This document shows positions 1 through 64,000 of a stretch of DNA of 64,000 nucleotides, piece after piece; the stretch's first letter is position 1, and every line of letters begins with the position of its first letter. A program made the position numbers and the translations under genes. The stretch covers positions 434,001 to 498,000 of the forward strand of contig NZ_CP048263.1 in assembly GCF_019469165.1 (NCBI RefSeq). The letters are read 5' to 3'. The notes below the pieces were generated by a model, which was given only the letters and a program-made list of their open reading frames with translations, was not told where the DNA came from and made no database searches. The stretch is from Gilliamella sp. ESL0443. GTDB taxonomy: Bacteria; Pseudomonadota; Gammaproteobacteria; Enterobacterales; Orbaceae.

Positions 1-2
1 TG

Positions 3-275
<273 letters not shown>

Positions 276-303
276 TATATAGAAAATTTATTATATCTTG
301 ATT

Positions 304-332
304 AAAAAAAACAGGGCTTTAGCCCTGTTTTT
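304..332. terminator. Bidirectional intrinsic terminator between gor and the MHS transporter
   Basis: An 8-bp perfect stem (ACAGGGCT / AGCCCTGT, 311-328) with a short loop is flanked by an A-run on the left and a T-run on the right. It can therefore terminate both the rightward gor transcript and the leftward transporter transcript. Confidence 0.85.
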
Positions 333-348
333 ATATGGTGTTAAGTGA

Positions 349-1698
349 TTAATTATCTAATCTATTTTGCCAACCCTTTTGAGCTAATGATGAAAAACCA
401 ACTAAAACAGCAAGTAAAGCCACTGCTGAGATGTAAATACCTGCTCCCAGATAACTGTATTCACCTAATATATGATCGGGACTTAATAAGTAGATAGTTA
501 AAGTCGGCGTTATTGCACTAAACAATGCATAGGCTAAATTGTAAGATAATGATAGACCAGAATAGCGAATGGCTGGTGGAAAGGTTCTAGTTCCTATAAT
601 TGGTGTCATAGCGATTGATCCGATAAATAAGCCAAATATCGCCCAAATCGAATATAGTTTAGCTAATGACATATCTGGCGTTAGTGAACTATAGAAATAG
701 ATGCTTACCACAGCCAATCCACCCCAAGTTATGACGACTGTTTTTGCTGTGCCTAATTTATCATCTAACCAACCAGAAATAACACAGCCAATAGATAATG
801 TTAAGGCAGCAATACATCCACCTATACGCCAATCCAGATTAGCAAAATGATACATACCGCCAACGATACGGCCAGGAGTAATTAAAATACCAACCATAAT
901 TGCTGTTGATAATGACCAAGTTAACAAAGCGACTATCAAACAAGCTGTCTTATGTTTTTTTAGTACGGTAACAACAGGGATGCTTTTTTCTAATGCTTTA
1001 CGTGCAGCTAATTCCTTGAAGATTGGCGTTTCAGATAAAAATTTTCGTAAGTAGACTGAAATCACACCAAAAATTCCACCAATAATAAACGGTATACGCC
1101 AAGCATAATCTAAAATATTTTGGCTAGTAAAATAGAGATCAACAATAATTGTAACGAAAAATCCAAGTAAAATTCCGCCTGTAATACCTGATGTTAACGT
1201 ACCAACGCCCAAACCATAGCGTTGTTTTGGTGTATGTTCTGCGATAAATACCCATGCACCAGGCATTTCTCCACCAATAGCTGCGCCTTGTAACATACGC
1301 ATCAACAATAATAACAATGGTGCCACAATACCAATTGCTTCATAGGTCGGTAAAATACCGATAATAAAAGTAGGTAAAGCCATCATTGCTACACTTAAGG
1401 TAAACATCCGTTTTCGGCCAACTTTATCTCCAAAGTGGGCCATAATAATTCCGCCAACAGGACGAACTAAATAACCAGCAGCAAAAATCCCCCATGCAAA
1501 TAAATCTAAGGTTAATGGTGACAAGGTATGTGGTAAAAATAGTGGCTTGACAATGGTATCAATATATAGCGCATAGATAACAAAGTCATAAAATTCAAGC
1601 GTTCCGCCTAAAGATGACAATATTAATGTTTTAAAATCCTTACTATTCAATGGTCGGGCGACCGGTTGCCATTCAGCGTTAATTTCAGATTGACTCAT
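349..1698 (-). CDS. MFS transporter, metabolite:H+ symporter (MHS) family
   Basis: A 449-residue inner-membrane protein with about 12 hydrophobic segments. The N-terminal LGGTLEFYDFVIYALY and the loop GYLVRPVGGIIMAHFGDKVGRKR are the signature of the MHS group of MFS carriers (ProP, KgtP, ShiA, YhjE type), which import organic acids, osmolytes or similar small solutes with protons. The RMLQGAAIGGEMPGAWVFIAEH stretch is the family's TM4-5 motif. Substrate cannot be read from the sequence. It stands alone, ends near the shared terminator with gor, and is divergent from tag across a 243-bp AT-rich spacer that must hold both promoters. Confidence 0.85.
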   Translation of the reverse strand: MSQSEINAEWQPVARPLNSKDFKTLILSSLGGTLEFYDFVIYALYIDTIVKPLFLPHTLSPLTLDLFAWGIFAAGYLVRPVGGIIMAHFGDKVGRKRMFTLSVAMMALPTFIIGILPTYEAIGIVAPLLLLLMRMLQGAAIGGEMPGAWVFIAEHTPKQRYGLGVGTLTSGITGGILLGFFVTIIVDLYFTSQNILDYAWRIPFIIGGIFGVISVYLRKFLSETPIFKELAARKALEKSIPVVTVLKKHKTACLIVALLTWSLSTAIMVGILITPGRIVGGMYHFANLDWRIGGCIAALTLSIGCVISGWLDDKLGTAKTVVITWGGLAVVSIYFYSSLTPDMSLAKLYSIWAIFGLFIGSIAMTPIIGTRTFPPAIRYSGLSLSYNLAYALFSAITPTLTIYLLSPDHILGEYSYLGAGIYISAVALLAVLVGFSSLAQKGWQNRLDN

Positions 1699-1941
1699 GA
1701 AAAAACCTTATTTTTATTATTAAATGAATATAGCCAGTAAAGAAAATGACTATTCTTTGGTAAATTTTAATGTTGAAAAGGCATTCTGCCATAAAAAATA
1801 GTCTTTTGTTTAATCATAAAAAAATTTAATCAACGATAACGATATGTTTGTTTGATTTATAATATGTATAAAAAATGATATTAAACTAAAATTCTATCTA
1901 TATATCGCATATAATAATTTTAAAATATTTGGATAAAAACA

Positions 1942-2493
1942 ATGGCAAAACGATGCAGTTGGGTTACAAATGACCCGTTATATATAAATTATCATGATAA
2001 TGAATGGGGTTATCCACAGTATGATAGCCTTAAACTATTTGAAAAAATTTGTCTTGAAGGACAACAAGCTGGATTATCTTGGATTACCGTACTAAAAAAA
2101 AGAGAAGAATATCGTCGATGTTTTTTTAATTTTGACCCAGAAAAAATTATTCAATTAAACGCTATTGATATAGAGTCATTAATTAAAAATAAAGGTTTAA
2201 TACGAAATCGTTTAAAACTTAATAGCATTATAAAAAATGCTCATGCCTATTTAGCTATGCAAAATAATAATGAGGATTTCTCGCAATTTATTTGGTCATT
2301 CGTTGATGGTAAGCCAATAGTCAACCACTACAAAGATAAAAGTGAGGTTCCAGTTAATACAGAAATATCCGATAGAATGTCAAAAGCACTGAAAAAGAAG
2401 GGATTTTCATTTGTAGGATCAACAATTTGTTATGCATTTATGCAATCGATGGGCTTAGTTAACGACCATTTCGAAGATTGCTTTAAAAAATGA
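1942..2493 (+). CDS. tag: DNA-3-methyladenine glycosylase I
   Basis: Removes 3-methyladenine from alkylated DNA as the first step of base excision repair. The 183-residue protein has the family length and layout: zinc-binding Cys5 and His18 near the N-terminus (KRCSWV and YHDNEWGYP) and His176/Cys180 in the C-terminal NDHFEDC. All four zinc ligands of TAG are present, as are the EICL-like helix with QQAGLSWITVLKKRE and the GFSFVGSTICYAFMQSMGLVNDH block that forms the base-recognition pocket. It is followed 10 bp later by a YdcF-like gene, with which it probably forms a two-gene transcript. Confidence 0.96.
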   Translation: MAKRCSWVTNDPLYINYHDNEWGYPQYDSLKLFEKICLEGQQAGLSWITVLKKREEYRRCFFNFDPEKIIQLNAIDIESLIKNKGLIRNRLKLNSIIKNAHAYLAMQNNNEDFSQFIWSFVDGKPIVNHYKDKSEVPVNTEISDRMSKALKKKGFSFVGSTICYAFMQSMGLVNDHFEDCFKK

Positions 2494-2503
2494 GGGGGAA
2501 TTG

Positions 2504-3106
2504 ATGACAATCATGAAATTAATAAAATATTGCCTAATATTAATATTAGTTTATTTCATCGTTTGTAATATCATTATTTTTATTTACGCTAATCAAAAGC
2601 CATCAACTAATGCTGATACTTTAGTCGTATTAGGATCACAAGTGGTTGGAACACCAGCTGAAGCGCCACTTACCTTACAAAATCGTTTAGATACAGCATT
2701 TAATTATTTGCAGAGTAATCCAAATACTAAAGTAATTGTTTGTGGTGGGCAAGGAAGCGATGAATCTGCAACTGAAGCGAGTGTAATGGCTGATTACCTA
2801 ATTAAAAAAGGTATTGATTCTTCAAGAGTATATCTTGAAGACAGATCAAGGCGAACGGCTCAACAGTTTGTTTATGCTAATCAAATTTTACCACTAGGCA
2901 AAACAGTTGTTGTGACCAATGATTTTCATATTCTTCGTTCAATTATGCTAGCTAAACGCTCGGGTATTAGTGATATTACTGGTTTACCTGCACCGTTAGC
3001 TTATACCAATATTGATAAATATATAGCAATGATAAGAGAGCCATTGGCTTTACTTAATTCATGGCTGTTTGACCATCCATTAGATTATGTTGAAAATAAT
3101 AATTAG
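2504..3106 (+). CDS. YdcF/SanA-like DUF218 membrane protein
   Basis: About 200 residues with one N-terminal membrane segment (roughly residues 5-27) and a periplasmic DUF218 domain. The fold is marked by DTLVVLGSQVVGTPAEAPLTLQNRLDTA, the KVIVCGGQG strand, the EASVMADYLIKKGI helix and VVTNDFHILRS. Members such as SanA, ElyC and YdcF influence the cell envelope; the biochemical reaction is unresolved. I chose ATG 2504, five bases after a GGGGG ribosome-binding site, rather than the TTG at 2501, which sits too close. The gene follows tag by 10 bp. Confidence 0.8.
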   Translation: MTIMKLIKYCLILILVYFIVCNIIIFIYANQKPSTNADTLVVLGSQVVGTPAEAPLTLQNRLDTAFNYLQSNPNTKVIVCGGQGSDESATEASVMADYLIKKGIDSSRVYLEDRSRRTAQQFVYANQILPLGKTVVVTNDFHILRSIMLAKRSGISDITGLPAPLAYTNIDKYIAMIREPLALLNSWLFDHPLDYVENNN

Positions 3107-3201
3107 CCATTCTAATTAAGTTAGATAGCTTGCCTTTACAGATTTTTAATGATAGTCATGGTATGATTAATCATTGCTATTTTTAATTATAATTAATAAA
3201 T

Positions 3202-4563
3202 ATGAATTCAGACACAATTGTTGCACAGGCAACACCACCTGGTCGTGGTGGTGTTGGCATATTGCGTATTTCTGGTCCTAAAGCACAAGAGGTTGCCAAA
3301 GCAGTTTTAGGTATCTTACCTAAACCGCGATATGCTCATTATCTACCGTTTTTAGCCACTGATGGAACAACGTTAGATGAGGGCATTGCTTTATTCTTTC
3401 CCAATCCAAACTCGTTCACAGGTGAAGATGTGCTTGAACTACAGGGCCATGGTGGACCCGTTATTTTAGATCTACTGCTAAAACGTATATTAGAAATATC
3501 TGGTGTGCGTATAGCAAGACCAGGTGAATTTTCAGAGCGAGCTTTCTTAAATGATAAATTAGATCTTGCGCAAGCTGAAGCCATTGCAGATTTGATTGAT
3601 GCAAGTTCAGAGCAAGCGGCTAAATCTGCTTTGTCCTCTTTACAAGGTGTATTTTCCAAAAAGATTAATGAATTAGTAGAATCGCTTATTCATTTGCGTA
3701 TATTCACAGAAGCAGCTATTGATTTTCCTGAAGAAGAAATAGACTTTTTATCTGACGGAAAAATAGAAGCAGAGCTTGACCAAGTTATTCAACGATTAAA
3801 TGAAGTTCGTCATGAAGCCAAACAAGGTTCATTACTGCGTGAAGGTATGAAAGTTGTCATTGCTGGTCGACCTAATGCGGGTAAATCAAGTTTACTTAAC
3901 GCATTAGCAGGTCGAGAAGCGGCTATTGTTACTGACATAGCAGGGACAACACGTGACGTTTTGCGTGAACATATTCATATCGATGGTATGCCTTTGCATA
4001 TCATTGACACTGCCGGACTACGCGAAGCCAGCGATGAAGTAGAACGAATCGGTATTGAACGGGCATGGCAAGAAATTGACCAAGCGGATCGGGTGTTATT
4101 TATGGTTGACAGCACAACAACCAATGAGGCCAATCCAGAAAAACTTTGGCCAGAATTTATTGAACGCTTGCCTAAAAATATGCCAGTAACCGTTATTCGA
4201 AACAAAGCAGACTTAACTGGTGAACCATTAGGCTATAGTGAACAAAATGGTTATTGCCTTATCCAACTATCAGCACGAACTGGAGAAGGTATTACCTTAT
4301 TACGTGATCATCTTAAACAGGTAATGGGCTTTACTAGTAGTACAGAAGGGGGCTTTTTAGCTCGTCGACGACACTTACAAGCACTTGAAAAAGCTGCAGA
4401 GCATTTAAATAATGGTAAATACCAGCTCACAACATTTCATGCTGGCGAATTATTAGCGGAAGAACTTCGGATTGCGCAAGAGTCATTGAGTGAAATCACT
4501 GGCGAATTTACCTCCAATGATCTACTAGGGCGCATATTCAGCTCATTTTGCATTGGTAAATAA
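3202..4563 (+). CDS. mnmE: tRNA uridine-5-carboxymethylaminomethyl modification GTPase MnmE
   Basis: With MnmG it installs the (carboxymethyl)aminomethyl group on U34 of several tRNAs. The 453-residue protein is complete. It has the N-terminal folate-binding TrmE domain ([22 protein letters not shown] onward), a helical domain, and an inserted G domain with P-loop [10 protein letters not shown] near residues 222-231, TTRD, DTAGLRE and NKAD. The C-terminal CIGK carries the catalytic cysteine. It is a single gene with its own AT-rich upstream region of about 95 bp. In enterics mnmE usually follows yidC; here it follows a YdcF gene. Confidence 0.98.
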
Positions 4564-4588
4564 GCTAAACATACTGTCGGTTAGAAAT

Positions 4589-4620
4589 ATAGGGATAGAA
4601 ATAAAAAGTCATATCCCTAT
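4589..4620. terminator. Weak hairpin in the convergent gap after mnmE
   Basis: An 8-bp inverted repeat (ATAGGGAT / ATCCCTAT) with a 16-base loop lies between the convergent mnmE and DHA2-transporter genes. The T-run is poor, so its terminator role is only likely from position. Confidence 0.35.
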
Positions 4621-4652
4621 GAAGTGTTTTAAGAATTAAAAATTAACTTAAG

Positions 4653-6077
4653 CTATTTATTTTTGCCGGCATTATTTGGAACTAAAAATAAAATTGAAAT
4701 AAAACATAACAGACAAAATCCGACATTAATCCATAATCCAATTGCTGCGCCAGTTGCTATACTTTGACCACTGGCAATAACTGCAGCATAAATTGATGCT
4801 GAAATGGCGACACCAAAAGCACCGCCTAATGAACTTGCCATTTTATATATTCCTGATGCAATACCAACTTTATCTTCAGGGGCGCTAGAAATTGCTGTGT
4901 CGATCGAAGGTGTCGCATAAAAACCTAAACCAAGACCAAATAAAATATAGCCACCTAATACTGAAATGATATAAAGCATATCTGGTAAAAATGTCAGCGT
5001 CATCAATGCAATTCCGGAACCAGTAATTAACGGTCCCATTAACATTGGTTTTTTCGCACCTACCTTTTGTAAGATTTTTTCACCAACACGAATCATACAT
5101 AAAACCGAAACTAAATAACCAATAGTTAATAATCCATTTTGGAAAGAGGTAAACCCTCGCCCCTGTTGGGTATAAGTGCTGGCCACAATTAACGTGCCTG
5201 CAACAGCATTTAGCATAAAGTTGGATAAGGTAGCACCACGGTAAGGGATATTTTTAAATAATGCAAAATCAATGAAAGCGCCACTCGCTTTACTTTTTTC
5301 AATAACAAAAAATAAAATCATAAAAACAAAACAAACGGTAGCCAACGATAATGTTGCTACACTAGTCCATCCAAAAGTAGAACCTTTGGTTATCACAAGA
5401 TTTAATGAAACTAACGTAATAACAAAAACAAATAGCCCTACATAATCAAATTTTGGCAGACTCGAAGGATCTTCAATTTTGGTTTCAGGAGTTCCTTTCA
5501 ACAAAAGCATACCTAATACAGCACAGATAATAGAGATTATAAAGATCCATTGCCAACCTAAATAAGTCGCTATTGCACCGCCAGCAAGCACACAAGTGCC
5601 CGAGCCGCCCCAAGATCCAATCGACCAAAAACTCAATGCACGCTGACGATCTTTGCCTTGATAATAGGTTTTCACTAATGCTAAAGTCGATGGCATAATA
5701 CAGGCTGCAGATAAGCCTTGAATAATGCGTCCAAAGGTAAATAATATTTCTCCTTGGGCGAAAATCAAACAAAGACAACCAATAATACTTAAAATAAAAC
5801 CAAAGTAAGTAAAACGAACTCGTCCAAAGCGATCAGCTAAACCACCAGCAACCACAATAAAGCAGCCAGAGAAAAGTGCAGTCAAACTTACTGCTAAATT
5901 AAAAGAGGCTGGAGTGATACCAACTGTATGCTGAACAGCCGGTCCAACATTGACTATTGATTGAGCAAACAGCCAAAAAGTAATAACTCCTAATACAATA
6001 CCTAATGTTAACCGGTTATAACTTTTAACTTGCTTGGTGCTAGAATTCTTTGAAGTTGACATATTTAAACCAGACAT
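4653..6077 (-). CDS. MFS transporter, DHA2-like (14-TM drug/efflux type)
   Basis: A 474-residue membrane protein with many hydrophobic segments. The motif GGLADRFGRVRFTYFGF after TM2 is MFS motif A. The GRIIQGLSAACIMPSTLALV stretch in TM4-5 and the GSWGGSGTCVLAGGAIATYLGWQWIFII stretch match the DHA2 drug:H+ antiporter group. Substrate is unknown. It lies 15 bp downstream of, and in the same direction as, an M20 amidohydrolase, suggesting co-transcription. The pair could import or export an acylated amino acid or peptide processed by the hydrolase; that is inference from position only. A second in-frame ATG five codons downstream is an alternative start. Confidence 0.82.
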   Translation of the reverse strand: MSGLNMSTSKNSSTKQVKSYNRLTLGIVLGVITFWLFAQSIVNVGPAVQHTVGITPASFNLAVSLTALFSGCFIVVAGGLADRFGRVRFTYFGFILSIIGCLCLIFAQGEILFTFGRIIQGLSAACIMPSTLALVKTYYQGKDRQRALSFWSIGSWGGSGTCVLAGGAIATYLGWQWIFIISIICAVLGMLLLKGTPETKIEDPSSLPKFDYVGLFVFVITLVSLNLVITKGSTFGWTSVATLSLATVCFVFMILFFVIEKSKASGAFIDFALFKNIPYRGATLSNFMLNAVAGTLIVASTYTQQGRGFTSFQNGLLTIGYLVSVLCMIRVGEKILQKVGAKKPMLMGPLITGSGIALMTLTFLPDMLYIISVLGGYILFGLGLGFYATPSIDTAISSAPEDKVGIASGIYKMASSLGGAFGVAISASIYAAVIASGQSIATGAAIGLWINVGFCLLCFISILFLVPNNAGKNK

Positions 6078-6092
6078 AGAAGCGATTTATCC

Positions 6093-7265
6093 TTATTTAC
6101 TTAAATATGTTTCAGTTAATGCAACCCAATATGACGCAGCAGGAACAATACATTTATCATTAAAATCATAACCAGGATTATGAACACTACAAAATCCTGG
6201 TTCGTCTCCATTGCCGATAATCATGTAACAACCATTTGGATTGCTATCTAACATAAAAGCAAAATCTTCACTGCCCATAAAAGGATGGCAATTATCATGA
6301 ACACGATCTTTACCGACTAATTTCTGAGCAACTTCTAATGCAAATTTTGTTGCATTAGCACCATTATGTAAAACAGGGCTACCATTGATATGTTCGATTT
6401 TAACTGAGGCGCCAAAACTTTCCGCCTGCGAAGTGGCAATTTCGGTAATACGCTTGAGCAATAAAGTCCGGGTATTATTATCTAATGCTCTGACGGTTAG
6501 CTTCATCAATGCATCGCTATTGACCACATTGGGGGCTTCGCCAGATTGAATACAACCAATCGTGATAACAGCTTTCTCAAAGGGTGAAACATTGCGGGAA
6601 ACAATACTTTGTAAAGCAATGCCAATATAACAAGCAACAAGCGTCGCATCAATTCCTCGCTCAGGCATGGCTCCATGAGCACCTTTCCCTTTGATGGTGA
6701 TATGAATCGTATCGGATGAAGCCATAAGAGCACCGCTTTTAAAATAAAAATGGCCTTCCTTAAATCCCGGCATATTGTGAATACCGAAAATCACATCACA
6801 AGGAAATTGTTTAAATAAACCCTCATCGACCATCACTTTCCCACCATATAACAACTCTTCAGCTGGTTGAAAAATGACATGTAAAGTCCCATCAAAGTTG
6901 CGTGTTTCGGCAAGATATTTAGCTGCACATAGCAAAATAGTGGTATGCCCATCATGACCACAACCGTGGAATTTACCATGGCTAACACTGCTCCAAGGTT
7001 TACCCGAAGCTTCAACAATAGGTAATGCATCCATGTCAGCTCTAATACCTATTTTCTTATTACTAGCGCCATTTTTCAAAACACCAACGACGCCAGTTTT
7101 TGCTAGACCTCGATGAACCTCATAGCCCCATTCAGATAGCTTATTTGCAACTAAATCACTGGTTTTTTTCTCTTCAAAACCTAACTCAGGATGTTTATGA
7201 ATCTGATGTCGAATATCAACAAATTCTTGTTCTGTTTTTCTAATCGTTTCCATAATATGCTGCAT
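6093..7265 (-). CDS. M20 family metallo-amidohydrolase (HipO/AbgB-like)
   Basis: A 390-residue cytoplasmic M20D peptidase/amidohydrolase of the type that hydrolyses N-acyl amino acids (hippurate, N-acetyl-diaminopimelate, indole-acetyl amino acids). Metal-site motifs are visible: IRADMDALPI, the cysteine/histidine metal motif GCGHDGHT, FQPAEE with the catalytic Glu pair, GIHNMPG, and MGSEDFAFM near the C-terminus. The lid dimerisation domain lies between. The start is supported by a TAGGAG ribosome-binding site 6-8 bases upstream. It is the first gene of a likely two-gene unit with the following MFS transporter. The exact substrate cannot be assigned. Confidence 0.88.
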   Translation of the reverse strand: MQHIMETIRKTEQEFVDIRHQIHKHPELGFEEKKTSDLVANKLSEWGYEVHRGLAKTGVVGVLKNGASNKKIGIRADMDALPIVEASGKPWSSVSHGKFHGCGHDGHTTILLCAAKYLAETRNFDGTLHVIFQPAEELLYGGKVMVDEGLFKQFPCDVIFGIHNMPGFKEGHFYFKSGALMASSDTIHITIKGKGAHGAMPERGIDATLVACYIGIALQSIVSRNVSPFEKAVITIGCIQSGEAPNVVNSDALMKLTVRALDNNTRTLLLKRITEIATSQAESFGASVKIEHINGSPVLHNGANATKFALEVAQKLVGKDRVHDNCHPFMGSEDFAFMLDSNPNGCYMIIGNGDEPGFCSVHNPGYDFNDKCIVPAASYWVALTETYLSK

Positions 7266-7695
7266 TTTAGGCTCCTAATTAACCTGAATATCGTTTATGA
7301 GAAAAAAATAAAAATGGAACTATACATCTAAGTTAAAATTATATTTAAAAACAAAAACTAACTTTATTATCAAAACCACATAGATGAATAAATATACAAT
7401 CTAATTTTGTATAAGTCGATTATTTCTGTTATTCAATTTATATTCTTGAAGAATAACCTTGCTTATTTTTCTTGGCACCATGGTTTATTTGAGTATAAAG
7501 GAGCAGAAACGCTCAATCATTACGATTTATTAATAACAGATATAAACCTTATAAATTTTCATTATTCTGAGGTATTTTTTTTGTAGGCTTATAGGCATAA
7601 TATAAGTACTATAATTTATATGGCAGGCAAATTTATTTTAATTATAGATGTTCCAACGTTGCACTAGATGAATTATTAGATAACAAAAGGGGATA
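7266..7695. other. 430-bp intergenic region, no gene seen
   Basis: AT-rich divergent spacer between the M20 hydrolase and the CopZ-like gene. It should hold promoters for both. No ORF of convincing length, no tRNA and no clear hairpin with a T-run was seen. Confidence 0.6.
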
Positions 7696-7902
7696 ATGAT
7701 GAAATTAATCGTCGATAATATGAGTTGTCAACATTGTGTTAAAACCATTACTAAAGCAATTAATGATATTGATCCTAAAGCTAAAGTGACCGTTGATTTA
7801 GCGAAGCATGAGGTTGATATAGAAGGTGGTACTATCTCACAAGAAGCTGCAATTCAAGCCGTTAATCAAGCGGGGTTTGAGTTTGTGGGTATTTCGTATT
7901 AA
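7696..7902 (+). CDS. CopZ-like heavy-metal-associated (HMA) domain protein
   Basis: A 68-residue protein consisting of one ferredoxin-like HMA domain. The metal-binding MSCQHC motif places two cysteines at residues 11 and 14, and the pattern then follows the usual beta-alpha-beta-beta-alpha-beta layout (VTVDLAKHEVDIEGG, then IQAVNQAGFEFVGI). Such stand-alone domains act as cytoplasmic copper chaperones or metal carriers. No copper ATPase, CueR or CopY gene lies beside it, so the partner must be elsewhere. Two adjacent ATG codons follow an AAAGGGGA ribosome-binding site; either could be used. Confidence 0.88.
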   Translation: MMKLIVDNMSCQHCVKTITKAINDIDPKAKVTVDLAKHEVDIEGGTISQEAAIQAVNQAGFEFVGISY

Positions 7903-8017
7903 GGCAATACTATTTACAATTTCTCATTTTAAACGATTAAGACAATCGCTTAAATACTAGATAATACAAATATCCAATAGCCTCTATTTGATTAGATAAT
8001 GCACTAAAAAAGTTTTC

Positions 8018-8054
8018 ATATACTTCATTGGCACGGATTGTCGATGAAGTATAT
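8018..8054. terminator. Hairpin in the convergent gap between copZ-like gene and thiD
   Basis: An 11-bp perfect inverted repeat (ATATACTTCAT / ATGAAGTATAT) with a 15-base loop lies in the convergent spacer. It lacks a strong T-run in either direction, so terminator function is only suggested. Confidence 0.4.
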
Positions 8055-8098
8055 AGCTGTTGAAAATAGCGTTTGCCGAAAATACCACATTTAGCTTT

Positions 8099-8911
8099 CT
8101 AGCTTTTTCCTGCGGTGTCCCACCATTGATAAAAATGGTGAGTAGGTCCAATTCCTTTACCAATTTTCAAATTATCTGCATTTTCAATGGCACCTTGTAG
8201 GTATTTTTTTGCTTGTTTAACGGCTTCTTCTAACTCATATTTTGGTAGTAGTGCTGCAATAGCTGCCGATAATGTGCAACCTGTACCATGAGTGTTTTTA
8301 GTTTGGATACGTGGTGATGCCATTCTGATGATCTTTGTTGGCGTGATTAAATAATCCGGACTTTCTTGACTTGGCAAATGTCCCCCTTTCATTAATACTG
8401 CCTGACAGCCTAATTTGAGTAGCTCATAACCCTGTTGTTGCATTTCATCTTCGTTTTGTGCCTCATGACAATCAAGTAATGCTGCTGCTTCTGGAAGGTT
8501 AGGGGTGATGATGGTGGCTAATGGTAATAGCAATTCTCGAATAGCGGTAATGGCATCATTTCTCAATAAAGGATGCCCCCCTTTGGCTATCATTACCGTA
8601 TCAAGAACAATATTGGCAATAGGATTATTGCTTAATAGATGATTAACCGTGGTTACGATCTCTTTATTCATCAGCATACCGATTTTAACGCTATCAATAT
8701 GGATATCTTGATAAAGTGTGTTAAATTGAGCCTTAACAAATTCGGGTGGCACTTGGTATATGCTATTAACACCTTGTGTACTTTGTGCGGTTAAAGCAGT
8801 AATGACTGACATCCCATAAGCGCCAAGCGCTGAAAAGGCTTTTAAATCGGCCTGAATACCTGCACCGCCACTAGGATCGCTACCAGCTATAGTTAATGAA
8901 ACTGTTGTCAT
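8099..8911 (-). CDS. thiD: Hydroxymethylpyrimidine/phosphomethylpyrimidine kinase
   Basis: Phosphorylates HMP to HMP-P and then HMP-PP for thiamine phosphate synthesis. The 270-residue protein shows the ribokinase-like N-terminal IAGSDPSGGAGIQADLKAFSALGAYGMSVITALTAQ and the anion-hole/catalytic THGTGCTLSAAIAA near the C-terminus. DTVMIAKGGHPLL and PNLPEAAALL are family blocks. It is the last gene of the thiM-thiE-thiD operon and starts 11 bp after thiE, with an AGGAAA ribosome-binding site. It is under the TPP riboswitch upstream of thiM. Confidence 0.97.
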   Translation of the reverse strand: MTTVSLTIAGSDPSGGAGIQADLKAFSALGAYGMSVITALTAQSTQGVNSIYQVPPEFVKAQFNTLYQDIHIDSVKIGMLMNKEIVTTVNHLLSNNPIANIVLDTVMIAKGGHPLLRNDAITAIRELLLPLATIITPNLPEAAALLDCHEAQNEDEMQQQGYELLKLGCQAVLMKGGHLPSQESPDYLITPTKIIRMASPRIQTKNTHGTGCTLSAAIAALLPKYELEEAVKQAKKYLQGAIENADNLKIGKGIGPTHHFYQWWDTAGKS

Positions 8912-8922
8912 GGTTTAATTTC

Positions 8923-9564
8923 CTATCTTGCTTGTCTTATTTTTCTAATCAAATCAGATGTGGCCTTAGCAATATCTCCTTGCCCGCAAATTGCGGATAC
9001 AACGGCAATACCTTCAATGCCAGTTTGAATCACTTCAGTTAAATTGTTTACACCGATACCACCGATCGCAACGGCAGGGCATTGTTTTGCTTTAACAAGT
9101 TCAGTCAATTGGGCGATGCCTATTGCTTTTGCTGCATCTTTTTTGGTGGGGGTTGGATAGATAGGGCCAATACCTAGATAATCGACTAGTTGCCAAGGAA
9201 CGCACTCAAGTTGCGAATAATTAGAGACTGAAAGCCCTATCCATTTATCTTCTCCAATTAATCGTCGTGCAACTTCGACAGATAGATCGCTTTGTCCAAC
9301 ATGAACACCATCGGCATCGACAGCTAAAGCTATATCAATATGATCATTAATCAATAGTGGAACTTGAGTGTCGATTAATACTTCTTTTAAAGCTTGGGCG
9401 GCTTTATACCAATTTCTACCTGAATATTCTTGTTCTGAACGTAATTGAACGGCAGTAACACCATTTTCAACTGCAAACTTAGTGGTATTAACCATACCAT
9501 TTATGCCATCACAAAGTACTGGGTCAAGTACTAAATAGAGTGTTAAATCAAGTTGCTTCTTCAT
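8923..9564 (-). CDS. thiE: Thiamine-phosphate synthase
   Basis: Joins HMP-PP and thiazole phosphate to make thiamine phosphate. The 213-residue TIM-barrel has VQLRSE, the LLINDHIDIALAVDADGVHVGQSDL block with pyrophosphate and Mg ligands, LSVSNYSQL, the YLGIGPIYPTPTKKDA loop and AIGGIG. I chose the ATG at 9564, which overlaps the TGA of thiM by one base (TGATG) and has AAGGA five bases upstream. The upstream in-frame TTG lies inside thiM. The overlap implies translational coupling. Confidence 0.96.
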   Translation of the reverse strand: MKKQLDLTLYLVLDPVLCDGINGMVNTTKFAVENGVTAVQLRSEQEYSGRNWYKAAQALKEVLIDTQVPLLINDHIDIALAVDADGVHVGQSDLSVEVARRLIGEDKWIGLSVSNYSQLECVPWQLVDYLGIGPIYPTPTKKDAAKAIGIAQLTELVKAKQCPAVAIGGIGVNNLTEVIQTGIEGIAVVSAICGQGDIAKATSDLIRKIRQAR

Positions 9565-10349
9565 CAAAAATCCTTATTTGTGGTGAAAAGAGAAAGTTGG
9601 TCAATAATTGACATAGCAAAAGTACCTAGCCCTTGCTGTTTATTAGCGAGTTCACCCGCTTTTTTCATCATAAAGCAGGCTGAAGCAGTAGCCTTTAAAT
9701 GATCTTCAGAACTTGCAATCAATGCTGCCACAATCGCAGATAATGAACAACCAGTACCAGTTACTTGTGTTAGCGCGATATCACCCCCAACAATGCTATA
9801 AACCTGCTCACCATCTGTGACATAATCGGTCTCACCTGTTATTGCAACAATGGTTTGATATTTCTTGGCTAATAGCATTGCCGCATTTAATGCAGAATCA
9901 GTAGAATCCAGTCCATCAGGCCCTTTTGATGATGATTGTTGACCACTTAATGCTAGAATTTCTGAAGCATTTCCTCGAATAACTGTCGGTTTAAATGTTA
10001 ATAATTGCTTAGCAATTTCAGTACGATATTTCAATGCTGCTCCAACTGCGACAGGATCTAATACCCAAGGAGTTTGATTAGCTTTTGCGGCGGCTAGTAA
10101 CATGCTTTTAGCGCTGTGACTATTGATCGTACCAATATTAATTAACAAACCATTTGCAATGGCAACAAAGTCCTCAACTTCTTGCTCAGCTACCACCATC
10201 GCTGGTGAAGCCCCAATCGCCAAAAGAACGTTAGCGGTGTAATTTTGTACCACATCATTGGTAATACAATGGATTAAAGGTCGCTTCTGATGAACTTGCT
10301 CAATAAAAGGAATGGCATCTTGATTTGAAAATAATTTAATGACCGACAT
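9564..10349 (-). CDS. thiM: Hydroxyethylthiazole kinase
   Basis: Salvages the thiazole moiety of thiamine by phosphorylation. The 261-residue protein has PLIHCITNDVVQNYTANVLLAIGASPAMV at the N-terminus, WVLDPVAVGA and RGNASEI in the middle, and the catalytic VTGTGCSLSAIVAAL with its GTGCS anion hole. It is the first gene of the salvage operon. The TPP riboswitch lies about 64 bp upstream, and an AAGGAAAG ribosome-binding site just before the ATG is the likely site of control. Confidence 0.97.
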   Translation of the reverse strand: MSVIKLFSNQDAIPFIEQVHQKRPLIHCITNDVVQNYTANVLLAIGASPAMVVAEQEVEDFVAIANGLLINIGTINSHSAKSMLLAAAKANQTPWVLDPVAVGAALKYRTEIAKQLLTFKPTVIRGNASEILALSGQQSSSKGPDGLDSTDSALNAAMLLAKKYQTIVAITGETDYVTDGEQVYSIVGGDIALTQVTGTGCSLSAIVAALIASSEDHLKATASACFMMKKAGELANKQQGLGTFAMSIIDQLSLFTTNKDF

Positions 10350-10412
10350 ATTCTTTCCTTATCTAATAAATAATATTAAGGGAAGAATGTGTCAAAGCGG
10401 TAATTAAGACAG

Positions 10413-10497
10413 AGACTTCCCTACGCTGGCATGATCCAGATCAGGTTCAACGGGTAAATTCTCAGTTTTTTGCTCTAACAAAAAACACCCCGAGTCT
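10413..10497 (-). promoter_or_regulatory. TPP (THI-element) riboswitch upstream of thiM
   Basis: Read on the minus strand, the aptamer is framed by a P1 helix AGACT/AGTCT. It contains the conserved CTGAGA loop, the ACCCGTTGAACCTGATC segment and the pyrophosphate-sensing ATGCCAGCGTAGGGAA segment. These are the hallmark sequences of the TPP-sensing riboswitch. An A/T-rich internal arm contains a small hairpin. No strong intrinsic terminator lies between the aptamer and thiM, so regulation of ribosome access is more likely than transcription termination, as in the enteric thiM switch. Confidence 0.95.
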
Positions 10498-10556
10498 AAA
10501 TAACAAATTTGGATAAAATTGAATCTATTATGAACTGAGTTTAAAAATTAAACAAG

Positions 10557-11918
10557 TTATTGTAATAATCTTTCTATATCACTAATGGCGCGTCTATCCG
10601 GTAAGAAAATTATTAAATGATCGCCATCTTCAATCATTAAATCCGTATTTACTATAATTACATCTTCACCACGAACCACGGCACCAATCGTAGCACCTGA
10701 AGGTAATTTTAAACTGTTGATATTTTTACCGACTAATTTTGAATTTTCGGCTTCACCACGAGCAACTACTTCGACAATTTCTGATTCACCTTGGCGTAAT
10801 GAGACAACTTTAACTACACCTGTTTGCCTAACATGGCTTAGTAGTTCTGAAATAGTGGCATGTTGTGGTGAAATCGCGATATCAATAACACTATCGTTAA
10901 TCAATTCTAAGTAGGCTTGTCGCTGGATGAGAACGATGACTTTTTTTGCCCCCATTCTTTTTGCCAGCATAGATGACATAATATTGGCTTCATCATCGCT
11001 AGTGACCGCCACAAACAGATCGGTTAACTCGACTTGCTCTTGTGATAATAATTCTTGGTCTGATGATTCACCATGTAACACGGTGGTATTCACTAACTGT
11101 TCAGCTATTAATTCAGCTTTTTCTGCATTACGTTCAATCAACTTAACTTGATAATCATTCTCTAAACGTTTAGCTAAAGCAATGGCAACGCCACCACCAC
11201 CGCTAATAATAATACGTTTATAAGGTTTTTCTAGCCGTTGTAGTTCACTGGTTACAGCTTTAATGTTAAGAGGAGGGGTAATAAAATAAACCATGTCTCC
11301 AGCTTCAATTAAAGTCGAACCTATTGGGCGAATAAAACGATTTTGACGATAAATAGCAACAACACGCGCTTCGACATGTGGTAAATGCTCTTTAAGTTCG
11401 GATAGTTCGCTCCCCACTAACGCACCACCGTAATAAGCGGTTACAGCAACCAAACAGACACGATTATCATAAAACGAAGCAAACTGTAGAGCACCAGGAT
11501 ATTGAACTAATTGGCTAATATGATTTGTAATTAAGTTTTCAGGAGCAATAATATGATCGATGTTGATACAATCTTTATTGAAGAATGGGTATCTTTCATC
11601 GTTATATTCAGGAGCACGGATTCTAGCAACTTTTTGTGGAATATTAAACATCACATGCCCAATCTGACAAGCCATCATATTTACTTCATCAGAATTGGTA
11701 ACGGCAACTAACATATCGGCTGATTCCGCGCCAGCACTCTCTAATACTTGTGGGTAAGATGATTTACCGCAAATGACTTGTAAATCAAAACGCTCTTGCA
11801 AAGATTGCAATTTATCATGATCTTCATCAACGACAGTCACATCGTTCTGCTTTTCAGTTACTAGATATTCAGCAAGTGCACTACCAGTTTGGCCTGCACC
11901 AAGAATGATAATTTTCAT
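10557..11918 (-). CDS. trkA: Trk potassium uptake system regulatory NAD-binding protein
   Basis: Peripheral cytoplasmic subunit that gates the TrkH/TrkG potassium channel in response to nucleotides. Two tandem RCK repeats are visible. The first Rossmann motif is MKIIILGAGQTGSALAEYL; the second is near residue 230, IIISGGGGVAIALAKRL. Each is followed by a TrkA-C domain, the last containing LKLPSGATIGAVVRGEDVIIV. I set the start at ATG 11918, preceded by AGGTTT, giving 453 residues as in the family. The ten upstream codons (MRPFDYNRFI) are not conserved in TrkA. The usual enteric neighbour rsmB is not adjacent. Confidence 0.96.
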   Translation of the reverse strand: MKIIILGAGQTGSALAEYLVTEKQNDVTVVDEDHDKLQSLQERFDLQVICGKSSYPQVLESAGAESADMLVAVTNSDEVNMMACQIGHVMFNIPQKVARIRAPEYNDERYPFFNKDCINIDHIIAPENLITNHISQLVQYPGALQFASFYDNRVCLVAVTAYYGGALVGSELSELKEHLPHVEARVVAIYRQNRFIRPIGSTLIEAGDMVYFITPPLNIKAVTSELQRLEKPYKRIIISGGGGVAIALAKRLENDYQVKLIERNAEKAELIAEQLVNTTVLHGESSDQELLSQEQVELTDLFVAVTSDDEANIMSSMLAKRMGAKKVIVLIQRQAYLELINDSVIDIAISPQHATISELLSHVRQTGVVKVVSLRQGESEIVEVVARGEAENSKLVGKNINSLKLPSGATIGAVVRGEDVIIVNTDLMIEDGDHLIIFLPDRRAISDIERLLQ

Positions 11919-12032
11919 AATAAACCTATTATAATCAAAAGGCCTCAAGCTAACTCATTATTAGAACAATAGAGCTCATATCAATTAAAGCCGTTTGATA
12001 TTGTTTAGTAATAATCGCAATCTTATTTTAGA

Positions 12033-13028
12033 TTATACAAAACCGATTGCGTCATAAACCTTCTTCAACGTAGGCTCTGCTTTAGCGCGAGCTTTTTGTG
12101 CTCCTTCTTGCATAATTGAAAGAAGATAATTTTCATCATCTCGATATTGATGATATTTTGCTTGTAAACCGGTTAACATCTCGATAACTTGATTTGCCAC
12201 CTCGGTTTTTAGATGACCATACATTTTGCCTTCAAACTCTTTTTCAAGTTCAGCAATCGGCTTACCTGTAATACCTGTCAAAATATCTAACAGATTTGAA
12301 ACACCGGCTTTGTTTTTTGAATCATAACGTACAACAGGTGGTTCGTCTGAATCGGTCATTGCCCGTTTAATCTTCTTCTCGACATCTTTCGGATTCTCAA
12401 GTAAACCAATAACATTGTTACGATTATCATCTGATTTAGACATCTTTTTGGTTGGATCTTGTAAAGACATCACACGAGCACCTACTTTAGAAATAAACGG
12501 TTCAGGAACAGTAAAAATATCGCCATAAAGTGCATTAAAACGCATAGCGATATCACGTGATAACTCGAGATGTTGTTTCTGGTCATCACCTACAGGAACT
12601 AAATTAGCTTGATATAACAAAATATCAGCAGCCATTAATACTGGATAATCAAATAGCCCGGCGTTAATATTTTCAGAGTGACGAGATGACTTATCTTTAA
12701 ACTGCGTCATACGGCTCAGTTCACCAAAATAAGTATAACAGTTCAACGCCCAACCTAATTCAGCGTGAGCTGGTACTTGTGATTGAACAAAAATAGTACT
12801 TTTTTGTGGATCGATACCACAGGCCAAATAAAGCGCTAACGTATCAAGTGTTGCTTTTCGCAACTTATTAGGATCTTGACGGACCGTGATCGCATGTTGA
12901 TTGACAATACAATAAACGCAATCATATTCATTTTGCAAAGACACCCAATTCTTCAAAGCCCCTAAATAGTTGCCTAATGTTAGTTCTCCTGATGGCTGAG
13001 CGCCACTAAATACAATTGGTTTACTCAT
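12033..13028 (-). CDS. trpS: Tryptophanyl-tRNA synthetase
   Basis: Class Ic aminoacyl-tRNA synthetase, 331 residues, complete. The Rossmann-fold signature is the HIGH-like [12 protein letters not shown] near residues 14-25, and the KMSKS loop is KKMSKSDDN near residues 194-202. [30 protein letters not shown] is the strongly conserved tryptophan/adenylate pocket region. It is the last gene of the aroK-damX-dam-rpe-gph-trpS cluster, 23 bp after gph and in the same order as in enteric bacteria. Confidence 0.98.
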
Positions 13029-13051
13029 AATTTATTCCTAATTTATACTCA

Positions 13052-13747
13052 TTATTTTTTTGCATCAGCCTTTGGCTGAGGTAATAAGGTTAATATATCT
13101 TTAAAATCATCAAATAAAAAATCAGGCTTGCTAGATGCAATCGACACCCCATAATTATAACCATAACTTAATGCTACAGTCGGGCAATTAGCATTTTTAG
13201 CAGCAGTAATATCATTCTTTGAATCACCAACAAACAGCAACTGATCACTAAACAATCCAAAGGTTGCCATGACTTGATAAAGTGGGGCAGGGTGTGGTTT
13301 CAACTTAATCACATCACCACCACCAAGTACCAATGAAAAGTATTCTTTAATACCTAATGACGTCAATAAAGCAGGTAAAAATTGCGCAGGTTTATTGGTA
13401 ACTAAAGCTAAGGGATAATGATTTTCATAAAGCGTTTTTAAGGTTTCTTTAACATGCGGGAATAGCGTTGTTTGCTCATCCATAACCTTATCATAATGAT
13501 GATTAAACAACTGTTTCGCTTTGTTGAAATCCTCTTTAGACGGATTGCGACCAATCACGTTGAACACGCGCTCGAGCATGACATCAATGCCATTACCGAC
13601 CATGTTTTTTACTTGTTCATTAGTAACGGTGGGTAACTCCAAATCTGCTAACATCTTTTGTGCAGCTAAGGCAAGGCCAGGCACACTATCGACTAAAGTT
13701 CCATCTAAATCGAAAGCAATAGCTTGAATATCATTTAACTTAGCCAT
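13052..13747 (-). CDS. gph: Phosphoglycolate phosphatase
   Basis: HAD-superfamily phosphatase that removes 2-phosphoglycolate arising from DNA repair. Motif I is [10 protein letters not shown] with the nucleophilic aspartate, motif II is LALVTNKP, motif III is the Lys in [10 protein letters not shown], and motif IV is [16 protein letters not shown] prefer ATG 13747, which overlaps the end of rpe and has an AGAAGG ribosome-binding site, over the GTG nine bases upstream. The overlap with rpe indicates coupled translation inside the dam cluster. Confidence 0.95.
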
Positions 13748-14417
13748 GGTTAACACCTTCTAATTCTTTACGCATTGCATCAATTACAGCTTTATAATCC
13801 GGTTGACCAAATATTGCTGAACCAGCAACAAACATATCAGCACCCGCTCTGGCAATTTCAGCGATATTATCAACTTTAACACCACCATCAATTTCTAAAC
13901 GAATCTTTCTGCCAGACTCAATAATGCGCTGTTTAACTTGTTGTAATTTTTTTAGTGTACTTGGTATAAATGATTGTCCACCAAAACCTGGATTAACGCT
14001 CATTAATAAAATAATGTCGACTTTATCCATCACATAATCTAAATAATCTAACGGCGTTGCAGGATTAAGTACAATTCCCGCACTGCAACCATGATCTTTA
14101 ATTAATTGCAAAGAACGGTCAAGGTGAATAGTTGCTTCAGGGTGAATAGAGATATTAGTTGCGCCAGCTTTGGCAAATGAGGTAATTAAATCTTCAACAG
14201 GCGAAACCATCAAATGAACATCAATCGGAGCCTTAATACCATAATCACGAAGAGCCTTACAAAACATACTACCCATCGTCAAATTTGGTACAAAATGGTT
14301 ATCCATTACATCAAAATGGACAACATCGGCACCAGCGTCTAATACTTTCTGCGTATCTTCTCCAAGACGAGCAAAATCAGCGGATAATATTGATGGTGCA
14401 ATAATAAACTCTTTCAT
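13740..14417 (-). CDS. rpe: Ribulose-phosphate 3-epimerase
   Basis: Interconverts ribulose-5-phosphate and xylulose-5-phosphate in the pentose phosphate pathway. The 225-residue TIM barrel begins [16 protein letters not shown]. It carries [16 protein letters not shown] and DVHLMV with metal-binding and catalytic His/Asp, [20 protein letters not shown], and [11 protein letters not shown] ending in the [14 protein letters not shown] phosphate-binding loop. A GAGGT ribosome-binding site precedes the ATG. It overlaps gph at its 3' end. Confidence 0.98.
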
Positions 14418-14456
14418 AACATACCTCTACTAATAAAACCTTATACATAAAATAGG

Positions 14457-15275
14457 TTATTTTTGGTACAAGGCTAATATTTCATCAATTTTTTTGCGTC
14501 CTTCGCCAGCACAGCTAATTGAGCGTCGCATTTCTGCACGGTAAAGATGGCGCGCTTTACTATATAACGTTCTGGTATACTCTGTATCGTGATTTGATAG
14601 TAGTACAGGAATATTTTTTTTATAAGCAATTTTTTCAGCTAATTGTGACAATCGCTTATGTTCTTCAAAACCAAAATTATTGGAATAATAAGCCGTAAAA
14701 CCGATAGATTCATTTGGAGAAAGATAAGGCGGATCACAATAAATGACAGAATTGCGTTTTGCCATTTTCATTGCTTCATGATAAGGAGTACAGATAAACT
14801 CAGCTTTTTGTGCTTTTTGAGCAAAATAGTAGAGCTCCTTCTCAGGAAAATAGATAGTTTTGTAACGTCCAAAAGGTACATTAAAAAGCCCGCTATTATT
14901 ATAGCGACATAAACCGTTATAACAGTGGCGATTCAAATAGACAAACAAAAGCGATCGTAGATATTGATCTTTACTATAATTAAAGACATCTCGTAGCTGA
15001 TAAAAAGCCTCAGCTTGATTATTCTGATGATTAAATAATAGCTTAAGATCATTAATAAACTTATCAGGATTGGATTGTAATAACCTAAATAACGCAATTA
15101 GATCATGATTGATATCAGCTAAAATATAACTTTTAAAGTTTGTGTTTAAAAAAACAGAACCAGCGCCTACAAAGGGCTCAATGAGTTGGTCCCCTTCTGG
15201 TAGATATTGTTTAATTGTGTCCACAAGCTCATATTTTCCTCCAGCCCATTTTAAAAAGGCTCGTTGCTTCTTCAA
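14457..15275 (-). CDS. dam: DNA adenine methyltransferase (GATC)
   Basis: Orphan methylase that methylates adenine in GATC, used in mismatch repair, replication control and phase-variable expression. The 272-residue protein has FLKWAGGKYELVDTI near the N-terminus (SAM motif I region), VEPFVGAGSVFLN, the catalytic DPPY motif (VIYCDPPYLSP) near residue 180, and VLLSNHDTE. It appears to start at TTG 15275, eight bases after AGGAG; the first residues KKQRAFLKWAGGKY match the family. It sits between damX and rpe. It is relevant to the GATC array near 51.2 kb. Confidence 0.97.
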   Translation of the reverse strand: MKKQRAFLKWAGGKYELVDTIKQYLPEGDQLIEPFVGAGSVFLNTNFKSYILADINHDLIALFRLLQSNPDKFINDLKLLFNHQNNQAEAFYQLRDVFNYSKDQYLRSLLFVYLNRHCYNGLCRYNNSGLFNVPFGRYKTIYFPEKELYYFAQKAQKAEFICTPYHEAMKMAKRNSVIYCDPPYLSPNESIGFTAYYSNNFGFEEHKRLSQLAEKIAYKKNIPVLLSNHDTEYTRTLYSKARHLYRAEMRRSISCAGEGRKKIDEILALYQK

Positions 15276-15284
15276 CGGAAACTC

Positions 15285-16094
15285 CTATTTTGCTGATTTT
15301 TCTTTATTAATTGTTTCACCAGATTTAATCCAAGGCTTATCTTTTTGTAGTGCACTTGGTAAAGATTTGATCGCTTTTCTGGCTTCGTCAGCAGAATCAT
15401 ATGTACCTTTAACTAATATATACCATTTAACATTATTTCGTTTGGTTTCATAAATTTGGTAATTAGTGAGATTATGTTCTTTAACCAATCTTTTCAAACC
15501 ATCAACTGAACTAGAAGAACTAAGTTGAATTGAAAACTGATCATTCTTAATTTTGGCAATCGAAGTTGAATTATTACCTGTTATTACACTATTATTTGAG
15601 TTAGAAACAGTAGGATTGCCTCTATCTGGATTTATTGGTTTATTTAAATTAGTTGATGAACCACTAGTATTTTGAGTTGTACTGTTACCCGTTGGTTGCA
15701 GCTCTGGTCTAGAACCCGATGTTGACTGTGTTGATGCTGGAGGTTGACTAACCCCATTATCGTGCTCATTAACATTACTATTAATTGGGGCTGGTGGCAC
15801 AGGTGCAGAATTTTGTTGACCTTGCGCTAACGCCCCACTATCGCCACTGATTGTTGAATCAGGCGTTTGCGTCGACGAAACACCATTGACTTCAGGAGGA
15901 GTCAGTATGGTTGTTTTTTTTGAAGGACGAGATATCACAAAGCAAACCAACAAGACAATAATAGCTAAAGCTAATCCCATAATAATCAATTTTTTCTTCG
16001 AATAATGCTGAAAAAAAGTTGATATACTAAAAGAAGGCGTAGAAGACTTACTTGATTGTTCTGGTATATAACGATCATCTTTATCTACACGCAT
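15285..16094 (-). CDS. damX: DamX, SPOR-domain cell-division protein (short form)
   Basis: A bitopic membrane protein that binds septal denuded peptidoglycan through its C-terminal SPOR domain. Residues about 28-52 form one transmembrane helix (KLIIMGLALAIIVLLVCFVI). A long Ser/Thr/Asn/Pro-rich linker follows, and the last 80 residues (FSIQLSSSSSVDGLKRLVKEH ... KWYILVKGTYDSADEARKAIKSLP) are the SPOR domain. I set the start at ATG 16094, six bases after AAAGGAG. At about 269 residues it is much shorter than E. coli DamX (428), the loss being in the cytoplasmic/linker part. It lies 9 bp upstream of dam. Confidence 0.88.
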   Translation of the reverse strand: MRVDKDDRYIPEQSSKSSTPSFSISTFFQHYSKKKLIIMGLALAIIVLLVCFVISRPSKKTTILTPPEVNGVSSTQTPDSTISGDSGALAQGQQNSAPVPPAPINSNVNEHDNGVSQPPASTQSTSGSRPELQPTGNSTTQNTSGSSTNLNKPINPDRGNPTVSNSNNSVITGNNSTSIAKIKNDQFSIQLSSSSSVDGLKRLVKEHNLTNYQIYETKRNNVKWYILVKGTYDSADEARKAIKSLPSALQKDKPWIKSGETINKEKSAK

Positions 16095-16154
16095 ATTAAC
16101 TCCTTTCAAATGGTTTATTGCCTCATGGCCAGCCGAATTTAAAAAATTGAAATT

Positions 16155-16676
16155 TTAAATTTGTTCTATTTTTTCAATAATATATCCAGCAACACCTTTG
16201 GCACTTTGCTCATCAGTTTTAATCGTAATATCAGCGATCTCTTCGTAAAGTGGATCACGCTCTTCGGCTAATTCTTCGTAAAGTTCACGGGGAGTATTGC
16301 CACCTTGTAATAAAGGACGACGCTTATCTTTCTGGGTTCTTGCCATCTGTTTTTCTATTGTAGTTTCTAAATAAACTACAATACCGCGAGCTGATAAACG
16401 GTTACGTGTCTCTTTAGATAAAATCGAACCACCACCAGTAGCAAGAACTATACCTTGTTTTTCAGTCAACTCATTAATGACTTTCTCTTCTCTGGCTCGG
16501 AATCCGTCTTCACCTTCTAAGTCAAAAATCCATGCAATATCAGCACCTGTACGTTTCTCGATCTCTTGGTCAGAATCAAAAAATTCCATACCTAACTGTT
16601 GTGCAATTTGTCGGCCTATTGTGCTTTTTCCTGCCCCCATAGGGCCAATTAGAAAGATATTTCGCTTTTCTGCCAT
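16155..16676 (-). CDS. aroK: Shikimate kinase I
   Basis: Phosphorylates shikimate in the chorismate pathway. The 173-residue protein has the P-loop [18 protein letters not shown] at residues 9-26, the shikimate-binding [37 protein letters not shown], and the lid RPLLQGG. It is the first gene of the dam cluster. In enterics aroB follows aroK directly, but here the next gene, 61 bp away, is damX, so aroB has been lost from this position. Confidence 0.96.
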
Positions 16677-16864
16677 TGTAGTTTCATCATCTATTAATTT
16701 TGGTTAAAATTTACAACACAATATCAATTTATAATGATTTAAATAACTCATCATTTCGGTATTGAATTGTGTAACTTACTTGGATCTCCGTCTAACGACA
16801 AAAATTTAGGTCGGTAATTATCTCAATAGATAGCCCCATTTTGCAACAGGTATTTATTAATCGA

Positions 16865-17827
16865 TTAACTAATACCTGCTTGATGCAGATCATGAATATT
16901 CAGCGCACCAACCAATTCGCCGTGATTATTTACCACAGGTGCAGCAGTAATATTATGATCATTAAATGATTTTAAAGCTTCGACCGCTTTCCAAGTTTCA
17001 GGTATTTGATGTCCTGGACTTGTCATTACATCGACAATATTATCTTGTAATGTACCATGTTTTAGTAGCAAACGGCGTAAATCGCCATCTGTAAAAACGC
17101 CAACTATTTTATTATCATCTTGGCATATTGCAACTAACCCCACACCAGTACGACTTAATTCTAACATGGCATCAAGTACTGTTGCTGATTGTGGTACTCT
17201 AGGAATTAAATCACCCTTACGCATAATATCTTTTACATGATTTAATAGTTTAGCGCCTAAACTGCCAGCTGGATGTGAACGAGCAAAATCTTCTTCCTTA
17301 AATCCACGAGCTCGCATAACGGCAATTGCCAGCGCATCGCCCATCATTAACGTATTAGTTGAGCTTGAGGTTGGAGCTAATCCCATTGGACACGCTTCCT
17401 TTTCGATTGAAATGTCCAGCACTGCTTGCGCAGCTAATGCTAATGGGGAATCAAGTCCACCTGTTATGGCAATAACTGGAATATTCATTGCTGCAAGAAT
17501 GGGTAAAATAAATTGAAATTCCTTAGCTCGTCCTGAATAAGAAATCAAAATCACGACATCATTCTCGGTCACCATTCCTAAATCACCGTGTAATGCTTCA
17601 GATGGATGCATAAAAAATGCTGGGCTACCAGTACTGGCTAATGATGCTGCGATCTTTTTACCAATATGACCAGATTTACCAATGCCTGACACTACAACTT
17701 TGCCTTTTGTTGACAAAATTAACTGACAAGCCTTAACAAAACTCTCACCAAGCCGAGCTGGCAGCTTCTGTGCCTCATGAAGCTCAAGTTCAAGTAATTC
17801 TCGACCATATTGTAATAATTTGTCCAT
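16865..17827 (-). CDS. kdsD: Arabinose-5-phosphate isomerase (KdsD/GutQ type)
   Basis: Converts ribulose-5-phosphate to arabinose-5-phosphate, precursor of the Kdo sugar of lipopolysaccharide. The 320-residue protein has an N-terminal SIS domain (VVVSGIGKSGHIGKKIAASLASTGSPAFFMHPSEALHGDLGMV, and LAPTSSSTNTLMMGDALA) and two C-terminal CBS domains (about residues 205-320, ending HNITAAPVVNNHGELVGALNIHDLHQAG). KdsD and GutQ are paralogues of equal layout. No gut/srl genes are nearby, so KdsD is preferred, without the usual lpt/kdsC neighbours. Confidence 0.87.
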   Translation of the reverse strand: MDKLLQYGRELLELELHEAQKLPARLGESFVKACQLILSTKGKVVVSGIGKSGHIGKKIAASLASTGSPAFFMHPSEALHGDLGMVTENDVVILISYSGRAKEFQFILPILAAMNIPVIAITGGLDSPLALAAQAVLDISIEKEACPMGLAPTSSSTNTLMMGDALAIAVMRARGFKEEDFARSHPAGSLGAKLLNHVKDIMRKGDLIPRVPQSATVLDAMLELSRTGVGLVAICQDDNKIVGVFTDGDLRRLLLKHGTLQDNIVDVMTSPGHQIPETWKAVEALKSFNDHNITAAPVVNNHGELVGALNIHDLHQAGIS

Positions 17828-17942
17828 TTTTAGCCACTCATCAAATTAAAACTAAAAAATATATATTGATTAAATTATTAATAGTCTAGCAATTAACTAT
17901 TCAATATTCAAAAGCCTTTTAGAATAAAAAGATAAGAAATAA

Positions 17943-17960
17943 TTGAGGAGCGCACTTTTT
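17943..17960 (+). repeat. Degenerate copy of the GTTGAGGAGCGGGG intergenic repeat
   Basis: The sequence TTGAGGAGCGCACTTTTT keeps the first half of the repeat core but has CGCAC in place of CGGGG. It lies just before a better copy, as though the element were tandemly duplicated. Confidence 0.5.
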
Positions 17961-17965
17961 GGAAT

Positions 17966-17991
17966 AAAAAATGTTGAGGAACGGGGTTTTT
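17966..17991 (+). repeat. Intergenic repeat, copy 1 (GTTGAGGA-CGGGG-T5)
   Basis: An A-run, then GTTGAGGAACGGGGTTTTT. The core is shared with five other places in this window, all on the + strand. Here it lies between two minus-strand genes, downstream of the LysE-type gene. Confidence 0.8.
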
Positions 17992-17997
17992 AAAGCT

Positions 17998-18621
17998 TTA
18001 GAATCCTAATCCAACTTTAACTCCAAGCACGATTAATATCACGCCTAACAACTTATCAATAATCACCTGTAACTTAAAATAACGACGTTGGACAATTTGG
18101 GTTTGGAAGACGAATACTACCATCGGCCACCAAATTGCAGCTTCAAGCCAGATTATAAAAGCAACTACCAGTTTATCTACCATCGTTGAGCTGGCATTAA
18201 GTAGTTGAGTAAAGATAGCTAGAAAAAACAGCGTGGCTTTTGGATTAAGTAAATTACATAATAGCCCTTGCATAAACGCAGATTTGGCTGTGACATCCAG
18301 TTCCTGCGTTTGTTTGGAAACATAGGCGGTGCCACTGCTTTTGGCTAGTAACGCTTTAACGCCAATCCATAACAAATAAGCGGCACCGGCATAACGTAAT
18401 GCATTATAGAGCCAAGGGGTGGCGGTGATTAATACAGCAATGCCTGCCACACAGTAACTCATATGAATGGCGATAGCACTAATTACTCCTAAGCAGGTCA
18501 TTAATGCTATTTTTCGGTTATAGCTTAAACTATTTTTTAAGACCAGAAAAAAATCTGGCCCGGGTGATATCATGCCTAAACAACTAATGGTTATGACCAA
18601 AATTAAGGTATCGACTGTCAT
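17998..18621 (-). CDS. LysE/RhtB family amino-acid exporter
   Basis: A 207-residue inner-membrane protein with about six hydrophobic helices. The N-terminal MISPGPDFFLVLKNSLSYNRKIALMTCLGV is the LysE/RhtB signature; the conserved YLLWIGVKAL and LLCNLLNPKATLFFLAIFTQ blocks are also present. Members export amino acids or derivatives such as homoserine, threonine, lysine or leucine; the substrate is not deducible. Its ATG overlaps the stop codon of the upstream sulfatase-fold gene by four bases, so the two are probably coupled. Confidence 0.88.
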   Translation of the reverse strand: MTVDTLILVITISCLGMISPGPDFFLVLKNSLSYNRKIALMTCLGVISAIAIHMSYCVAGIAVLITATPWLYNALRYAGAAYLLWIGVKALLAKSSGTAYVSKQTQELDVTAKSAFMQGLLCNLLNPKATLFFLAIFTQLLNASSTMVDKLVVAFIIWLEAAIWWPMVVFVFQTQIVQRRYFKLQVIIDKLLGVILIVLGVKVGLGF

Positions 18622-20060
18622 TTTTGCTCTTGTGCTGCATTGTTTAACGTGGCGATGTTTGATTTATGTTGTTCGATAAATTGCTTTTTATCGAAATTTT
18701 CACCAATTAAGTAATCAGTTAAGAATTTTGCATTCGTTTTAATTTGTGCACCATTCAAAATCATTCTTGGTAAGTCGATTTGGTAAATGGTTTGGTTGGA
18801 TGATTTTTGTAAATCATCACTATTCGCATTGGTTAATAAGTACAATTTGCGTTCTTTTTCCGACAATTTTTTAACGGTTTCGGTACCCGCACCCATCATT
18901 AAATGGTCAGGGAAGATATAAAATACGGTATTGTCTAGTAAACCTTGCTCTTTTAGGTGGTTAATAAATTGCCCTAAATTGTAATCGAGAGATGCGGCTA
19001 CAAAAGACATGTTGTCATGCTTTGGGCTAATAACAGAGGTCATGCGTTCATCGTTAAAGCCATTTGGTGCATGGGTTGAGACGGTCGAAACAAATAGCGC
19101 AAATGGTTTGTCATTATTTTTCATCTCTTGTATTTGCTGTTCGGCGATGTCTAATATATCTTTATCATATAACCCAAATGGCGCATTTGGGTATTTGCCT
19201 GGATAGTTTTTTTCAGATACCACTTGCATTCCAACTACTTCTGCTGTGTGGCCAATGCTCGCAAATTCAGGACCAGCCATAACGTAACGAGTTTGGTAGC
19301 CCGCTTGTTTTAATACATCACCTAAAGTGACTAATTTAGTCGAGTTAGCGTTTTTTAAAGGGGATGTTGAATGCTCACCAATTAAAAATGGTACACCGGT
19401 CATATAAGTGTACATTGAGGCGGTTGTCCAGGTACTACCTGCACTCATTGGCATATTTGGATAAAAGGTATATTGTTGCTTTAGCTGTCTTAAATTAGGC
19501 GTAATATCAGCAAAATCTAAAAATCCTTGCTCGAAAGATTCTAACGATAACACAATAATATTTTTGCCTTTTTGGCTGTTTAACTGTGATTTTGCAACAT
19601 AATCATTCATATTGAGCGTTTGTAATGCTTGCTCGAAGGTTGCTTTTGGCGCACAGGTGACTTGATAGATTTCATAGAGGCGACTAACTGGACCATTATG
19701 ATAACTAATTGAAGCAATTGCGATGACAGCAAACGATAAGCGCCATAACAATCGGCATTTATTACGAAATAAGTTGGCTAATTTACTGATTATAAAAACT
19801 AATCCTAAAAAGATCACAATCACTAATACAGCCTGTAACTTGAAGATAAATAATCCTTCAATAATATCATTCACATTTAAATTCACGTAAAACTGATAAT
19901 CAATAAATCCACCACTAAAATAGATAGAGGTGAGTTCCATAACAATGATGACGGTCATTAAGACAATGGCGAGCAGTTGCCATTTTTTTTGTTTAAAAAA
20001 AGAAGCTAAGGTAATAGTTAAGATAAAAAGTGGTAATACGATTAAAGTCGAAAACGGCAT
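18618..20060 (-). CDS. LTA synthase/MdoB-like sulfatase-fold membrane protein
   Basis: A 480-residue protein with four to five N-terminal membrane segments (residues 1-135) and a large periplasmic alkaline-phosphatase/sulfatase-fold domain. Visible active-site parts are IIVLSLESFE (metal ligand Glu), the nucleophile region MSAGSTWTTASMYTYMTG with a candidate catalytic Thr, FALFVSTVSTHAPNGF and YIFPDHLMM (metal ligands). This is the layout of phosphoglycerol transferases (MdoB/OpgB) and LTA-synthase-like enzymes, which move a phosphoglycerol or phosphoethanolamine head group from a phospholipid onto an envelope glycan. The acceptor is unknown. It is divergent from the iron locus. Confidence 0.8.
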   Translation of the reverse strand: MPFSTLIVLPLFILTITLASFFKQKKWQLLAIVLMTVIIVMELTSIYFSGGFIDYQFYVNLNVNDIIEGLFIFKLQAVLVIVIFLGLVFIISKLANLFRNKCRLLWRLSFAVIAIASISYHNGPVSRLYEIYQVTCAPKATFEQALQTLNMNDYVAKSQLNSQKGKNIIVLSLESFEQGFLDFADITPNLRQLKQQYTFYPNMPMSAGSTWTTASMYTYMTGVPFLIGEHSTSPLKNANSTKLVTLGDVLKQAGYQTRYVMAGPEFASIGHTAEVVGMQVVSEKNYPGKYPNAPFGLYDKDILDIAEQQIQEMKNNDKPFALFVSTVSTHAPNGFNDERMTSVISPKHDNMSFVAASLDYNLGQFINHLKEQGLLDNTVFYIFPDHLMMGAGTETVKKLSEKERKLYLLTNANSDDLQKSSNQTIYQIDLPRMILNGAQIKTNAKFLTDYLIGENFDKKQFIEQHKSNIATLNNAAQEQK

Positions 20061-20185
20061 AGTTAATGATACTCAGATTTTCTTAAAACGGGAATATTGC
20101 ATCAGTATATACGTTTTAATCAGAAAAATAAAAATCGTAGATTGCAAGGTAATATTAATGCGTTGATTTTATTATATGTAACAAG

Positions 20186-20204
20186 CTTAATGATAATTAT
20201 TATT
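20186..20204. promoter_or_regulatory. Fur-box-like operator upstream of the iron-uptake locus
   Basis: The 19-mer centred on AATGATAATTATTAT matches the consensus Fur box GATAATGATAATCATTATC at about 15 of 19 positions. It lies about 80 bp upstream of the first gene of an FTR1/P19 iron-transport cluster, exactly where Fur repression is expected. Function is inferred from match and position. Confidence 0.65.
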
Positions 20205-20283
20205 GTTTGTTGTTGATAATTGAAAGCATTAGCAATAAGATAGCAACAATTATTTTATTTCCTAAAGCTGAAAGGTTTATGCT

Positions 20284-20910
20284 ATGTTGTTACGTAGATT
20301 TGCCATTGTTTTGCTATTATCTTGTTTTTCCTATAGCTATGCTGATGTCACTTTACCGGCCCCACAAAAGAAAGAGGGTATGGGATTATTTGATAGTCTT
20401 AAAAAGCGTGCTTCAACGCCGGGTGGAGGATTTCCAACAGGTATGGTGTCTGACGATGAGCTTTCAAGTGTACTTTGGGCAGCCAGTGGCTTAAATCGAG
20501 GTAAAAACGGTTGGACAGTACCAATGGCAAGTGGTAAACCGCCTTATGTTCGCCTGTATGTTGCAAGTGAAAAGGGAACCTTTATATACGAGTGGGAAGG
20601 GCACTATCTTCGTGAGATCAATAATCAAGATATTCGTGGCGACATCGGTAAACAAAGTTTTACTAAACGTGCACCTTATATTTTTATTTTTGTGTCTGAT
20701 GGTGACAATCTTAAAGATTATGATACCCAACAAGCCAATGATTTTAGTCAAATTGCTGTTGGCGCAATGAGCCAAAATGTTTATTTGTCGGCGACAGCAT
20801 TAAAACTCGGCACACGTTATATCCATTCAATCAATCCTGAATTTATTAGTCAATCATTACAATTGCCAGAAAACAGCAAACCAATAGGGATTATGTTGTT
20901 AGGAAAATAA
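20284..20910 (+). CDS. Exported nitroreductase-like (SagB/ThcOx-type) protein
   Basis: A 208-residue protein with an N-terminal signal peptide (LLRRFAIVLLLSCFSYSYA, cleavage near residue 20). The rest resembles the FMN-binding nitroreductase/SagB-type fold: DDELSSVLWAASGLNR, a GWTVPMASGKPPYVRLYVASEKGTFIYEW block, DIRGDIGKQSFTKRAPYIFIFVSD, QIAVGAMSQNVYLSATALKLGT and a C-terminal PIGIMLLGK. A periplasmic member of this flavin family is unusual. It is 11 bp upstream of the FTR1 gene and just after a Fur-box-like site, so it probably belongs to the iron operon, perhaps as a reductase. Cofactor and substrate are inferred only. Confidence 0.72.
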   Translation: MLLRRFAIVLLLSCFSYSYADVTLPAPQKKEGMGLFDSLKKRASTPGGGFPTGMVSDDELSSVLWAASGLNRGKNGWTVPMASGKPPYVRLYVASEKGTFIYEWEGHYLREINNQDIRGDIGKQSFTKRAPYIFIFVSDGDNLKDYDTQQANDFSQIAVGAMSQNVYLSATALKLGTRYIHSINPEFISQSLQLPENSKPIGIMLLGK

Positions 20911-20921
20911 AGGAGTAGGAA

Positions 20922-22109
20922 GTGAAAAGGTATTTAACTTTAGTTGTTCTACTAATTGCAAGTTTAGCTGTTTTTAGTTCCCCTTCTTATGCAGCCGAAA
21001 AGAAATATGAAAGCTGGAATGCAATTATTGATGAGATGGATATCATTTTGAATGATGCCTACAACATCTATTTTATGAAAGACGTCGAAGGTGCTAAAGC
21101 CCGTGTTAACAATGCTTACTTTGGATTTTACGAAAAGCATGGCGTTGAGCGCGCAGTGATGTCTTATATTTCAGGTAAGCGCGGTACTGACACTGAATAC
21201 CAGTTTGCAAAAATTAAACGATTAATGACACAAAATGCGCCGAATAAAACGGTGCGAGCAGAAATTGACGTTATTTTAAAAATGCTCCATGAAGATGCCA
21301 ACGAGTTAGATGGTAAAAAAGAGAGTGGTTGGAGTGTATTTTTGGCGTCGTTTATCATCATTTTCCGAGAAGGGTTAGAAGCGATATTGGTTATCGCGGC
21401 TATCTCTGCCTATCTTGTTCGCTCAAATAATAAACCGATGCTTAAAGTCGTTTATCTTAGCAGTTTGTTTGCGGTGTTCGCTAGTATTTTAGCGGCGATA
21501 GCGTTACATACAATTGTAGGATTAAGCGGTGCCAACCAAGAAATTATGGAAGGTTGCGCCATGTTATTGGCAACGGTAATGCTGTTCTTTATTAGTAATT
21601 GGATGCTGTCCAAGTCAGAATCCATAGCATGGAAAAACTATGTGGAAGGTAAGGTCCAAAATGCGGTTTCTACAGGCAGTAGTTTTGCTTTAGGATTTGC
21701 TGCCTTTTTAGCAGTATTTCGTGAAGGCGCAGAAACTATCATCTTCTATCAAGCCATGTTAGCAGATGCTAATGAGCATATGGATATGGTGTGGTATGGT
21801 TTGGGCGTGGGAATGTTTGTATTAGCGTTTGTGTTTGTTATTATTCGCTTTGGTACGGTTAAATTGCCACTTAAACCGTTCTTTATTGGTACCAGTGCCT
21901 TGATGTATCTGATGGCGATTGCGTTTGCTGGAGGCGGTGTGAAAGAGTTGCAAGAAGCTGATATTATTCCGGTTACATCTGTCGACTTTGTTCATTCGGT
22001 TGAAATATTGGGTATTTACCCAACAGTTGAAACATTATTACCACAGTTGTTCATGGTAGTGGCAGTGATAGGATCGATTATCTATTCCACAAAATATAAA
22101 AAGAAATAA
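20922..22109 (+). CDS. FTR1 family iron permease (FetM/EfeU-like)
   Basis: A 395-residue protein with a signal peptide (residues 1-24), a periplasmic helical domain of about 110 residues, and a seven-helix FTR1 domain. The two iron-translocation motifs of the REXXE type are present: FREGLEAILV near residue 147 and FREGAETIIF near residue 266. The pattern matches the FTR1 permeases paired with P19 (FetM in E. coli, Cj1658 in Campylobacter) rather than EfeU alone. The start is GTG 20922, after a long AAGGAGTAGGA ribosome-binding site. The P19 gene lies downstream. Confidence 0.92.
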   Translation: MKRYLTLVVLLIASLAVFSSPSYAAEKKYESWNAIIDEMDIILNDAYNIYFMKDVEGAKARVNNAYFGFYEKHGVERAVMSYISGKRGTDTEYQFAKIKRLMTQNAPNKTVRAEIDVILKMLHEDANELDGKKESGWSVFLASFIIIFREGLEAILVIAAISAYLVRSNNKPMLKVVYLSSLFAVFASILAAIALHTIVGLSGANQEIMEGCAMLLATVMLFFISNWMLSKSESIAWKNYVEGKVQNAVSTGSSFALGFAAFLAVFREGAETIIFYQAMLADANEHMDMVWYGLGVGMFVLAFVFVIIRFGTVKLPLKPFFIGTSALMYLMAIAFAGGGVKELQEADIIPVTSVDFVHSVEILGIYPTVETLLPQLFMVVAVIGSIIYSTKYKKK

Positions 22110-22241
22110 TTAATATAAAACATTAAAAACGATTAATGATTAGTGATAAATCGTAAATACATTGGTAGTAAATTGTTATTGACTAGTCATGATTTTATTG
22201 ATTAGTGATTAAAAGTGAAAAACAAAATTAAGGAGTTTTCA

Positions 22242-22805
22242 ATGAAAAAACTATTAGTCTCTGCTGGTATTTCATCAATACTTGCACTTTCTTCAATGGC
22301 TTATGCTGCTGCACCTGCACCAGGTGAAGAAAAAGGCTTCGAAGAGTTTCCAATTGGTGATGAAGTAACTGTTGGTCCTTTACACATCGGTGCAGTTTAT
22401 TTCCAACCTGTTGATATGGAACCAGCTGGTATGGGTGGTTTACCTGCTTCAAAATCTGATATGCATATTGAAGCTGATATTTCAGCGGCTGAAGGTAATA
22501 ACTTAGGTTTTGGTACTGGTGATTTCGTGCCTTACTTAACTGTAAAATATAAAATCCAAAAAGAAGGCAGTGATAAAGCTATCGAAGGTACTTTTATGCC
22601 TATGAATGCTTCAGATGGTCCTCACTATGGTAACAATATTAAGTTAGATGGTGCAGGCAAATATAAAGTAACCTTTACTATCGAAAACCCTGAAAAACAA
22701 GGTTATTTATTACATGTTGATAAAGAAACTGGTGTTGAAGGTCGTTTCTGGACTAAACCAATTGAAGTTTCATGGGACTTTAACTTCATCCCACGTGCAT
22801 GGTAA
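22242..22805 (+). CDS. P19-type periplasmic iron/copper-binding protein (FetP-like)
   Basis: A 187-residue periplasmic protein of the P19/Tpd family, which binds Cu and Fe at a dimer interface and works with the FTR1 permease. A signal peptide (KKLLVSAGISSILALSSMAYA) precedes the mature EEFPIGDEVTVGPLHIGAVYFQPVDMEPAG. Likely metal ligands are visible in DMEPAGMGG, DMHIEADI and DGPHYGNNI, and the C-terminus GRFWTKPIEVSWDFNFIPRAW is typical. I chose ATG 22242, directly after AAGGAG, rather than the upstream GTG 22215. Confidence 0.93.
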   Translation: MKKLLVSAGISSILALSSMAYAAAPAPGEEKGFEEFPIGDEVTVGPLHIGAVYFQPVDMEPAGMGGLPASKSDMHIEADISAAEGNNLGFGTGDFVPYLTVKYKIQKEGSDKAIEGTFMPMNASDGPHYGNNIKLDGAGKYKVTFTIENPEKQGYLLHVDKETGVEGRFWTKPIEVSWDFNFIPRAW

Positions 22806-22852
22806 TTATTATTTTTAATTAAATTTAATTTTCAATAATTAGTTGTACTATC

Positions 22853-22872
22853 GGCGAGTGTCAAAACTCGCC
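22853..22872 (+). terminator. Intercistronic hairpin after the P19 gene
   Basis: A 7-bp perfect stem (GGCGAGT / ACTCGCC) with a 6-base loop lies between the P19 gene and the DUF2318 gene. It has no T-run. It may lower expression of the membrane genes relative to the abundant periplasmic P19, or protect the upstream mRNA end. Confidence 0.45.
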
Positions 22873-22902
22873 TATATACGTTGTAATTTTTAGGCAATCA
22901 TT

Positions 22903-24117
22903 ATGCTCCAATACCTTATCAATGTTACTGATAATACTTTTGTACCTGTGATTATGTTGGCACTACTTAGTGCTGTATTTGTTCAATCAAGTAAAAAATA
23001 CCTTATCACGGGATTTGTATTGGGGATGTTGTCGGCTCTTATTTATGCAATATTAAAACGAAATACGGGTTTTGCTGTTCGTGAGTTTTATGATCTTGGT
23101 GTGATTGTTACTTGGTGCATTATTGTTGTTCCATTGCTGATCTGCTTATCTTTTAGAAATTTTCTAGTTTTCATCATAGTATCTATTGCAATTGGACTTA
23201 TTACAGCACAATGTTTACCGAATATTTTACTTTATCCATTTGAATTTGATGTTGGCATGGAGTCAATTTTCAATAATGATTATCTGTTTAAATGGATTGG
23301 TTACAGTTTCGCTTTATTAGTTTGTATTTTAATTGGATTGTTTATCTATCGGCTTTGCCAAAGGTTTTCAACTCGATTTATTACTGTTATTACTTCATTA
23401 GCGATTATTATTTTTACTACACAGAATATAATTAATTTTCTACAAATTTTGATTGTGCGGCGGTTTATCTCACCACAAGAATGGATGATGGAATTAGTTA
23501 TTTTTGTTTTAGCTCATGTCAATTTATTTACTTTCATCTTTATGGCATTGGTGTTACTACTTACTATTTTATTATACACCAAATCCAAAACTACCTCATT
23601 AGTAGGTAGTAATCCTGCCCAAGTGCGTAAACTCAAAGCAAGTTTACGACGTGATCGCCGTACCTCATTATTATTAATGGCAGGTATTGCCATAACGGCT
23701 TATACCGTTACTCGCGCACGCTATATTCTCCAAAAAGGTGTGGAGTTATCACCCGCTGAGCCAGTTAAACCTAATGCGGATGGTTTGATTGTGATTCCAT
23801 TAGATAAAATAAATGACGGCAATTTACACCGTTATGGTTATCAAGCAGTAGATGGCACCTTAATTAGATTTATTGTCATTAAGAAAAGCGAAAATGCATA
23901 TGGTGTAGGTTTTGACGCTTGTGATATCTGTGGTGCAAGTGGTTATTATCAACGAGGTAATCAAGTTGTCTGTATTTTGTGTGATGTGGTAATGAATATT
24001 GCAACAATTGGTTTTTCAGGCGGTTGTAATCCAGTACCGCTTAAATATGAAATTTTAGATGGCAATATGATTATTCGTCCAGCTCATCTTGAAGCTGAAA
24101 AAAGTCGCTTTAAGTAA
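22903..24117 (+). CDS. DUF2318 Fe-S-type membrane protein of the FetMP locus
   Basis: A 404-residue protein with about nine membrane segments in the first 270 residues and a soluble C-terminal DUF2318 domain. That domain has FDACDICGASGYYQRGNQVVCILCDVVMNIATIGFSGGCNPVPLKYEI, with two CxxC pairs suited to a metal or iron-sulfur centre. In Campylobacter (Cj1660) and Yersinia/E. coli fet loci the equivalent gene follows p19, as here. Its role is unproven; redox handling of iron at the membrane is the common proposal. Confidence 0.87.
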   Translation: MLQYLINVTDNTFVPVIMLALLSAVFVQSSKKYLITGFVLGMLSALIYAILKRNTGFAVREFYDLGVIVTWCIIVVPLLICLSFRNFLVFIIVSIAIGLITAQCLPNILLYPFEFDVGMESIFNNDYLFKWIGYSFALLVCILIGLFIYRLCQRFSTRFITVITSLAIIIFTTQNIINFLQILIVRRFISPQEWMMELVIFVLAHVNLFTFIFMALVLLLTILLYTKSKTTSLVGSNPAQVRKLKASLRRDRRTSLLLMAGIAITAYTVTRARYILQKGVELSPAEPVKPNADGLIVIPLDKINDGNLHRYGYQAVDGTLIRFIVIKKSENAYGVGFDACDICGASGYYQRGNQVVCILCDVVMNIATIGFSGGCNPVPLKYEILDGNMIIRPAHLEAEKSRFK

Positions 24118-24138
24118 AGGTGTGAAAAGGAAGAAAAT

Positions 24139-25407
24139 ATGTTTCGAAGAATGTTACTTAGTGTGTTAGTTCGCCAAAAAAAGAAGCTATTTTTAATTGC
24201 CTTAACCGTTGCTTTAGGGGTTTCGCTAGCGACAGCCATGTTAAATGTGATGTTTGATGTTGGTGATAAAGTTAATCAAGAATTAAAAGCCTATGGCGCT
24301 AACTTAAATATTGTGCCCAAAGGTGCAGCGATGGTAAATGAGTTATATCAACTCGATGACAAACAAAACGCAACTCAATATATTAAGCAAGATGATTTAG
24401 TCAAGATTAAAATGATTTTCTGGGCATATAACATTGTTGATTTTGCCCCCTATTTAACGACCCAAGTGACCGTTAATGATAGACCTATTACACTAGTGGG
24501 AACATGGTTTAATAAGCATCTGACTATTCCAACTGGTGATGAAGTTGACACAGGAATGTTAGCCATGAAGTCGTGGTGGTCGATAGAAGGCAAGCCAATG
24601 AAAGATGATAACTTGCAAGGTGCCATGGTGGGTGAAACACTTGCCAAGCAATTAAATCTTAAATTAGGCGATAGTATTGAGCTAACTTCCCCAAAAATGA
24701 CGCTAATTGTAAATAATATCTTTCATAGTGGTGGTCTTGAAGATAACGAGCTTTATGTATCGCTACCAGTTGCTCAAATGTTAGCGAATAAACAAGGTCT
24801 AGTTGAACGGGTTGAAGTGAGCGCTCTTACCACACCTGAAAACGATTTAGCTCGCAAAGCGGCGCAAGATCCCAATAGTTTATCGCGTGCCGAATGGGAT
24901 CGATGGTACTGCACCGCTTATATCAGTTCGATTGCCTATCAGTTGGAAGAATTAATGCCCGATGTTCGGGTTAAAGCGATAATGCAAGTTGCCGACTCAG
25001 AAGGCTCTATTTTACAAAAAACACAATTATTGATGTTATTACTGACAGTGTTATCTTTGATCTGTTCGGCTTTGGCGATATCTAACTTAGTTACTGCTAA
25101 CGTGATTGAACGTAGTACTGAAATTGGTTTATTAAAAGCACTAGGGGCAACTAATACCTCGGTAGCGATGTTAATTCTTAGTGAAATACTAATCATTGCT
25201 TTATTCGGTGGTATGGTCGGCTATTTTATTGGTCTTGGCTTTGCCCAAATTATTGGACAGACGGTATTTGGTTCATTTGTTGAGCCTAAAATGATTATTA
25301 TCCCAATGGTATTAATTATGGTGAGTCTCATTACCTTATTAGGAAGCTTGCCGGCATTACGTATTATGATGTTCTTACGTCCGACGGATGTATTACATGG
25401 TCGGTAA
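24139..25407 (+). CDS. FtsX/MacB-like ABC permease of the Fet locus (1)
   Basis: A 422-residue protein with one N-terminal membrane helix, a large periplasmic MacB-PCD-like domain, and three C-terminal helices, the FtsX-type permease plan. The coupling region ERSTEIGLLKALGATNTSVAMLILSEI is diagnostic. Equivalent to Cj1661-type proteins next to P19. It forms an operon with the next permease and ATPase, 10-20 bp apart. MacB-like modules usually use ATP for work in the periplasm rather than import, so direct iron import by it is uncertain. Confidence 0.88.
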   Translation: MFRRMLLSVLVRQKKKLFLIALTVALGVSLATAMLNVMFDVGDKVNQELKAYGANLNIVPKGAAMVNELYQLDDKQNATQYIKQDDLVKIKMIFWAYNIVDFAPYLTTQVTVNDRPITLVGTWFNKHLTIPTGDEVDTGMLAMKSWWSIEGKPMKDDNLQGAMVGETLAKQLNLKLGDSIELTSPKMTLIVNNIFHSGGLEDNELYVSLPVAQMLANKQGLVERVEVSALTTPENDLARKAAQDPNSLSRAEWDRWYCTAYISSIAYQLEELMPDVRVKAIMQVADSEGSILQKTQLLMLLLTVLSLICSALAISNLVTANVIERSTEIGLLKALGATNTSVAMLILSEILIIALFGGMVGYFIGLGFAQIIGQTVFGSFVEPKMIIIPMVLIMVSLITLLGSLPALRIMMFLRPTDVLHGR

Positions 25408-25420
25408 GCGAGGTTAAGTG

Positions 25421-26563
25421 ATGATAAATAAAAACCAACGCTTTATTTTAAAAACGATATTTAGCTCATTAATTCGTCGTCGTTCTCGAATTGCAATTGC
25501 CTTACTTGGTGTTGCGATTGGGGCGACGGTGTTATTAGGTATGGTGACGCTTTGTTATGATATTCCAAGACAAATGGGACAAGAGTTTCGTTCTTATGGA
25601 GCTAACTTATTGTTAATGCCAGCTAATAATCAACCGACTATATCAATGGTTGAGGTAGAAAAAGCTATTAGCGTATTACCGAAAGACAAAGTATTAGGCG
25701 TTACACCATTTCGTTATAATTCTATCCGCAGTAACCAACAGCCTTATACCATCGTTGGCACGCAATTTGATCAGGTTATTAAAACTAGTCCATATTGGAA
25801 GATAGAAGGTGAACTACCAAAAAATCCGAACGAAATTATAATTGGTACGGATATTGCCCAGTTTGCTAAACTTAGTATTGGAAGTACCATGCCAATTTCA
25901 GGAAAATCTAAAGAAAATTCTCGCTTTGATGAGGACTTAACTGTTACTGGCATCGTCAAGACAGGTCGTGCAGAAGATAATTTTATATTTATCGATCTGA
26001 ACGATCTTGAAAACCTACTTGAAGAAAGCAATCAGGCCGAAGTGGTCGAAATTAGTATCACTGCAACCAAAGATGAATTGCAACACTATATTCAAACCAT
26101 TAAAGATCACTCAACCACAATCGAACCGCATCTTATAAAATGGGTGACACAGTCCGAAGCATCAGTGCTCGGTAAACTGTCATCTTTACTCTACTTAGTA
26201 ACCTTAGTCGTGTTAATTTTGACTATGATTTGTGTGGCCACAACCATGATGACGGTAGTAATGGAGCGTCGCAAAGAGATAGGGCTGAAAAAAGCTATTG
26301 GTGCAACCAATAAAAGTATTGCCAAAGAATTTTTAGCCGAAGGGATGATTTTAGGTATTATTGGTGGGGTGATTGGGGTTATTTGTGGTTTAATTTTTGC
26401 TCAAGTAATCAGCGCCAATGTATTTGGGCGCTCAATTGTCATTGAATTTTATTTGATACCAACAACGATTGTTATTTCGGCTGTGGTAACCATCATTGCG
26501 TGTTTGATTCCGGTAAAACGTGCACTTGAAGTTGAACCAGCATTAGTTTTACGTGGCGAATAG
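25421..26563 (+). CDS. FtsX/MacB-like ABC permease of the Fet locus (2)
   Basis: A 380-residue permease of the same plan as its neighbour: helix near residues 20-45, periplasmic domain, and three C-terminal helices with the coupling motif MERRKEIGLKKAIGATNKSIAKEFLAEG. The first periplasmic stretch (ELKAYGANLNIVP in the neighbour, EFRSYGANLLLMP here) is shared, showing the two arose by duplication and may form a heterodimer. I chose ATG 25421 after GAGGT; the preceding GTG is less likely. Confidence 0.88.
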   Translation: MINKNQRFILKTIFSSLIRRRSRIAIALLGVAIGATVLLGMVTLCYDIPRQMGQEFRSYGANLLLMPANNQPTISMVEVEKAISVLPKDKVLGVTPFRYNSIRSNQQPYTIVGTQFDQVIKTSPYWKIEGELPKNPNEIIIGTDIAQFAKLSIGSTMPISGKSKENSRFDEDLTVTGIVKTGRAEDNFIFIDLNDLENLLEESNQAEVVEISITATKDELQHYIQTIKDHSTTIEPHLIKWVTQSEASVLGKLSSLLYLVTLVVLILTMICVATTMMTVVMERRKEIGLKKAIGATNKSIAKEFLAEGMILGIIGGVIGVICGLIFAQVISANVFGRSIVIEFYLIPTTIVISAVVTIIACLIPVKRALEVEPALVLRGE

Positions 26564-26574
26564 GATAGTAAAGT

Positions 26575-27234
26575 ATGAATATGCTAGAAGTTAATAATGT
26601 TTCAAAGATCTATGGCTCTTTACATGCCTTGTCAGAAGTTAACTTAACCGTTGAAGAAGGTAAATGGCTATCCATTATGGGACCTTCAGGCAGTGGTAAA
26701 ACCACGTTAATGAATATTATTGGTTGTATGGATAAACCGTCGCTGGGTTCAGTAATTCTAGATGGACAAGATATTACCCAACTTTCATTACCCCAACTAA
26801 CGGAAATTCGGCGTGATAAAATTGGTTTAATCTTTCAACAGTTCCATCTTGTCTCTTATCTAACCGCATTAGAAAACGTAATGGTGGCGCAATATTATCA
26901 CAGTATGGTAGATGAAAAGGAAGCCTTACAAGCATTAGAACGTGTGGGGCTTGCAGCGCGGGCCAAACATTTACCTCGTCAATTATCGGGTGGGGAACAG
27001 CAACGCGTTTGTATTGCTAGGGCATTAATTAATTACCCAAAACTGATTTTAGCTGACGAGCCAACTGGTAATTTAGATGAAAGCAATGAAGCAATGGTCA
27101 TGAACTTACTACATCAACTTCACGAAGAAGGAAGCACAATTATCGTTGTTACGCATTCGCCCGAAGTATCAAAACATGCGCAAACAACGGTAGTTCTTGA
27201 ACATGGTAAAGTAGCAAGTATTATCAATAATTAA
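26575..27234 (+). CDS. ABC transporter ATP-binding protein of the Fet locus (1)
   Basis: A 219-residue ATPase of the MacB/LolD group that powers the two preceding permeases. Walker A is MGPSGSGKTTLMNIIG (about residues 36-51), the Q-loop is GLIFQQFHL, the signature is LSGGEQQRVCIARAL, Walker B is LILADEPTGNLD, and the switch histidine is VVTHS. It is complete. Its stop overlaps the following small gene's first possible start. Confidence 0.95.
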   Translation: MNMLEVNNVSKIYGSLHALSEVNLTVEEGKWLSIMGPSGSGKTTLMNIIGCMDKPSLGSVILDGQDITQLSLPQLTEIRRDKIGLIFQQFHLVSYLTALENVMVAQYYHSMVDEKEALQALERVGLAARAKHLPRQLSGGEQQRVCIARALINYPKLILADEPTGNLDESNEAMVMNLLHQLHEEGSTIIVVTHSPEVSKHAQTTVVLEHGKVASIINN

Positions 27235-27254
27235 TGATTAAAAGGTCTATATTT

Positions 27255-27722
27255 ATGAAAAATCGCATTGTTTCATCTGTACTATTTATCTTAATCGGAG
27301 CGTTACTTATTCTGTTCCCGCTCTATATTTTACCTGTCTGCCCACTACCGGATGTGCAATCTATGCCAGCCGATGCTATGCATTCTGCGCCAATGGATGG
27401 GCACATGCACAATGCTGGTGGCAAAATCATGAAATGTTTTTGGACATCAAGGGCGGAAATAGGTATTGGTAGTTTAGTGATAGTCCTCGGTGCCTTAGTA
27501 TTACTTAGCCGTTCGTTATTTGTACGTATGGGATTAAGTATGGCTATAGCTTGTACTGCGGTCTTAGCAGCAGCGATTCCAACTATTTTAATAGGTGTAT
27601 GTGGTAATGAAATGATGCGATGCAATATGGGAGCTAAGCCAGCATTGATATTATTGTCAATAGTATTAGCAATTGTTGCTATTATCAATGTGATATATTT
27701 AAATAAACAAGCTAATCGCTAG
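27255..27722 (+). CDS. DUF4418 family membrane protein
   Basis: A 155-residue protein with four membrane segments. Between the first and second is a periplasmic loop rich in Met, His and Asp (MPADAMHSAPMDGHMHNAGGKIMKCFW), and a second Met/Cys-containing loop follows (GVCGNEMMRCNMG). These loops could bind iron or copper. The pattern fits DUF4418, often found in MacB-like operons. I prefer ATG 27255, ten bases after AAAGG, over ATG 27234, which overlaps the ATPase stop. Function unknown; position inside the iron locus suggests metal handling. Confidence 0.75.
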   Translation: MKNRIVSSVLFILIGALLILFPLYILPVCPLPDVQSMPADAMHSAPMDGHMHNAGGKIMKCFWTSRAEIGIGSLVIVLGALVLLSRSLFVRMGLSMAIACTAVLAAAIPTILIGVCGNEMMRCNMGAKPALILLSIVLAIVAIINVIYLNKQANR

Positions 27723-27785
27723 TAACGGTTAGCAACTGATAAAAAGCATTAGTCAGCCTTAACACCAATTATAGAGAAATCCAAC

Positions 27786-28991
27786 ATGCAAGAAATAACT
27801 ATAGCGAATTTAGCATGGCGAAATATCCAACGACGACCTTTTCGAAGTTGTTGCTTGATTATCATCATTATGCTTTTTTCCGCTACGCTATTTGGCGGTA
27901 GTGTATTGATGAAAAACCTAAGCTTAGGCATTTCAGGCATGGCTAATCGGTTAGGTGCGGACATTCTTATAGTACCTTATGGTTATGAAAAAAATCTTGA
28001 AGTCGCCTTATTACGAGGCGAACCAAGTAGCTTTTATCTAAAAGCTGAATTAATTGATAAAATCAAAGAAATCAAAGGAATCGAAGCGGTCTCACCACAA
28101 CTATTTATTGCTTCGTTAAGTGCTGGTTGTTGTACTTCTAAAGTTCAATTAATTGGTTTTGATCAGCAAAGTGATTTTGTAATTAAACCTTGGCTACAAA
28201 CACAATTAGAACAACCATTGCAAGACAATCAGGTAGTGGTAGGCAGTAAAATTACCTCAAATGTCGGTGATGAAATTAAATTTTTTAATCATCCCTTTAA
28301 AATTGCCGCTAAAATGGATAGCACAGGAATGGGTTTTGACACCTCAGTTTTTATGACCATTCCTGCTGCACAATCGCTTATGAAAGAAACCAATTTAATT
28401 GAAGGCGATACTGACCACTTTGCTAACTATGTGTCATCGATTTTTGTTAAAGTCGACCCTGACTATCAGTCTAAAGATATTGTTAATCAAATCATGCCCA
28501 AATATGCTATCGATTACAATATTGATTTTGTGATGACCAAAGGCATGTTAAGTAATATATCCAAATGGTTAAATAGTTTTTCAACTATTGTCTATAGTTT
28601 ATCGGCGATATTTTGGGTGTTAGCGATTATTGTGATCTTTGTAATATTTTCCTCATCCCTTAATGAACGAAAACGCGAAATCAGCTTATTACGTATTCTA
28701 GGTGCATCGCGCAGTGATCTGGTTAAAATGTTACTGCGAGAATCCCTTATCATTAGTGCTTTAGGTGGTCTTGCTGGTATAGTGGTTGCTGGCGTATTAA
28801 TTTATGCTTTCAGCTTATTGATATGCCAAACGATAGGTTTGCCATGTATGAATATTTCAATTACAGATGGATTAATTTATGCATTCATCGTATTTTTGCT
28901 GACATTAATTATTGGTCCGCTGTCTAGTATTTATTCAGCATTATCATTAACTAAGTTTGATACTTATCAAACATTAAGAGAGGGTGAATAA
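27786..28991 (+). CDS. FtsX/MacB-like ABC permease of the Fet locus (3)
   Basis: A 401-residue permease with an N-terminal helix (FRSCCLIIIIMLFSATLFGGSVLM), a periplasmic domain starting GMANRLGADILIVPYGYEK, and three C-terminal helices. The coupling motif is NERKREISLLRILGASRSDLVKMLLRES. The periplasmic stretch ASLSAGCCTSKVQLIGFD has a Cys pair that may bind metal. Homologous to the two earlier permeases but more distant. Its stop overlaps the start of its ATPase by one base. Confidence 0.88.
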   Translation: MQEITIANLAWRNIQRRPFRSCCLIIIIMLFSATLFGGSVLMKNLSLGISGMANRLGADILIVPYGYEKNLEVALLRGEPSSFYLKAELIDKIKEIKGIEAVSPQLFIASLSAGCCTSKVQLIGFDQQSDFVIKPWLQTQLEQPLQDNQVVVGSKITSNVGDEIKFFNHPFKIAAKMDSTGMGFDTSVFMTIPAAQSLMKETNLIEGDTDHFANYVSSIFVKVDPDYQSKDIVNQIMPKYAIDYNIDFVMTKGMLSNISKWLNSFSTIVYSLSAIFWVLAIIVIFVIFSSSLNERKREISLLRILGASRSDLVKMLLRESLIISALGGLAGIVVAGVLIYAFSLLICQTIGLPCMNISITDGLIYAFIVFLLTLIIGPLSSIYSALSLTKFDTYQTLREGE

Positions 28992-29656
28992 TGTTATTAG
29001 ATGTCAAGAACCTTCGTAAAGATTATAAACGCGGATCTCAACACTTTTCAGCAGTGAATAATGTTAGTTTTTCAATGGCACAAAGTGACTTTATCAGCAT
29101 TATGGGTAAATCAGGTAGTGGTAAAACGACGTTGCTTAATATGATTGCTGGGTTACTAACGCCAACTCAAGGTAAAATCACGATTAACGGCACCAATTTA
29201 TTCGATCTTGATGACAAACAAGTATCGGCGTTTCGTAATCAAAATATTGGTTACATTCCACAAGGCAGTAGTTTGTTACCTAATCTAACTGCTCTGGAAA
29301 ATATTCGCTTACCGTTTTCTTTAACGAAACGTGAAAACCAATCGAGCTTAAATTCTGCAATGGAACTGTTAGAAAAAGCCCAAATTAGCTATTTAAAAGA
29401 TGCTTATCCAGCCAACATGTCAGGTGGTGAAATGCGTCGAATAGCTATTTTACGTGCACTAATTTGCCAGCCACAAATAGTCATTGCCGACGAACCCACC
29501 AGCGATCTTGACGATGAAAGTTCAACACAAATTATGGCATTATTAGCCGATATTCATCAACAAGGCACAGGACTATTGATTGTTACTCATGATAATGATG
29601 TAGCAAGTTACAGCCAAAAAACACTGAAAATGTCAGCAGGGCGGTTAATCGATTAA
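28991..29656 (+). CDS. ABC transporter ATP-binding protein of the Fet locus (2)
   Basis: A 221-residue ATPase paired with the third permease. Walker A is MGKSGSGKTTLLNMIA, the Q-loop is IGYIPQGSSLL, the signature is MSGGEMRRIAILRAL, Walker B is IVIADEPTSDLD, and the switch is IVTHD. It starts at the ATG that overlaps the previous TAA. It closes the iron locus; no clear terminator was recognised before the convergent yceF gene. Confidence 0.94.
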   Translation: MLLDVKNLRKDYKRGSQHFSAVNNVSFSMAQSDFISIMGKSGSGKTTLLNMIAGLLTPTQGKITINGTNLFDLDDKQVSAFRNQNIGYIPQGSSLLPNLTALENIRLPFSLTKRENQSSLNSAMELLEKAQISYLKDAYPANMSGGEMRRIAILRALICQPQIVIADEPTSDLDDESSTQIMALLADIHQQGTGLLIVTHDNDVASYSQKTLKMSAGRLID

Positions 29657-29680
29657 ATTAGGGCATGTCATTATCAGCAA

Positions 29681-30262
29681 TTATAAAAACAGCGGATTAC
29701 AGCCCATATCAATCATAATTTTATTTAACTTTATTAGCGGTAATCCGACTAAAGAATTAATATCATCGCCTTCAAGCTTATCGAAAAGAGTAATCCCTAA
29801 CTCATCACATTTAAAACTGCCAGCACATTGTAGTGGCATCTCTTTAGCGATATAAGCATCGATTTCTTCATCAGTTAACTGACGAAAGGTGACTTTAAAC
29901 GGTTCACAAATCGTTTGCGATTGGCCTGTGTGAGTATTAATGACCGTCATTCCTGTATAAAAGTAAAACGCTTTGCCACTGCTATTTTTTAATTGTTGCT
30001 GGGCGTTTTCAATAGTGAGGGGTTTACATACAATCTTTCCATCTAAAACACCTACTTGGTCGGAACCAATAATTAAACTATCAGGATTGCTTGCCACCAA
30101 TGACTGCGCTTTAGCATTAGCCAATCGTACCACCAGCTGCTGTGCACTTTCATTTGGTAGAGGTGTTTCATCACAAATCGGTGGCACACAATCGAAAGGA
30201 ATAGCTAATTTTTCAAGTACTTTTTTACGTGAAAGTGATGTTGATGCTAGGATAATTTTCAT
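29681..30262 (-). CDS. yceF: Maf family nucleotide pyrophosphatase YceF (m7GTP type)
   Basis: House-cleaning enzyme that hydrolyses modified nucleoside triphosphates; YceF-type members prefer m7GTP. The 193-residue protein has IILASTSLSRKKVLEKLAIPF, the CDETPLPNE loop, IIGSDQVGVLDGKIVCKP, VTFRQLTDEEIDAYI and AGSFKCDELGITLFDKLEGDDINSLVGLPLIKL, closest to YceF rather than YhdE. I chose ATG 30262, which overlaps the stop of the GNAT gene (ATGA), so translation is probably coupled. The longer frame's first eight codons lie inside that gene. Confidence 0.92.
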   Translation of the reverse strand: MKIILASTSLSRKKVLEKLAIPFDCVPPICDETPLPNESAQQLVVRLANAKAQSLVASNPDSLIIGSDQVGVLDGKIVCKPLTIENAQQQLKNSSGKAFYFYTGMTVINTHTGQSQTICEPFKVTFRQLTDEEIDAYIAKEMPLQCAGSFKCDELGITLFDKLEGDDINSLVGLPLIKLNKIMIDMGCNPLFL

Positions 30263-30669
30263 TTTAACTGTTCTTGTAAAATCCATGCGGAAGGATGAGC
30301 ATTAAAACCAATATGACCATAATAATCGACTGCTTGAGGTGCTGCAAGCAAAGTAATTGCACATTGATTATCGGTATGAATTTGAATCTCTTTTATCAAC
30401 TGTTTACCAATACCTGATTTTTGATAAGCTTCATCAACGGCTAAATCAGCTAAATAAGTTATGTAGACAAAGTCTGTTAAACAGCGGGCAATACCGACAA
30501 GTTTCTGATCATGCCATGCGGTAATGACTAAATTAGCATTATCTAACATTGCTTGAAAACGAGGTTTATCACTTATTGGTCGACGTTCCGCCAATGAGCA
30601 GCGAGAATATAATAATGTCGCTTGTTCTATACTGGGTTTGATATCATGGCGATAAATAATATTATCCAT
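30259..30669 (-). CDS. GNAT family N-acetyltransferase
   Basis: A 136-residue single-domain acetyltransferase. The acetyl-CoA binding core is YLADLAVDEAYQKSGIGKQLIKEI, with the Q/RxxGxG/A-type loop, and the C-terminal AVDYYGHIGFNAHPSAWI is typical. Substrate is unknown. It is upstream of and overlaps yceF by four bases. Confidence 0.85.
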   Translation of the reverse strand: MDNIIYRHDIKPSIEQATLLYSRCSLAERRPISDKPRFQAMLDNANLVITAWHDQKLVGIARCLTDFVYITYLADLAVDEAYQKSGIGKQLIKEIQIHTDNQCAITLLAAPQAVDYYGHIGFNAHPSAWILQEQLK

Positions 30670-30807
30670 AGTTGATCTCCATCATGATTTTGCAAAAAAG
30701 TTATTTCAATATTTTAAATTAGCGTTAGGATAACAATATTAGATTTAATTTAAAATTAGTACCATCTTAAATTAATTAAAAAAGATAAGTTTAAATGAGG
30801 AGGCGGT

Positions 30808-31236
30808 ATGTACAAAAAAATATTAGTTCCGATTGATGTCCTTGAAGATGAACTCACTCAAAAAGTGATCCCCCATGTTGAGTGTTTAGCGAAGTTATCC
30901 AATGCGCAAGTTATCTTTTTTCATACCTTACCGGTTGCATCGGCTATTGTAAATGCTTACTCATTTGGTTTTGATGAGTTTAAAGATCAAGCAACAGTAC
31001 AAACAGAGCAATGGCTACATCGCTTGATTGACTCAATTAATTTACCAAGAGAAAATTTATCTTTTTCAATTGCGTTTGGTAATCCACGAGATGAGATCTT
31101 ACATCTAGCAGAAGAGATCGAGCCCGATCTAATCATCATAGGATCTAGACGCCCAAATATCTCAACACATCTACTTGGATCAAATGCTTCTGGTGTAGTG
31201 AGAGGTGCACAAACATCAGTGCTAGTAGTACGTTAA
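30808..31236 (+). CDS. Universal stress protein (UspF/UspG-like)
   Basis: A 142-residue single Usp domain. It begins YKKILVPIDV and ends with the ATP-binding type motif IIIGSRRPNISTHLLGSNASGVVRGAQTSVLVVR, whose G-2x-G-9x-G(S/T) spacing suggests the nucleotide-binding subgroup (UspF/UspG). Strong GAGGAGGCGG ribosome-binding site. Monocistronic, ending in a clear intrinsic terminator. Confidence 0.92.
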   Translation: MYKKILVPIDVLEDELTQKVIPHVECLAKLSNAQVIFFHTLPVASAIVNAYSFGFDEFKDQATVQTEQWLHRLIDSINLPRENLSFSIAFGNPRDEILHLAEEIEPDLIIIGSRRPNISTHLLGSNASGVVRGAQTSVLVVR

Positions 31237-31247
31237 TTTTTATTTTT

Positions 31248-31277
31248 CTGATGTCCTCCAAAAGGACATCAGTTTTT
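31248..31277 (+). terminator. Intrinsic terminator of the universal stress gene
   Basis: A 10-bp perfect stem (CTGATGTCCT / AGGACATCAG) with a 5-base loop, followed by TTTTT. Confidence 0.9.
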
Positions 31278-31409
31278 GCTCAAAATCTTCAACCTTTTTT
31301 GATTTTAAAAAAGATTTTAAGCTCCAATATATTCACAAAAAGTAAGTGCTGGAAACGATAATAAAGAATTTATTTACTCCAAATAAGATTGTTGTGCAAA
31401 AGGTTGTCT

Positions 31410-31566
31410 TTTTATAAATTAGAGATAATTAATGGCATAATCTAGTGTACGCGAAGATGGAATGATGGAGTAGGGGGTATGCCGACATGATTTCTCGTGG
31501 GGCTTTCCTAAAGAATTGAACATCATAGCTAAGCTAAGATTATACCGCCTTTCGGCGGTATTTTAT
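31410..31566 (+). ncRNA. Candidate small RNA with its own terminator
   Basis: A stretch without ORFs lies after the usp terminator and ends in a strong rightward intrinsic terminator (ATACCGCC-TTTC-GGCGGTAT then TTTATT, 31542-31566). On the minus strand the hairpin has no T-run, so it does not serve the convergent rlmL. Upstream are AT-rich promoter-like boxes (TTGTCT at 31404; CATAAT at 31436). The terminator needs an upstream transcript other than usp, so a small RNA of about 100-150 nt is plausible. I recognise no known family. The 5' end is uncertain. Confidence 0.4.
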
Positions 31567-33686
31567 TATTGATGTTTAACAAGAAAACAGCAGTGGATCT
31601 GTTTATTGCGTCTGAAATCGAGCGATAAGGTTTTGTCGGTGATGTCTTGAAACGTCAGATTTAATTTTTGCATACCGTCGGCATCCATTTTGAAGCCTCG
31701 TTTGTTATTAGAAAAGACAATTACACCGTTTGGTCTTAATAATCGTTTTAAATCACTCATTAATTTAAGATGATCGCGCTGAACATCAAAAGTATCGTTC
31801 ATCCGTTTAGAGTTGGAAAATGTTGGAGGATCGATAAAAATTAAATCAAACTGCTCATCAGCTTGAGATAAATAGAGCAAGCAGTCAGCCTGTATTAATC
31901 GATGATTTTTACCGGTTAAGCCATTTTGTTTTAGATTACGATCGGCCCACTCTAAATAGGTGCGTGACATATCAACTGTCGTGGTCGATTTTGCTCCACC
32001 AAGACCTGCGTAGACGGTTGCACTACCCGTGTAGGCAAATAGATTTAGAAAGTCTTTGCCTGCACTCATTTGTCCGATCATTTTTCTGGCTAAGCGGTGA
32101 TCTAAAAATAAACCAGTATCCAAATAATCCACCACATTAACCCAAAACTGCGTTTTTTTGTGATTAATTGGATATTCATGGACTAAAAAATAATCCTGTT
32201 TTTGCCCAAGTTTTTGATATTGTTGTTTTCCCTTTTGCTTTTCACGGGTTTTTAGTACCAATTGATCGGCGGTTAATTTCAATACCGACATAGTAGCATT
32301 AATAATATCAAACAGTCGTTGTCGCGTTTTTTGTGGATCAATATTTTTAGGTGCAGCGTATTCTTGTACCACAATTTTATCTTTGTAACGATCGATAGCC
32401 ACATTATATTCCGGCAAATCAGCATCATAAAGACGGTAACATTCAAGTTGTTCTTGGCTGGCCCATTTTTCCAATTTTTGACAATTTTTACGTAAACGAT
32501 TGGCAAAGTCGGCAGCTGGTAAATTTGTTGATATGACCGCCTGATCCACTTGACGATCCGCAATCGAATAATTTTTTTGTAGACAATTTAAAGGGCCATT
32601 TTTAGCTTTAAATTGTTTGTCAGCACGCATTTGTAAACAATCTAAAAGTTGTGGCGCGCCACTAAATAACGATAATCTCCACCCACCAAATTGTTGTTTA
32701 ATTTGGCGACCGAGTGCTGAGTGTAAGGCAACTAATGCTGGCTCACTTTCTAATCGTTCTCCGTAAGGCGGGTTACTGATGATCATGCCATGTATATGGT
32801 GATCAAGAGGATTGGTTAATTGTGTCACATCCTGCAATGCAAAAGTAATTAAATCACCAACCCCTGCTTGGATCGCATTTTGTTTGGCTCGCTCCAGTAC
32901 TGTTGGGTTATTATCATAACCGATAAAAATGGTGTTAGTTTTTTTTACATTATGCTTAGCGCTGAACAGTAAGTCATTCCAAAGTGTTGGGTTAAATTCT
33001 TTCCAAGCAAAAAATCCCCATTGTTTGCGTAGCAGTCCAGGCGGGATATGAGACGCCATCATCGCAGCTTCAATCAGTAACGTTCCTGAACCACACATTG
33101 GATCGATAAGTGGTTCATCAAACCGCCAGCCAGAACGGAGAATAATAGCCGCGGCTAGACTCTCTTTTAACGGTGCTTGCCCTGTTTGTTGGCGATAACC
33201 ACGTTGATGTAAGCTTTCACCGCTAAGATCTAATGATAGTGTAACTCGATTTTTGCTAAGATAAGCATGTAAACGAACATCAGGATTTTGCTTTGCAACA
33301 TTTGGGCGCTGATTGGTTTGTCGCATAAAGTGATCAACAATGGCATCTTTGATCTTTAGCGCGCCATATTGACTGTTACGAATAAAGTCATTAACACCAA
33401 CAAAGTTGATAACAAATGAGTTATCTACCGCGAAGATATCGGTCCATTTGATATTCATCACACATGAATAAAGATCTAAATCACTATAGATGTCAAACTC
33501 GGCAATTGGCAATAAAATACGAGAGGCTAAACGAGACCACAATAACGATTGGTACATAGTTGACTCATTAGCATCAAAATAGACACCCCCCTGCGCCACC
33601 CGACAATTATTCGCCCCAATATTTTCTAACTCTTTTTTTAATAACTCTTCAAGCCCGCGTGATGTGCTGGCAAATAGCGTTTTCAT
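31566..33686 (-). CDS. rlmL: 23S rRNA methyltransferase RlmKL (m2G2445 and m7G2069)
   Basis: A 706-residue fused enzyme modifying two positions in 23S rRNA helix 74. The N-terminal THUMP domain (about residues 45-155) precedes the first SAM domain with [17 protein letters not shown] and the catalytic SNPPYGERL. The C-terminal methyltransferase has [27 protein letters not shown] and [12 protein letters not shown] set the start at ATG 33686 ([15 protein letters not shown], as in the family); the upstream eleven codons of the open frame are not conserved. Full length compared with about 702 residues in E. coli. Confidence 0.96.
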
Positions 33687-33788
33687 GCATAATCCACTTA
33701 ACAATAAAATTGCAGGCATTATACCGACTAATTACCAGAGTGGGAAATGATTGCCCTAAACAATAGCCAATCTAACCAAAAAGCAATC

Positions 33789-33814
33789 AAAAAAAGTTGA
33801 GGAGCGGGGTTTTT
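33789..33814 (+). repeat. Intergenic repeat, copy 2
   Basis: A-run followed by GTTGAGGAGCGGGGTTTTT. Lies between minus-strand rlmL and mtlR, i.e. antisense to both neighbours, yet in the same absolute orientation as the other copies. Confidence 0.85.
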
Positions 33815-33898
33815 GAGCTTAAAAATCGCCCAATTTTTGACTATCTACTTAACATCCTTTTTATATTAATACTTAAAATTCATCTCTATAAATTAATA

Positions 33899-34441
33899 TT
33901 ACTCAGGGAAATAATCAATTTTCTGTTTATTTACGATACGTAAGGTTAAATCTGTAATGGCGATGATCAACGCTGAGCGAATCATTTGTTGATAACGGTT
34001 TTGGTAAATGGATGATTTTAAGGTATCGACAATACCGTTCTCTTGCGGGTTATTTAATGGAGAGTTAGGGGGAAGGATCATGTCGTGCAGTAAACTGATT
34101 GGACCTAGGATTTCGTCATCCAGATAGGTGTAATTTTTATCGTCTTGTTCTAGCTCATCTAAAATTGCCATTAACAATTCAATATCTTCATAATCTTCAC
34201 GCGTGATGATGCCTAGTGCATAAAGTAATTTCAAACAGACAGAGGTATCATTAAGTGGCCCATTCTTGCCCACCAATGATGGAATAACAAACTTGATAGC
34301 ATGAGGCTCTTTACGAAAAACCTTTAGAATCAATTGATTGACACTGTCATTAATCAAATTGATCGCAACTTTCAGCAAGCTGTGTATATCCGCTTGCTGG
34401 TTGAGTTTTTCAAGTATGGTGTCTTCTGCTAATGTTTGCAT
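33899..34441 (-). CDS. mtlR: Mannitol operon repressor MtlR
   Basis: About 180 residues, helical MtlR family (KVAINLINDSVNQLILKVFRKEP, SLVGKNGPLNDTSVCLKLLYALGIITREDYEDIELL). E. coli MtlR represses the operon although it has no classical DNA-binding motif. It is the last gene of mtlA-mtlD-mtlR, as in enterics. ATG 34441 is chosen; a GTG two codons upstream, immediately after the mtlD stop, is the alternative. Confidence 0.92.
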   Translation of the reverse strand: MQTLAEDTILEKLNQQADIHSLLKVAINLINDSVNQLILKVFRKEPHAIKFVIPSLVGKNGPLNDTSVCLKLLYALGIITREDYEDIELLMAILDELEQDDKNYTYLDDEILGPISLLHDMILPPNSPLNNPQENGIVDTLKSSIYQNRYQQMIRSALIIAITDLTLRIVNKQKIDYFPE

Positions 34442-34447
34442 TGTCAC

Positions 34448-35608
34448 TTAAAATTGATGATTTTGCATAGCAGTATAAAGTTGTTCGATTTGGCTAACAA
34501 CTGGATTATCACTTTCAATACCAGAAATATCGCAAAATGCTTGTTTTAAACCCTTGTTAGCAATTTGATTTGCCAGTTCGATTGCTTGTTCGTCGTCATC
34601 ATTACGATAGTTAAGTGCAGCTGCAATACCGATAAGCAGATTTTGATTGCTAAGTTTATATTCAAATGTGCCAAGTAATGGTTTGATCAAACGATCGCCA
34701 AAACCTAGTTTGCGTATTGGTTGACGTCCTACTCGTGCGGTATCATCATGTAGATAAGGATTCTCAAATCGAGTTAGGATTTTTTCAATATAGGCTTGAT
34801 GTTTGGCTGGATCAAAATCATAGCGTTTGATCAGTACTTGTCCACTTTCTTCCATGGCTCCACGTACAATTTTACGAATTTTATCGTTTAAAATCGCATC
34901 CCGAATGGTCGCAATATTGTTATAAAAACCGAGATAGGCTGTAATAGCATGTCCGGTATTTAAGGTAAATAGTTTACGCTCCACAAAGGCCATTAAGTTA
35001 TCAACGGGCTCCATACCTTTGATTTGAGGGATTGTGCCAATAAATTGAGTTTTATCGACAATCCATTCAGAGAATGTTTCAACCGTCACCTCTAAAATAT
35101 CACCTGTTTTAGAAGTTGCAGGTGGCACAATGCGGTCAACCGCAGAATCAACAAAACCAATATGCTCATTAACCCATTGGTGAAGATTTTCTGGTAGATA
35201 CTTTACGATTTCCTGTTTGAACTGGCTCGTGCCACGTACCATGTTTTCACAAGCAATAATATTGAGTGGAGCGTTATTACCTTGAGCATGTCGAGCAATA
35301 ATGCCTTGTGCCACACTTTGCGCAATGCGCGCTAAAATTTGAGGACCGACCGCTGTGGTAACTAGATCAACTTTCGCGATGTAATCAGCGACTTTAGTTG
35401 AAGTACTGTTGATGGCATCAACATTCTTCACCGTTTCGGTAACCGACTGCTCACCAACCACATTGACTGGATATTGATGACGGCTAGCAAGTTCATCAAT
35501 AACTTGTTGATTAACATCTGCAAAAGTGACGTGGACACCGGCATCAGATAATAATTTACCAATAAAACCACGACCAATATTGCCGGCGCCAAAATGTAAT
35601 GCTTGCAT
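34448..35608 (-). CDS. mtlD: Mannitol-1-phosphate 5-dehydrogenase
   Basis: Oxidises mannitol-1-phosphate to fructose-6-phosphate with NAD. The 386-residue protein has the N-terminal Rossmann motif [39 protein letters not shown] and the catalytic-helix region [17 protein letters not shown] with the conserved Lys/Asn/His. A good AAGGGT ribosome-binding site precedes the ATG. It is second in the mannitol operon, separated from mtlA by a perfect hairpin. Confidence 0.97.
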
Positions 35609-35648
35609 AATAATAACCCTTAATTTTGAATCTTTTAGTATATTAGGA

Positions 35649-35672
35649 CACTTCCTACTTCTGTAGGAAGTG
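35649..35672 (-). terminator. Intercistronic hairpin between mtlA and mtlD
   Basis: A perfect 10-bp stem (CACTTCCTAC / GTAGGAAGTG) with a 4-base loop in the 70-bp mtlA-mtlD spacer, without a T-run. Probably an mRNA processing/stability element that sets different levels of the transporter and the dehydrogenase, rather than a full terminator. Confidence 0.5.
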
Positions 35673-35678
35673 GTTAAG

Positions 35679-37562
35679 TTAGCTTAATATTGCTAGAACT
35701 TCTTCAATATCATTAGTGGTAGTCAGTTTTGCAATAATCTTTTCGTCATCAAGTGCATTGGTTAACTTGGCGATAACATCAAGATGTTCATTGTTACGAG
35801 CAGCAATTCCAATTACGATTTTTGCTTTATCTTGCTCTTCTTCGCCAAACTGTACACCTGCTGGATATTGGCAAAATACGATACCTGTATTAATCACATC
35901 ATCTTTAGATTCAATTGTGCCGTGAGGTACAGCAATCGATTCGCCTAAATAGGTGGATGTTAATCGTTCACGTTCTAACATGGCATCAATATAAGCTGTT
36001 TTTACGTAACCATTTTCGACTAGTTTTTGGCCAGCAAAACGGATGGCTTCTTCCTTAGTTTGCGCCGTTAAACCTAAGAAGACATTTTTTGCATTCAACT
36101 TAAACAGCGGTTGGTGGGTAGGTGTTGGTTGTACAACTTGATGACCGCCTTTTGCTTTGACTAAATCATTCACTAACTGAGTATATAAATCACTATCTAA
36201 AAAGTTAGTTAATGAAATATGATAAGCGTTTGGTGCATATTGTTTTGCTCGTGCGGTTAAATCTTTATGTGTGATGATAATATCAGCATCAGTTGGCAAG
36301 TTATTAATTGCTAAATTGGTAACACTGATATCTAAATGAGCATCTTCTGCTTTTTTACGTAAAACACCCGCACCCATAGCACTTGAGCCCATACCTGCAT
36401 CACAAGCAACGATGATTTTTTTCACTTTAGCAAGATCAAGTTCACTATTTTCGCTTACTCCTTTGGCTTCGCTTTTCATTGCAGTGACATCAGACATGGC
36501 TTCGTCTAAACTTTTGCCATTATCTTTTGTTGTTTTTAATAAAATAGCCGACACAATAAATGATACTGTAGTTGCTGCAAGCACAGATAACGTTACACCT
36601 AAATATGAACCTTTTGCCATACTCATTACCGCAAAAATAGATCCTGGTGATGCTGGTGCTGTTAAACCTGCATTAAATAAAGTTAAAGTAAATACACCTG
36701 TCATGCCACCTAAAATCACCGCAATTATTAGTCGAGGATTCATTAAAACATAAGGGAAATAAATTTCATGGATACCACCAAAGAAGTGAATAATTGCCGC
36801 ACCACTTGCTGATCCTTTTGCCGCACCTTTACCAAAGAACATATAAGCAAGTAATAAACCTAAACCTGGACCTGGGTTTGCTTCAATCAAGAAGAAGATT
36901 GACTTACCTGTTTCTGCTACTTGTGTTACACCTAGTGAAGTAAATACACCATGATTGATAGCATTATTAAGAAATAGTATTTTTGCAGGTTCAACCAGAA
37001 TAGAAGTAAGTGGTAATAAACCATGATCAACCATGAATTGTACTGCAACAATAAGTACATTAGTTAACGAAGCAACAGCAGGACCGATTCCAAAATAAGC
37101 GATAAGCGCAAGAATCATACCAATAATGCCAGCTGAAAAGTTATTAACTAACATTTCAAAGCCACTTTTGATTTTACCATCAATGAATTTATCGAACTGT
37201 TTAATGCACCATCCACCTAAAGGTCCAGATATCATTGCGCCTAAAAACATTGGAATCGATACGCCAACAATTACCCCAATTGTGGTGACCGCACCAACTA
37301 CGCCACCACGATCACCGTAAACTAATTTACCACCAGTATAACCAATTAATAATGGAAGTAGATAAGTGATCATTGGTCCGATAAAAGCCGTTGATACGCC
37401 TTCATTTGGAAACCATCCTCCAGCAGATGGATCGTTAGCGTTATATAAAAAAATTGCAGTAATAAAGCCCCAAGCAATAAATGCGCCGATATTGGGCATC
37501 ACCATATTACTCAGAAATCGCCCAAAATTTTGGACTTTAAGTTTAATGTTTGATGTAGTCAT
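35679..37562 (-). CDS. mtlA: PTS mannitol-specific EIICBA
   Basis: A 627-residue membrane phosphotransferase that imports mannitol as mannitol-1-phosphate. The EIIC membrane domain occupies about residues 1-340 (including [18 protein letters not shown]). EIIB begins near 380 with phosphocysteine loop [19 protein letters not shown] occupies the last 150 residues with phospho-histidine in [11 protein letters not shown] near residue 548. All three domains look intact. AAGGAAAG ribosome-binding site. First gene of the mannitol operon, under two CRP-like sites. Confidence 0.97.
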
Positions 37563-37650
37563 ACAAATCTTTCCTTATTGATTGATATAATCATTATGCT
37601 GTTATTGTAGAAGCATTTAGTTACTCGATTCATCCAAAATAATCAAAAAA

Positions 37651-37666
37651 TGTGACATATATCACA
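37651..37666. promoter_or_regulatory. CRP-binding site 1 upstream of mtlA
   Basis: TGTGACATATATCACA has both perfect half-sites TGTGA and TCACA with a 6-base spacer. It lies about 90 bp upstream of the mtlA start, fitting catabolite activation of the mannitol operon. Confidence 0.85.
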
Positions 37667-37694
37667 CTGTTAAAAGTGGGGTATTTTTAGGTTT

Positions 37695-37710
37695 TGTGAT
37701 CTAGATCACA
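37695..37710. promoter_or_regulatory. CRP-binding site 2 upstream of mtlA
   Basis: TGTGATCTAGATCACA is a perfect palindrome with ideal CRP half-sites. Its centre is 44 bp from that of site 1, about four helical turns, so both dimers face the same side of the DNA. Confidence 0.88.
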
Positions 37711-37828
37711 TTAATGCAGTGATAGAACGCTTTTAAGCTAAATTTTTCTAAATTTATTTGGTGGTTTTGAGTATTGGTGAGGTAATTTTTTGTCAGAAAA
37801 TGATTAAATCGTAAATTTTAAGATAGGG

Positions 37829-37858
37829 ATAATTTAAGCTCTTATGAGCTTAAATTAT
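37829..37858. terminator. Strong hairpin between the lipoprotein gene and the mtl promoter
   Basis: A perfect 13-bp stem (ATAATTTAAGCTC / GAGCTTAAATTAT) with a 4-base loop, just past the stop of the minus-strand lipoprotein gene. The T-run is on the + side, so it is only a weak terminator for the lipoprotein transcript; it may block 3' exonucleases. Confidence 0.5.
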
Positions 37859-37870
37859 TTTATCACTGAA

Positions 37871-38404
37871 TTATAGAATTTTATTTCTTCTTGCTTCTAA
37901 TAAGAAATGAGTAAAAGAAGAAGACATTGCAGCTTTAATTGCTTCGCTGTCAGAAGTCATAGTTTTTGGCGCTAATTGATGTTCTTGTGTTGAAAATCTC
38001 ATAATTTCTACGCCATTTTTAGTAATAGTGTAAGTAATATCGAGATAAAAATCGACTTCTACAAAGCCTATCCAGTCATATAAAAACTTATCAATAGTGA
38101 GGTTAATTTGTAGATTAGGTAAATTATTAAGATCGTATCCAGCGGCGATTAGTTCTTTTTTGAAAGATTCTCTAACTAATGTATCAACGTTTACTGATGT
38201 GTAAACTGTTCCAATAGCTCCTTTTGCTTTTTGAATTTCATTCGCCTTTACTTTTCCATTTATGAAAGGTTGATATTTAACTTCATTAATAGATACTTTT
38301 TCAGTACCTTTAATTGAAGGGGCAGGAATATAATTAACCGGTAGGCTAGTTGAACATCCAAATAAGCTAAATGCTAGTAATGCGAAAATAATTTTTTTCA
38401 TCAT
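37871..38404 (-). CDS. Predicted lipoprotein of unknown function
   Basis: A 177-residue protein with a lipoprotein signal: MKKIIFALLAFSLFGCS, lipobox LFGC at about residue 17, followed by Ser-Thr, which suggests sorting to the outer membrane. The mature part has alternating strands and helices (VNVDTLVRESFKKELIAAGYDL, INLTIDKFLYDWIGFVEVDFYLDITYTITKNG), similar in outline to YajG-type lipoproteins, but I cannot place it in a named family. Isolated between the mtl promoter and a 467-bp spacer. Confidence 0.75.
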   Translation of the reverse strand: MMKKIIFALLAFSLFGCSTSLPVNYIPAPSIKGTEKVSINEVKYQPFINGKVKANEIQKAKGAIGTVYTSVNVDTLVRESFKKELIAAGYDLNNLPNLQINLTIDKFLYDWIGFVEVDFYLDITYTITKNGVEIMRFSTQEHQLAPKTMTSDSEAIKAAMSSSFTHFLLEARRNKIL

Positions 38405-38871
38405 AATCCTTTACAGTTTTGAATTGTTGAAATTGATATATTAAATAGTTTTGTTTTTAAAATCAGATTGATATGCTACATCTTCATACCTTTTTTGGCA
38501 ATATAGTAAATTAAATACTTAAATTCACGAGAATTAGCGAAATGGCTGGAAAACATAGAGTATTACATAATGCGCTAGTTCGGAAATTTTTGATAATTTA
38601 ATCAAAATGGCATTATTTATTAACCACACAAATGTTATTAGAATTTATAAATAACCACATATGTTTTTTAAGTTTTTGATAAGAACGGTTAGTTAATTTA
38701 AAGAGGTGGCTCGTCAATATGCTTAATACCATGATTTTTCAATTATATTTAATTTACTTTTATTAGCAATTTGATATCATACTGGTGCTTATGGAAAATA
38801 ATTATTTAAGTAAGTAAATAAATATTTAAAACGGATTCAATGAAGGATCATTATTTTACATTGAGGTAAAA
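38405..38871. other. 467-bp intergenic region, no gene seen
   Basis: Divergent spacer between the lipoprotein and the small membrane protein. It is very AT-rich, with only short imperfect repeats. A GAGGT ribosome-binding site serves the right-hand gene. No ORF, tRNA or convincing structured RNA was seen. Confidence 0.6.
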
Positions 38872-39189
38872 ATGAAAGCTCTATCTATTATAGCGTTAAT
38901 TTTCGCTATCATTTCTATTTTTGTACCGGTTGTTGGATTATTTATTGCTATGGGTTGTAGTGTTTTAGCTTTAATTAGTTTTCGTGGACAACCTACCATT
39001 TCTGGCATTACTTTTGGTGTTAATATCATCAGTACTGCATTTTTATCACCATCGTTGGTAATAGCATCTAGTGCTCAAGGTGCAAACGGTGTTGGTACTT
39101 ATGGTTTTTATGTTGGTTTTCATGTTGTTGCAATGTTAATTGCATTTATTTATTTTATTATCATGAAAAAAAGACAAAAAGCTGCATAA
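38872..39189 (+). CDS. Small membrane protein of unknown function
   Basis: 105 residues with about three hydrophobic helices: residues 3-35, 38-65 (containing SFRGQPTISGITFGVNIISTAFLSPSL) and 80-98, then a Lys-rich cytoplasmic tail KKRQKAA. No family recognised. It has GAGG seven bases before the ATG and is followed by a strong terminator, so it is a real monocistronic gene. Confidence 0.7.
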   Translation: MKALSIIALIFAIISIFVPVVGLFIAMGCSVLALISFRGQPTISGITFGVNIISTAFLSPSLVIASSAQGANGVGTYGFYVGFHVVAMLIAFIYFIIMKKRQKAA

Positions 39190-39211
39190 AAAGCTAAAAA
39201 ATAGAAATTAT

Positions 39212-39252
39212 AATAACCCAATGAATCTAATCAGTTCATTGGGTTATTTTAT
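39212..39252 (+). terminator. Intrinsic terminator of the small membrane-protein gene
   Basis: A perfect 14-bp stem (AATAACCCAATGAA / TTCATTGGGTTATT) with a 9-base loop and T-rich 3' side. It lies between convergent genes and could also act on the glmS transcript. Confidence 0.8.
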
Positions 39253-39327
39253 ATTGTTAATTAATGACTAATTTTTCATATATTTGATGATTTGACCTGT
39301 CAAGTGATAAGCCAAATGTTCAGTTTT

Positions 39328-41160
39328 CTACTCCACAGTCACAGATTTTGCCAAATTACGAGGCTGATCGACGTCTGTACCTTTGATTAAAGCTACATGG
39401 TAAGCAAGCAATTGGGTTGGTACCGTGTAGTAGATTGGCGCTGTAAGTTCTTCAATATGAGGTAAGTTGATGATATGCATTGTGTCATCACTCACAAAGC
39501 CTGCATCTTGCTCTGCAAATACATAAAGTTGTCCACCACGGGCACGAACTTCTTCGATATTAGCTTTAAGTTTTTCGAGTAGGTCATTGGTCGGAGCCAT
39601 AACAATAACTGGCATATCTGCATCGATAAGCGCTAAAGGACCATGTTTTAATTCACCTGCGGCATACGCTTCTGCATGAATGTAGGAGATCTCTTTTAGT
39701 TTTAATGACGCTTCCATTGCGATTGGATATTCATCGCCACGGCCTAAAAATAGGGCGTGATGTTTATCGACAAAGTGTCCAGCAAGTTTTTTGATTTCTG
39801 GCTCGGCCATTAACACTTGCTCAATGCGATTTGGCAAAGTTTGTAAGGCATGGACGATCGCTTGTTCAGTGATTTCAGCCATGTCATTAAGTCGGCCTAA
39901 TTTGGCAACTAAAAGCAATAATACGGTTAATTGTGTGGTAAAGGCTTTAGTTGAAGCAACGCCAATTTCAACGCCAGCTTTGGTTAGTAACACCAAATCA
40001 GCTTCACGAACTAAGGTAGAGGCAGCCACATTACAAACGGCAAGAGTGCTTAAGTAATTATTCTCTTTTGCTAAGCGTAATGCTGCAAGCGTATCTGCCG
40101 TTTCACCTGATTGTGATAGGGTGATGAATAAACTGTTTTTACGGCGAGCGGGTTTTCGATAGCGAAATTCCGAAGCGATCTCCACATCACAAGGAATACC
40201 AGCTAATGCCTCAAACCAATAGCGAGCAACCATTCCGGCATTATAGGCGGTACCACAAGCAACAATTTGCACATGTTCAACTTGCTTAAGAATATTTTCC
40301 GCATCATCGCCAAGTTCAGATAAATCCACTTTGCCATGAGCCATTCGTCCTTCAAGGGTATTTTTTATAGCATTAGGTTGTTCGTAAATCTCTTTTTGCA
40401 TGTAGTGATTAAAGCCAGCTTTACTGCCTGCGTCATATTTCGCATCAGATTCGATGCATGGACGGTTAACTTCTTGATGGTTTTTATCAAAAATATTCAC
40501 AGTGCGATGGGTGATTAGTGCAATATCACCCTCTTCTAAGAAGATAAATTGACGAGTAACCGGTAATAAAGCTAATTGATCTGAAGCAATAAAGTTTTCA
40601 CCAACGCCACAACCAATCACTAGTGGACTACCTGAACGTGCCGCGACGAGAATATCGGGATTACGCGTATCCATTACAACGGTGCCATAAGCACCTCGTA
40701 ATTGTGGGATTGCTTTTTGTACTGCTTCAAAAAGTGAGCAATCTTCGGTTGAGATAATATCGTGAATTAAGTGGGCAATAACTTCGGTATCGGTTTCTGA
40801 ACGGAATTGATATCCTCTTGCGATGAGTGTTTCACGCAGAGGCTCAAAATTTTCAATAATACCATTGTGCACAACGGCAATAAAACCCGATACATGAGGG
40901 TGTGCATTGTGTTCTACCGGTTCGCCGTGCGTCGCCCAACGAGTGTGAGCAATCCCAGTTGAACCTTTGATTGGATGCTCATCTACCGCATCTTTAAGCG
41001 CTTTTACTTTTCCGACACGTCTTACTCGCTGTAATTCACCTGTTGGAGAGATAATAGCAAGCCCAGCAGAATCATAACCACGATATTCTAATCGTTTTAA
41101 ACCTTCTAATAATATTTCTGCCACATCACGTTTGGCGATCGCGCCCACAATACCACACAT
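39328..41160 (-). CDS. glmS: Glutamine--fructose-6-phosphate aminotransferase
   Basis: Makes glucosamine-6-phosphate, first step toward UDP-GlcNAc. The 610-residue protein begins MCGIVGA with the catalytic N-terminal Cys of the glutaminase domain, followed by [13 protein letters not shown] and HTRWATHG. Two SIS domains follow ([43 protein letters not shown]), and it ends with [13 protein letters not shown], typical of the isomerase tail. It lies 3 bp after glmU, with its ribosome-binding site inside glmU's end. Confidence 0.98.
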
Positions 41161-41163
41161 TGT

Positions 41164-42546
41164 TTATTCCTCTTTCAATTTAGTTGGTCTTTTCCAACCT
41201 GCAAGTTGTTTCTGTTTTACCCGGCTAACCACAAGCTCATTGTCATTGACATCATTGGTTACCGTTGTTCCAGCTGCAATGGTTGCACCTTTGCCAATTT
41301 TGACTGGTGCAATTAGTTGAGTATCGGAACCCACAAATACATCATCTTCGATCACGGTTTTAAATTTGTTCGCACCATCATAGTTACAAGTAATTGTGCC
41401 AGCACCAATGTTGACGTTACAGCCAATTTCGCTATCACCTAAATAACTTAAATGTCCTGCTTTGGTGGCATGACCAAGATGAGCTTTTTTCAATTCGACA
41501 AAGTTACCAACATGGGCATGATCATCCAGTTGGCTACCAGGTCTTATTCGAGCAAAAGGTCCGATAGTACAGTGTTTGGCAATGATTGAATCTTCAATTA
41601 CTGAGAAAGGGCTAATTACGCTATCATCAGCGATGGTGCAGTTTTTTAAAATACAACCTGAACCGATAATGACATTGTTTCCCAATGTAACATCACCTTG
41701 AATAATTACATTTGTATCAATAGTGACATCCTTGCCATGAGTCAATTTACCACGTAAATCAAAACGCGCAGGGTCAAGCAACGTGACACCGGCAAGTAAA
41801 AGTTGCTCAGCTTGATGCTGTTGATAATGCCGTTCTAAAGTTGCAAGTTGCAAGCGATTATTGACGCCTTCAACTTCGAATTTTTTAACTGGGTGAGACG
41901 TTAAAATGTCGTAACCATCTTGGTGGGCAAAGGCGATAATATCGGTCAAATAATACTCTTTTTGCGCATTATTATTGGTTAAACGAGATAGCCACTTTTT
42001 AAGTAACTTGCCGGTAACCAGCATAATACCGGTATTAATTTCGTTAATTTTTTGTTGTTCAACATTGGCATCTTTTTGTTCAACGATCGCTACCACTTTA
42101 CCGTCTTTGCGTTCGATTCGCCCATAGCCAGTAGGATCATCTAAAATCACTGTCAATAAGGCAATGCCTTCTTGTGGTTTACTGGCAATTAGATTCTGTA
42201 AGGTTTCAATTGAGATAAGAGGTGTATCACCATATAAAATCAAGATATCTTCATCATCTTCAATAAAGGGAATAGCTTGTTGAACAGCATGTCCTGTACC
42301 CAACTGCTCTGCTTGATAAACAAGTTGCACAGGTTGATCTTGTAACGATTTTTCTAACTCGCTTTTGCCATGACCATAAACAATATTGATGCGATCAGTA
42401 TTAAGTTGTTGAACTGTATCAATAACATGTTGTAACATCGGCTTACCGCCGATTTTATGTAAAACTTTAGGTAGGTTGGAATACATCCGTGTGCCTTTTC
42501 CTGCCGCCAAAATAATTGCACTACGTTTTGGAGGTGAAATTGCCAT
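41164..42546 (-). CDS. glmU: Bifunctional UDP-GlcNAc pyrophosphorylase / glucosamine-1-P acetyltransferase
   Basis: Two-step synthesis of UDP-GlcNAc for peptidoglycan and lipopolysaccharide. The 460-residue protein has the uridyltransferase motif [27 protein letters not shown] near residue 12 and YGDTPLI, then a left-handed beta-helix of hexapeptide repeats (about residues 250-440) with the acetyltransferase [14 protein letters not shown] and [14 protein letters not shown]. Together with glmS it forms an amino-sugar operon in the enteric order. Confidence 0.98.
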
Positions 42547-42684
42547 AATCAGTTCCGGTCTGGTTAAATAAGGCTAATACTATAATCAAAGTTTTCCACG
42601 AAATCATCCCGTAATTGTTAATTTTTATCCTAAAAAAAGAATTATTGAAATTTACCAAGTGTTTTAATAAAAGGAAGCATTGTT

Positions 42685-43230
42685 ATGAATAGCATTACCA
42701 AGGTCTTATTGCTTTACACCACTCACGAAAAGCAAACCCTTAAAATTATGCAACGAATAAAAACACATCTTGAGGGTAAATGTGATTGTGATTTGATTGA
42801 GTTATTGCCCGATACCAAGATTGATCTTGGTAACTACAAAGCCGTATTAATTGGTTGTTCAATTCGATATGGTTTTTACAGTAAAACCATGAAGAAGTTT
42901 ATTGATGCCAATTATCAGCAATTAAATGCGTTAAAAACTGGTTTTTTTGGGGTAAATGTGGTGGCTAGAAAACCAAATAAAAATACACCTGAAACTAACT
43001 TATATACTAAAAAATTCCTTGTCAAAATTGCCTGGCAACCGACTATCAAAGCGGTATTTGCTGGTGCGCTTTATTATCCTAAATATAACTGGTTTGATCG
43101 TAATATGATTCGATTTATTATGTGGTTAGGTAAGGGTGATACAGATGTGACAAAAGAAGTAATAGAGTACACAAATTGGACAAAAGTGGATGAATTTGCC
43201 GAGCAATTTGTGGAACTTATTGATAATTAG
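42685..43230 (+). CDS. hemG: Menaquinone-dependent protoporphyrinogen IX dehydrogenase
   Basis: A 181-residue flavodoxin-like enzyme that oxidises protoporphyrinogen IX using the quinone pool. It begins KVLLLYTTHEKQTLKIMQRI (FMN phosphate loop), has VLIGCSIRYGFYSKTMKKFI and FFGVNVVARKPNKNTPETNLYTKKFL. The HemG-specific insertion AGALYYPKYNWFDRNMIRFIMWLGKGDTD distinguishes it from ordinary flavodoxins. AAAGGAAG ribosome-binding site. Stand-alone gene. Confidence 0.95.
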   Translation: MNSITKVLLLYTTHEKQTLKIMQRIKTHLEGKCDCDLIELLPDTKIDLGNYKAVLIGCSIRYGFYSKTMKKFIDANYQQLNALKTGFFGVNVVARKPNKNTPETNLYTKKFLVKIAWQPTIKAVFAGALYYPKYNWFDRNMIRFIMWLGKGDTDVTKEVIEYTNWTKVDEFAEQFVELIDN

Positions 43231-43303
43231 TCTTAGTTATCTTGATAAAATAAGTCACTATTTTCGTTAAATATCAAGTCTTAAAGTTGTTTTGAAGAAA
43301 CTT

Positions 43304-43319
43304 TGTGATATAGATCAAC
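43304..43319. promoter_or_regulatory. CRP/FNR-like site upstream of typA
   Basis: TGTGATATAGATCAAC has a perfect left CRP half-site and a degenerate right one, and also resembles the FNR pattern (GTGAT-N4-ATCAA). It lies about 65-80 bp before the typA GTG. Only suggestive. Confidence 0.3.
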
Positions 43320-43384
43320 TTTTTTACTAAAAAGGTGTACAATATTGCGCCTAAAGAATCTGTCTCCTAACTGGGATTTTAATT

Positions 43385-45208
43385 GTGATTGAAAATTTAA
43401 GAAATATAGCCATTATTGCTCACGTTGACCATGGTAAAACAACCTTGGTTGATAAACTATTAAAACAATCAGGCACGCTTGATAATTTGCGTGGTGATGA
43501 CAATGAAAGAATAATGGACTCAAATGCGCTTGAAAAAGAGCGTGGTATTACTATTTTAGCTAAAAATACGGCTATCGATTGGAATGGTTACCGAATTAAT
43601 ATCGTTGATACTCCAGGCCATGCCGATTTTGGTGGTGAAGTTGAACGTGTAATGTCAATGGTTGACTCAGTACTACTGCTTGTTGATGCAATGGACGGAC
43701 CAATGCCACAAACACGTTTTGTGACTCAAAAAGCATTCGCTCATGGTTTAAAACCAATTGTGGTTATTAATAAAGTTGACCGTCCGGGTGCGCGCCCAGA
43801 TTGGGTTGTGGATCAAGTATTCGACTTATTCGTTAACCTTGGTGCAACTGATGAACAACTTGATTTCCCAATCGTTTATGCATCAGCTTTAATGGGGATT
43901 GCAGGTCTTGATCATGAAGATATGGCACAAGACATGACACCACTATTTGAAGCAATTGTTGAACATGTAGAACCACCTAAAGTTGATTTAGATGGTCCAT
44001 TCCAAATGCAAATTTCTCAACTTGATTACAACAACTATGTTGGTGTTATTGGGATTGGTCGTATTAAACGCGGTCGCGTTAAACCAAATCAACAAGTTAC
44101 TATTGTCGATAGCGAAGGTAACAAACGTACTGGCAAAGTCGGACAAGTATTAGGTCACTTAGGCTTACAACGTTATGAAGCTGAAGTTGCAGAAGCAGGG
44201 GATATCATTGCTATCACTGGATTAGGTGAACTTGGTATTTCTGACACAATTTGTGATAACAGCTGTGTTGAAGCTCTGCCAGCACTAAGTGTTGATGAAC
44301 CAACAGTTACCATGTTCTTTAATGTAAATAGTTCACCATTTGCAGGTAAAGAAGGTAAATATGTAACTTCTCGTCAAATTCTTGAACGTCTAAATAAAGA
44401 ACTTGTACACAACGTGGCTCTTCGTGTTGAAGAAACCCCAGATCCAGATGCATTCAAAGTTTCTGGTCGTGGTGAATTGCACTTATCTGTTCTTATTGAA
44501 AATATGCGTCGTGAAGGTTATGAACTTGGGGTATCTCGTCCTAAAGTTATCTACAGAGAAATCGATGGCAAAAAACAAGAGCCTTTCGAACAAGTTACCT
44601 TAGATATCGAAGAACAACACCAAGGTTCAGTGATGGAAGCCTTAGGTTTACGTAAAGGTGATTTGACCAATATGTTACCTGATGGTAAAGGACGTGTACG
44701 TCTAGATTATGTGATTCCTAGCCGTGGTCTTATTGGATTTAGAACTGAATTTATGACCATGACATCAGGTACTGGTTTACTTTACTCAACATTTAGCCAT
44801 TACGATGATGTGCGTCCGGGTGAAATCGGCCAACGTAATAATGGGGTAATGATTTCAAACGGTACTGGTAAAGCTTTGGCTTATGCGCTTTATAGCCTGC
44901 AAGATCGTGGTAAATTATTCCTTGGTCATGGTGCTGAAGTTTATGAAGGGCAAATTATTGGTATCCATACTCGCTCAAATGATTTAACCGTTAACTGCTT
45001 AACGGGTAAAAAATTAACTAACATGCGAGCATCAGGTACTGATGAAGCGACTACCTTATCACCACCAGTAAAAATGTCGTTAGAACAAGCGTTAGAATTT
45101 ATTGATGATGATGAATTAGTTGAAGTAACACCATTATCTGTTCGTCTACGTAAACGTCATCTAACTGAAAATGATCGTAAGCGTGCATTTAGAAGTAATA
45201 AAGAATAA
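43385..45208 (+). CDS. typA: Ribosome-associated GTPase TypA/BipA
   Basis: A 607-residue translational GTPase that assists ribosome assembly and stress growth. G1 is AHVDHGKT (residues 11-18), switch II is DTPGHADF, G4 is NKVD. It also has EF-G-like domains III and V and the BipA-specific C-terminal domain ([31 protein letters not shown]). The start is GTG 43385; the first residues [17 protein letters not shown] match the family. Followed by a strong terminator. Confidence 0.98.
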
Positions 45209-45238
45209 TGTGAATTATGATTTTGATAATCAAATTAC

Positions 45239-45268
45239 AAAACCTCGCTAATTAGCGAGGTTTTTTTT
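45239..45268 (+). terminator. Intrinsic terminator of typA
   Basis: A 10-bp perfect stem (AACCTCGCTA / TAGCGAGGTT) followed by eight T. The right arm and T-run overlap the last codons of the convergent ferredoxin gene. Confidence 0.9.
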
Positions 45269-45634
45269 AGCTCTAACGCGAGCAATAGCATCGGCAATCG
45301 ATTGTTTACGATCTTTCTGAGTCATTGCATTGCTTGCTGACATCGACTTAGGAAATAAAATAGTCGGCGGAACCAATTGATTACGATTTAAGCGTTGTTG
45401 TTTCTTCTCAGTTAACAGCAACTCTTCTTGCTCACTTAATTCAGCGCCAAGAGTGCTTAAGGTAATACAATCAGTTGGACAGGTATTAATACAATTACTA
45501 CACACAGTGCAAAATTGCGGTAATACCGTATGTAACACCTGTTTACTACCAACAATAGCATCAGTAGGGCAAACACGAATACATTTGCCACAACCAATAC
45601 AATTTTCTTCATCAATAAAGGCTTTATATTGCAT
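45248..45634 (-). CDS. RnfB-like 2[4Fe-4S] ferredoxin domain protein
   Basis: A 128-residue protein with two canonical [4Fe-4S] motifs, [18 protein letters not shown] (residues 12-29) and [16 protein letters not shown] (residues 42-57), followed by a basic/Gln-rich tail. The ferredoxin block, including the [10 protein letters not shown] linker, closely resembles the C-terminal half of RnfB/RsxB, but the N-terminal membrane and Fe-S part of RnfB is absent and no other rnf genes are near. It could be a stand-alone electron carrier or an RnfB-derived fragment kept as a gene. It is 13 bp downstream of fhs in the same direction. Confidence 0.82.
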
Positions 45635-45647
45635 AATAAAATTTAAA

Positions 45648-47354
45648 TTAACTTAAACCAACAATATTACCATCTTTGTCAATATCAATATGTCGATAAG
45701 CTGGATTCGTGCCAAGCCCCGGCATGGTCATCACATTACCAGCATAAACTCGAATAAAACCAGCACCGGCTGAAATGGCTAAATGGCTGATATCAACATC
45801 AAAGTCAGTTGGTACATTCTTTAAATTAGCATCAGCGCTAATCGACATCGGCGTCTTGGCAATACAAAGTGGTAAGTGATCAAGTTTTAACGCTTCAATC
45901 TCTTTAATATTTTTAAGCGCGGTTTCAGACAAGTTCGCTTTATTGGCGCCGTACTTTTTAACCATGGTTTGGATCTTATCCATCAATGACATACTGTCAG
46001 GATAAGGTAATTTGATTTCGCTTGGCATATCACATGCCTCAATAACATGTTTAGCAAGTTTTTCAGCACCTTTACCACCTTGAGTGAACACTTCGCTTAC
46101 TTCGCAAGCAAAAGCACCATGTTCAACGGCATATTTTTGTAAAAACGCCAACTCTTCTTCACTATCATGTGGGAATCGATTGATCGCAACAATCACTTGT
46201 AAACCATAGCTCTTGGCATTCTTAATATGCCAAGCTAAATTGGCCGCACCAATTTCAAGTAACTCCACATTTGATTCTGAAATCTCTTTAGGGATAGCTT
46301 GTCCTGGTTTGATATTATATTTACCACTATTGGATTTTAAGCTACGAACCGTTGCCACTAAAACCACGCAAGAAGCCTTAATACCAGCTTGACGATATTT
46401 AATATTAAAGAATTTCTCCATACCCATGTCAGAACCAAAACCTGCTTCGGTTATCACATAATCGGCTAAATTCATTGCAATGCGATCAGCGATAACTGAT
46501 GAATTACCATGAGCAATATTAGCAAATGGTCCAGCATGGATTAGTACAGGCGTATTCTCAACAGTTTGCATCAAGTTAGGATTAATCGCATTTTTAAGAA
46601 GTACTGTCATCGCGCCTGCAACTTCGAGCTGTTCAGCTGTGATTGGCTCGCCTTGCGTATTATAGGCCAAAATAATACGACCAATACGCGCACGCATATC
46701 ATGTAAATCAGAAGCCAAAGCCAAAATTGCCATTAGCTCAGACGCTGCCGTAATCTCAAATCCGTCACGGCGTTCAACACCATTCACACCGCCACCAACA
46801 CCGACAGTGATATTACGCAGAGCGCGATCATTGTGATCGATAACCCGTTTCCATACAATGCGATTAACATCAATATTTAAACGAGGTAAACCGGTTTGAG
46901 CGGTAAACTCATCGCCAAGACGATCTTCATGATAAAGACGAGAATCCAACGCGGCAGATGCTAAATCATGTGCTGCAGTTATTGCATGAATATCACCAGT
47001 AAGATGAAGATTTAGCGTCTCCATCGGCAAAACTTCTGCTTGCCCACCACCGGCTGCACCGCCTTTTACGCCAAAAACAGGTCCTAAGCTTGGTTGACGA
47101 ATACAAGCGATAGCTGATTTACCTAAATAATTAAGGCCTTCACTTAGACCAATGGTATTGACGGTTTTACCCTCACCTAATGGTGTTGGTGTAATAGCGG
47201 TAACTAAAACTAATTTACCATTAGCGCGATTTTCCTTCGCATTAAGGATTGATAAATCAATTTTGGCAACATATTTACCGTAAGGAAGCACGTATTGTTC
47301 AGGGATCTGACATTGTTTAGCGATTTCAGTTATTGGGCGTAGTGGCATTTTCAT
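45648..47354 (-). CDS. fhs: Formate--tetrahydrofolate ligase
   Basis: ATP-dependent synthesis of 10-formyl-THF from formate. The 568-residue protein has the P-loop [63 protein letters not shown], the [15 protein letters not shown] block, and [16 protein letters not shown]. Complete length for the family. The enzyme is common in anaerobes and fermenters and patchy in enterics. It lets formate from pyruvate formate-lyase feed one-carbon metabolism. Confidence 0.97.
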
Positions 47355-47499
47355 TCTCGTATAACAATAAATTAGGCTGTCAGTATAAAGAATTTAAAAT
47401 GCCGAATAAAGCAACAATTTAATCTTTATTGATTTTCGGCACAATCTCTAATTATCTTGTTATAATAGCGAAAATTTTCAACTAAAGGATAATGATTAA

Positions 47500-48543
47500 A
47501 TGAACTGGTTTTCGCAGTATTCTCTCTTCTTGGCTGAAACAACAACGGTGGTTATTGCTATTTTAGCGGTATTAATTTTTATTTTAAGTCAACGCCGAAA
47601 ATCATCAACAATTGCTGGACGTTTATCTGTCAAAGATATTAGCGAAGAATATGAACAAGTCAAAGATGACATGTTAACGTCGAGCATGGATGAAATCGAA
47701 GCTAAACAGTTTACAAAAGATCTCAAAAAACAAAAAAAACTTGAAAAGAAACAAGCTAAACAAGCGGCTAAAAAGAAAGATGATAATGCTAAATCATCAG
47801 ATGCAAAGCCTAAATTATTTGTCTTATCGTTTAACGGCAGTATGGATGCACATGAAGTTGAAGAACTGCGTCAAGAAATTACCGCAGTCCTAGCTGTCAT
47901 CAAACCTGAAGATCAAGTGGTCGTAAAACTTGAAAGCCCTGGTGGAGTAGTGCATGGATATGGCCTTGCTGCCTCCCAACTATTACGCTTTAGAACGCGT
48001 AACATTCCATTTACTGCTGTAGTTGACAAAGTTGCAGCCAGTGGCGGTTATATGATGGCTTGTACTGCTAGCAAAATTGTCGCAGCGCCATTTGCAATTG
48101 TGGGTTCAATTGGTGTTGTTGCCCAAATTCCTAACTTCAACCGATTACTAAAAAAACATGATGTCGATATTGAATTACAAACAGCAGGAGAATACAAACG
48201 AACCCTAACCATGTTTGGTGAAAACACGGATGAAGGTCGCCAAAAATTCAAACAAGAACTTGAACAAACGCATCTATTATTTAAAGACTTTGTAAAAGAA
48301 TATCGACCAAATATCGATATAGATCAGGTTGCAACAGGCGAACACTGGTTTGCTACTCAAGCCAAAGAAATGGGACTGGTTGACGAAATTAGCACCAGTG
48401 ATGATTTTATCTTATCACACCTAGAAACGCATAAAATCATTGCTGTTAACTATCAACGCAAACAAAAACTGTCCGAAAAACTCTCCAAAAATGTCGTGAA
48501 AGGCATGGAAAAGTTATTTTTTAGACAAGGAAACGGACTGTAA
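47500..48543 (+). CDS. sohB: Inner-membrane peptidase SohB
   Basis: S49-family periplasmic-facing serine protease, 347 residues. One membrane helix (about residues 10-30) precedes a Lys-rich cytoplasmic/linker segment (residues 60-100). The ClpP-like fold has ESPGGVVHGYG, catalytic Ser in VAASGGYMMACTA near residue 180, and Lys in AGEYKRTLTMFG near residue 231. Role in envelope quality control is by analogy with E. coli. Ends in a hairpin terminator that includes a copy of the intergenic repeat. Confidence 0.94.
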   Translation: MNWFSQYSLFLAETTTVVIAILAVLIFILSQRRKSSTIAGRLSVKDISEEYEQVKDDMLTSSMDEIEAKQFTKDLKKQKKLEKKQAKQAAKKKDDNAKSSDAKPKLFVLSFNGSMDAHEVEELRQEITAVLAVIKPEDQVVVKLESPGGVVHGYGLAASQLLRFRTRNIPFTAVVDKVAASGGYMMACTASKIVAAPFAIVGSIGVVAQIPNFNRLLKKHDVDIELQTAGEYKRTLTMFGENTDEGRQKFKQELEQTHLLFKDFVKEYRPNIDIDQVATGEHWFATQAKEMGLVDEISTSDDFILSHLETHKIIAVNYQRKQKLSEKLSKNVVKGMEKLFFRQGNGL

Positions 48544-48578
48544 AAGGTTTAATCTAAAATCACTTTATTTGCATCTTT

Positions 48579-48621
48579 AAAACCCCGATTCCTCAAAAAA
48601 AGTTGAGGAGCGGGGTTTTTT
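48579..48621 (+). terminator. sohB terminator built around the intergenic repeat (copy 3)
   Basis: The arms AACCCCG-TTCCTCAA and TTGAGGAGCGGGGTT form a long, nearly perfect stem with an A-rich loop, followed by T6. The right arm is the GTTGAGGAGCGGGGTTTTT repeat. This is the only copy with the matching left arm, so here the element can work as a terminator. Confidence 0.8.
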
Positions 48622-48816
48622 AACCCTAAAATTTTGTCTGAAAATCTTAAATTTACTAAAACGTCTAATTTCTAACACCAAACGATTTATCTTAAAAATG
48701 TGATCCTTAAAGAATTGTAAATGAACTGTTTTTTAATTAAACCGCATCTGCTCGGTTATTTTTGTTTTTTTAGATGTTTTTCTTTACAAAGATTAACGAT
48801 CTAAAGTGAAAAATTG

Positions 48817-48845
48817 TTGCATCGTATTTTTTCAGTCACTATACT
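48817..48845 (+). promoter_or_regulatory. Conserved upstream promoter P1 of the first paralogue
   Basis: TTGCAT - 17 bases - TATACT, a good sigma-70 pattern. The same boxes and spacer recur upstream of the second paralogue (50935-50963), inside a conserved block of about 75 bp. Confidence 0.65.
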
Positions 48846-48915
48846 TTTACATCGTTTTATATAAGCGTTCCAAATTTAAGTAAAAACATAAAGAGTAAAT
48901 AAATCATAAATTTAG

Positions 48916-48945
48916 TTGACAGGATTATGTAATATGCACTATAAT
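48916..48945 (+). promoter_or_regulatory. Conserved consensus promoter P2 of the first paralogue
   Basis: Perfect TTGACA and TATAAT separated by 18 bases, repeated exactly before the second paralogue. The TATAAT also serves as codons 3-4 of a conserved short upstream ORF, so promoter and coding readings overlap. Confidence 0.65.
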
Positions 48946-48981
48946 TTTCAACAGGCAACAGGCAACATGGCCAACCTATAA
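48934..48981 (+). other. Conserved short upstream ORF (uORF) of the first paralogue
   Basis: ATG with CAGGA nine bases upstream opens a 15-codon ORF reading MHYNFQQATGNMANL, then TAA. The equivalent frame before the second paralogue begins MFYNFQQATGN. It overlaps, one base out of frame, the open frame that leads into the main gene. A +1 shift at CTA-T-AAG would join the two. Confidence 0.45.
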
Positions 48982-49132
48982 GTTAAATTCGTCAAAGTTA
49001 AGCTCTTATTTTTCATTTTTCACTAAAGTCTTTTTTTTCACCAAGATCTATAAAATTACGCAAAATTTTGCGCGATCCTCACATAGATCAATATCATCCC
49101 GACAGATCCTATTACCTTTAGTACCTAGTATA
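48941..49132 (+). other. Open in-frame N-terminal extension without a start codon (first paralogue)
   Basis: Sixty-four codons upstream of TTG 49133 contain no stop and no ATG, GTG or TTG. The translation (NRQQATW-TY-LNSSK ... FARSSHRS ... SRQILLPLVPSILLAFSF) aligns residue by residue with that before the second paralogue. It supplies the charged and hydrophobic parts of a signal peptide. It includes a T8 tract at 49031-49038. Confidence 0.6.
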
Positions 49133-50467
49133 TTGTTAGCGTTTTCATTTACTAGTACAGCGTTAACATCCACAACATCCAATTTTATTCACGGTGAAGT
49201 GCCTTATTTTACGTTCGACGGTGGTAATACACGAGTAACGGATACCGAAGGTTTGCTCGGGATCCATCTTTCTAATGGTCAACAATACTCGCCATCAAAT
49301 AATAATTCTAGTGCAACCAATCCTATCGAATTACCAACTATTGATGAAAGTTTTGCTGATATTAGCATGTTGGTGCCAGTTGATAGTAATACCGTTGATT
49401 TAAACACCATTGTCGCTGCACCTTATAATTATTGGGGCGATGATGATGGAGATAGTGAAGTCACTGCTACTGGCAGTATAAGCTTGTCTATTGTTGATAA
49501 AAACAATCAAACTGTATCACGAAATACCGTACCTATGTATTGTAAAGCGCCTTATAAAGCGACATTAACTAATACTGAAGGCACATTGACCACTCGTTAT
49601 GGCGTTCCTAATAGCATTAAGTTCGGAGCAGGTAGTGTTAACTATTATTTTAAACCTAAAGAATCACCTGCGATTTGTTTTGCTAAACCAAATAATCTAG
49701 CGTATACCGCACCTCCCTATGTAGGTCCCGAAACTATCTGGAATTATGGTAAAGGCTTTCTAACTCAAACCGCGACGCCATCATCTTATGGTTTAAATTT
49801 CCCGACTACTGGCGCTAATGGTTTGTACTTTGATTTAGATATTAGCAATAATGATCAGGCATTAACGTGGGATCCGGTTTCTCATAGTGGAATTACTGCG
49901 ACGATGACCAATTCAACAAATACTAGTGTCCGCGTTACATTAACGGGCCCTGCTGCAACCTTAGAACAATGGAATTCTAGTAATCCGGAAAAAGTAGCTA
50001 AACCATCTTTACCCCAGACATTCGAGTTAGTCGGTCGTGACAGTAATGGTAAGGCTGTCGTTAAATATGGATTTGAACTAAAGCAGTGGTTTGTCAATCG
50101 TGGAAACGTTATCGGAAATCACGACAACCAATTATCTTGGTGTACAAATATAGGTTATCACCTTCCTAATGTAAGGGATTTAACCAATGCGGTTTATCCA
50201 TCAAATGACCAATTGATTACCGCTACACCTCCATCACCGGGTAATCATTACCAACGTACCATTGGGGCAGGTCTTATTACCGAGTGGGGCTTTCTGTTAT
50301 ATTACGCGAATACTAACTTTAATTTGTATTATTGGACTAATGACTCGTACTCCCATGATGGTGGTTACACGTATTACTTTTACGCACACGCCGACCACGG
50401 ACTTATTCATTGGGTAGATCCTGCAACCTTCTACAACGGGGTTTGTGTTTCAGATCTCAACCCTTAA
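49133..50467 (+). CDS. Exported adhesin-like protein, paralogue A (start uncertain)
   Basis: 444 residues from TTG 49133, the first conventional start in frame, but that start has no ribosome-binding site and leaves only a stub of the signal peptide. The body has FTFDGGNTRVTDTEGLLGI, YNYWGDDDGDSEVTATGSISLSIVD, LTTRYGVPN, GLYFDLDI, QTFELVGRDSNG and FELKQWFVNRG. A C-terminal C-type-lectin-like segment has WCTNIGYHLPNVRDLTNAV, YYWTND and a final GVCVSD. The layout resembles the adhesion domain (DUF823-like) at the C-termini of Salmonella RatA/RatB/SinI-type surface proteins, here as a stand-alone secreted unit. Family assignment is tentative. A close paralogue follows. Confidence 0.7.
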   Translation: MLAFSFTSTALTSTTSNFIHGEVPYFTFDGGNTRVTDTEGLLGIHLSNGQQYSPSNNNSSATNPIELPTIDESFADISMLVPVDSNTVDLNTIVAAPYNYWGDDDGDSEVTATGSISLSIVDKNNQTVSRNTVPMYCKAPYKATLTNTEGTLTTRYGVPNSIKFGAGSVNYYFKPKESPAICFAKPNNLAYTAPPYVGPETIWNYGKGFLTQTATPSSYGLNFPTTGANGLYFDLDISNNDQALTWDPVSHSGITATMTNSTNTSVRVTLTGPAATLEQWNSSNPEKVAKPSLPQTFELVGRDSNGKAVVKYGFELKQWFVNRGNVIGNHDNQLSWCTNIGYHLPNVRDLTNAVYPSNDQLITATPPSPGNHYQRTIGAGLITEWGFLLYYANTNFNLYYWTNDSYSHDGGYTYYFYAHADHGLIHWVDPATFYNGVCVSDLNP

Positions 50468-50543
50468 TTCTTATTTTTTGAGGGAGAGATAGTAAAATAG
50501 CTTATATTTTTCTAGTAAGTTATGGTGTCGAAACTTAAACCAT

Positions 50544-50568
50544 CCGCCTCAATTGGGGCGGTTTTTTT
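50544..50568 (+). terminator. Intrinsic terminator of paralogue A
   Basis: A 7-bp stem (CCGCCTC / GGGGCGG, one T:G pair), loop AATT, then T7. Confidence 0.9.
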
Positions 50569-50582
50569 GAGTTTTTTATCGC

Positions 50583-50608
50583 AAAAAAAGTTGAGGAGCG
50601 GGGTTTTT
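50583..50608 (+). repeat. Intergenic repeat, copy 4
   Basis: A-run then GTTGAGGAGCGGGGTTTTT, 15 bp after the paralogue A terminator. Its left flank TTGAGTTTTTTATC is shared with copy 6, showing that the 3' flanks of the two paralogues were duplicated together. Confidence 0.88.
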
Positions 50609-50694
50609 GGGGTTCAAAATTCTGCTTTGCAATATTGCCTCAAATAAATAATTGCGCTCAAACTGTGGCACTTTTTAGAAATCCTTTTTTCATC

Positions 50695-50720
50695 AAAAAA
50701 AGTTGAGGAACGGGGTTTTT
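50695..50720 (+). repeat. Intergenic repeat, copy 5
   Basis: A-run then GTTGAGGAACGGGGTTTTT, about 110 bp after copy 4 in the spacer between the two paralogues. No partner arm for a hairpin is present. Confidence 0.85.
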
Positions 50721-50934
50721 GAGGTTTTAAATCTAATCTAAAAATTATTAAATGATCCAAATCACTAAATTTCTAATCCAGAGCCCAAAAATAAAATTTT
50801 TAAGGATCAATTGCTCTAATTTTAAAGATTTGTAATTACGATATATTTAATTAAAACAATGATTAATCGGTTGTAACTTAGATCCTTTTTAGATCATATT
50901 TACAAAAATTAACGTAAATGAGCGAAAAAAAGTG

Positions 50935-50963
50935 TTGCATCGTGTTTTTCCAATCACTATACT
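50935..50963 (+). promoter_or_regulatory. Conserved upstream promoter P1 of the second paralogue
   Basis: TTGCAT - 17 bases - TATACT, matching 48817-48845 in sequence and spacing, inside a conserved block. Confidence 0.65.
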
Positions 50964-51032
50964 TTTTACACGGTTTTAGCTACTAGGCTAAAATTTAGCA
51001 GAAATAAAATTGTAAATTAATCAAAAAATTAC

Positions 51033-51062
51033 TTGACAGGATTGTCGCATATGTTCTATAAT
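51033..51062 (+). promoter_or_regulatory. Conserved consensus promoter P2 of the second paralogue
   Basis: Perfect TTGACA - 18 bases - TATAAT as before the first paralogue, followed in both by a CAACAGG-CAACAGG-CAAC heptamer repeat. Confidence 0.65.
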
Positions 51063-51113
51063 TTTCAACAGGCAACAGGCAACTTGGTCAACCTATGTTT
51101 TAAATTCGTCTAA
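51051..51113 (+). other. Conserved short upstream ORF (uORF) of the second paralogue
   Basis: ATG with CAGGA nine bases upstream opens a 20-codon ORF starting MFYNFQQATGN and ending at TAA. It is out of frame by one base with the main open frame, as in the first paralogue, but its stop lies ten codons further on after base changes. Confidence 0.45.
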
Positions 51114-51300
51114 GTCCAGCACCCAGTTTAAATTTTTCACTGAAGCTTATTTTTCTACTCAATCAAGTGAAATTCTGCGAATTTTCGCGCGGTCGCTTCC
51201 GCGATCCTCTTCTCGATCCTTTTTCCGATCGTTTTCCGGATCCTCTTTCAGATCCTGTTTTCGATCTTTTTCCCAATTATCCCGTCAGATTGTTTTTTTC
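51058..51300 (+). other. Open in-frame N-terminal extension without a start codon (second paralogue)
   Basis: Eighty-one codons upstream of GTG 51301 contain no stop and no ATG, GTG or TTG. The frame reads NRQQATWSTYVLNSSK, then FFTEAYFSTQSSEILRIFARS, an Arg-Ser-rich repeat region, and SRQIVFFVAIFLSFSSHA, a convincing signal-peptide core. It aligns with the extension of the first paralogue except for the extra repeats. Confidence 0.6.
51191..51274 (+). repeat. Seven tandem 12-bp units with GATC at exact 12-bp spacing
   Basis: GATC occurs at 51203, 51215, 51227, 51239, 51251 and 51263, with GGTC at 51191. The rest of each unit is pyrimidine-rich. In the open frame each unit encodes four residues, mostly Arg-Ser-x-x. 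The equivalent place in the first paralogue keeps GATC at 49074 and 49086 only. A dam gene is in this genome, so all six are potential methylation sites. Confidence 0.85.
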
Positions 51301-52650
51301 GTGGCTATTTTCCTTTCTTTTTCCAGTCATGCATTGACATCACAGACAACTAGGAATGCGATACAGGGTAGTGTACCTTATCTGACTTTCGACGGTGGTC
51401 GTACTCGTGCAGTTGATGCTAACGGTCTGCTTGGGATTACACTATCTAACGGAACTAATTACACGCCTTCTACCAATTTATCATCTACAACCCCAATCGT
51501 CTTGCCGGTTGAGGGGCAGAGTTTTGCTGATATTCGTATGTTCGTTCCTACTGATACTAATTCAGTCGATTTAAGTACTCTTATCGGTCCTCCTAATAAT
51601 TATTGGGGGGATGATGATGGTGATTCAGACGTTACTGCTACAGGTTCTTTAAGTTTATCTATCGTCGATAAAAACGGTCAAACGGTATCACGTAATTCCG
51701 TGTTAACAATTTGTAACGCACCTTATAGGATTAAGTTATCCAGTACTAACGGTACATTATCAACTCGTTATGGCGTTCCTAATCGTAGTGATTTCAGTGC
51801 CCGTAGTGAGACTTATTACGTCAATCCAAAGGCTTCGCCTGTGGTTTGTTTCGTCAGACCTAATTTAATGTATGGTAAGCTTGGTGATGATCCTTATGAC
51901 CCATCTTGGGATTTTGCTGGCCCAGCTTCGATGTGGGACCCTGATAGGGGGTTTCTCACTCAAAAAACAGACCCTCTCTATTACGGTCAAAACTTTCCTA
52001 CTACAGGTCTTAATGGATTGTACTTTGATTTAGATATTAGTGGTAGTAGTCAGCCATTGTCTTGGTCTCCTGTTTCTCTGGGTGGTATCACAGTCACAAT
52101 GTCTAATTCTACTGCTACAAGCGTTCGCGTTACTTTAACTGGTCCTTATGCTACCATATCCCAGCATTGGTCAAACAATCCTGGTCCTATTTCTAAACCT
52201 ACTTTGCCTCAGACCTTCGAGTTGGTCGGTCGTGATACTAATGGTACTCCTGTTGTTAAATATGGTTTTACTTTGAAGCAGTGGTTCGTCAACCGAGGTA
52301 CTATATCTGACACTTATCCTAATACATTATCTTGGTGTAATCGTATTGGTTATCGAATGCCTAGCGTAAGGGATTTAACCAACGCGGTTCGTACAGAATC
52401 TCCTGCTATCTCTGGCGCCACCCCTTCCTCACGGGATAATCATTATATGCGTCATATAGGTTCTGGTTTTTTCGCTGAGTGGGGTCGTATGTTTGATTAT
52501 ACAACCATTGGCCTCACCAGCTATTGGCTCTGGACTAGTGACCGGAATGGTAGTACCCAGTTTATCGTGTACACATACAACGGTATCGTGGGTTGGGCCT
52601 ACAACGACAACGACTACGACTACAGCTACGGCTTTTGCTCCCATCCTTAG
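51301..52650 (+). CDS. Exported adhesin-like protein, paralogue B (start uncertain)
   Basis: 449 residues from GTG 51301, the first conventional start in frame, but the GTG follows a T7 tract without a ribosome-binding site and cuts the signal peptide. The body parallels paralogue A: LTFDGGRTRAVDANGLLGI, NNYWGDDDGDSDVTATGSLSLSIVD, TRYGVPN, GLYFDLDISG, PQTFELVGRDTNG, FTLKQWFVNRG, WCNRIGYRMPSVRDLTNAV, WLWTSD. It ends in a Tyr/Asn/Asp-rich YNDNDYDYSYGFCSHP. Several blocks are nearly identical at DNA level to paralogue A while others differ, which suggests duplication followed by divergence or gene conversion. Codon use is more pyrimidine-ending and somewhat less AT-rich than neighbouring genes. 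Confidence 0.7.
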   Translation: MAIFLSFSSHALTSQTTRNAIQGSVPYLTFDGGRTRAVDANGLLGITLSNGTNYTPSTNLSSTTPIVLPVEGQSFADIRMFVPTDTNSVDLSTLIGPPNNYWGDDDGDSDVTATGSLSLSIVDKNGQTVSRNSVLTICNAPYRIKLSSTNGTLSTRYGVPNRSDFSARSETYYVNPKASPVVCFVRPNLMYGKLGDDPYDPSWDFAGPASMWDPDRGFLTQKTDPLYYGQNFPTTGLNGLYFDLDISGSSQPLSWSPVSLGGITVTMSNSTATSVRVTLTGPYATISQHWSNNPGPISKPTLPQTFELVGRDTNGTPVVKYGFTLKQWFVNRGTISDTYPNTLSWCNRIGYRMPSVRDLTNAVRTESPAISGATPSSRDNHYMRHIGSGFFAEWGRMFDYTTIGLTSYWLWTSDRNGSTQFIVYTYNGIVGWAYNDNDYDYSYGFCSHP

Positions 52651-52743
52651 TTTTTATTTCTTCGTCCTTAATCCTTAGGCTGGGGGTGGGAGTGATAAAA
52701 AATAGTATTAGGTGATTAAAAGTAAGCTGACTCAAGGAGTCAA

Positions 52744-52784
52744 CGTCGTTTAGCCATAAAAAGCGATTTTGCGGCTAAGCGACG
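52744..52784 (+). other. Long stem-loop downstream of paralogue B
   Basis: CGTCGTTTAGCC and GGCTAAGCGACG form a 12-bp stem with one G:T pair around a 17-base loop. It has no T-run and is followed 9 bp later by a separate terminator. Could be an mRNA 3'-end protector or a protein-binding site. Confidence 0.55.
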
Positions 52785-52792
52785 CTTCAATT

Positions 52793-52815
52793 ACCCGCAT
52801 CGGCGGGTTTATTTT
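52793..52815 (+). terminator. Intrinsic terminator of paralogue B
   Basis: ACCCGC / GCGGGT stem with a 4-base loop, followed by TTATTTTT. Confidence 0.8.
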
Positions 52816-52830
52816 TGAGTTTTTTATCTC

Positions 52831-52856
52831 AAAAAAAGTTGAGGAGCGGGGTTTTT
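52831..52856 (+). repeat. Intergenic repeat, copy 6
   Basis: A-run then GTTGAGGAGCGGGGTTTTT, with the same left flank as copy 4. It lies upstream of rnr, in the same absolute orientation as all the others. Confidence 0.88.
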
Positions 52857-53002
52857 GTAACGATACAAAGCCGAATACCCCACTTTTCATCCCCTAAAAC
52901 ATTAAGTAACCCTTTTTTTAAAGTTCCAAAAAGCAATCTCCATTTTAAGTTATACAACTCTATGTTATCCTTAACGCAACATTCGATCACAGGACGTTCT
53001 AT

Positions 53003-55405
53003 ATGATAAAAGATCCATTTTATGATCGTGAGGCGAAAAAGTATGAATCGCCGATCGCCAGTCGTGAACTGATTTTGGATTATCTTACCAAAGAAGCAAA
53101 ACCAGCAAGTTTAGAAAAAATAGCTAAAGCCGTATCAATCAAATCTGACGAGCAAAAAGAGGCTTTACATCGCCGATTGCGAGCGATGGAACGTGATGGT
53201 CAGGTGGTTTACACGCGTCGTAAATGTTATGCCTTACCTGAAAAATTCGATATGGTTAAGGGCAGTGTTATTGCACATCGTGATGGTTATGGCTTTTTAC
53301 GGGTTGAAGGTAAGCCGGAAGACTATTTTTTGTCACACGAGCAGATGAAAAAGGTTTTACAAGGCGATGTTATTTTGGCTCAGCCAATCGGTAGTCAATA
53401 CCGTGGTAAGACTGAAGCGCGAGTGGTGCGGATTTTAGAGCCACGTACTAATCTGATTGTTGGTCGTTATTTTATTGAGCAAGGTGTTGGTTTTGTGGTG
53501 CCGGATGATAGCCGTTTGAATTTTGATATTTTAATCGCTGGCAAGCCAAATCGTACGGTTAGAATGGGCTCAGTTGTTGTGGTTGAATTGCAGCAAAGAC
53601 CTGAACGACGCCAAAAAGCGGTCGGAGTGATTAAGGAAGTGCTTGGCGAAATAATGGGCACGAATTTAGCCATCGATATTTCATTACGTAATCATGAGAT
53701 CCCTTATGAATTTCCAAAAGCGGTTGAAAACGCGGCTAACAAGTTTAGTGAGCAAGTGCCTGAAAGCGCTAAAAAAGGCCGTAAGGATCTACGTGATTTG
53801 CCGTTAGTAACCATTGATGGTGAAGATGCACGAGATTTTGATGATGCGGTCTATTGTCAAAAGAATCGTGGTGGTGGTTATCGTTTGTGGGTGGCGATTG
53901 CTGATGTGAGCTATTATGTGCGAACCGGTAAGGCGCTTGATAAAGAAGCTTGTTTGCGTGGGACTTCAGTCTATTTTCCGTCGCGCGTGGTTCCGATGTT
54001 GCCGGAAGTTTTATCCAATGGCCTTTGTTCGCTCAATCCACAAGTTGATCGCTTGTGTTTAGTGTGCGAAATGACCGTGTCGAATAAGGGGCGTTTGACC
54101 GGTTATCAATTTTATGAAGCGGTGATGAATTCACACGCGCGTTTAACTTATACCAAGGTAGCTAAGATTTTGGAAGGTGATAAGGATTTGCGTGAGCATT
54201 ATCGTGAGTTGGTTCCTCACCTTGAGAATCTTTATGGTCTTTATAAGGTGCTTAATAGTGCTCGAATTGCCCGTGGCGCAATCGGGTTTGAGTCGGAAGA
54301 GCCTAAATTCATCTTCAATGCTGATAAACGTATTGAGAGCATTGAGTTAGTTCAGCGAAATGAAGCGCATAAGATCATTGAGGAGTGTATGATTTTGGCC
54401 AATGTTGCCGCAGCAAAATTGGTGATTGATGCTGAGATTCCGTCGCTATTTCGTGTGCATGATAAACCGGATGAAGATCGCATAAATAATTTACGCAGTA
54501 TTTTAAGTGAACTTGGTTTGTCTCTCGGCAAGGGTACCAGTCCAAAAGATATCGCTAAGTTGATGGTTGAGGTTGAAGCAAGACCTGATCATGAGATGTT
54601 GCAAACGGTCATTTTGCGCTCAATGAAGCAAGCAATTTACGATCCTGAAAATCGTGGGCACTTTGGGTTAGCACTTGAGGAGTATGCGCACTTTACTTCG
54701 CCAATTCGTCGTTATCCTGATCTGTTATTGCATCGTGCGATTAAATGGGTTATTGCTGATCAGCAACATAGTAAACAACATGATAAAACCGGTGGACACC
54801 GTTATACGACTAGCGAGATGCTCTATTTTGGTGAACACTGTTCAATGACTGAGCGCCGAGCGGACGAAGCGGTTCGTGATGTCGTTGATTGGTTGAAATG
54901 TGATTATATGCAAGATCATGTCGGCGAGGTATTCAATGGCACTATTTCGAGTGTTGTTAATTTCGGCTTTTTTGTGCGATTAGATGATCTATTTATTGAT
55001 GGTTTAGTGCACGTTTCATCACTCGAAAATGATTATTATATTTTTGATGCATCACGTAATCGTTTAATTGGTGAAAATACCCGTTTTATTTATCGTTTAG
55101 GTGACAAAGTTCAAGTAACAGTCGTTAATGTTAATCCTGACGAGCGTAAAATTGATTTTTCATTGGTTGGCAGTAATAATAAGCCACAACGCCAAGGTAA
55201 GACAGCCAAAGATAAGGCGAAGAAAGTCGATAGTGATGCTGAACAGCCAGTTAAGCGCAAAAATAAAAGCCAAGCTAATAGTAAAAAAACGAGCGCAAAG
55301 GTTGTCGCAAAGAGTAAAAAACGCAGTAAGCCAAAAACAGCTGCTAAAAAAACGTCTAAATCAGCATCGACCTCAAGCAATCAGAGAAAAAAGAGTAAAA
55401 AATAG
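53003..55405 (+). CDS. rnr: Ribonuclease R
   Basis: An 800-residue processive 3'-5' exoribonuclease that degrades structured RNA. An N-terminal helix-turn-helix region ([31 protein letters not shown]) and two cold-shock domains are followed by the RNB catalytic domain, with [14 protein letters not shown] near residues 273-286 holding the metal-binding aspartates. Then come [16 protein letters not shown], an S1 domain ([18 protein letters not shown]) and a very Lys/Ser-rich tail of about 80 residues, as usual for RNase R. It abuts rlmB. Confidence 0.97.
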
Positions 55406-56152
55406 ATGAGTGAAACAGTTTACGGCATCCACGCGATTGAAGCTTTGTTAGCGCGTGCACCAGAAAGAATTATTGAAGTTTTTATCGTTAAAGGCCGAGA
55501 AGATAAGCGCCTTAATGCCCTTGTTCGTGAGTTGGAGCAGTTGGGTTTAGCAGTAAAAGTGACCAATAGGCAGTATTTAGATGAAAAAACGAAAAATGGC
55601 GTTCATCAAGGTATTTTGGCGATGGTTAAACCAAGCCGTGGTTATCAGGAAAATGATATTCCATTATTAATGGAGCAAAATTCCAATCCGATTATTTTAA
55701 TTTTAGATGGTGTGACTGATCCACATAATTTAGGTGCTTGTATTCGTACTGCTGATGCCGCTGGTGTGAGCTTTATTGTTGTACCTAAAGATCGTTCTGC
55801 ACCACTTAATTCAACCGCTCAGAAAGTTGCATGTGGCGCGGCTGAAAGCGTGCCAGTGGTTAGAGTCACTAATCTGGCGCGTACTATGCGTATGTTACAA
55901 GATGAATATCAAGTTTGGATAGTGGGTACCGCCGGTGAAGCAACCAGCACACTTTACCAAACAGACTTTTATAAAAATTCAACAGCATTGGCTTTAGTGA
56001 TGGGGGCAGAAGGTGAGGGGATGCGTCGATTAACCAAAGAGCATTGTGATGAGTTAGTCAGTATACCGATGGCTGGTATTGTTTCTTCGCTTAATGTGTC
56101 TGTTGCTACCGGCGTTTGCTTATTTGAGATTGTTAGACAAAAAAATAAATAG
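55406..56152 (+). CDS. rlmB: 23S rRNA (guanosine-2'-O-)-methyltransferase RlmB
   Basis: SPOUT enzyme that methylates Gm2251 in 23S rRNA. The 248-residue protein starts YGIHAIEALLARAPERI with the L30e-like N-domain. The SpoU motifs are visible: DPHNLGACIRTADAAG, VMGAEGEGM and IPMAGIVSSLNVSVATGVCLFE. Its ATG follows the rnr stop with no gap, the enteric rnr-rlmB arrangement. Confidence 0.97.
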   Translation: MSETVYGIHAIEALLARAPERIIEVFIVKGREDKRLNALVRELEQLGLAVKVTNRQYLDEKTKNGVHQGILAMVKPSRGYQENDIPLLMEQNSNPIILILDGVTDPHNLGACIRTADAAGVSFIVVPKDRSAPLNSTAQKVACGAAESVPVVRVTNLARTMRMLQDEYQVWIVGTAGEATSTLYQTDFYKNSTALALVMGAEGEGMRRLTKEHCDELVSIPMAGIVSSLNVSVATGVCLFEIVRQKNK

Positions 56153-56165
56153 TTAGAGTTATAGT

Positions 56166-56783
56166 ATGTTAGGATTTTTGAAAAAGCTTTTATCAGGGAA
56201 TAAAGAAAAAAATGCTCCGGCGCTGTCTGAGCGAGATTTGAATGGTCGTAATCGTGTCGGATATCCGACAATGCAATTATCGCGTGAGATTGATAATTTA
56301 GTTAAATTGAAATACCGTCCTCTTAAACGTGTAATTAAGGTGTATAGAGACACGCTGTTTTTTAAATGGGGTCCTGCAGTTATCAATAATACTTTATCAG
56401 ATGAGCAGTTGGCTAATTTGTCCGGACGGAATGTTCAGATGGTTTATTTATTGCTGTTTCGTGATATGTTAAGACATATTTCAGGTTTAGCTAAATTTAA
56501 GCATTTTGCCGAAGATTGGCCGGAACAATTTGCGAATGAGTTATTAGATAATTGCAAAATGTTAGGCGATAGTGATGATGTTGATGTCGCTAAAAAAGAA
56601 GCGTTATTTGCTAACACTGAGCTTTATAATGTTGATAATCCCATCGATCCTAAACACCCAGAAAATACGCAAATCCCTGATTGGACAGCGCCATTAGCGG
56701 AATTAATTATGCTGCCACCGGATATGATTTATAAGTGTCATCGTCCTTTAATGGCTGCAATTGACCGTCGCAAAAAGCGCTAA
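56166..56783 (+). CDS. Conserved-looking protein of unknown function downstream of rlmB
   Basis: 205 residues, no signal peptide or membrane helix, mostly helical and charged. Landmarks are LGFLKKLLSGNKEKN, RVGYPTMQLSREIDNLVKLKYRPLKRVIKVYRDTLFFKWGP, LLLFRDMLRHISGLAKFKHFAEDWPEQFANELLDN, and the Pro-rich NPIDPKHPENTQIPDWTAPLAELIMLPPDM. I do not recognise a family. It is 13 bp after rlmB, so it is probably co-transcribed with rnr-rlmB, and it is followed by a terminator. Confidence 0.7.
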   Translation: MLGFLKKLLSGNKEKNAPALSERDLNGRNRVGYPTMQLSREIDNLVKLKYRPLKRVIKVYRDTLFFKWGPAVINNTLSDEQLANLSGRNVQMVYLLLFRDMLRHISGLAKFKHFAEDWPEQFANELLDNCKMLGDSDDVDVAKKEALFANTELYNVDNPIDPKHPENTQIPDWTAPLAELIMLPPDMIYKCHRPLMAAIDRRKKR

Positions 56784-56791
56784 CTTTAACG

Positions 56792-56840
56792 ATTGATTGA
56801 GTTGAAGCTGTAATATCGATTCACTCAATCAATTTTGTTA
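56792..56840 (+). terminator. Intrinsic terminator after the rnr-rlmB unit
   Basis: An 11-bp stem (ATTGATTGAGT / ACTCAATCAAT) with a 20-base loop and TTTGTT on the 3' side. Confidence 0.6.
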
Positions 56841-56975
56841 ACTAATTTACTTCCTTCCTTAAATAGCACTATTTATTACCAACAATTTTGCAATTTATCT
56901 TTGCAAAAATACCCACTAGGTAAGCAAATTCATCTCACTTATACTTAAATTAAGAAGTAAATAGGTGAGAAGTTT

Positions 56976-59048
56976 ATGCGAAGTAGAACCATTGAATTAT
57001 GTAAAAAATTCATTTCAGTCGACTATCCATTAACTATTGAAATGCTTACAGAAGAGTTTCAAATTAGTGCTCGAACTATTCGTAATGAAATTCAAGAAAT
57101 TAATGAGTTTTTATCTAAAAGACATTTCACTTTAATTACTACTGTGCGTAGTAAAGGGTTTATCATCAATGCTGATCAAGAGCAGAAACAGCTGATTCAC
57201 GATGCGTTACTGGGTGTGCCATCCTCTACCGTTTTAAGCAAAGATGAGCGACAGTTTGATTTGTTATTGTCGATTGCTTTTGCTAAAACGCCTGTTATTT
57301 TAAGCCATAAAGAAGCGGTCTATTTCGTTTCAAAAAGTGTATTAGATGAAGATATTCGTAAAATCAAAGTACGATTAAAAAAATATGATATTGAATTAAT
57401 TAGCCAACCGAAGCAAGGGATGCAATTTGTTGGATTAGAGCGCTCGATTCGCTTAATGATGTATGAAGCTATTAACCAATTTGCCGGCAATTTAGAACTA
57501 GATAAGCCTTTACCTGAATTAAGCTCAATACAGCAACATTTGTTTAATTATATTCCTCAATCACTGATTGATAACTTATTGCAGTTAGCGCATCAAACTA
57601 TCAGTCAGATACATGATGAAATTTATGTCCAACAAATTGTGATTTTTACTGCTATTTGGCTTGTTCGTAATCAGCATCAACATCATCTGACAATGGTCAG
57701 GACTGACTTTAACAATAATGAACAAGGACAAATAGCGAACTTTATTCAGTTGGTGTGCCAGCACTTTGCGTTGCAGGTAAATTGGCAAGAACGCCAATAT
57801 ATCATTTACATGCTAGAGGCATTTAATACTAAGGATATCAATAATTATGTCGAATGGCTTAATGCGCAGTTATTAGCCATTAAATTAGTTAATTATGTGG
57901 AAGAAAAAACGCTAATCCCGTTTTCAACTAAACAAGAACAGTTATATGAAAACCTTTGTAAGCACTTAGCCGGGCTGATTGCCAGAGTGAGTAATAATAT
58001 TCATATTATTAATCCATTGCTCGATAGTATTAAACAAAATTACGGTGAAATTCATGCTGCGATTACCACTTTTATGCATGAACTTGAAACAAAACTTAGC
58101 CATAAGATTTCCGATGATGAAATTGCTTTTTTGACAATTCATTTTTCAACCTTTGCCAGTGCCATTAACCAAGATCGTAGTTACTATTTTAAAGCAGTGG
58201 TGTTGTGTTGTCATGGTATAGCAACTTCTAATCTGCTGGCACAGACACTTAAAGAGTTTTTTAGTATAGATGTATTAGCAATCTTAGGGCGTAACGATTT
58301 GAATTTGTTGGAGCAACTTGATTTTGATTTAATATTTTCTACCTTTCCTTTGCAACATTTTGCTCATCCAGTATTAGTTTTAGAACCCATATTAAAAGAA
58401 AAAAATCATCCTATCATTAAAGATTTTTTAACTAAACATCGTGCTAATCAACGTATCAATTACCTAACGGATGCAACGGATCTGTTCTATTCACTTGTTA
58501 ATTTAATTAAAGAAAGTGGCGGTATTGTGTCCGAGCCTATCTATAACCAACTTGAAAAGTGTTTAGCTCTCAATAATCTTAAAATCAATAAAAGGAAAAT
58601 CCAGCCTATGTTGAAAGATATTCTTACTGATGATGACATTTTATTACATCAAGACTGCCATGATTGGCGAAAGGCTATCCAAATTGCTGCTGAACCATTA
58701 TTAAAAAAACAGTTTATTTTACCTTCTTACGTCGATGCCATGATCACATCGGTTGAACAATATGGTCCTTATATTGTGATTGGTAAAAATTTAGCTTTAG
58801 CGCATGCTCGACCTGAAGACGGAGTAAATCAATTAGGTTTGAGCGTAGTGACGATGGGCCGCCCAGTAGATTTTGGTAATGATGAAATGGGGCCAGTGAA
58901 AATTATATTTTGTTTAGCCGCTATCGATTCGTTTTCTCATCTCAACATTATGCGCAGTTTGATTGAATTAATTAATGATGAACAAAAACTGGAGCGTTTA
59001 ACCAACTGTCATAGTGTAGCGCAATTTAAGTCAATTTTATTTAATTAG
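56976..59048 (+). CDS. PRD-containing PTS-regulated transcriptional activator with EIIB and EIIA domains
   Basis: A 690-residue MtlR/LicR-type regulator. N-terminal DNA-binding HTH (LTIEMLTEEFQISARTIRNEIQEIN, residues 18-42) and a second HTH-like part are followed by two PTS regulation domains (about residues 180-400). An EIIB-like domain has VVLCCHGIATSNLLAQTL near residue 408, and a C-terminal EIIA-2 (ascorbate type) domain has the phosphorylatable His in LALAHARPEDGVNQLGLSV near residue 610. It should sense the phosphorylation state of its transporter and activate the operon downstream. No separate EIIA gene is present, so its EIIA domain may also donate phosphate to the transporter. Confidence 0.92.
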   Translation: MRSRTIELCKKFISVDYPLTIEMLTEEFQISARTIRNEIQEINEFLSKRHFTLITTVRSKGFIINADQEQKQLIHDALLGVPSSTVLSKDERQFDLLLSIAFAKTPVILSHKEAVYFVSKSVLDEDIRKIKVRLKKYDIELISQPKQGMQFVGLERSIRLMMYEAINQFAGNLELDKPLPELSSIQQHLFNYIPQSLIDNLLQLAHQTISQIHDEIYVQQIVIFTAIWLVRNQHQHHLTMVRTDFNNNEQGQIANFIQLVCQHFALQVNWQERQYIIYMLEAFNTKDINNYVEWLNAQLLAIKLVNYVEEKTLIPFSTKQEQLYENLCKHLAGLIARVSNNIHIINPLLDSIKQNYGEIHAAITTFMHELETKLSHKISDDEIAFLTIHFSTFASAINQDRSYYFKAVVLCCHGIATSNLLAQTLKEFFSIDVLAILGRNDLNLLEQLDFDLIFSTFPLQHFAHPVLVLEPILKEKNHPIIKDFLTKHRANQRINYLTDATDLFYSLVNLIKESGGIVSEPIYNQLEKCLALNNLKINKRKIQPMLKDILTDDDILLHQDCHDWRKAIQIAAEPLLKKQFILPSYVDAMITSVEQYGPYIVIGKNLALAHARPEDGVNQLGLSVVTMGRPVDFGNDEMGPVKIIFCLAAIDSFSHLNIMRSLIELINDEQKLERLTNCHSVAQFKSILFN

Positions 59049-59090
59049 GCAAAATCGGATTAAATACCTAAATCTGAAGGAGAATAGAAC

Positions 59091-59393
59091 ATGAGTAATT
59101 TAACCATTATATTTGTTTGTGGTGCAGGGTTAGGCAGTAGTTTTGCTGCACAAATGGCAACCGAAGATGTTTTAAAAGCTAAAGGTATTGACGCTAAATT
59201 AGATCATACCGATATTTCATCAGCAGCCTCAACTAAAGCCGATATCATCATTACAGCCGAAAATTTCCGCCCTCAGTTTGCTAAATTCAATATCAGTGAA
59301 CAAACCGCAGTGGTCTATCTTAAAAATATAGTATCTAAAGCGGAAATTGATGAGAAGTTAAGTCCAATATTGCAACAAAAGGGATTGCTTTAA
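59091..59393 (+). CDS. PTS EIIB component, ascorbate/galactitol type (UlaB-like)
   Basis: A 100-residue soluble EIIB. The phosphocysteine loop FVCGAGLGSSFAAQM is near residue 9, and the fold then follows VLKAKGIDAKLDHTDISSAASTKADIIITAENF. It carries phosphate from EIIA to the sugar entering through the EIIC encoded 21 bp downstream. A GAAGGAG ribosome-binding site precedes it. Confidence 0.93.
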   Translation: MSNLTIIFVCGAGLGSSFAAQMATEDVLKAKGIDAKLDHTDISSAASTKADIIITAENFRPQFAKFNISEQTAVVYLKNIVSKAEIDEKLSPILQQKGLL

Positions 59394-59414
59394 ATCCATT
59401 AGAAGGAGAATACC

Positions 59415-60704
59415 ATGAATGTGATTAACTTTATTATCGACAATATTTTAACTCAAGCTTCGATAACCATTAGCTTAATTGCTATGTTTGGGTTGATTTT
59501 ACAACGTAAATCTGTTGGACAAATTATTTCAGGCTCACTGAAAACCTTATTGGGTTTTCAAGTGCTCAATGCCGGGTCAAGTATTATTGTGGGAAGTTTA
59601 ACCTATTTCGGTCATATTTTTACCGCTGGATTTGATATGCAAGGCATTATTCCTTCTATTGAAGCGATTAACGGGCAAGCAATGAATCAGTTAGGATTAG
59701 GCCGTGATATTGCACTAACATTTTTGATGATCTTTATTTTTAACATCCTTATTGCTCGTTTTACCCGTTGGAAATATATTTTTCTAACAGGGCAGGCCAT
59801 TTTATGGATGGCAACAATGACAACGGTATTTGGTAGTTTTGCCGGATTGTCTGGGGTAACACTAATTTTGGTTGGCGGTTTTATTGGTGCACTTTTTGCT
59901 GTATTTATGCCGGCCATTGCCCAACCCATTATTCGTAAAGTGACAGGATCAAATGACATTGCATTAGGACACTTTTGTACAATCGGTTATTTATTCGAGG
60001 CTGGTGTAGCTTATCTGGTAGGGGAGCGAGGTGAAAACAAGCGCTCAATTGAAGATATGAAGTTGCCTAAGTCATTTGAATTTTTGCAAGATACTTATTT
60101 ATCCGTCATGGTGGTTATGATCCCACTTTATATTATTACCGCTCTTTTCGCCGGTGAAGCGTATGCTTCAACCTTATCCGGCAGTCAAAATTACGTCATT
60201 TACGCCTTTACCCAAGCGATAATTTTTGTCGTCGGAATCTATGTATTACTTGCCGGTGTGAGGTTATTACTCGGTGAAATTGTGCCGGCATTTAGAGGAA
60301 TTGCCATGAAAGTTGTTCCGAATGCAATTCCGGCGCTTGATTGTCCAGTATTTTTCCCATATAGCCCTAATGCAGTTATCTTAGGTTTTATTACGACATC
60401 TATAGGTACAGTGATTGCAATGTTGACTTTACCGGCATTCGGATTGGCGATGATTTTACCGGGAATGTTAACCAACTTTTTTGCTGGTGGAACGGCAGGT
60501 ATCTTTGGTAATGCAGTTGGTGGTCGCCGTGGGGCGCTTATCGGCGGTATTGCTCATGGGATATTCATTACGCTGTTGCCAGCATTACTTGTCACCATTT
60601 TTAATCAAATGGGGTTTATCAATGCAACAGCAACTGATGTTGATACTGTCACAGTGGCACTGCTTTATGCGTGGATATTAAGCCCAATATTGAAGCACTT
60701 TTAG
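59415..60704 (+). CDS. PTS EIIC component, UlaA/SgaT family
   Basis: A 429-residue permease with about 11 hydrophobic segments. The UlaA-type features are LKTLLGFQVLNAGSSIIVGSL, AIGHFCTIGYLFEAGVAYLVG-like (here ALGHFCTIGYLFEAGVAYL), VVPNAIPALDCPVFFPYSPNAVILGFI and FFAGGTAGIFGNAVGGRRGALIGGIAHGI. In E. coli UlaA takes up ascorbate, but the aldolase and kinase here argue for a different sugar. The last 34 bases overlap an upstream frame of the next gene. Confidence 0.93.
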   Translation: MNVINFIIDNILTQASITISLIAMFGLILQRKSVGQIISGSLKTLLGFQVLNAGSSIIVGSLTYFGHIFTAGFDMQGIIPSIEAINGQAMNQLGLGRDIALTFLMIFIFNILIARFTRWKYIFLTGQAILWMATMTTVFGSFAGLSGVTLILVGGFIGALFAVFMPAIAQPIIRKVTGSNDIALGHFCTIGYLFEAGVAYLVGERGENKRSIEDMKLPKSFEFLQDTYLSVMVVMIPLYIITALFAGEAYASTLSGSQNYVIYAFTQAIIFVVGIYVLLAGVRLLLGEIVPAFRGIAMKVVPNAIPALDCPVFFPYSPNAVILGFITTSIGTVIAMLTLPAFGLAMILPGMLTNFFAGGTAGIFGNAVGGRRGALIGGIAHGIFITLLPALLVTIFNQMGFINATATDVDTVTVALLYAWILSPILKHF

Positions 60705-60718
60705 TTGAGGAGTATGAC

Positions 60719-61126
60719 ATGTTTAACTTTTTTAAAAAAAAGGCGCCTAAAACAAATTTAGCCCCCGACTCAGAGGTTAAAAGCAGTCTGACAGCACAGC
60801 AAATGGAACAGATTGAGCAAAAAATTAACCAATTATTACAGCAGCTCGAAAAGAACGAAGACTTACTGATGTTAGCCTCATCATGTGAACAAATCGGCCT
60901 GCTTTATCATCAATTAAATCATATTGATTTGGCTATTGAGTATTTAGAAAAGAGCCAACAGCATAAGAAATCAATTGGCGACGGTTATAAAACATTAATG
61001 AATTTGTATAACTCTAAGCGAGCTCAAGCCGCTCAGCATGGCTCATTGGCTGATATCGATATTTGGATGAACAAAATGGATGCTATGCGTAATATTGCTA
61101 AACAGATGACTATTCAACGAGATTAA
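60719..61126 (+). CDS. Small helical (TPR-like) protein in the PTS operon
   Basis: 135 residues, strongly helical: FNFFKKKAPKT at the N-terminus, a Gln/Glu-rich helix (AQQMEQIEQKINQLLQQLEKNEDLLMLASSCEQIGLLYHQL), then HIDLAIEYLEKSQQHKKSIGDGYKTLMNLYNSKRAQAAQ. Its AEYLEKSLxxxxxIGD-like pattern suggests a TPR pair. I chose ATG 60719, eight bases after TTGAGGAG; the open frame from GTG 60671 overlaps the EIIC gene. I do not recognise a function. Its place between transporter and aldolase suggests an accessory or regulatory subunit. Confidence 0.72.
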   Translation: MFNFFKKKAPKTNLAPDSEVKSSLTAQQMEQIEQKINQLLQQLEKNEDLLMLASSCEQIGLLYHQLNHIDLAIEYLEKSQQHKKSIGDGYKTLMNLYNSKRAQAAQHGSLADIDIWMNKMDAMRNIAKQMTIQRD

Positions 61127-61137
61127 AGGAAATAATT

Positions 61138-61995
61138 ATGTACACCACACTTAAAGATGTAACTTTATTAGCCCAAAAATTAAATTTCACTGTTGGTGCG
61201 TTTAATACGCATAATTTAGAAATGTTACCTGCGATGTTACAGGCTGCAAAAGAGGTTGGCGCACCAATTATCATCCAAACAAGCGTTGATACTGCAAGGT
61301 ATATTGGCTTTAAAGTTTTAGTTAATGCAGTAAAAGCTATTGTAGATGAAGAGATAGTGGATGCGGTATTACACCTCGATCATGCTAAAAATTTTGATGA
61401 TATAAAACAAGCAATTGATAGTGGATTCACTTCGGTTATGTTTGATGGCTCTTCACTACCATTTAAAGAAAATATATTAAAAACCCGTGCAGTGGTTGAA
61501 TATGCTCATGCTCATGGTGTATCAGTTGAAGGAGAATTAGGAACAATCGGGGGGACCGAAGAGGGAATTCATGTTGATGTTAACGATAAAGTTTATACCA
61601 AACCGGAAGATGCACTGGCATTTGTAAAAGCAACGGGAATTGATGCTTTAGCCATTGCTATAGGTACTAATCATGGACAATTTAAGTCAAAAACAGAGGT
61701 AAATATACCGTTATTGAAAGAAATTCATGCTATGGTTGATATTCCTTTGGTCATTCACGGTGGAACAGGGGTCAAAGAGGAGGACTATCCGGAACTGATT
61801 AATAACGGTATTCGTAAATTTAATGTTGGCACGGAGTTATTAGTTAACTGGACACAAGTTGCAAAAGATAAATTTGCCCAAACTGAAATTAATCGATCAT
61901 TACGTCATAATATTATTCCAGCTAATGAGGCCGTGAAAGAAATAGTGAAGCATAAAATGCGTTTATTTCTTAACAGTAATAAATGTCTAAACTAA
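61138..61995 (+). CDS. Class II ketose-bisphosphate aldolase (KbaY/GatY/FbaA-like)
   Basis: A 285-residue zinc-dependent aldolase that splits a ketose-1,6-bisphosphate into dihydroxyacetone phosphate and an aldehyde. Visible parts are VGAFNTHNLEMLPAMLQAA, the catalytic/zinc block VLHLDHAKNFDDI near residue 80, SVMFDGSSLPFKENI, VEGELGTIGGTEEG, AIAIGTNHGQF and zinc/phosphate residues in LVIHGGTGVKEEDY. Whether tagatose-, fructose- or another bisphosphate is the substrate cannot be decided. AAAGGAA ribosome-binding site; 11 bp after the small helical gene. Confidence 0.92.
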   Translation: MYTTLKDVTLLAQKLNFTVGAFNTHNLEMLPAMLQAAKEVGAPIIIQTSVDTARYIGFKVLVNAVKAIVDEEIVDAVLHLDHAKNFDDIKQAIDSGFTSVMFDGSSLPFKENILKTRAVVEYAHAHGVSVEGELGTIGGTEEGIHVDVNDKVYTKPEDALAFVKATGIDALAIAIGTNHGQFKSKTEVNIPLLKEIHAMVDIPLVIHGGTGVKEEDYPELINNGIRKFNVGTELLVNWTQVAKDKFAQTEINRSLRHNIIPANEAVKEIVKHKMRLFLNSNKCLN

Positions 61996-62011
61996 GAGGA
62001 GGCGAGTTGAT

Positions 62012-62620
62012 ATGCGTAAATATCTAATTTTACTCGCTGGTTGCCCCTGTACAGGAAAGACTTATCTGGTTAATAAATTGCAACAACAATTTACAGACAG
62101 TTTTGTGATAACACCCGATGAGGCTAAAGTTTTATATGCTGACTCTGTCGGTTTCAATTCGAAAGCTGAAAAGCAGGCGCTTGAGCACAAAGTTTGGCAT
62201 TTTTATTATGGTGTTTTACAACTGTATATGGATGCTGGTAAACACGTTATTATTTCTGAGTATCCCTTTAGTGATAAGCAGAAACACCGGTTGAGTGAGT
62301 TGGCGCAAAAGTATCATTATCAAGTGATCACAATTCGCTTAATTGCTGATTTTGAGGTGTTATGGCAACGTCGTTATCAACGAGACCGCTCACCGGAACG
62401 GCATTTGAGTCATATTATGCAGCACTATCACTATGGAGATAAACTTGAAGATCGTAGTTTGGCCGACGATTTAGTCACTAAATCACAATTTTATCAAATC
62501 TGTCAAACTAGAAAGTACGACGAGTTTGCTTTGGGGCAATTGCTCGAAGTGGATGTTACCCATTTTAATCAAGTTGATTATTCGGGTTTATTGGAAAAAT
62601 TGAAGCAAATCGTTAAATAG
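62012..62620 (+). CDS. P-loop kinase/AAA-type ATPase of the PTS operon
   Basis: A 202-residue protein with Walker A GCPCTGKT at residues 10-17, a candidate Walker B/catalytic VIISEYPFSDKQK, and an Arg-rich lid (LWQRRYQRDRSPERHLSH). It resembles small-molecule kinases of the zeta-toxin/chloramphenicol-phosphotransferase type. As the last gene of a PTS-aldolase operon it is a good candidate for phosphorylating the sugar phosphate to a bisphosphate before aldol cleavage. That role is inference. GAGGAGG lies nine bases before the ATG. Confidence 0.78.
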   Translation: MRKYLILLAGCPCTGKTYLVNKLQQQFTDSFVITPDEAKVLYADSVGFNSKAEKQALEHKVWHFYYGVLQLYMDAGKHVIISEYPFSDKQKHRLSELAQKYHYQVITIRLIADFEVLWQRRYQRDRSPERHLSHIMQHYHYGDKLEDRSLADDLVTKSQFYQICQTRKYDEFALGQLLEVDVTHFNQVDYSGLLEKLKQIVK

Positions 62621-62638
62621 TAATTTTATTAGATCATC

Positions 62639-62664
62639 AATGCCGATTAACGTTAATCGGCATT
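62639..62664 (+). terminator. Terminator-like palindrome after the PTS operon
   Basis: A perfect 26-bp palindrome (13-base arms AATGCCGATTAAC / GTTAATCGGCATT) followed by a modest T-rich stretch (ATATTT). Confidence 0.7.
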
Positions 62665-62858
62665 ATATTTAGGGTGATAAGCAAATAAATCAGATTTGAT
62701 TGTAGGAATAGGCAGTTACGGATCAATAGTGAAATAGGTTAGTTTTATATCTTCGTTTATCTTCTCAATAACATTTTAAATACAAAAAATTCTTTTAATT
62801 TAGCAATCAAAGATTATGATAAGCCATTTCTAATCAGTCAAGTTGAATGAGCTAAACA

Positions 62859-63269
62859 ATGAAAAGACTGCTATTTATTTTTATTGTTTTTATGTTTGTA
62901 GTAAATGCTAAGCCTCATTTGGATCATGAAAATTATGGCAAGTGGGAGATGTTGACCGAGTTAAATAATAAAAATGTGATTTATGAGCCTTGTTATTGCG
63001 GTAATCGTTTTATAAATTATCAAAAAGGTAAACTGGATGATTATACCGGGCAAGAAATGATTTCATGTGAGATAAAATCGAGCTACTTTAAAGACGGCAA
63101 ATAATTTATCGATTTAGAATCAAAATGTAGCTACTCTGATAGCATAAGTTATGAAGTTAAGGATGAAAATACCTTAATTTGGCATTTATACAATTCAATT
63201 TCTTTAGTAATGACTAATCAGCCCGATAAGTTTGACAAGGTCTTTGAAACATGTGATGAGAGACAGTAA
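62859..63269 (+). pseudogene. Small secreted protein gene interrupted by one in-frame stop
   Basis: ATG 62859 opens an 81-codon ORF with a signal peptide (KRLLFIFIVFMFVVNA) that ends at TAA 63102-63104. The same frame then stays open for 54 more codons (FIDLESKCSYSDSISYEV ... FDKVFETCDERQ) to TAA 63267. Both halves look like one protein: Cys residues occur in each part (CYCGNRF and SCEIKSS before the stop, SKCSYSD and ETCDERQ after it) and composition is alike. The simplest reading is a 136-codon gene with a recent nonsense mutation; a deliberately short product or stop readthrough is less likely. No family recognised. Confidence 0.6.
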
Positions 63270-63343
63270 AGCTATTAACATTTATCTCTATCAAGTCAAA
63301 GGTCAATACCGACACAATGGTGTCGGCACGATTATTTTACTTT

Positions 63344-64000
63344 TTAGCTTTTGATTAGATCAACTTCAATACCTAACCCTTTTGCTACACCTGAACCATA
63401 ATCGGGATGGACTTTATAGAAGTGTTTAAGCTGTCTAATTTGAATATCACGATCGACGTTTTTCATCGAAGTGACAATATTATCAAGAAGCAGTTGTTTT
63501 TGATCTGGACGCATTAAATTAAATAATGCACGTGGGTGCGAATAGTAATCACCATCAACACGATGATCGTGTTTATCCATTGTGCCGGCAGGGACATGCA
63601 TCGGTGGCTCAGCATACTGCGGTTGTTGTTTAGGTGCACTATCAACACTATTTGGTTCATAGTTTGGTGCATTATCTGGCGTATAAAAGCGCATAGCTCC
63701 GTCACGTTGATAATTGTGTACCGGACATTTAGGTGCATTGATTGGTAATTGTTGGTAGTTTGTACCGATACGATAACGGTGCGCATCAGCATAAGCAAAT
63801 ATTCGCCCTTGTAACATTTTATCCGGTGATAAGCCAATACCAGGTACAATATTACTTGGTTCAAATGCAGATTGTTCTACTTCAGCAAAATAGTTTTCCG
63901 GATTACGGTTAAGCTCCATAACACCGACTTCAATAAGCGGAAACTGTTTTTGCGACCAAACTTTTGTGACATCAAATGGGTTTTCTGGGTGGTTATTGGC
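63344..64000 (-). CDS. katA: Catalase (monofunctional, heme), C-terminal part; 5' end outside window
   Basis: The frame is open from the right edge, 27 codons upstream of the internal ATG at 63919, so only the last 218 codons are present. The fragment begins [55 protein letters not shown]. The proximal heme-ligand region [23 protein letters not shown], with the heme-binding Tyr in [10 protein letters not shown], is intact. The remainder is the catalase immune-responsive C-terminal domain of a small-subunit (about 480-residue) catalase. The symbol katA is by family; katE-type tails are absent. Confidence 0.92.

Follow-up and report, generated by a model that had tools for sequence, protein, structure and literature searches.

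The window analyzed here, a stretch of 64,000 nucleotides from Gilliamella sp. ESL0443 (contig NZ_CP048263.1, positions 434,001 to 498,000), holds two paralogous genes for putatively exported proteins, whose open reading frames (ORFs) have nominal starts at a TTG (49133) and a GTG (51301). The initial annotation had reported that the main frame of both copies stays open upstream without an ATG, GTG or TTG, and this is borne out over 71 and 88 codons (the 64 and 81 codons given earlier were counted from 48941 and 51058); the two upstream translations also align residue by residue, as it had described. These translations (ILLPLVPSILLA and IVFFVAIFLSFS) carry basic residues and a hydrophobic core, and would thus supply the signal-peptide-like leader that is absent from the nominal ORFs or cut by their starts. 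The leader extension of copy 2 contains, at 51202-51266, a 12-bp repeat that is imperfect and includes GATC sites. Two features had been overlooked, namely an ATG in a different frame (48934 and 51051), which is conserved, and an array of heptamer repeats between this ATG and the main frame (Table 1). The array starts 15 nt 3' of the ATG in both copies, and the ATG is thereby not in the main frame; none of the 100 shuffles used as a control for the window arrays yielded two such matches.

Table 1. Features of the two gene copies, in window coordinates.
Feature	Copy	Position	Strand	Remarks
P1 promoter-like site	1	48817..48845	+	TTGCAT-N17-TATACT, about 90 nt 5' of ATG
P2 promoter-like site (predicted)	1	48916..48945	+	TTGACA-N18-TATAAT, 12/12; overlaps ATG, ends 3 nt 5' of array
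AGGA, Shine-Dalgarno-like	1	48921..48924	+	
ATG (conserved)	1	48934..48936	+	out of main-ORF frame; 15 codons, stop 48979
CAACAGG x 2.7 heptamer array	1	48949..48967	+	
Leader-coding extension	1	48968..49162	+	main frame; basic stretch and hydrophobic core
Mature, putatively exported protein	1	49163..50467	+	predicted cleavage site
P1 promoter-like site	2	50935..50963	+	TTGCAT-N17-TATACT
P2 promoter-like site (predicted)	2	51033..51062	+	TTGACA-N18-TATAAT, 12/12
AGGA, Shine-Dalgarno-like	2	51038..51041	+	
ATG (conserved)	2	51051..51053	+	out of main-ORF frame; 20 codons, stop 51111
CAACAGG x 2.6 heptamer array	2	51066..51083	+	
Leader-coding extension	2	51085..51330	+	main frame
Mature, putatively exported protein	2	51331..52650	+	predicted cleavage site

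Neither window copy matched any family in Pfam or NCBIfam, no intimin/invasin C-type-lectin match above the gathering score was obtained, and the single match to a protein of known structure was unconvincing (E = 0.38). When 64 family members were compared with Pfam, Intimin_C was matched by two (best E = 7.4e-4) and InvE_AD by one (E = 0.015), both weakly, and nine other Pfam families were matched as weakly. The C-terminal region of the profile matches a protein from another family of the order, which itself carries Invasin_D4 at the cut-off score. The proteins may have a surface-binding role.

The source genome contains 32 matches to this protein family. Across genomes we compared 284 distinct members, drawn from 381 loci as the best-scoring part of the family after exclusion of those with too short an upstream sequence, with 36 genome labels behind them (a named one may repeat an unnamed one). 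An array was scored when a unit was repeated exactly over no less than 16 nt and 2.25 units, so that imperfect arrays are missed; A/T-only units were excluded. By this measure a heptamer array lies just 3' of the ATG in 137 of the 284 members, and a frame-shifting tandem array of any kind in 151. Both frame states occur in nature, the ATG being out of frame in 127 of the 137 heptamer members and in frame in 10, and all three offsets relative to the main frame are represented (116, 11 and 10 members). The annotation had proposed a search for ATG-led intact relatives, and these were found: among the 133 members with no detected array, 115 have an in-frame ATG, and 14 of the 18 lacking one by the script's rule have an in-frame GTG/TTG or a nearer ATG. 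All ten loci taken from two further genera of the bacterial family, inspected by eye, also open with an in-frame ATG.

The repeats beside the ATG form a tandem unit in the 5' coding region whose length is never divisible by three. The 152 such arrays have units of 7 bp (139), 4 bp (6), 8 bp (6) or 5 bp (1), and units of 3, 6, 9 or 12 bp were found in none of them, in-frame periods being present elsewhere in those stretches (6 arrays). Unit number sets the frame of the ATG: three whole units are the commonest state (115 of 137 heptamer members), natural copies with four units are in frame in seven of eight cases, array-less copies with about one unit read in frame by eye, and in copies with two or three units the ATG frame stops after 14-36 codons. 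This simple rule is broken in 5 of the 133 members with two to four units, which arises through other small changes or the ends of the repeat. The comparisons of unit number are between paralogues within genomes and between different species; one genome holds two paralogues with near-identical flanks, L164 and L094, with 3.4 units (off) and 4.4 units (in frame), and the similarly matched pair L066 and L224 has 3.4 and 2.4 units. The heptamers are of 24 kinds in 39 genome-by-unit classes, and the arrays therefore turn over; three units with the same offset are commonest in 27 of the 39 classes. Long arrays also occur, namely (GCCA)13-26, (GACAACA)12.6-14.6, (CACAA)13.4 and one octamer at 12 units.

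Two CAACAGG units in tandem were found at 17 places in the 2.4-Mb genome, against 0 for the reversed control, and all 17 lie 174-247 nt 5' of a family match. In four genomes, 36, 28, 19 and 15 of the genes examined carry heptamer arrays. An ATG lies within 30 nt 5' of the array in 108 of 111 cases, although the search did not require one; a Shine-Dalgarno-like motif was found in only 87 of 132 heptamer members, and 94% of 126 array members have a conserved G at -11.

The initial annotation had also taken the upstream stretch to be coding, and the family agrees: in all 101 out-of-frame heptamer members from five genomes the leader-coding stretch is stop-free in the main frame, whereas each of the other two frames contains a stop in all 101, and the openness is therefore beyond chance. 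In out-of-frame members dN/dS was 0.24 for the mature part and 0.53 (0.47-0.62) for the open main frame, below the 0.73 (0.65-0.84) and 0.64 (0.58-0.73) of the two wrong frames over 200 random pairings, but the contrast is modest and one wrong-frame range overlaps that of the main frame.

Two promoter-like sites accompany the genes. Sites resembling P1 (TATACT/TATAAT) stand at a like distance 5' of array-bearing and many array-less relatives (by eye), and scores of at least 10/12 against a consensus taken from the window copies were reached by 74 of 126 members with an array and by 22 of 55 without one. The counts over 111, 126 and 55 members were made on a set in which some genes may occur twice. 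In 129 of the 137 heptamer genes P2, a near-perfect predicted sigma-70 site (at least 10/12), overlaps the start region, with 2-5 nt between its end and the array; it is uncommon among array-less relatives, and its mean score is higher in array-bearing than in array-less members in all 14 genomes having both. In L058 and L258 the P2-array spacing is held where the P2-ATG spacing differs. The predicted transcript start of P2 falls inside the array. Since an mRNA made from there would be missing the ATG, P2 was rejected as the principal source of the translated mRNA.

Our data suggest that the window genes, which belong to a large Gilliamella family of putatively exported proteins, are phase-variable and have an ordinary ATG start, a reading to which we assign a probability of about 0.85. 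Transcription from P1 would yield an mRNA with the ribosome-binding site and the ATG, and the codons that follow would cross a tandem array whose 7-bp unit is not a multiple of three, so that, depending on the number of whole units, ribosomes starting at the ATG would either hold the frame of the leader and mature protein or soon meet a stop. Each gene would be switched by slipped-strand mispairing that adds or removes units, or by recombination between paralogues. The pattern is, at the level of sequence, the signature of simple-sequence-repeat phase variation, at 19 paralogous loci of the source genome, most of them off; by their frames both window copies (2.7 and 2.6 units) are in the off state. 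The earlier suggestion of a dead start inherited by both copies came closest, but the off state stems from frame-shifting tandem repeats found in 151 members. Against free switching, in-frame copies make up 10 of 137, far from the one third expected, in counts of paralogues that share ancestry and are not independent, and slippage should be slow in most arrays, which are short.

The small number of in-frame array members would also fit a family whose out-of-frame copies serve as silent donors or are in decay and whose arrays are incidental scars of duplication, with only the array-less in-frame paralogues being expressed and recombining with the others. The upstream and leader regions are indeed alike among paralogues (median nucleotide identity 0.74-0.89 and 0.67-0.87) where the C-terminal part differs (0.50-0.55 amino acid identity), but the off copies retain their open main frame without exception, the units are of many types, never divisible by three beside the ATG, and some arrays are long, all of which makes this explanation improbable. 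Translation starting further upstream in the main frame at a codon other than AUG, for example on P2 transcripts beginning inside the array, would match the near-perfect P2 and the constant spacing between P2 and the main frame at three units, by far the commonest state. We give it very little credence: the ATG placed so regularly 5' of the arrays would then serve no purpose, array-less relatives have that ATG in frame, no shared in-frame near-start codon was seen by eye, and the two-unit window copies would differ in frame from three-unit copies. The annotation had held that initiation must be unconventional, which is not required given an ATG with AGGA in each copy, and a non-canonical start was dropped because the offsets are mixed and because of the relatives that lack an array. 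Another of its proposals, a programmed frameshift, here extended to ribosomal hopping over the repeats that would carry ribosomes from the ATG into the main frame for constitutive expression, could draw on the conserved ATG, on repeats as landing sites and on the dominance of one offset (116 of 137); a fixed frameshift is at odds with the presence of all three offsets, two out-of-frame offsets being present even within one genome, G000 (15 and 3 members), and with 24 unit types and a stop soon after the out-of-frame start we regard the idea as scarcely credible. The nominal TTG and GTG are unlikely to be true starts and were rejected, having no conservation across the family, 13 of the 137 heptamer members having no ATG, GTG or TTG at all from the array to 20 codons beyond the anchor.

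Under phase variation from the ATG, it is conceivable, though we think it rather unlikely, that the arrays are coupled to P2, with DNA opening by the polymerase or the nascent RNA promoting unit change or gene conversion between paralogues. Very short arrays could thereby act as switches, much as transcription at the pilE G4 of Neisseria gonorrhoeae promotes pilin variation, where, as far as the published account goes, an sRNA promoter whose transcript initiates inside the variation-driving sequence was shown to be needed by its inactivation (PMC3547852). P2 is similarly placed relative to the array, whereas the pilE system as there described involves a G-quadruplex and gene conversion and the Gilliamella loci involve repeats and a predicted promoter. 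If P2 drives switching, promoter architecture would be linked to mutation rate.

Repeat-based phase variation is known mainly from pathogens, and a bee gut symbiont would here carry a large set of switches in one protein family. No report of phase variation in Gilliamella was found by title among the papers listed, a weak test of its absence from print, and two Gilliamella genome papers contained none of the terms sought. Switching of this kind would offer a testable explanation for possible surface variation of Gilliamella strains within one host, and the natural series of units and lengths would allow study of how frame-setting repeats arise. Gene finders are likely to mis-annotate such genes with false TTG/GTG starts.

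Among known systems, the adhesin genes hmw1A and hmw2A of Haemophilus influenzae reportedly have 7-bp repeats. These are located within the promoter and modulate transcription; the Gilliamella heptamers lie inside the reading frame. Closer in layout is neuO of E. coli K1, in which, according to the sections of the report that describe it, AAGACTC heptamers near the start of the coding region determine the frame of a single phage-borne enzyme gene, with 3-53 units and an off state in 42 of 64 genomes (PMC13001214). One Gilliamella unit, AAGACAC, is a single base from that of neuO, but compared with this description Gilliamella has 19 paralogous loci in a genome, mostly with three units, 24 unit types family-wide and a putatively exported product. 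The Opa proteins of N. gonorrhoeae, in the account available, are encoded by about 11 genes, each with CTCTT repeats in the leader-peptide sequence (PMC3745409). By repeat layout, both are multi-locus families of surface proteins (putatively so in Gilliamella) in which genes have their own frame-setting repeat in the leader-coding region; the Opa unit is a pentamer, whereas Gilliamella has mainly heptamers together with 4-, 5- and 8-bp units. The Gilliamella case combines varied units with a mostly off state at 19 paralogues of one genome.

In both paralogous exported-protein genes the frame of the main ORF is open upstream and free of ATG, GTG and TTG, as the initial annotation had reported (for 64 and 81 codons there; the full stretch is 71 codons in copy 1 and 88 codons in copy 2), but the unconventional initiation that it proposed is not supported. 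An ATG in another frame, preceded by AGGA, lies ahead of a short CAACAGG array that separates it from the main frame in each copy. A search for ATG-led intact versions among homologues was positive, as the ATG is in frame in 115/133 family members without a detected array (in 14 of the remaining 18 a GTG/TTG or a closer ATG is in frame) and, by eye, in 10/10 array-less loci from two other genera of the taxonomic family. The window genes are out-of-frame members of what looks like a repeat-switched family.

Features of the two gene copies and their flanks (window positions)
Feature	Positions	Basis
S49-peptidase gene, flanking the pair on one side	47500-48543	family match
P1, TTGCAT-N17-TATACT, copy 1	48817-48845	
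P2, TTGACA-N18-TATAAT (perfect sigma-70 consensus, 12/12), copy 1	48916-48945	
ATG in another frame, AGGA before it, copy 1	48934	
Array CAACAGG x 2.7, between ATG and main frame, copy 1	48949-48967	
ORF, copy 1	49133-50467	
P1, TTGCAT-N17-TATACT, copy 2	50935-50963	
P2, TTGACA-N18-TATAAT (perfect sigma-70 consensus, 12/12), copy 2	51033-51062	
ATG in another frame, AGGA before it, copy 2	51051	
Array CAACAGG x 2.6, between ATG and main frame, copy 2	51066-51083	
ORF, copy 2	51301-52650	
RNase-R-like gene, flanking the pair on the other side	53003-55405	family match

None of 100 shuffles of the window gave two matches to the array pattern. Apart from the two arrays, the 64 kb contains a single heptamer array of 17 nt or more (AAGTTGC x 2.4, 41838-41854), which adjoins no member of the family. 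In the window genome the doubled unit CAACAGGCAACAGG is present at 17 sites (reversed control, 0), and a comparison of positions places every one of them 174-247 nt ahead of a family match. The leader of copy 2 also carries an imperfect, Arg-Ser-rich 12-bp repeat (CGATCC..., 51197-51273) with six GATC sites, which has a short counterpart in copy 1.

Among 284 distinct members from 381 loci, 151 carry an array where the main frame begins (137 heptamers, seven octamers, six tetramers and one pentamer). In 10/137 heptamer genes the ATG ahead of the array is in frame; in the other 127 it is out of frame (116 at one offset, 11 at the other). Three whole units are present in 115 genes, two in 10, four in eight, seven in one, twelve in two and fourteen in one; three units give the same wrong offset in 112/115, two units the other offset in 8/10 and four units the right frame in 7/8. 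Several features, the 17 sites of the doubled unit among them, speak for a switch. Arrays at most 34 nt after an ATG have periods of 4 (6), 5 (1), 7 (139) or 8 (6) and none has a period of 3, 6, 9 or 12, six such arrays being present elsewhere in the same stretches. The heptamers comprise 24 different unit types, each carried by all copies in its array, which implies that units have been copied repeatedly, although identity within detected arrays is true by construction because exact repeats were sought. Two pairs of loci with near-identical flanks within one genome differ by one unit (L164 with 3.4 against L094 with 4.4, where L094 is in frame; L066 with 3.4 against L224 with 2.4).

Long arrays like those of some members are of a kind known to slip. 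They include (GCCA)19-26 at five G006 genes and 13 in G014, (GACAACA)12.6-14.6 at three genes, (CACAA)13.4 and (AGCAAACA)12. The (GCCA)13-26 arrays, presumably a longer, faster repeat type, follow the ATG in distant members (G006 L143, L150, L159, L381; G014 L296), with frame states varying among the loci of one genome. The leader stretch of out-of-frame genes has a main-frame stop in 0/101 and a stop in each other frame in 101/101, and from their sequences these genes are not visibly decaying. In the main frame their dN/dS is 0.53 for the leader and 0.24 for the mature part; wrong-frame controls of the leader gave 0.73 and 0.64, so close, with one range overlapping that of the main frame, that the dN/dS argument is weak.

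Two promoter-like sites precede the arrays. A transcript from P1, about 90 nt upstream of the ATG, would hold the ribosome-binding site and the ATG, and by eye a TATACT/TATAAT at a P1-like distance stands in the consensus of array-bearing genes in seven genomes and upstream of many array-less genes. Upstream of P1, consensus lines of several genomes show a conserved TTTACAAAAGTTAAC-like stretch, possibly a regulator site. A P2 transcript would not include the ATG, which in both copies lies inside the P2 spacer, the array beginning 3 nt after the -10 element. P2 scores at least 10/12 in 129/137 heptamer genes, with the array 2-5 nt beyond in all 129; it also does so in 5/7 octamer genes and, 14 nt from the array, in 5/6 tetramer genes. 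Measured at the ATG, this score is reached by 127/132 heptamer genes, 19/62 array-less genes with a like N-terminus, 3/53 other array-less genes and 1.1% of shuffles; the mean score of array genes exceeds that of array-less genes in 14/14 genomes with both kinds. Common descent of the 5' regions may explain this association in part. In L058 and L258 the P2-array spacing is kept though 4-6 nt, rather than about 15, separate the ATG from the array.

All 75 named loci found by protein search belong to Gilliamella, which are bee-gut bacteria, and matches occurred in 35/60 genomes searched (own genome included) and 2/26 genera, with 32 in the window genome (one 2.40-Mb contig). With a profile, 10 of 148 genomes searched in the order gave matches: eight from the same taxonomic family (own genome included) and two from other families, whose short matches all lie from profile position 298 onwards, in the C-terminal part. 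Within the genus the family is patchy (no match in G008; one weak match each in G002, G012, G013 and G029); G009, G010 and G033 hold shorter members (open frames of about 280-430 codons) matching only about positions 180-442, and a 1556-codon open frame in G011 (C1:1005507-1008677, L261) has several family-like stretches and an octamer array before it. Array-less in-frame members have a median of 61 leader residues before the approximate mature start (range 21-102; 75 members, 11 genomes). The mature part of the window copies has no Pfam or NCBIfam match. Intimin_C and InvE_AD match single members weakly, alongside other weak matches, and in a protein from another family of the order the C-terminal region comes, by arithmetic, after an Invasin_D4 match, which points to a putative lectin-like binding end. 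In four genomes the heptamer paralogues vary more in the C-terminal part (median amino acid identity 0.50-0.55) than in the N-part (0.61-0.78). The exported protein may act as a surface adhesin.

The heptamer genes are strongly biased towards the off state. They are in frame in 1/36 in G024, 0/28 in G030, 1/19 in the window genome and 1/15 in G032, and in smaller sets in 1/7 (G006), 0/6 (G005) and 1/5 (G010). Either slippage is rare at three units and the off state favoured, or the three-unit form was spread by gene copying. For comparison, neuO is off in 42/64 genomes (PMC13001214). For the placement of P2 there is a precedent in the promoter of the pilE G4 sRNA of gonococci, which initiates inside the sequence that drives variation (PMC3547852). 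What looks like a repeat-switched family would belong to an established type of system, here in a new setting and with an unusual arrangement of promoter and array.
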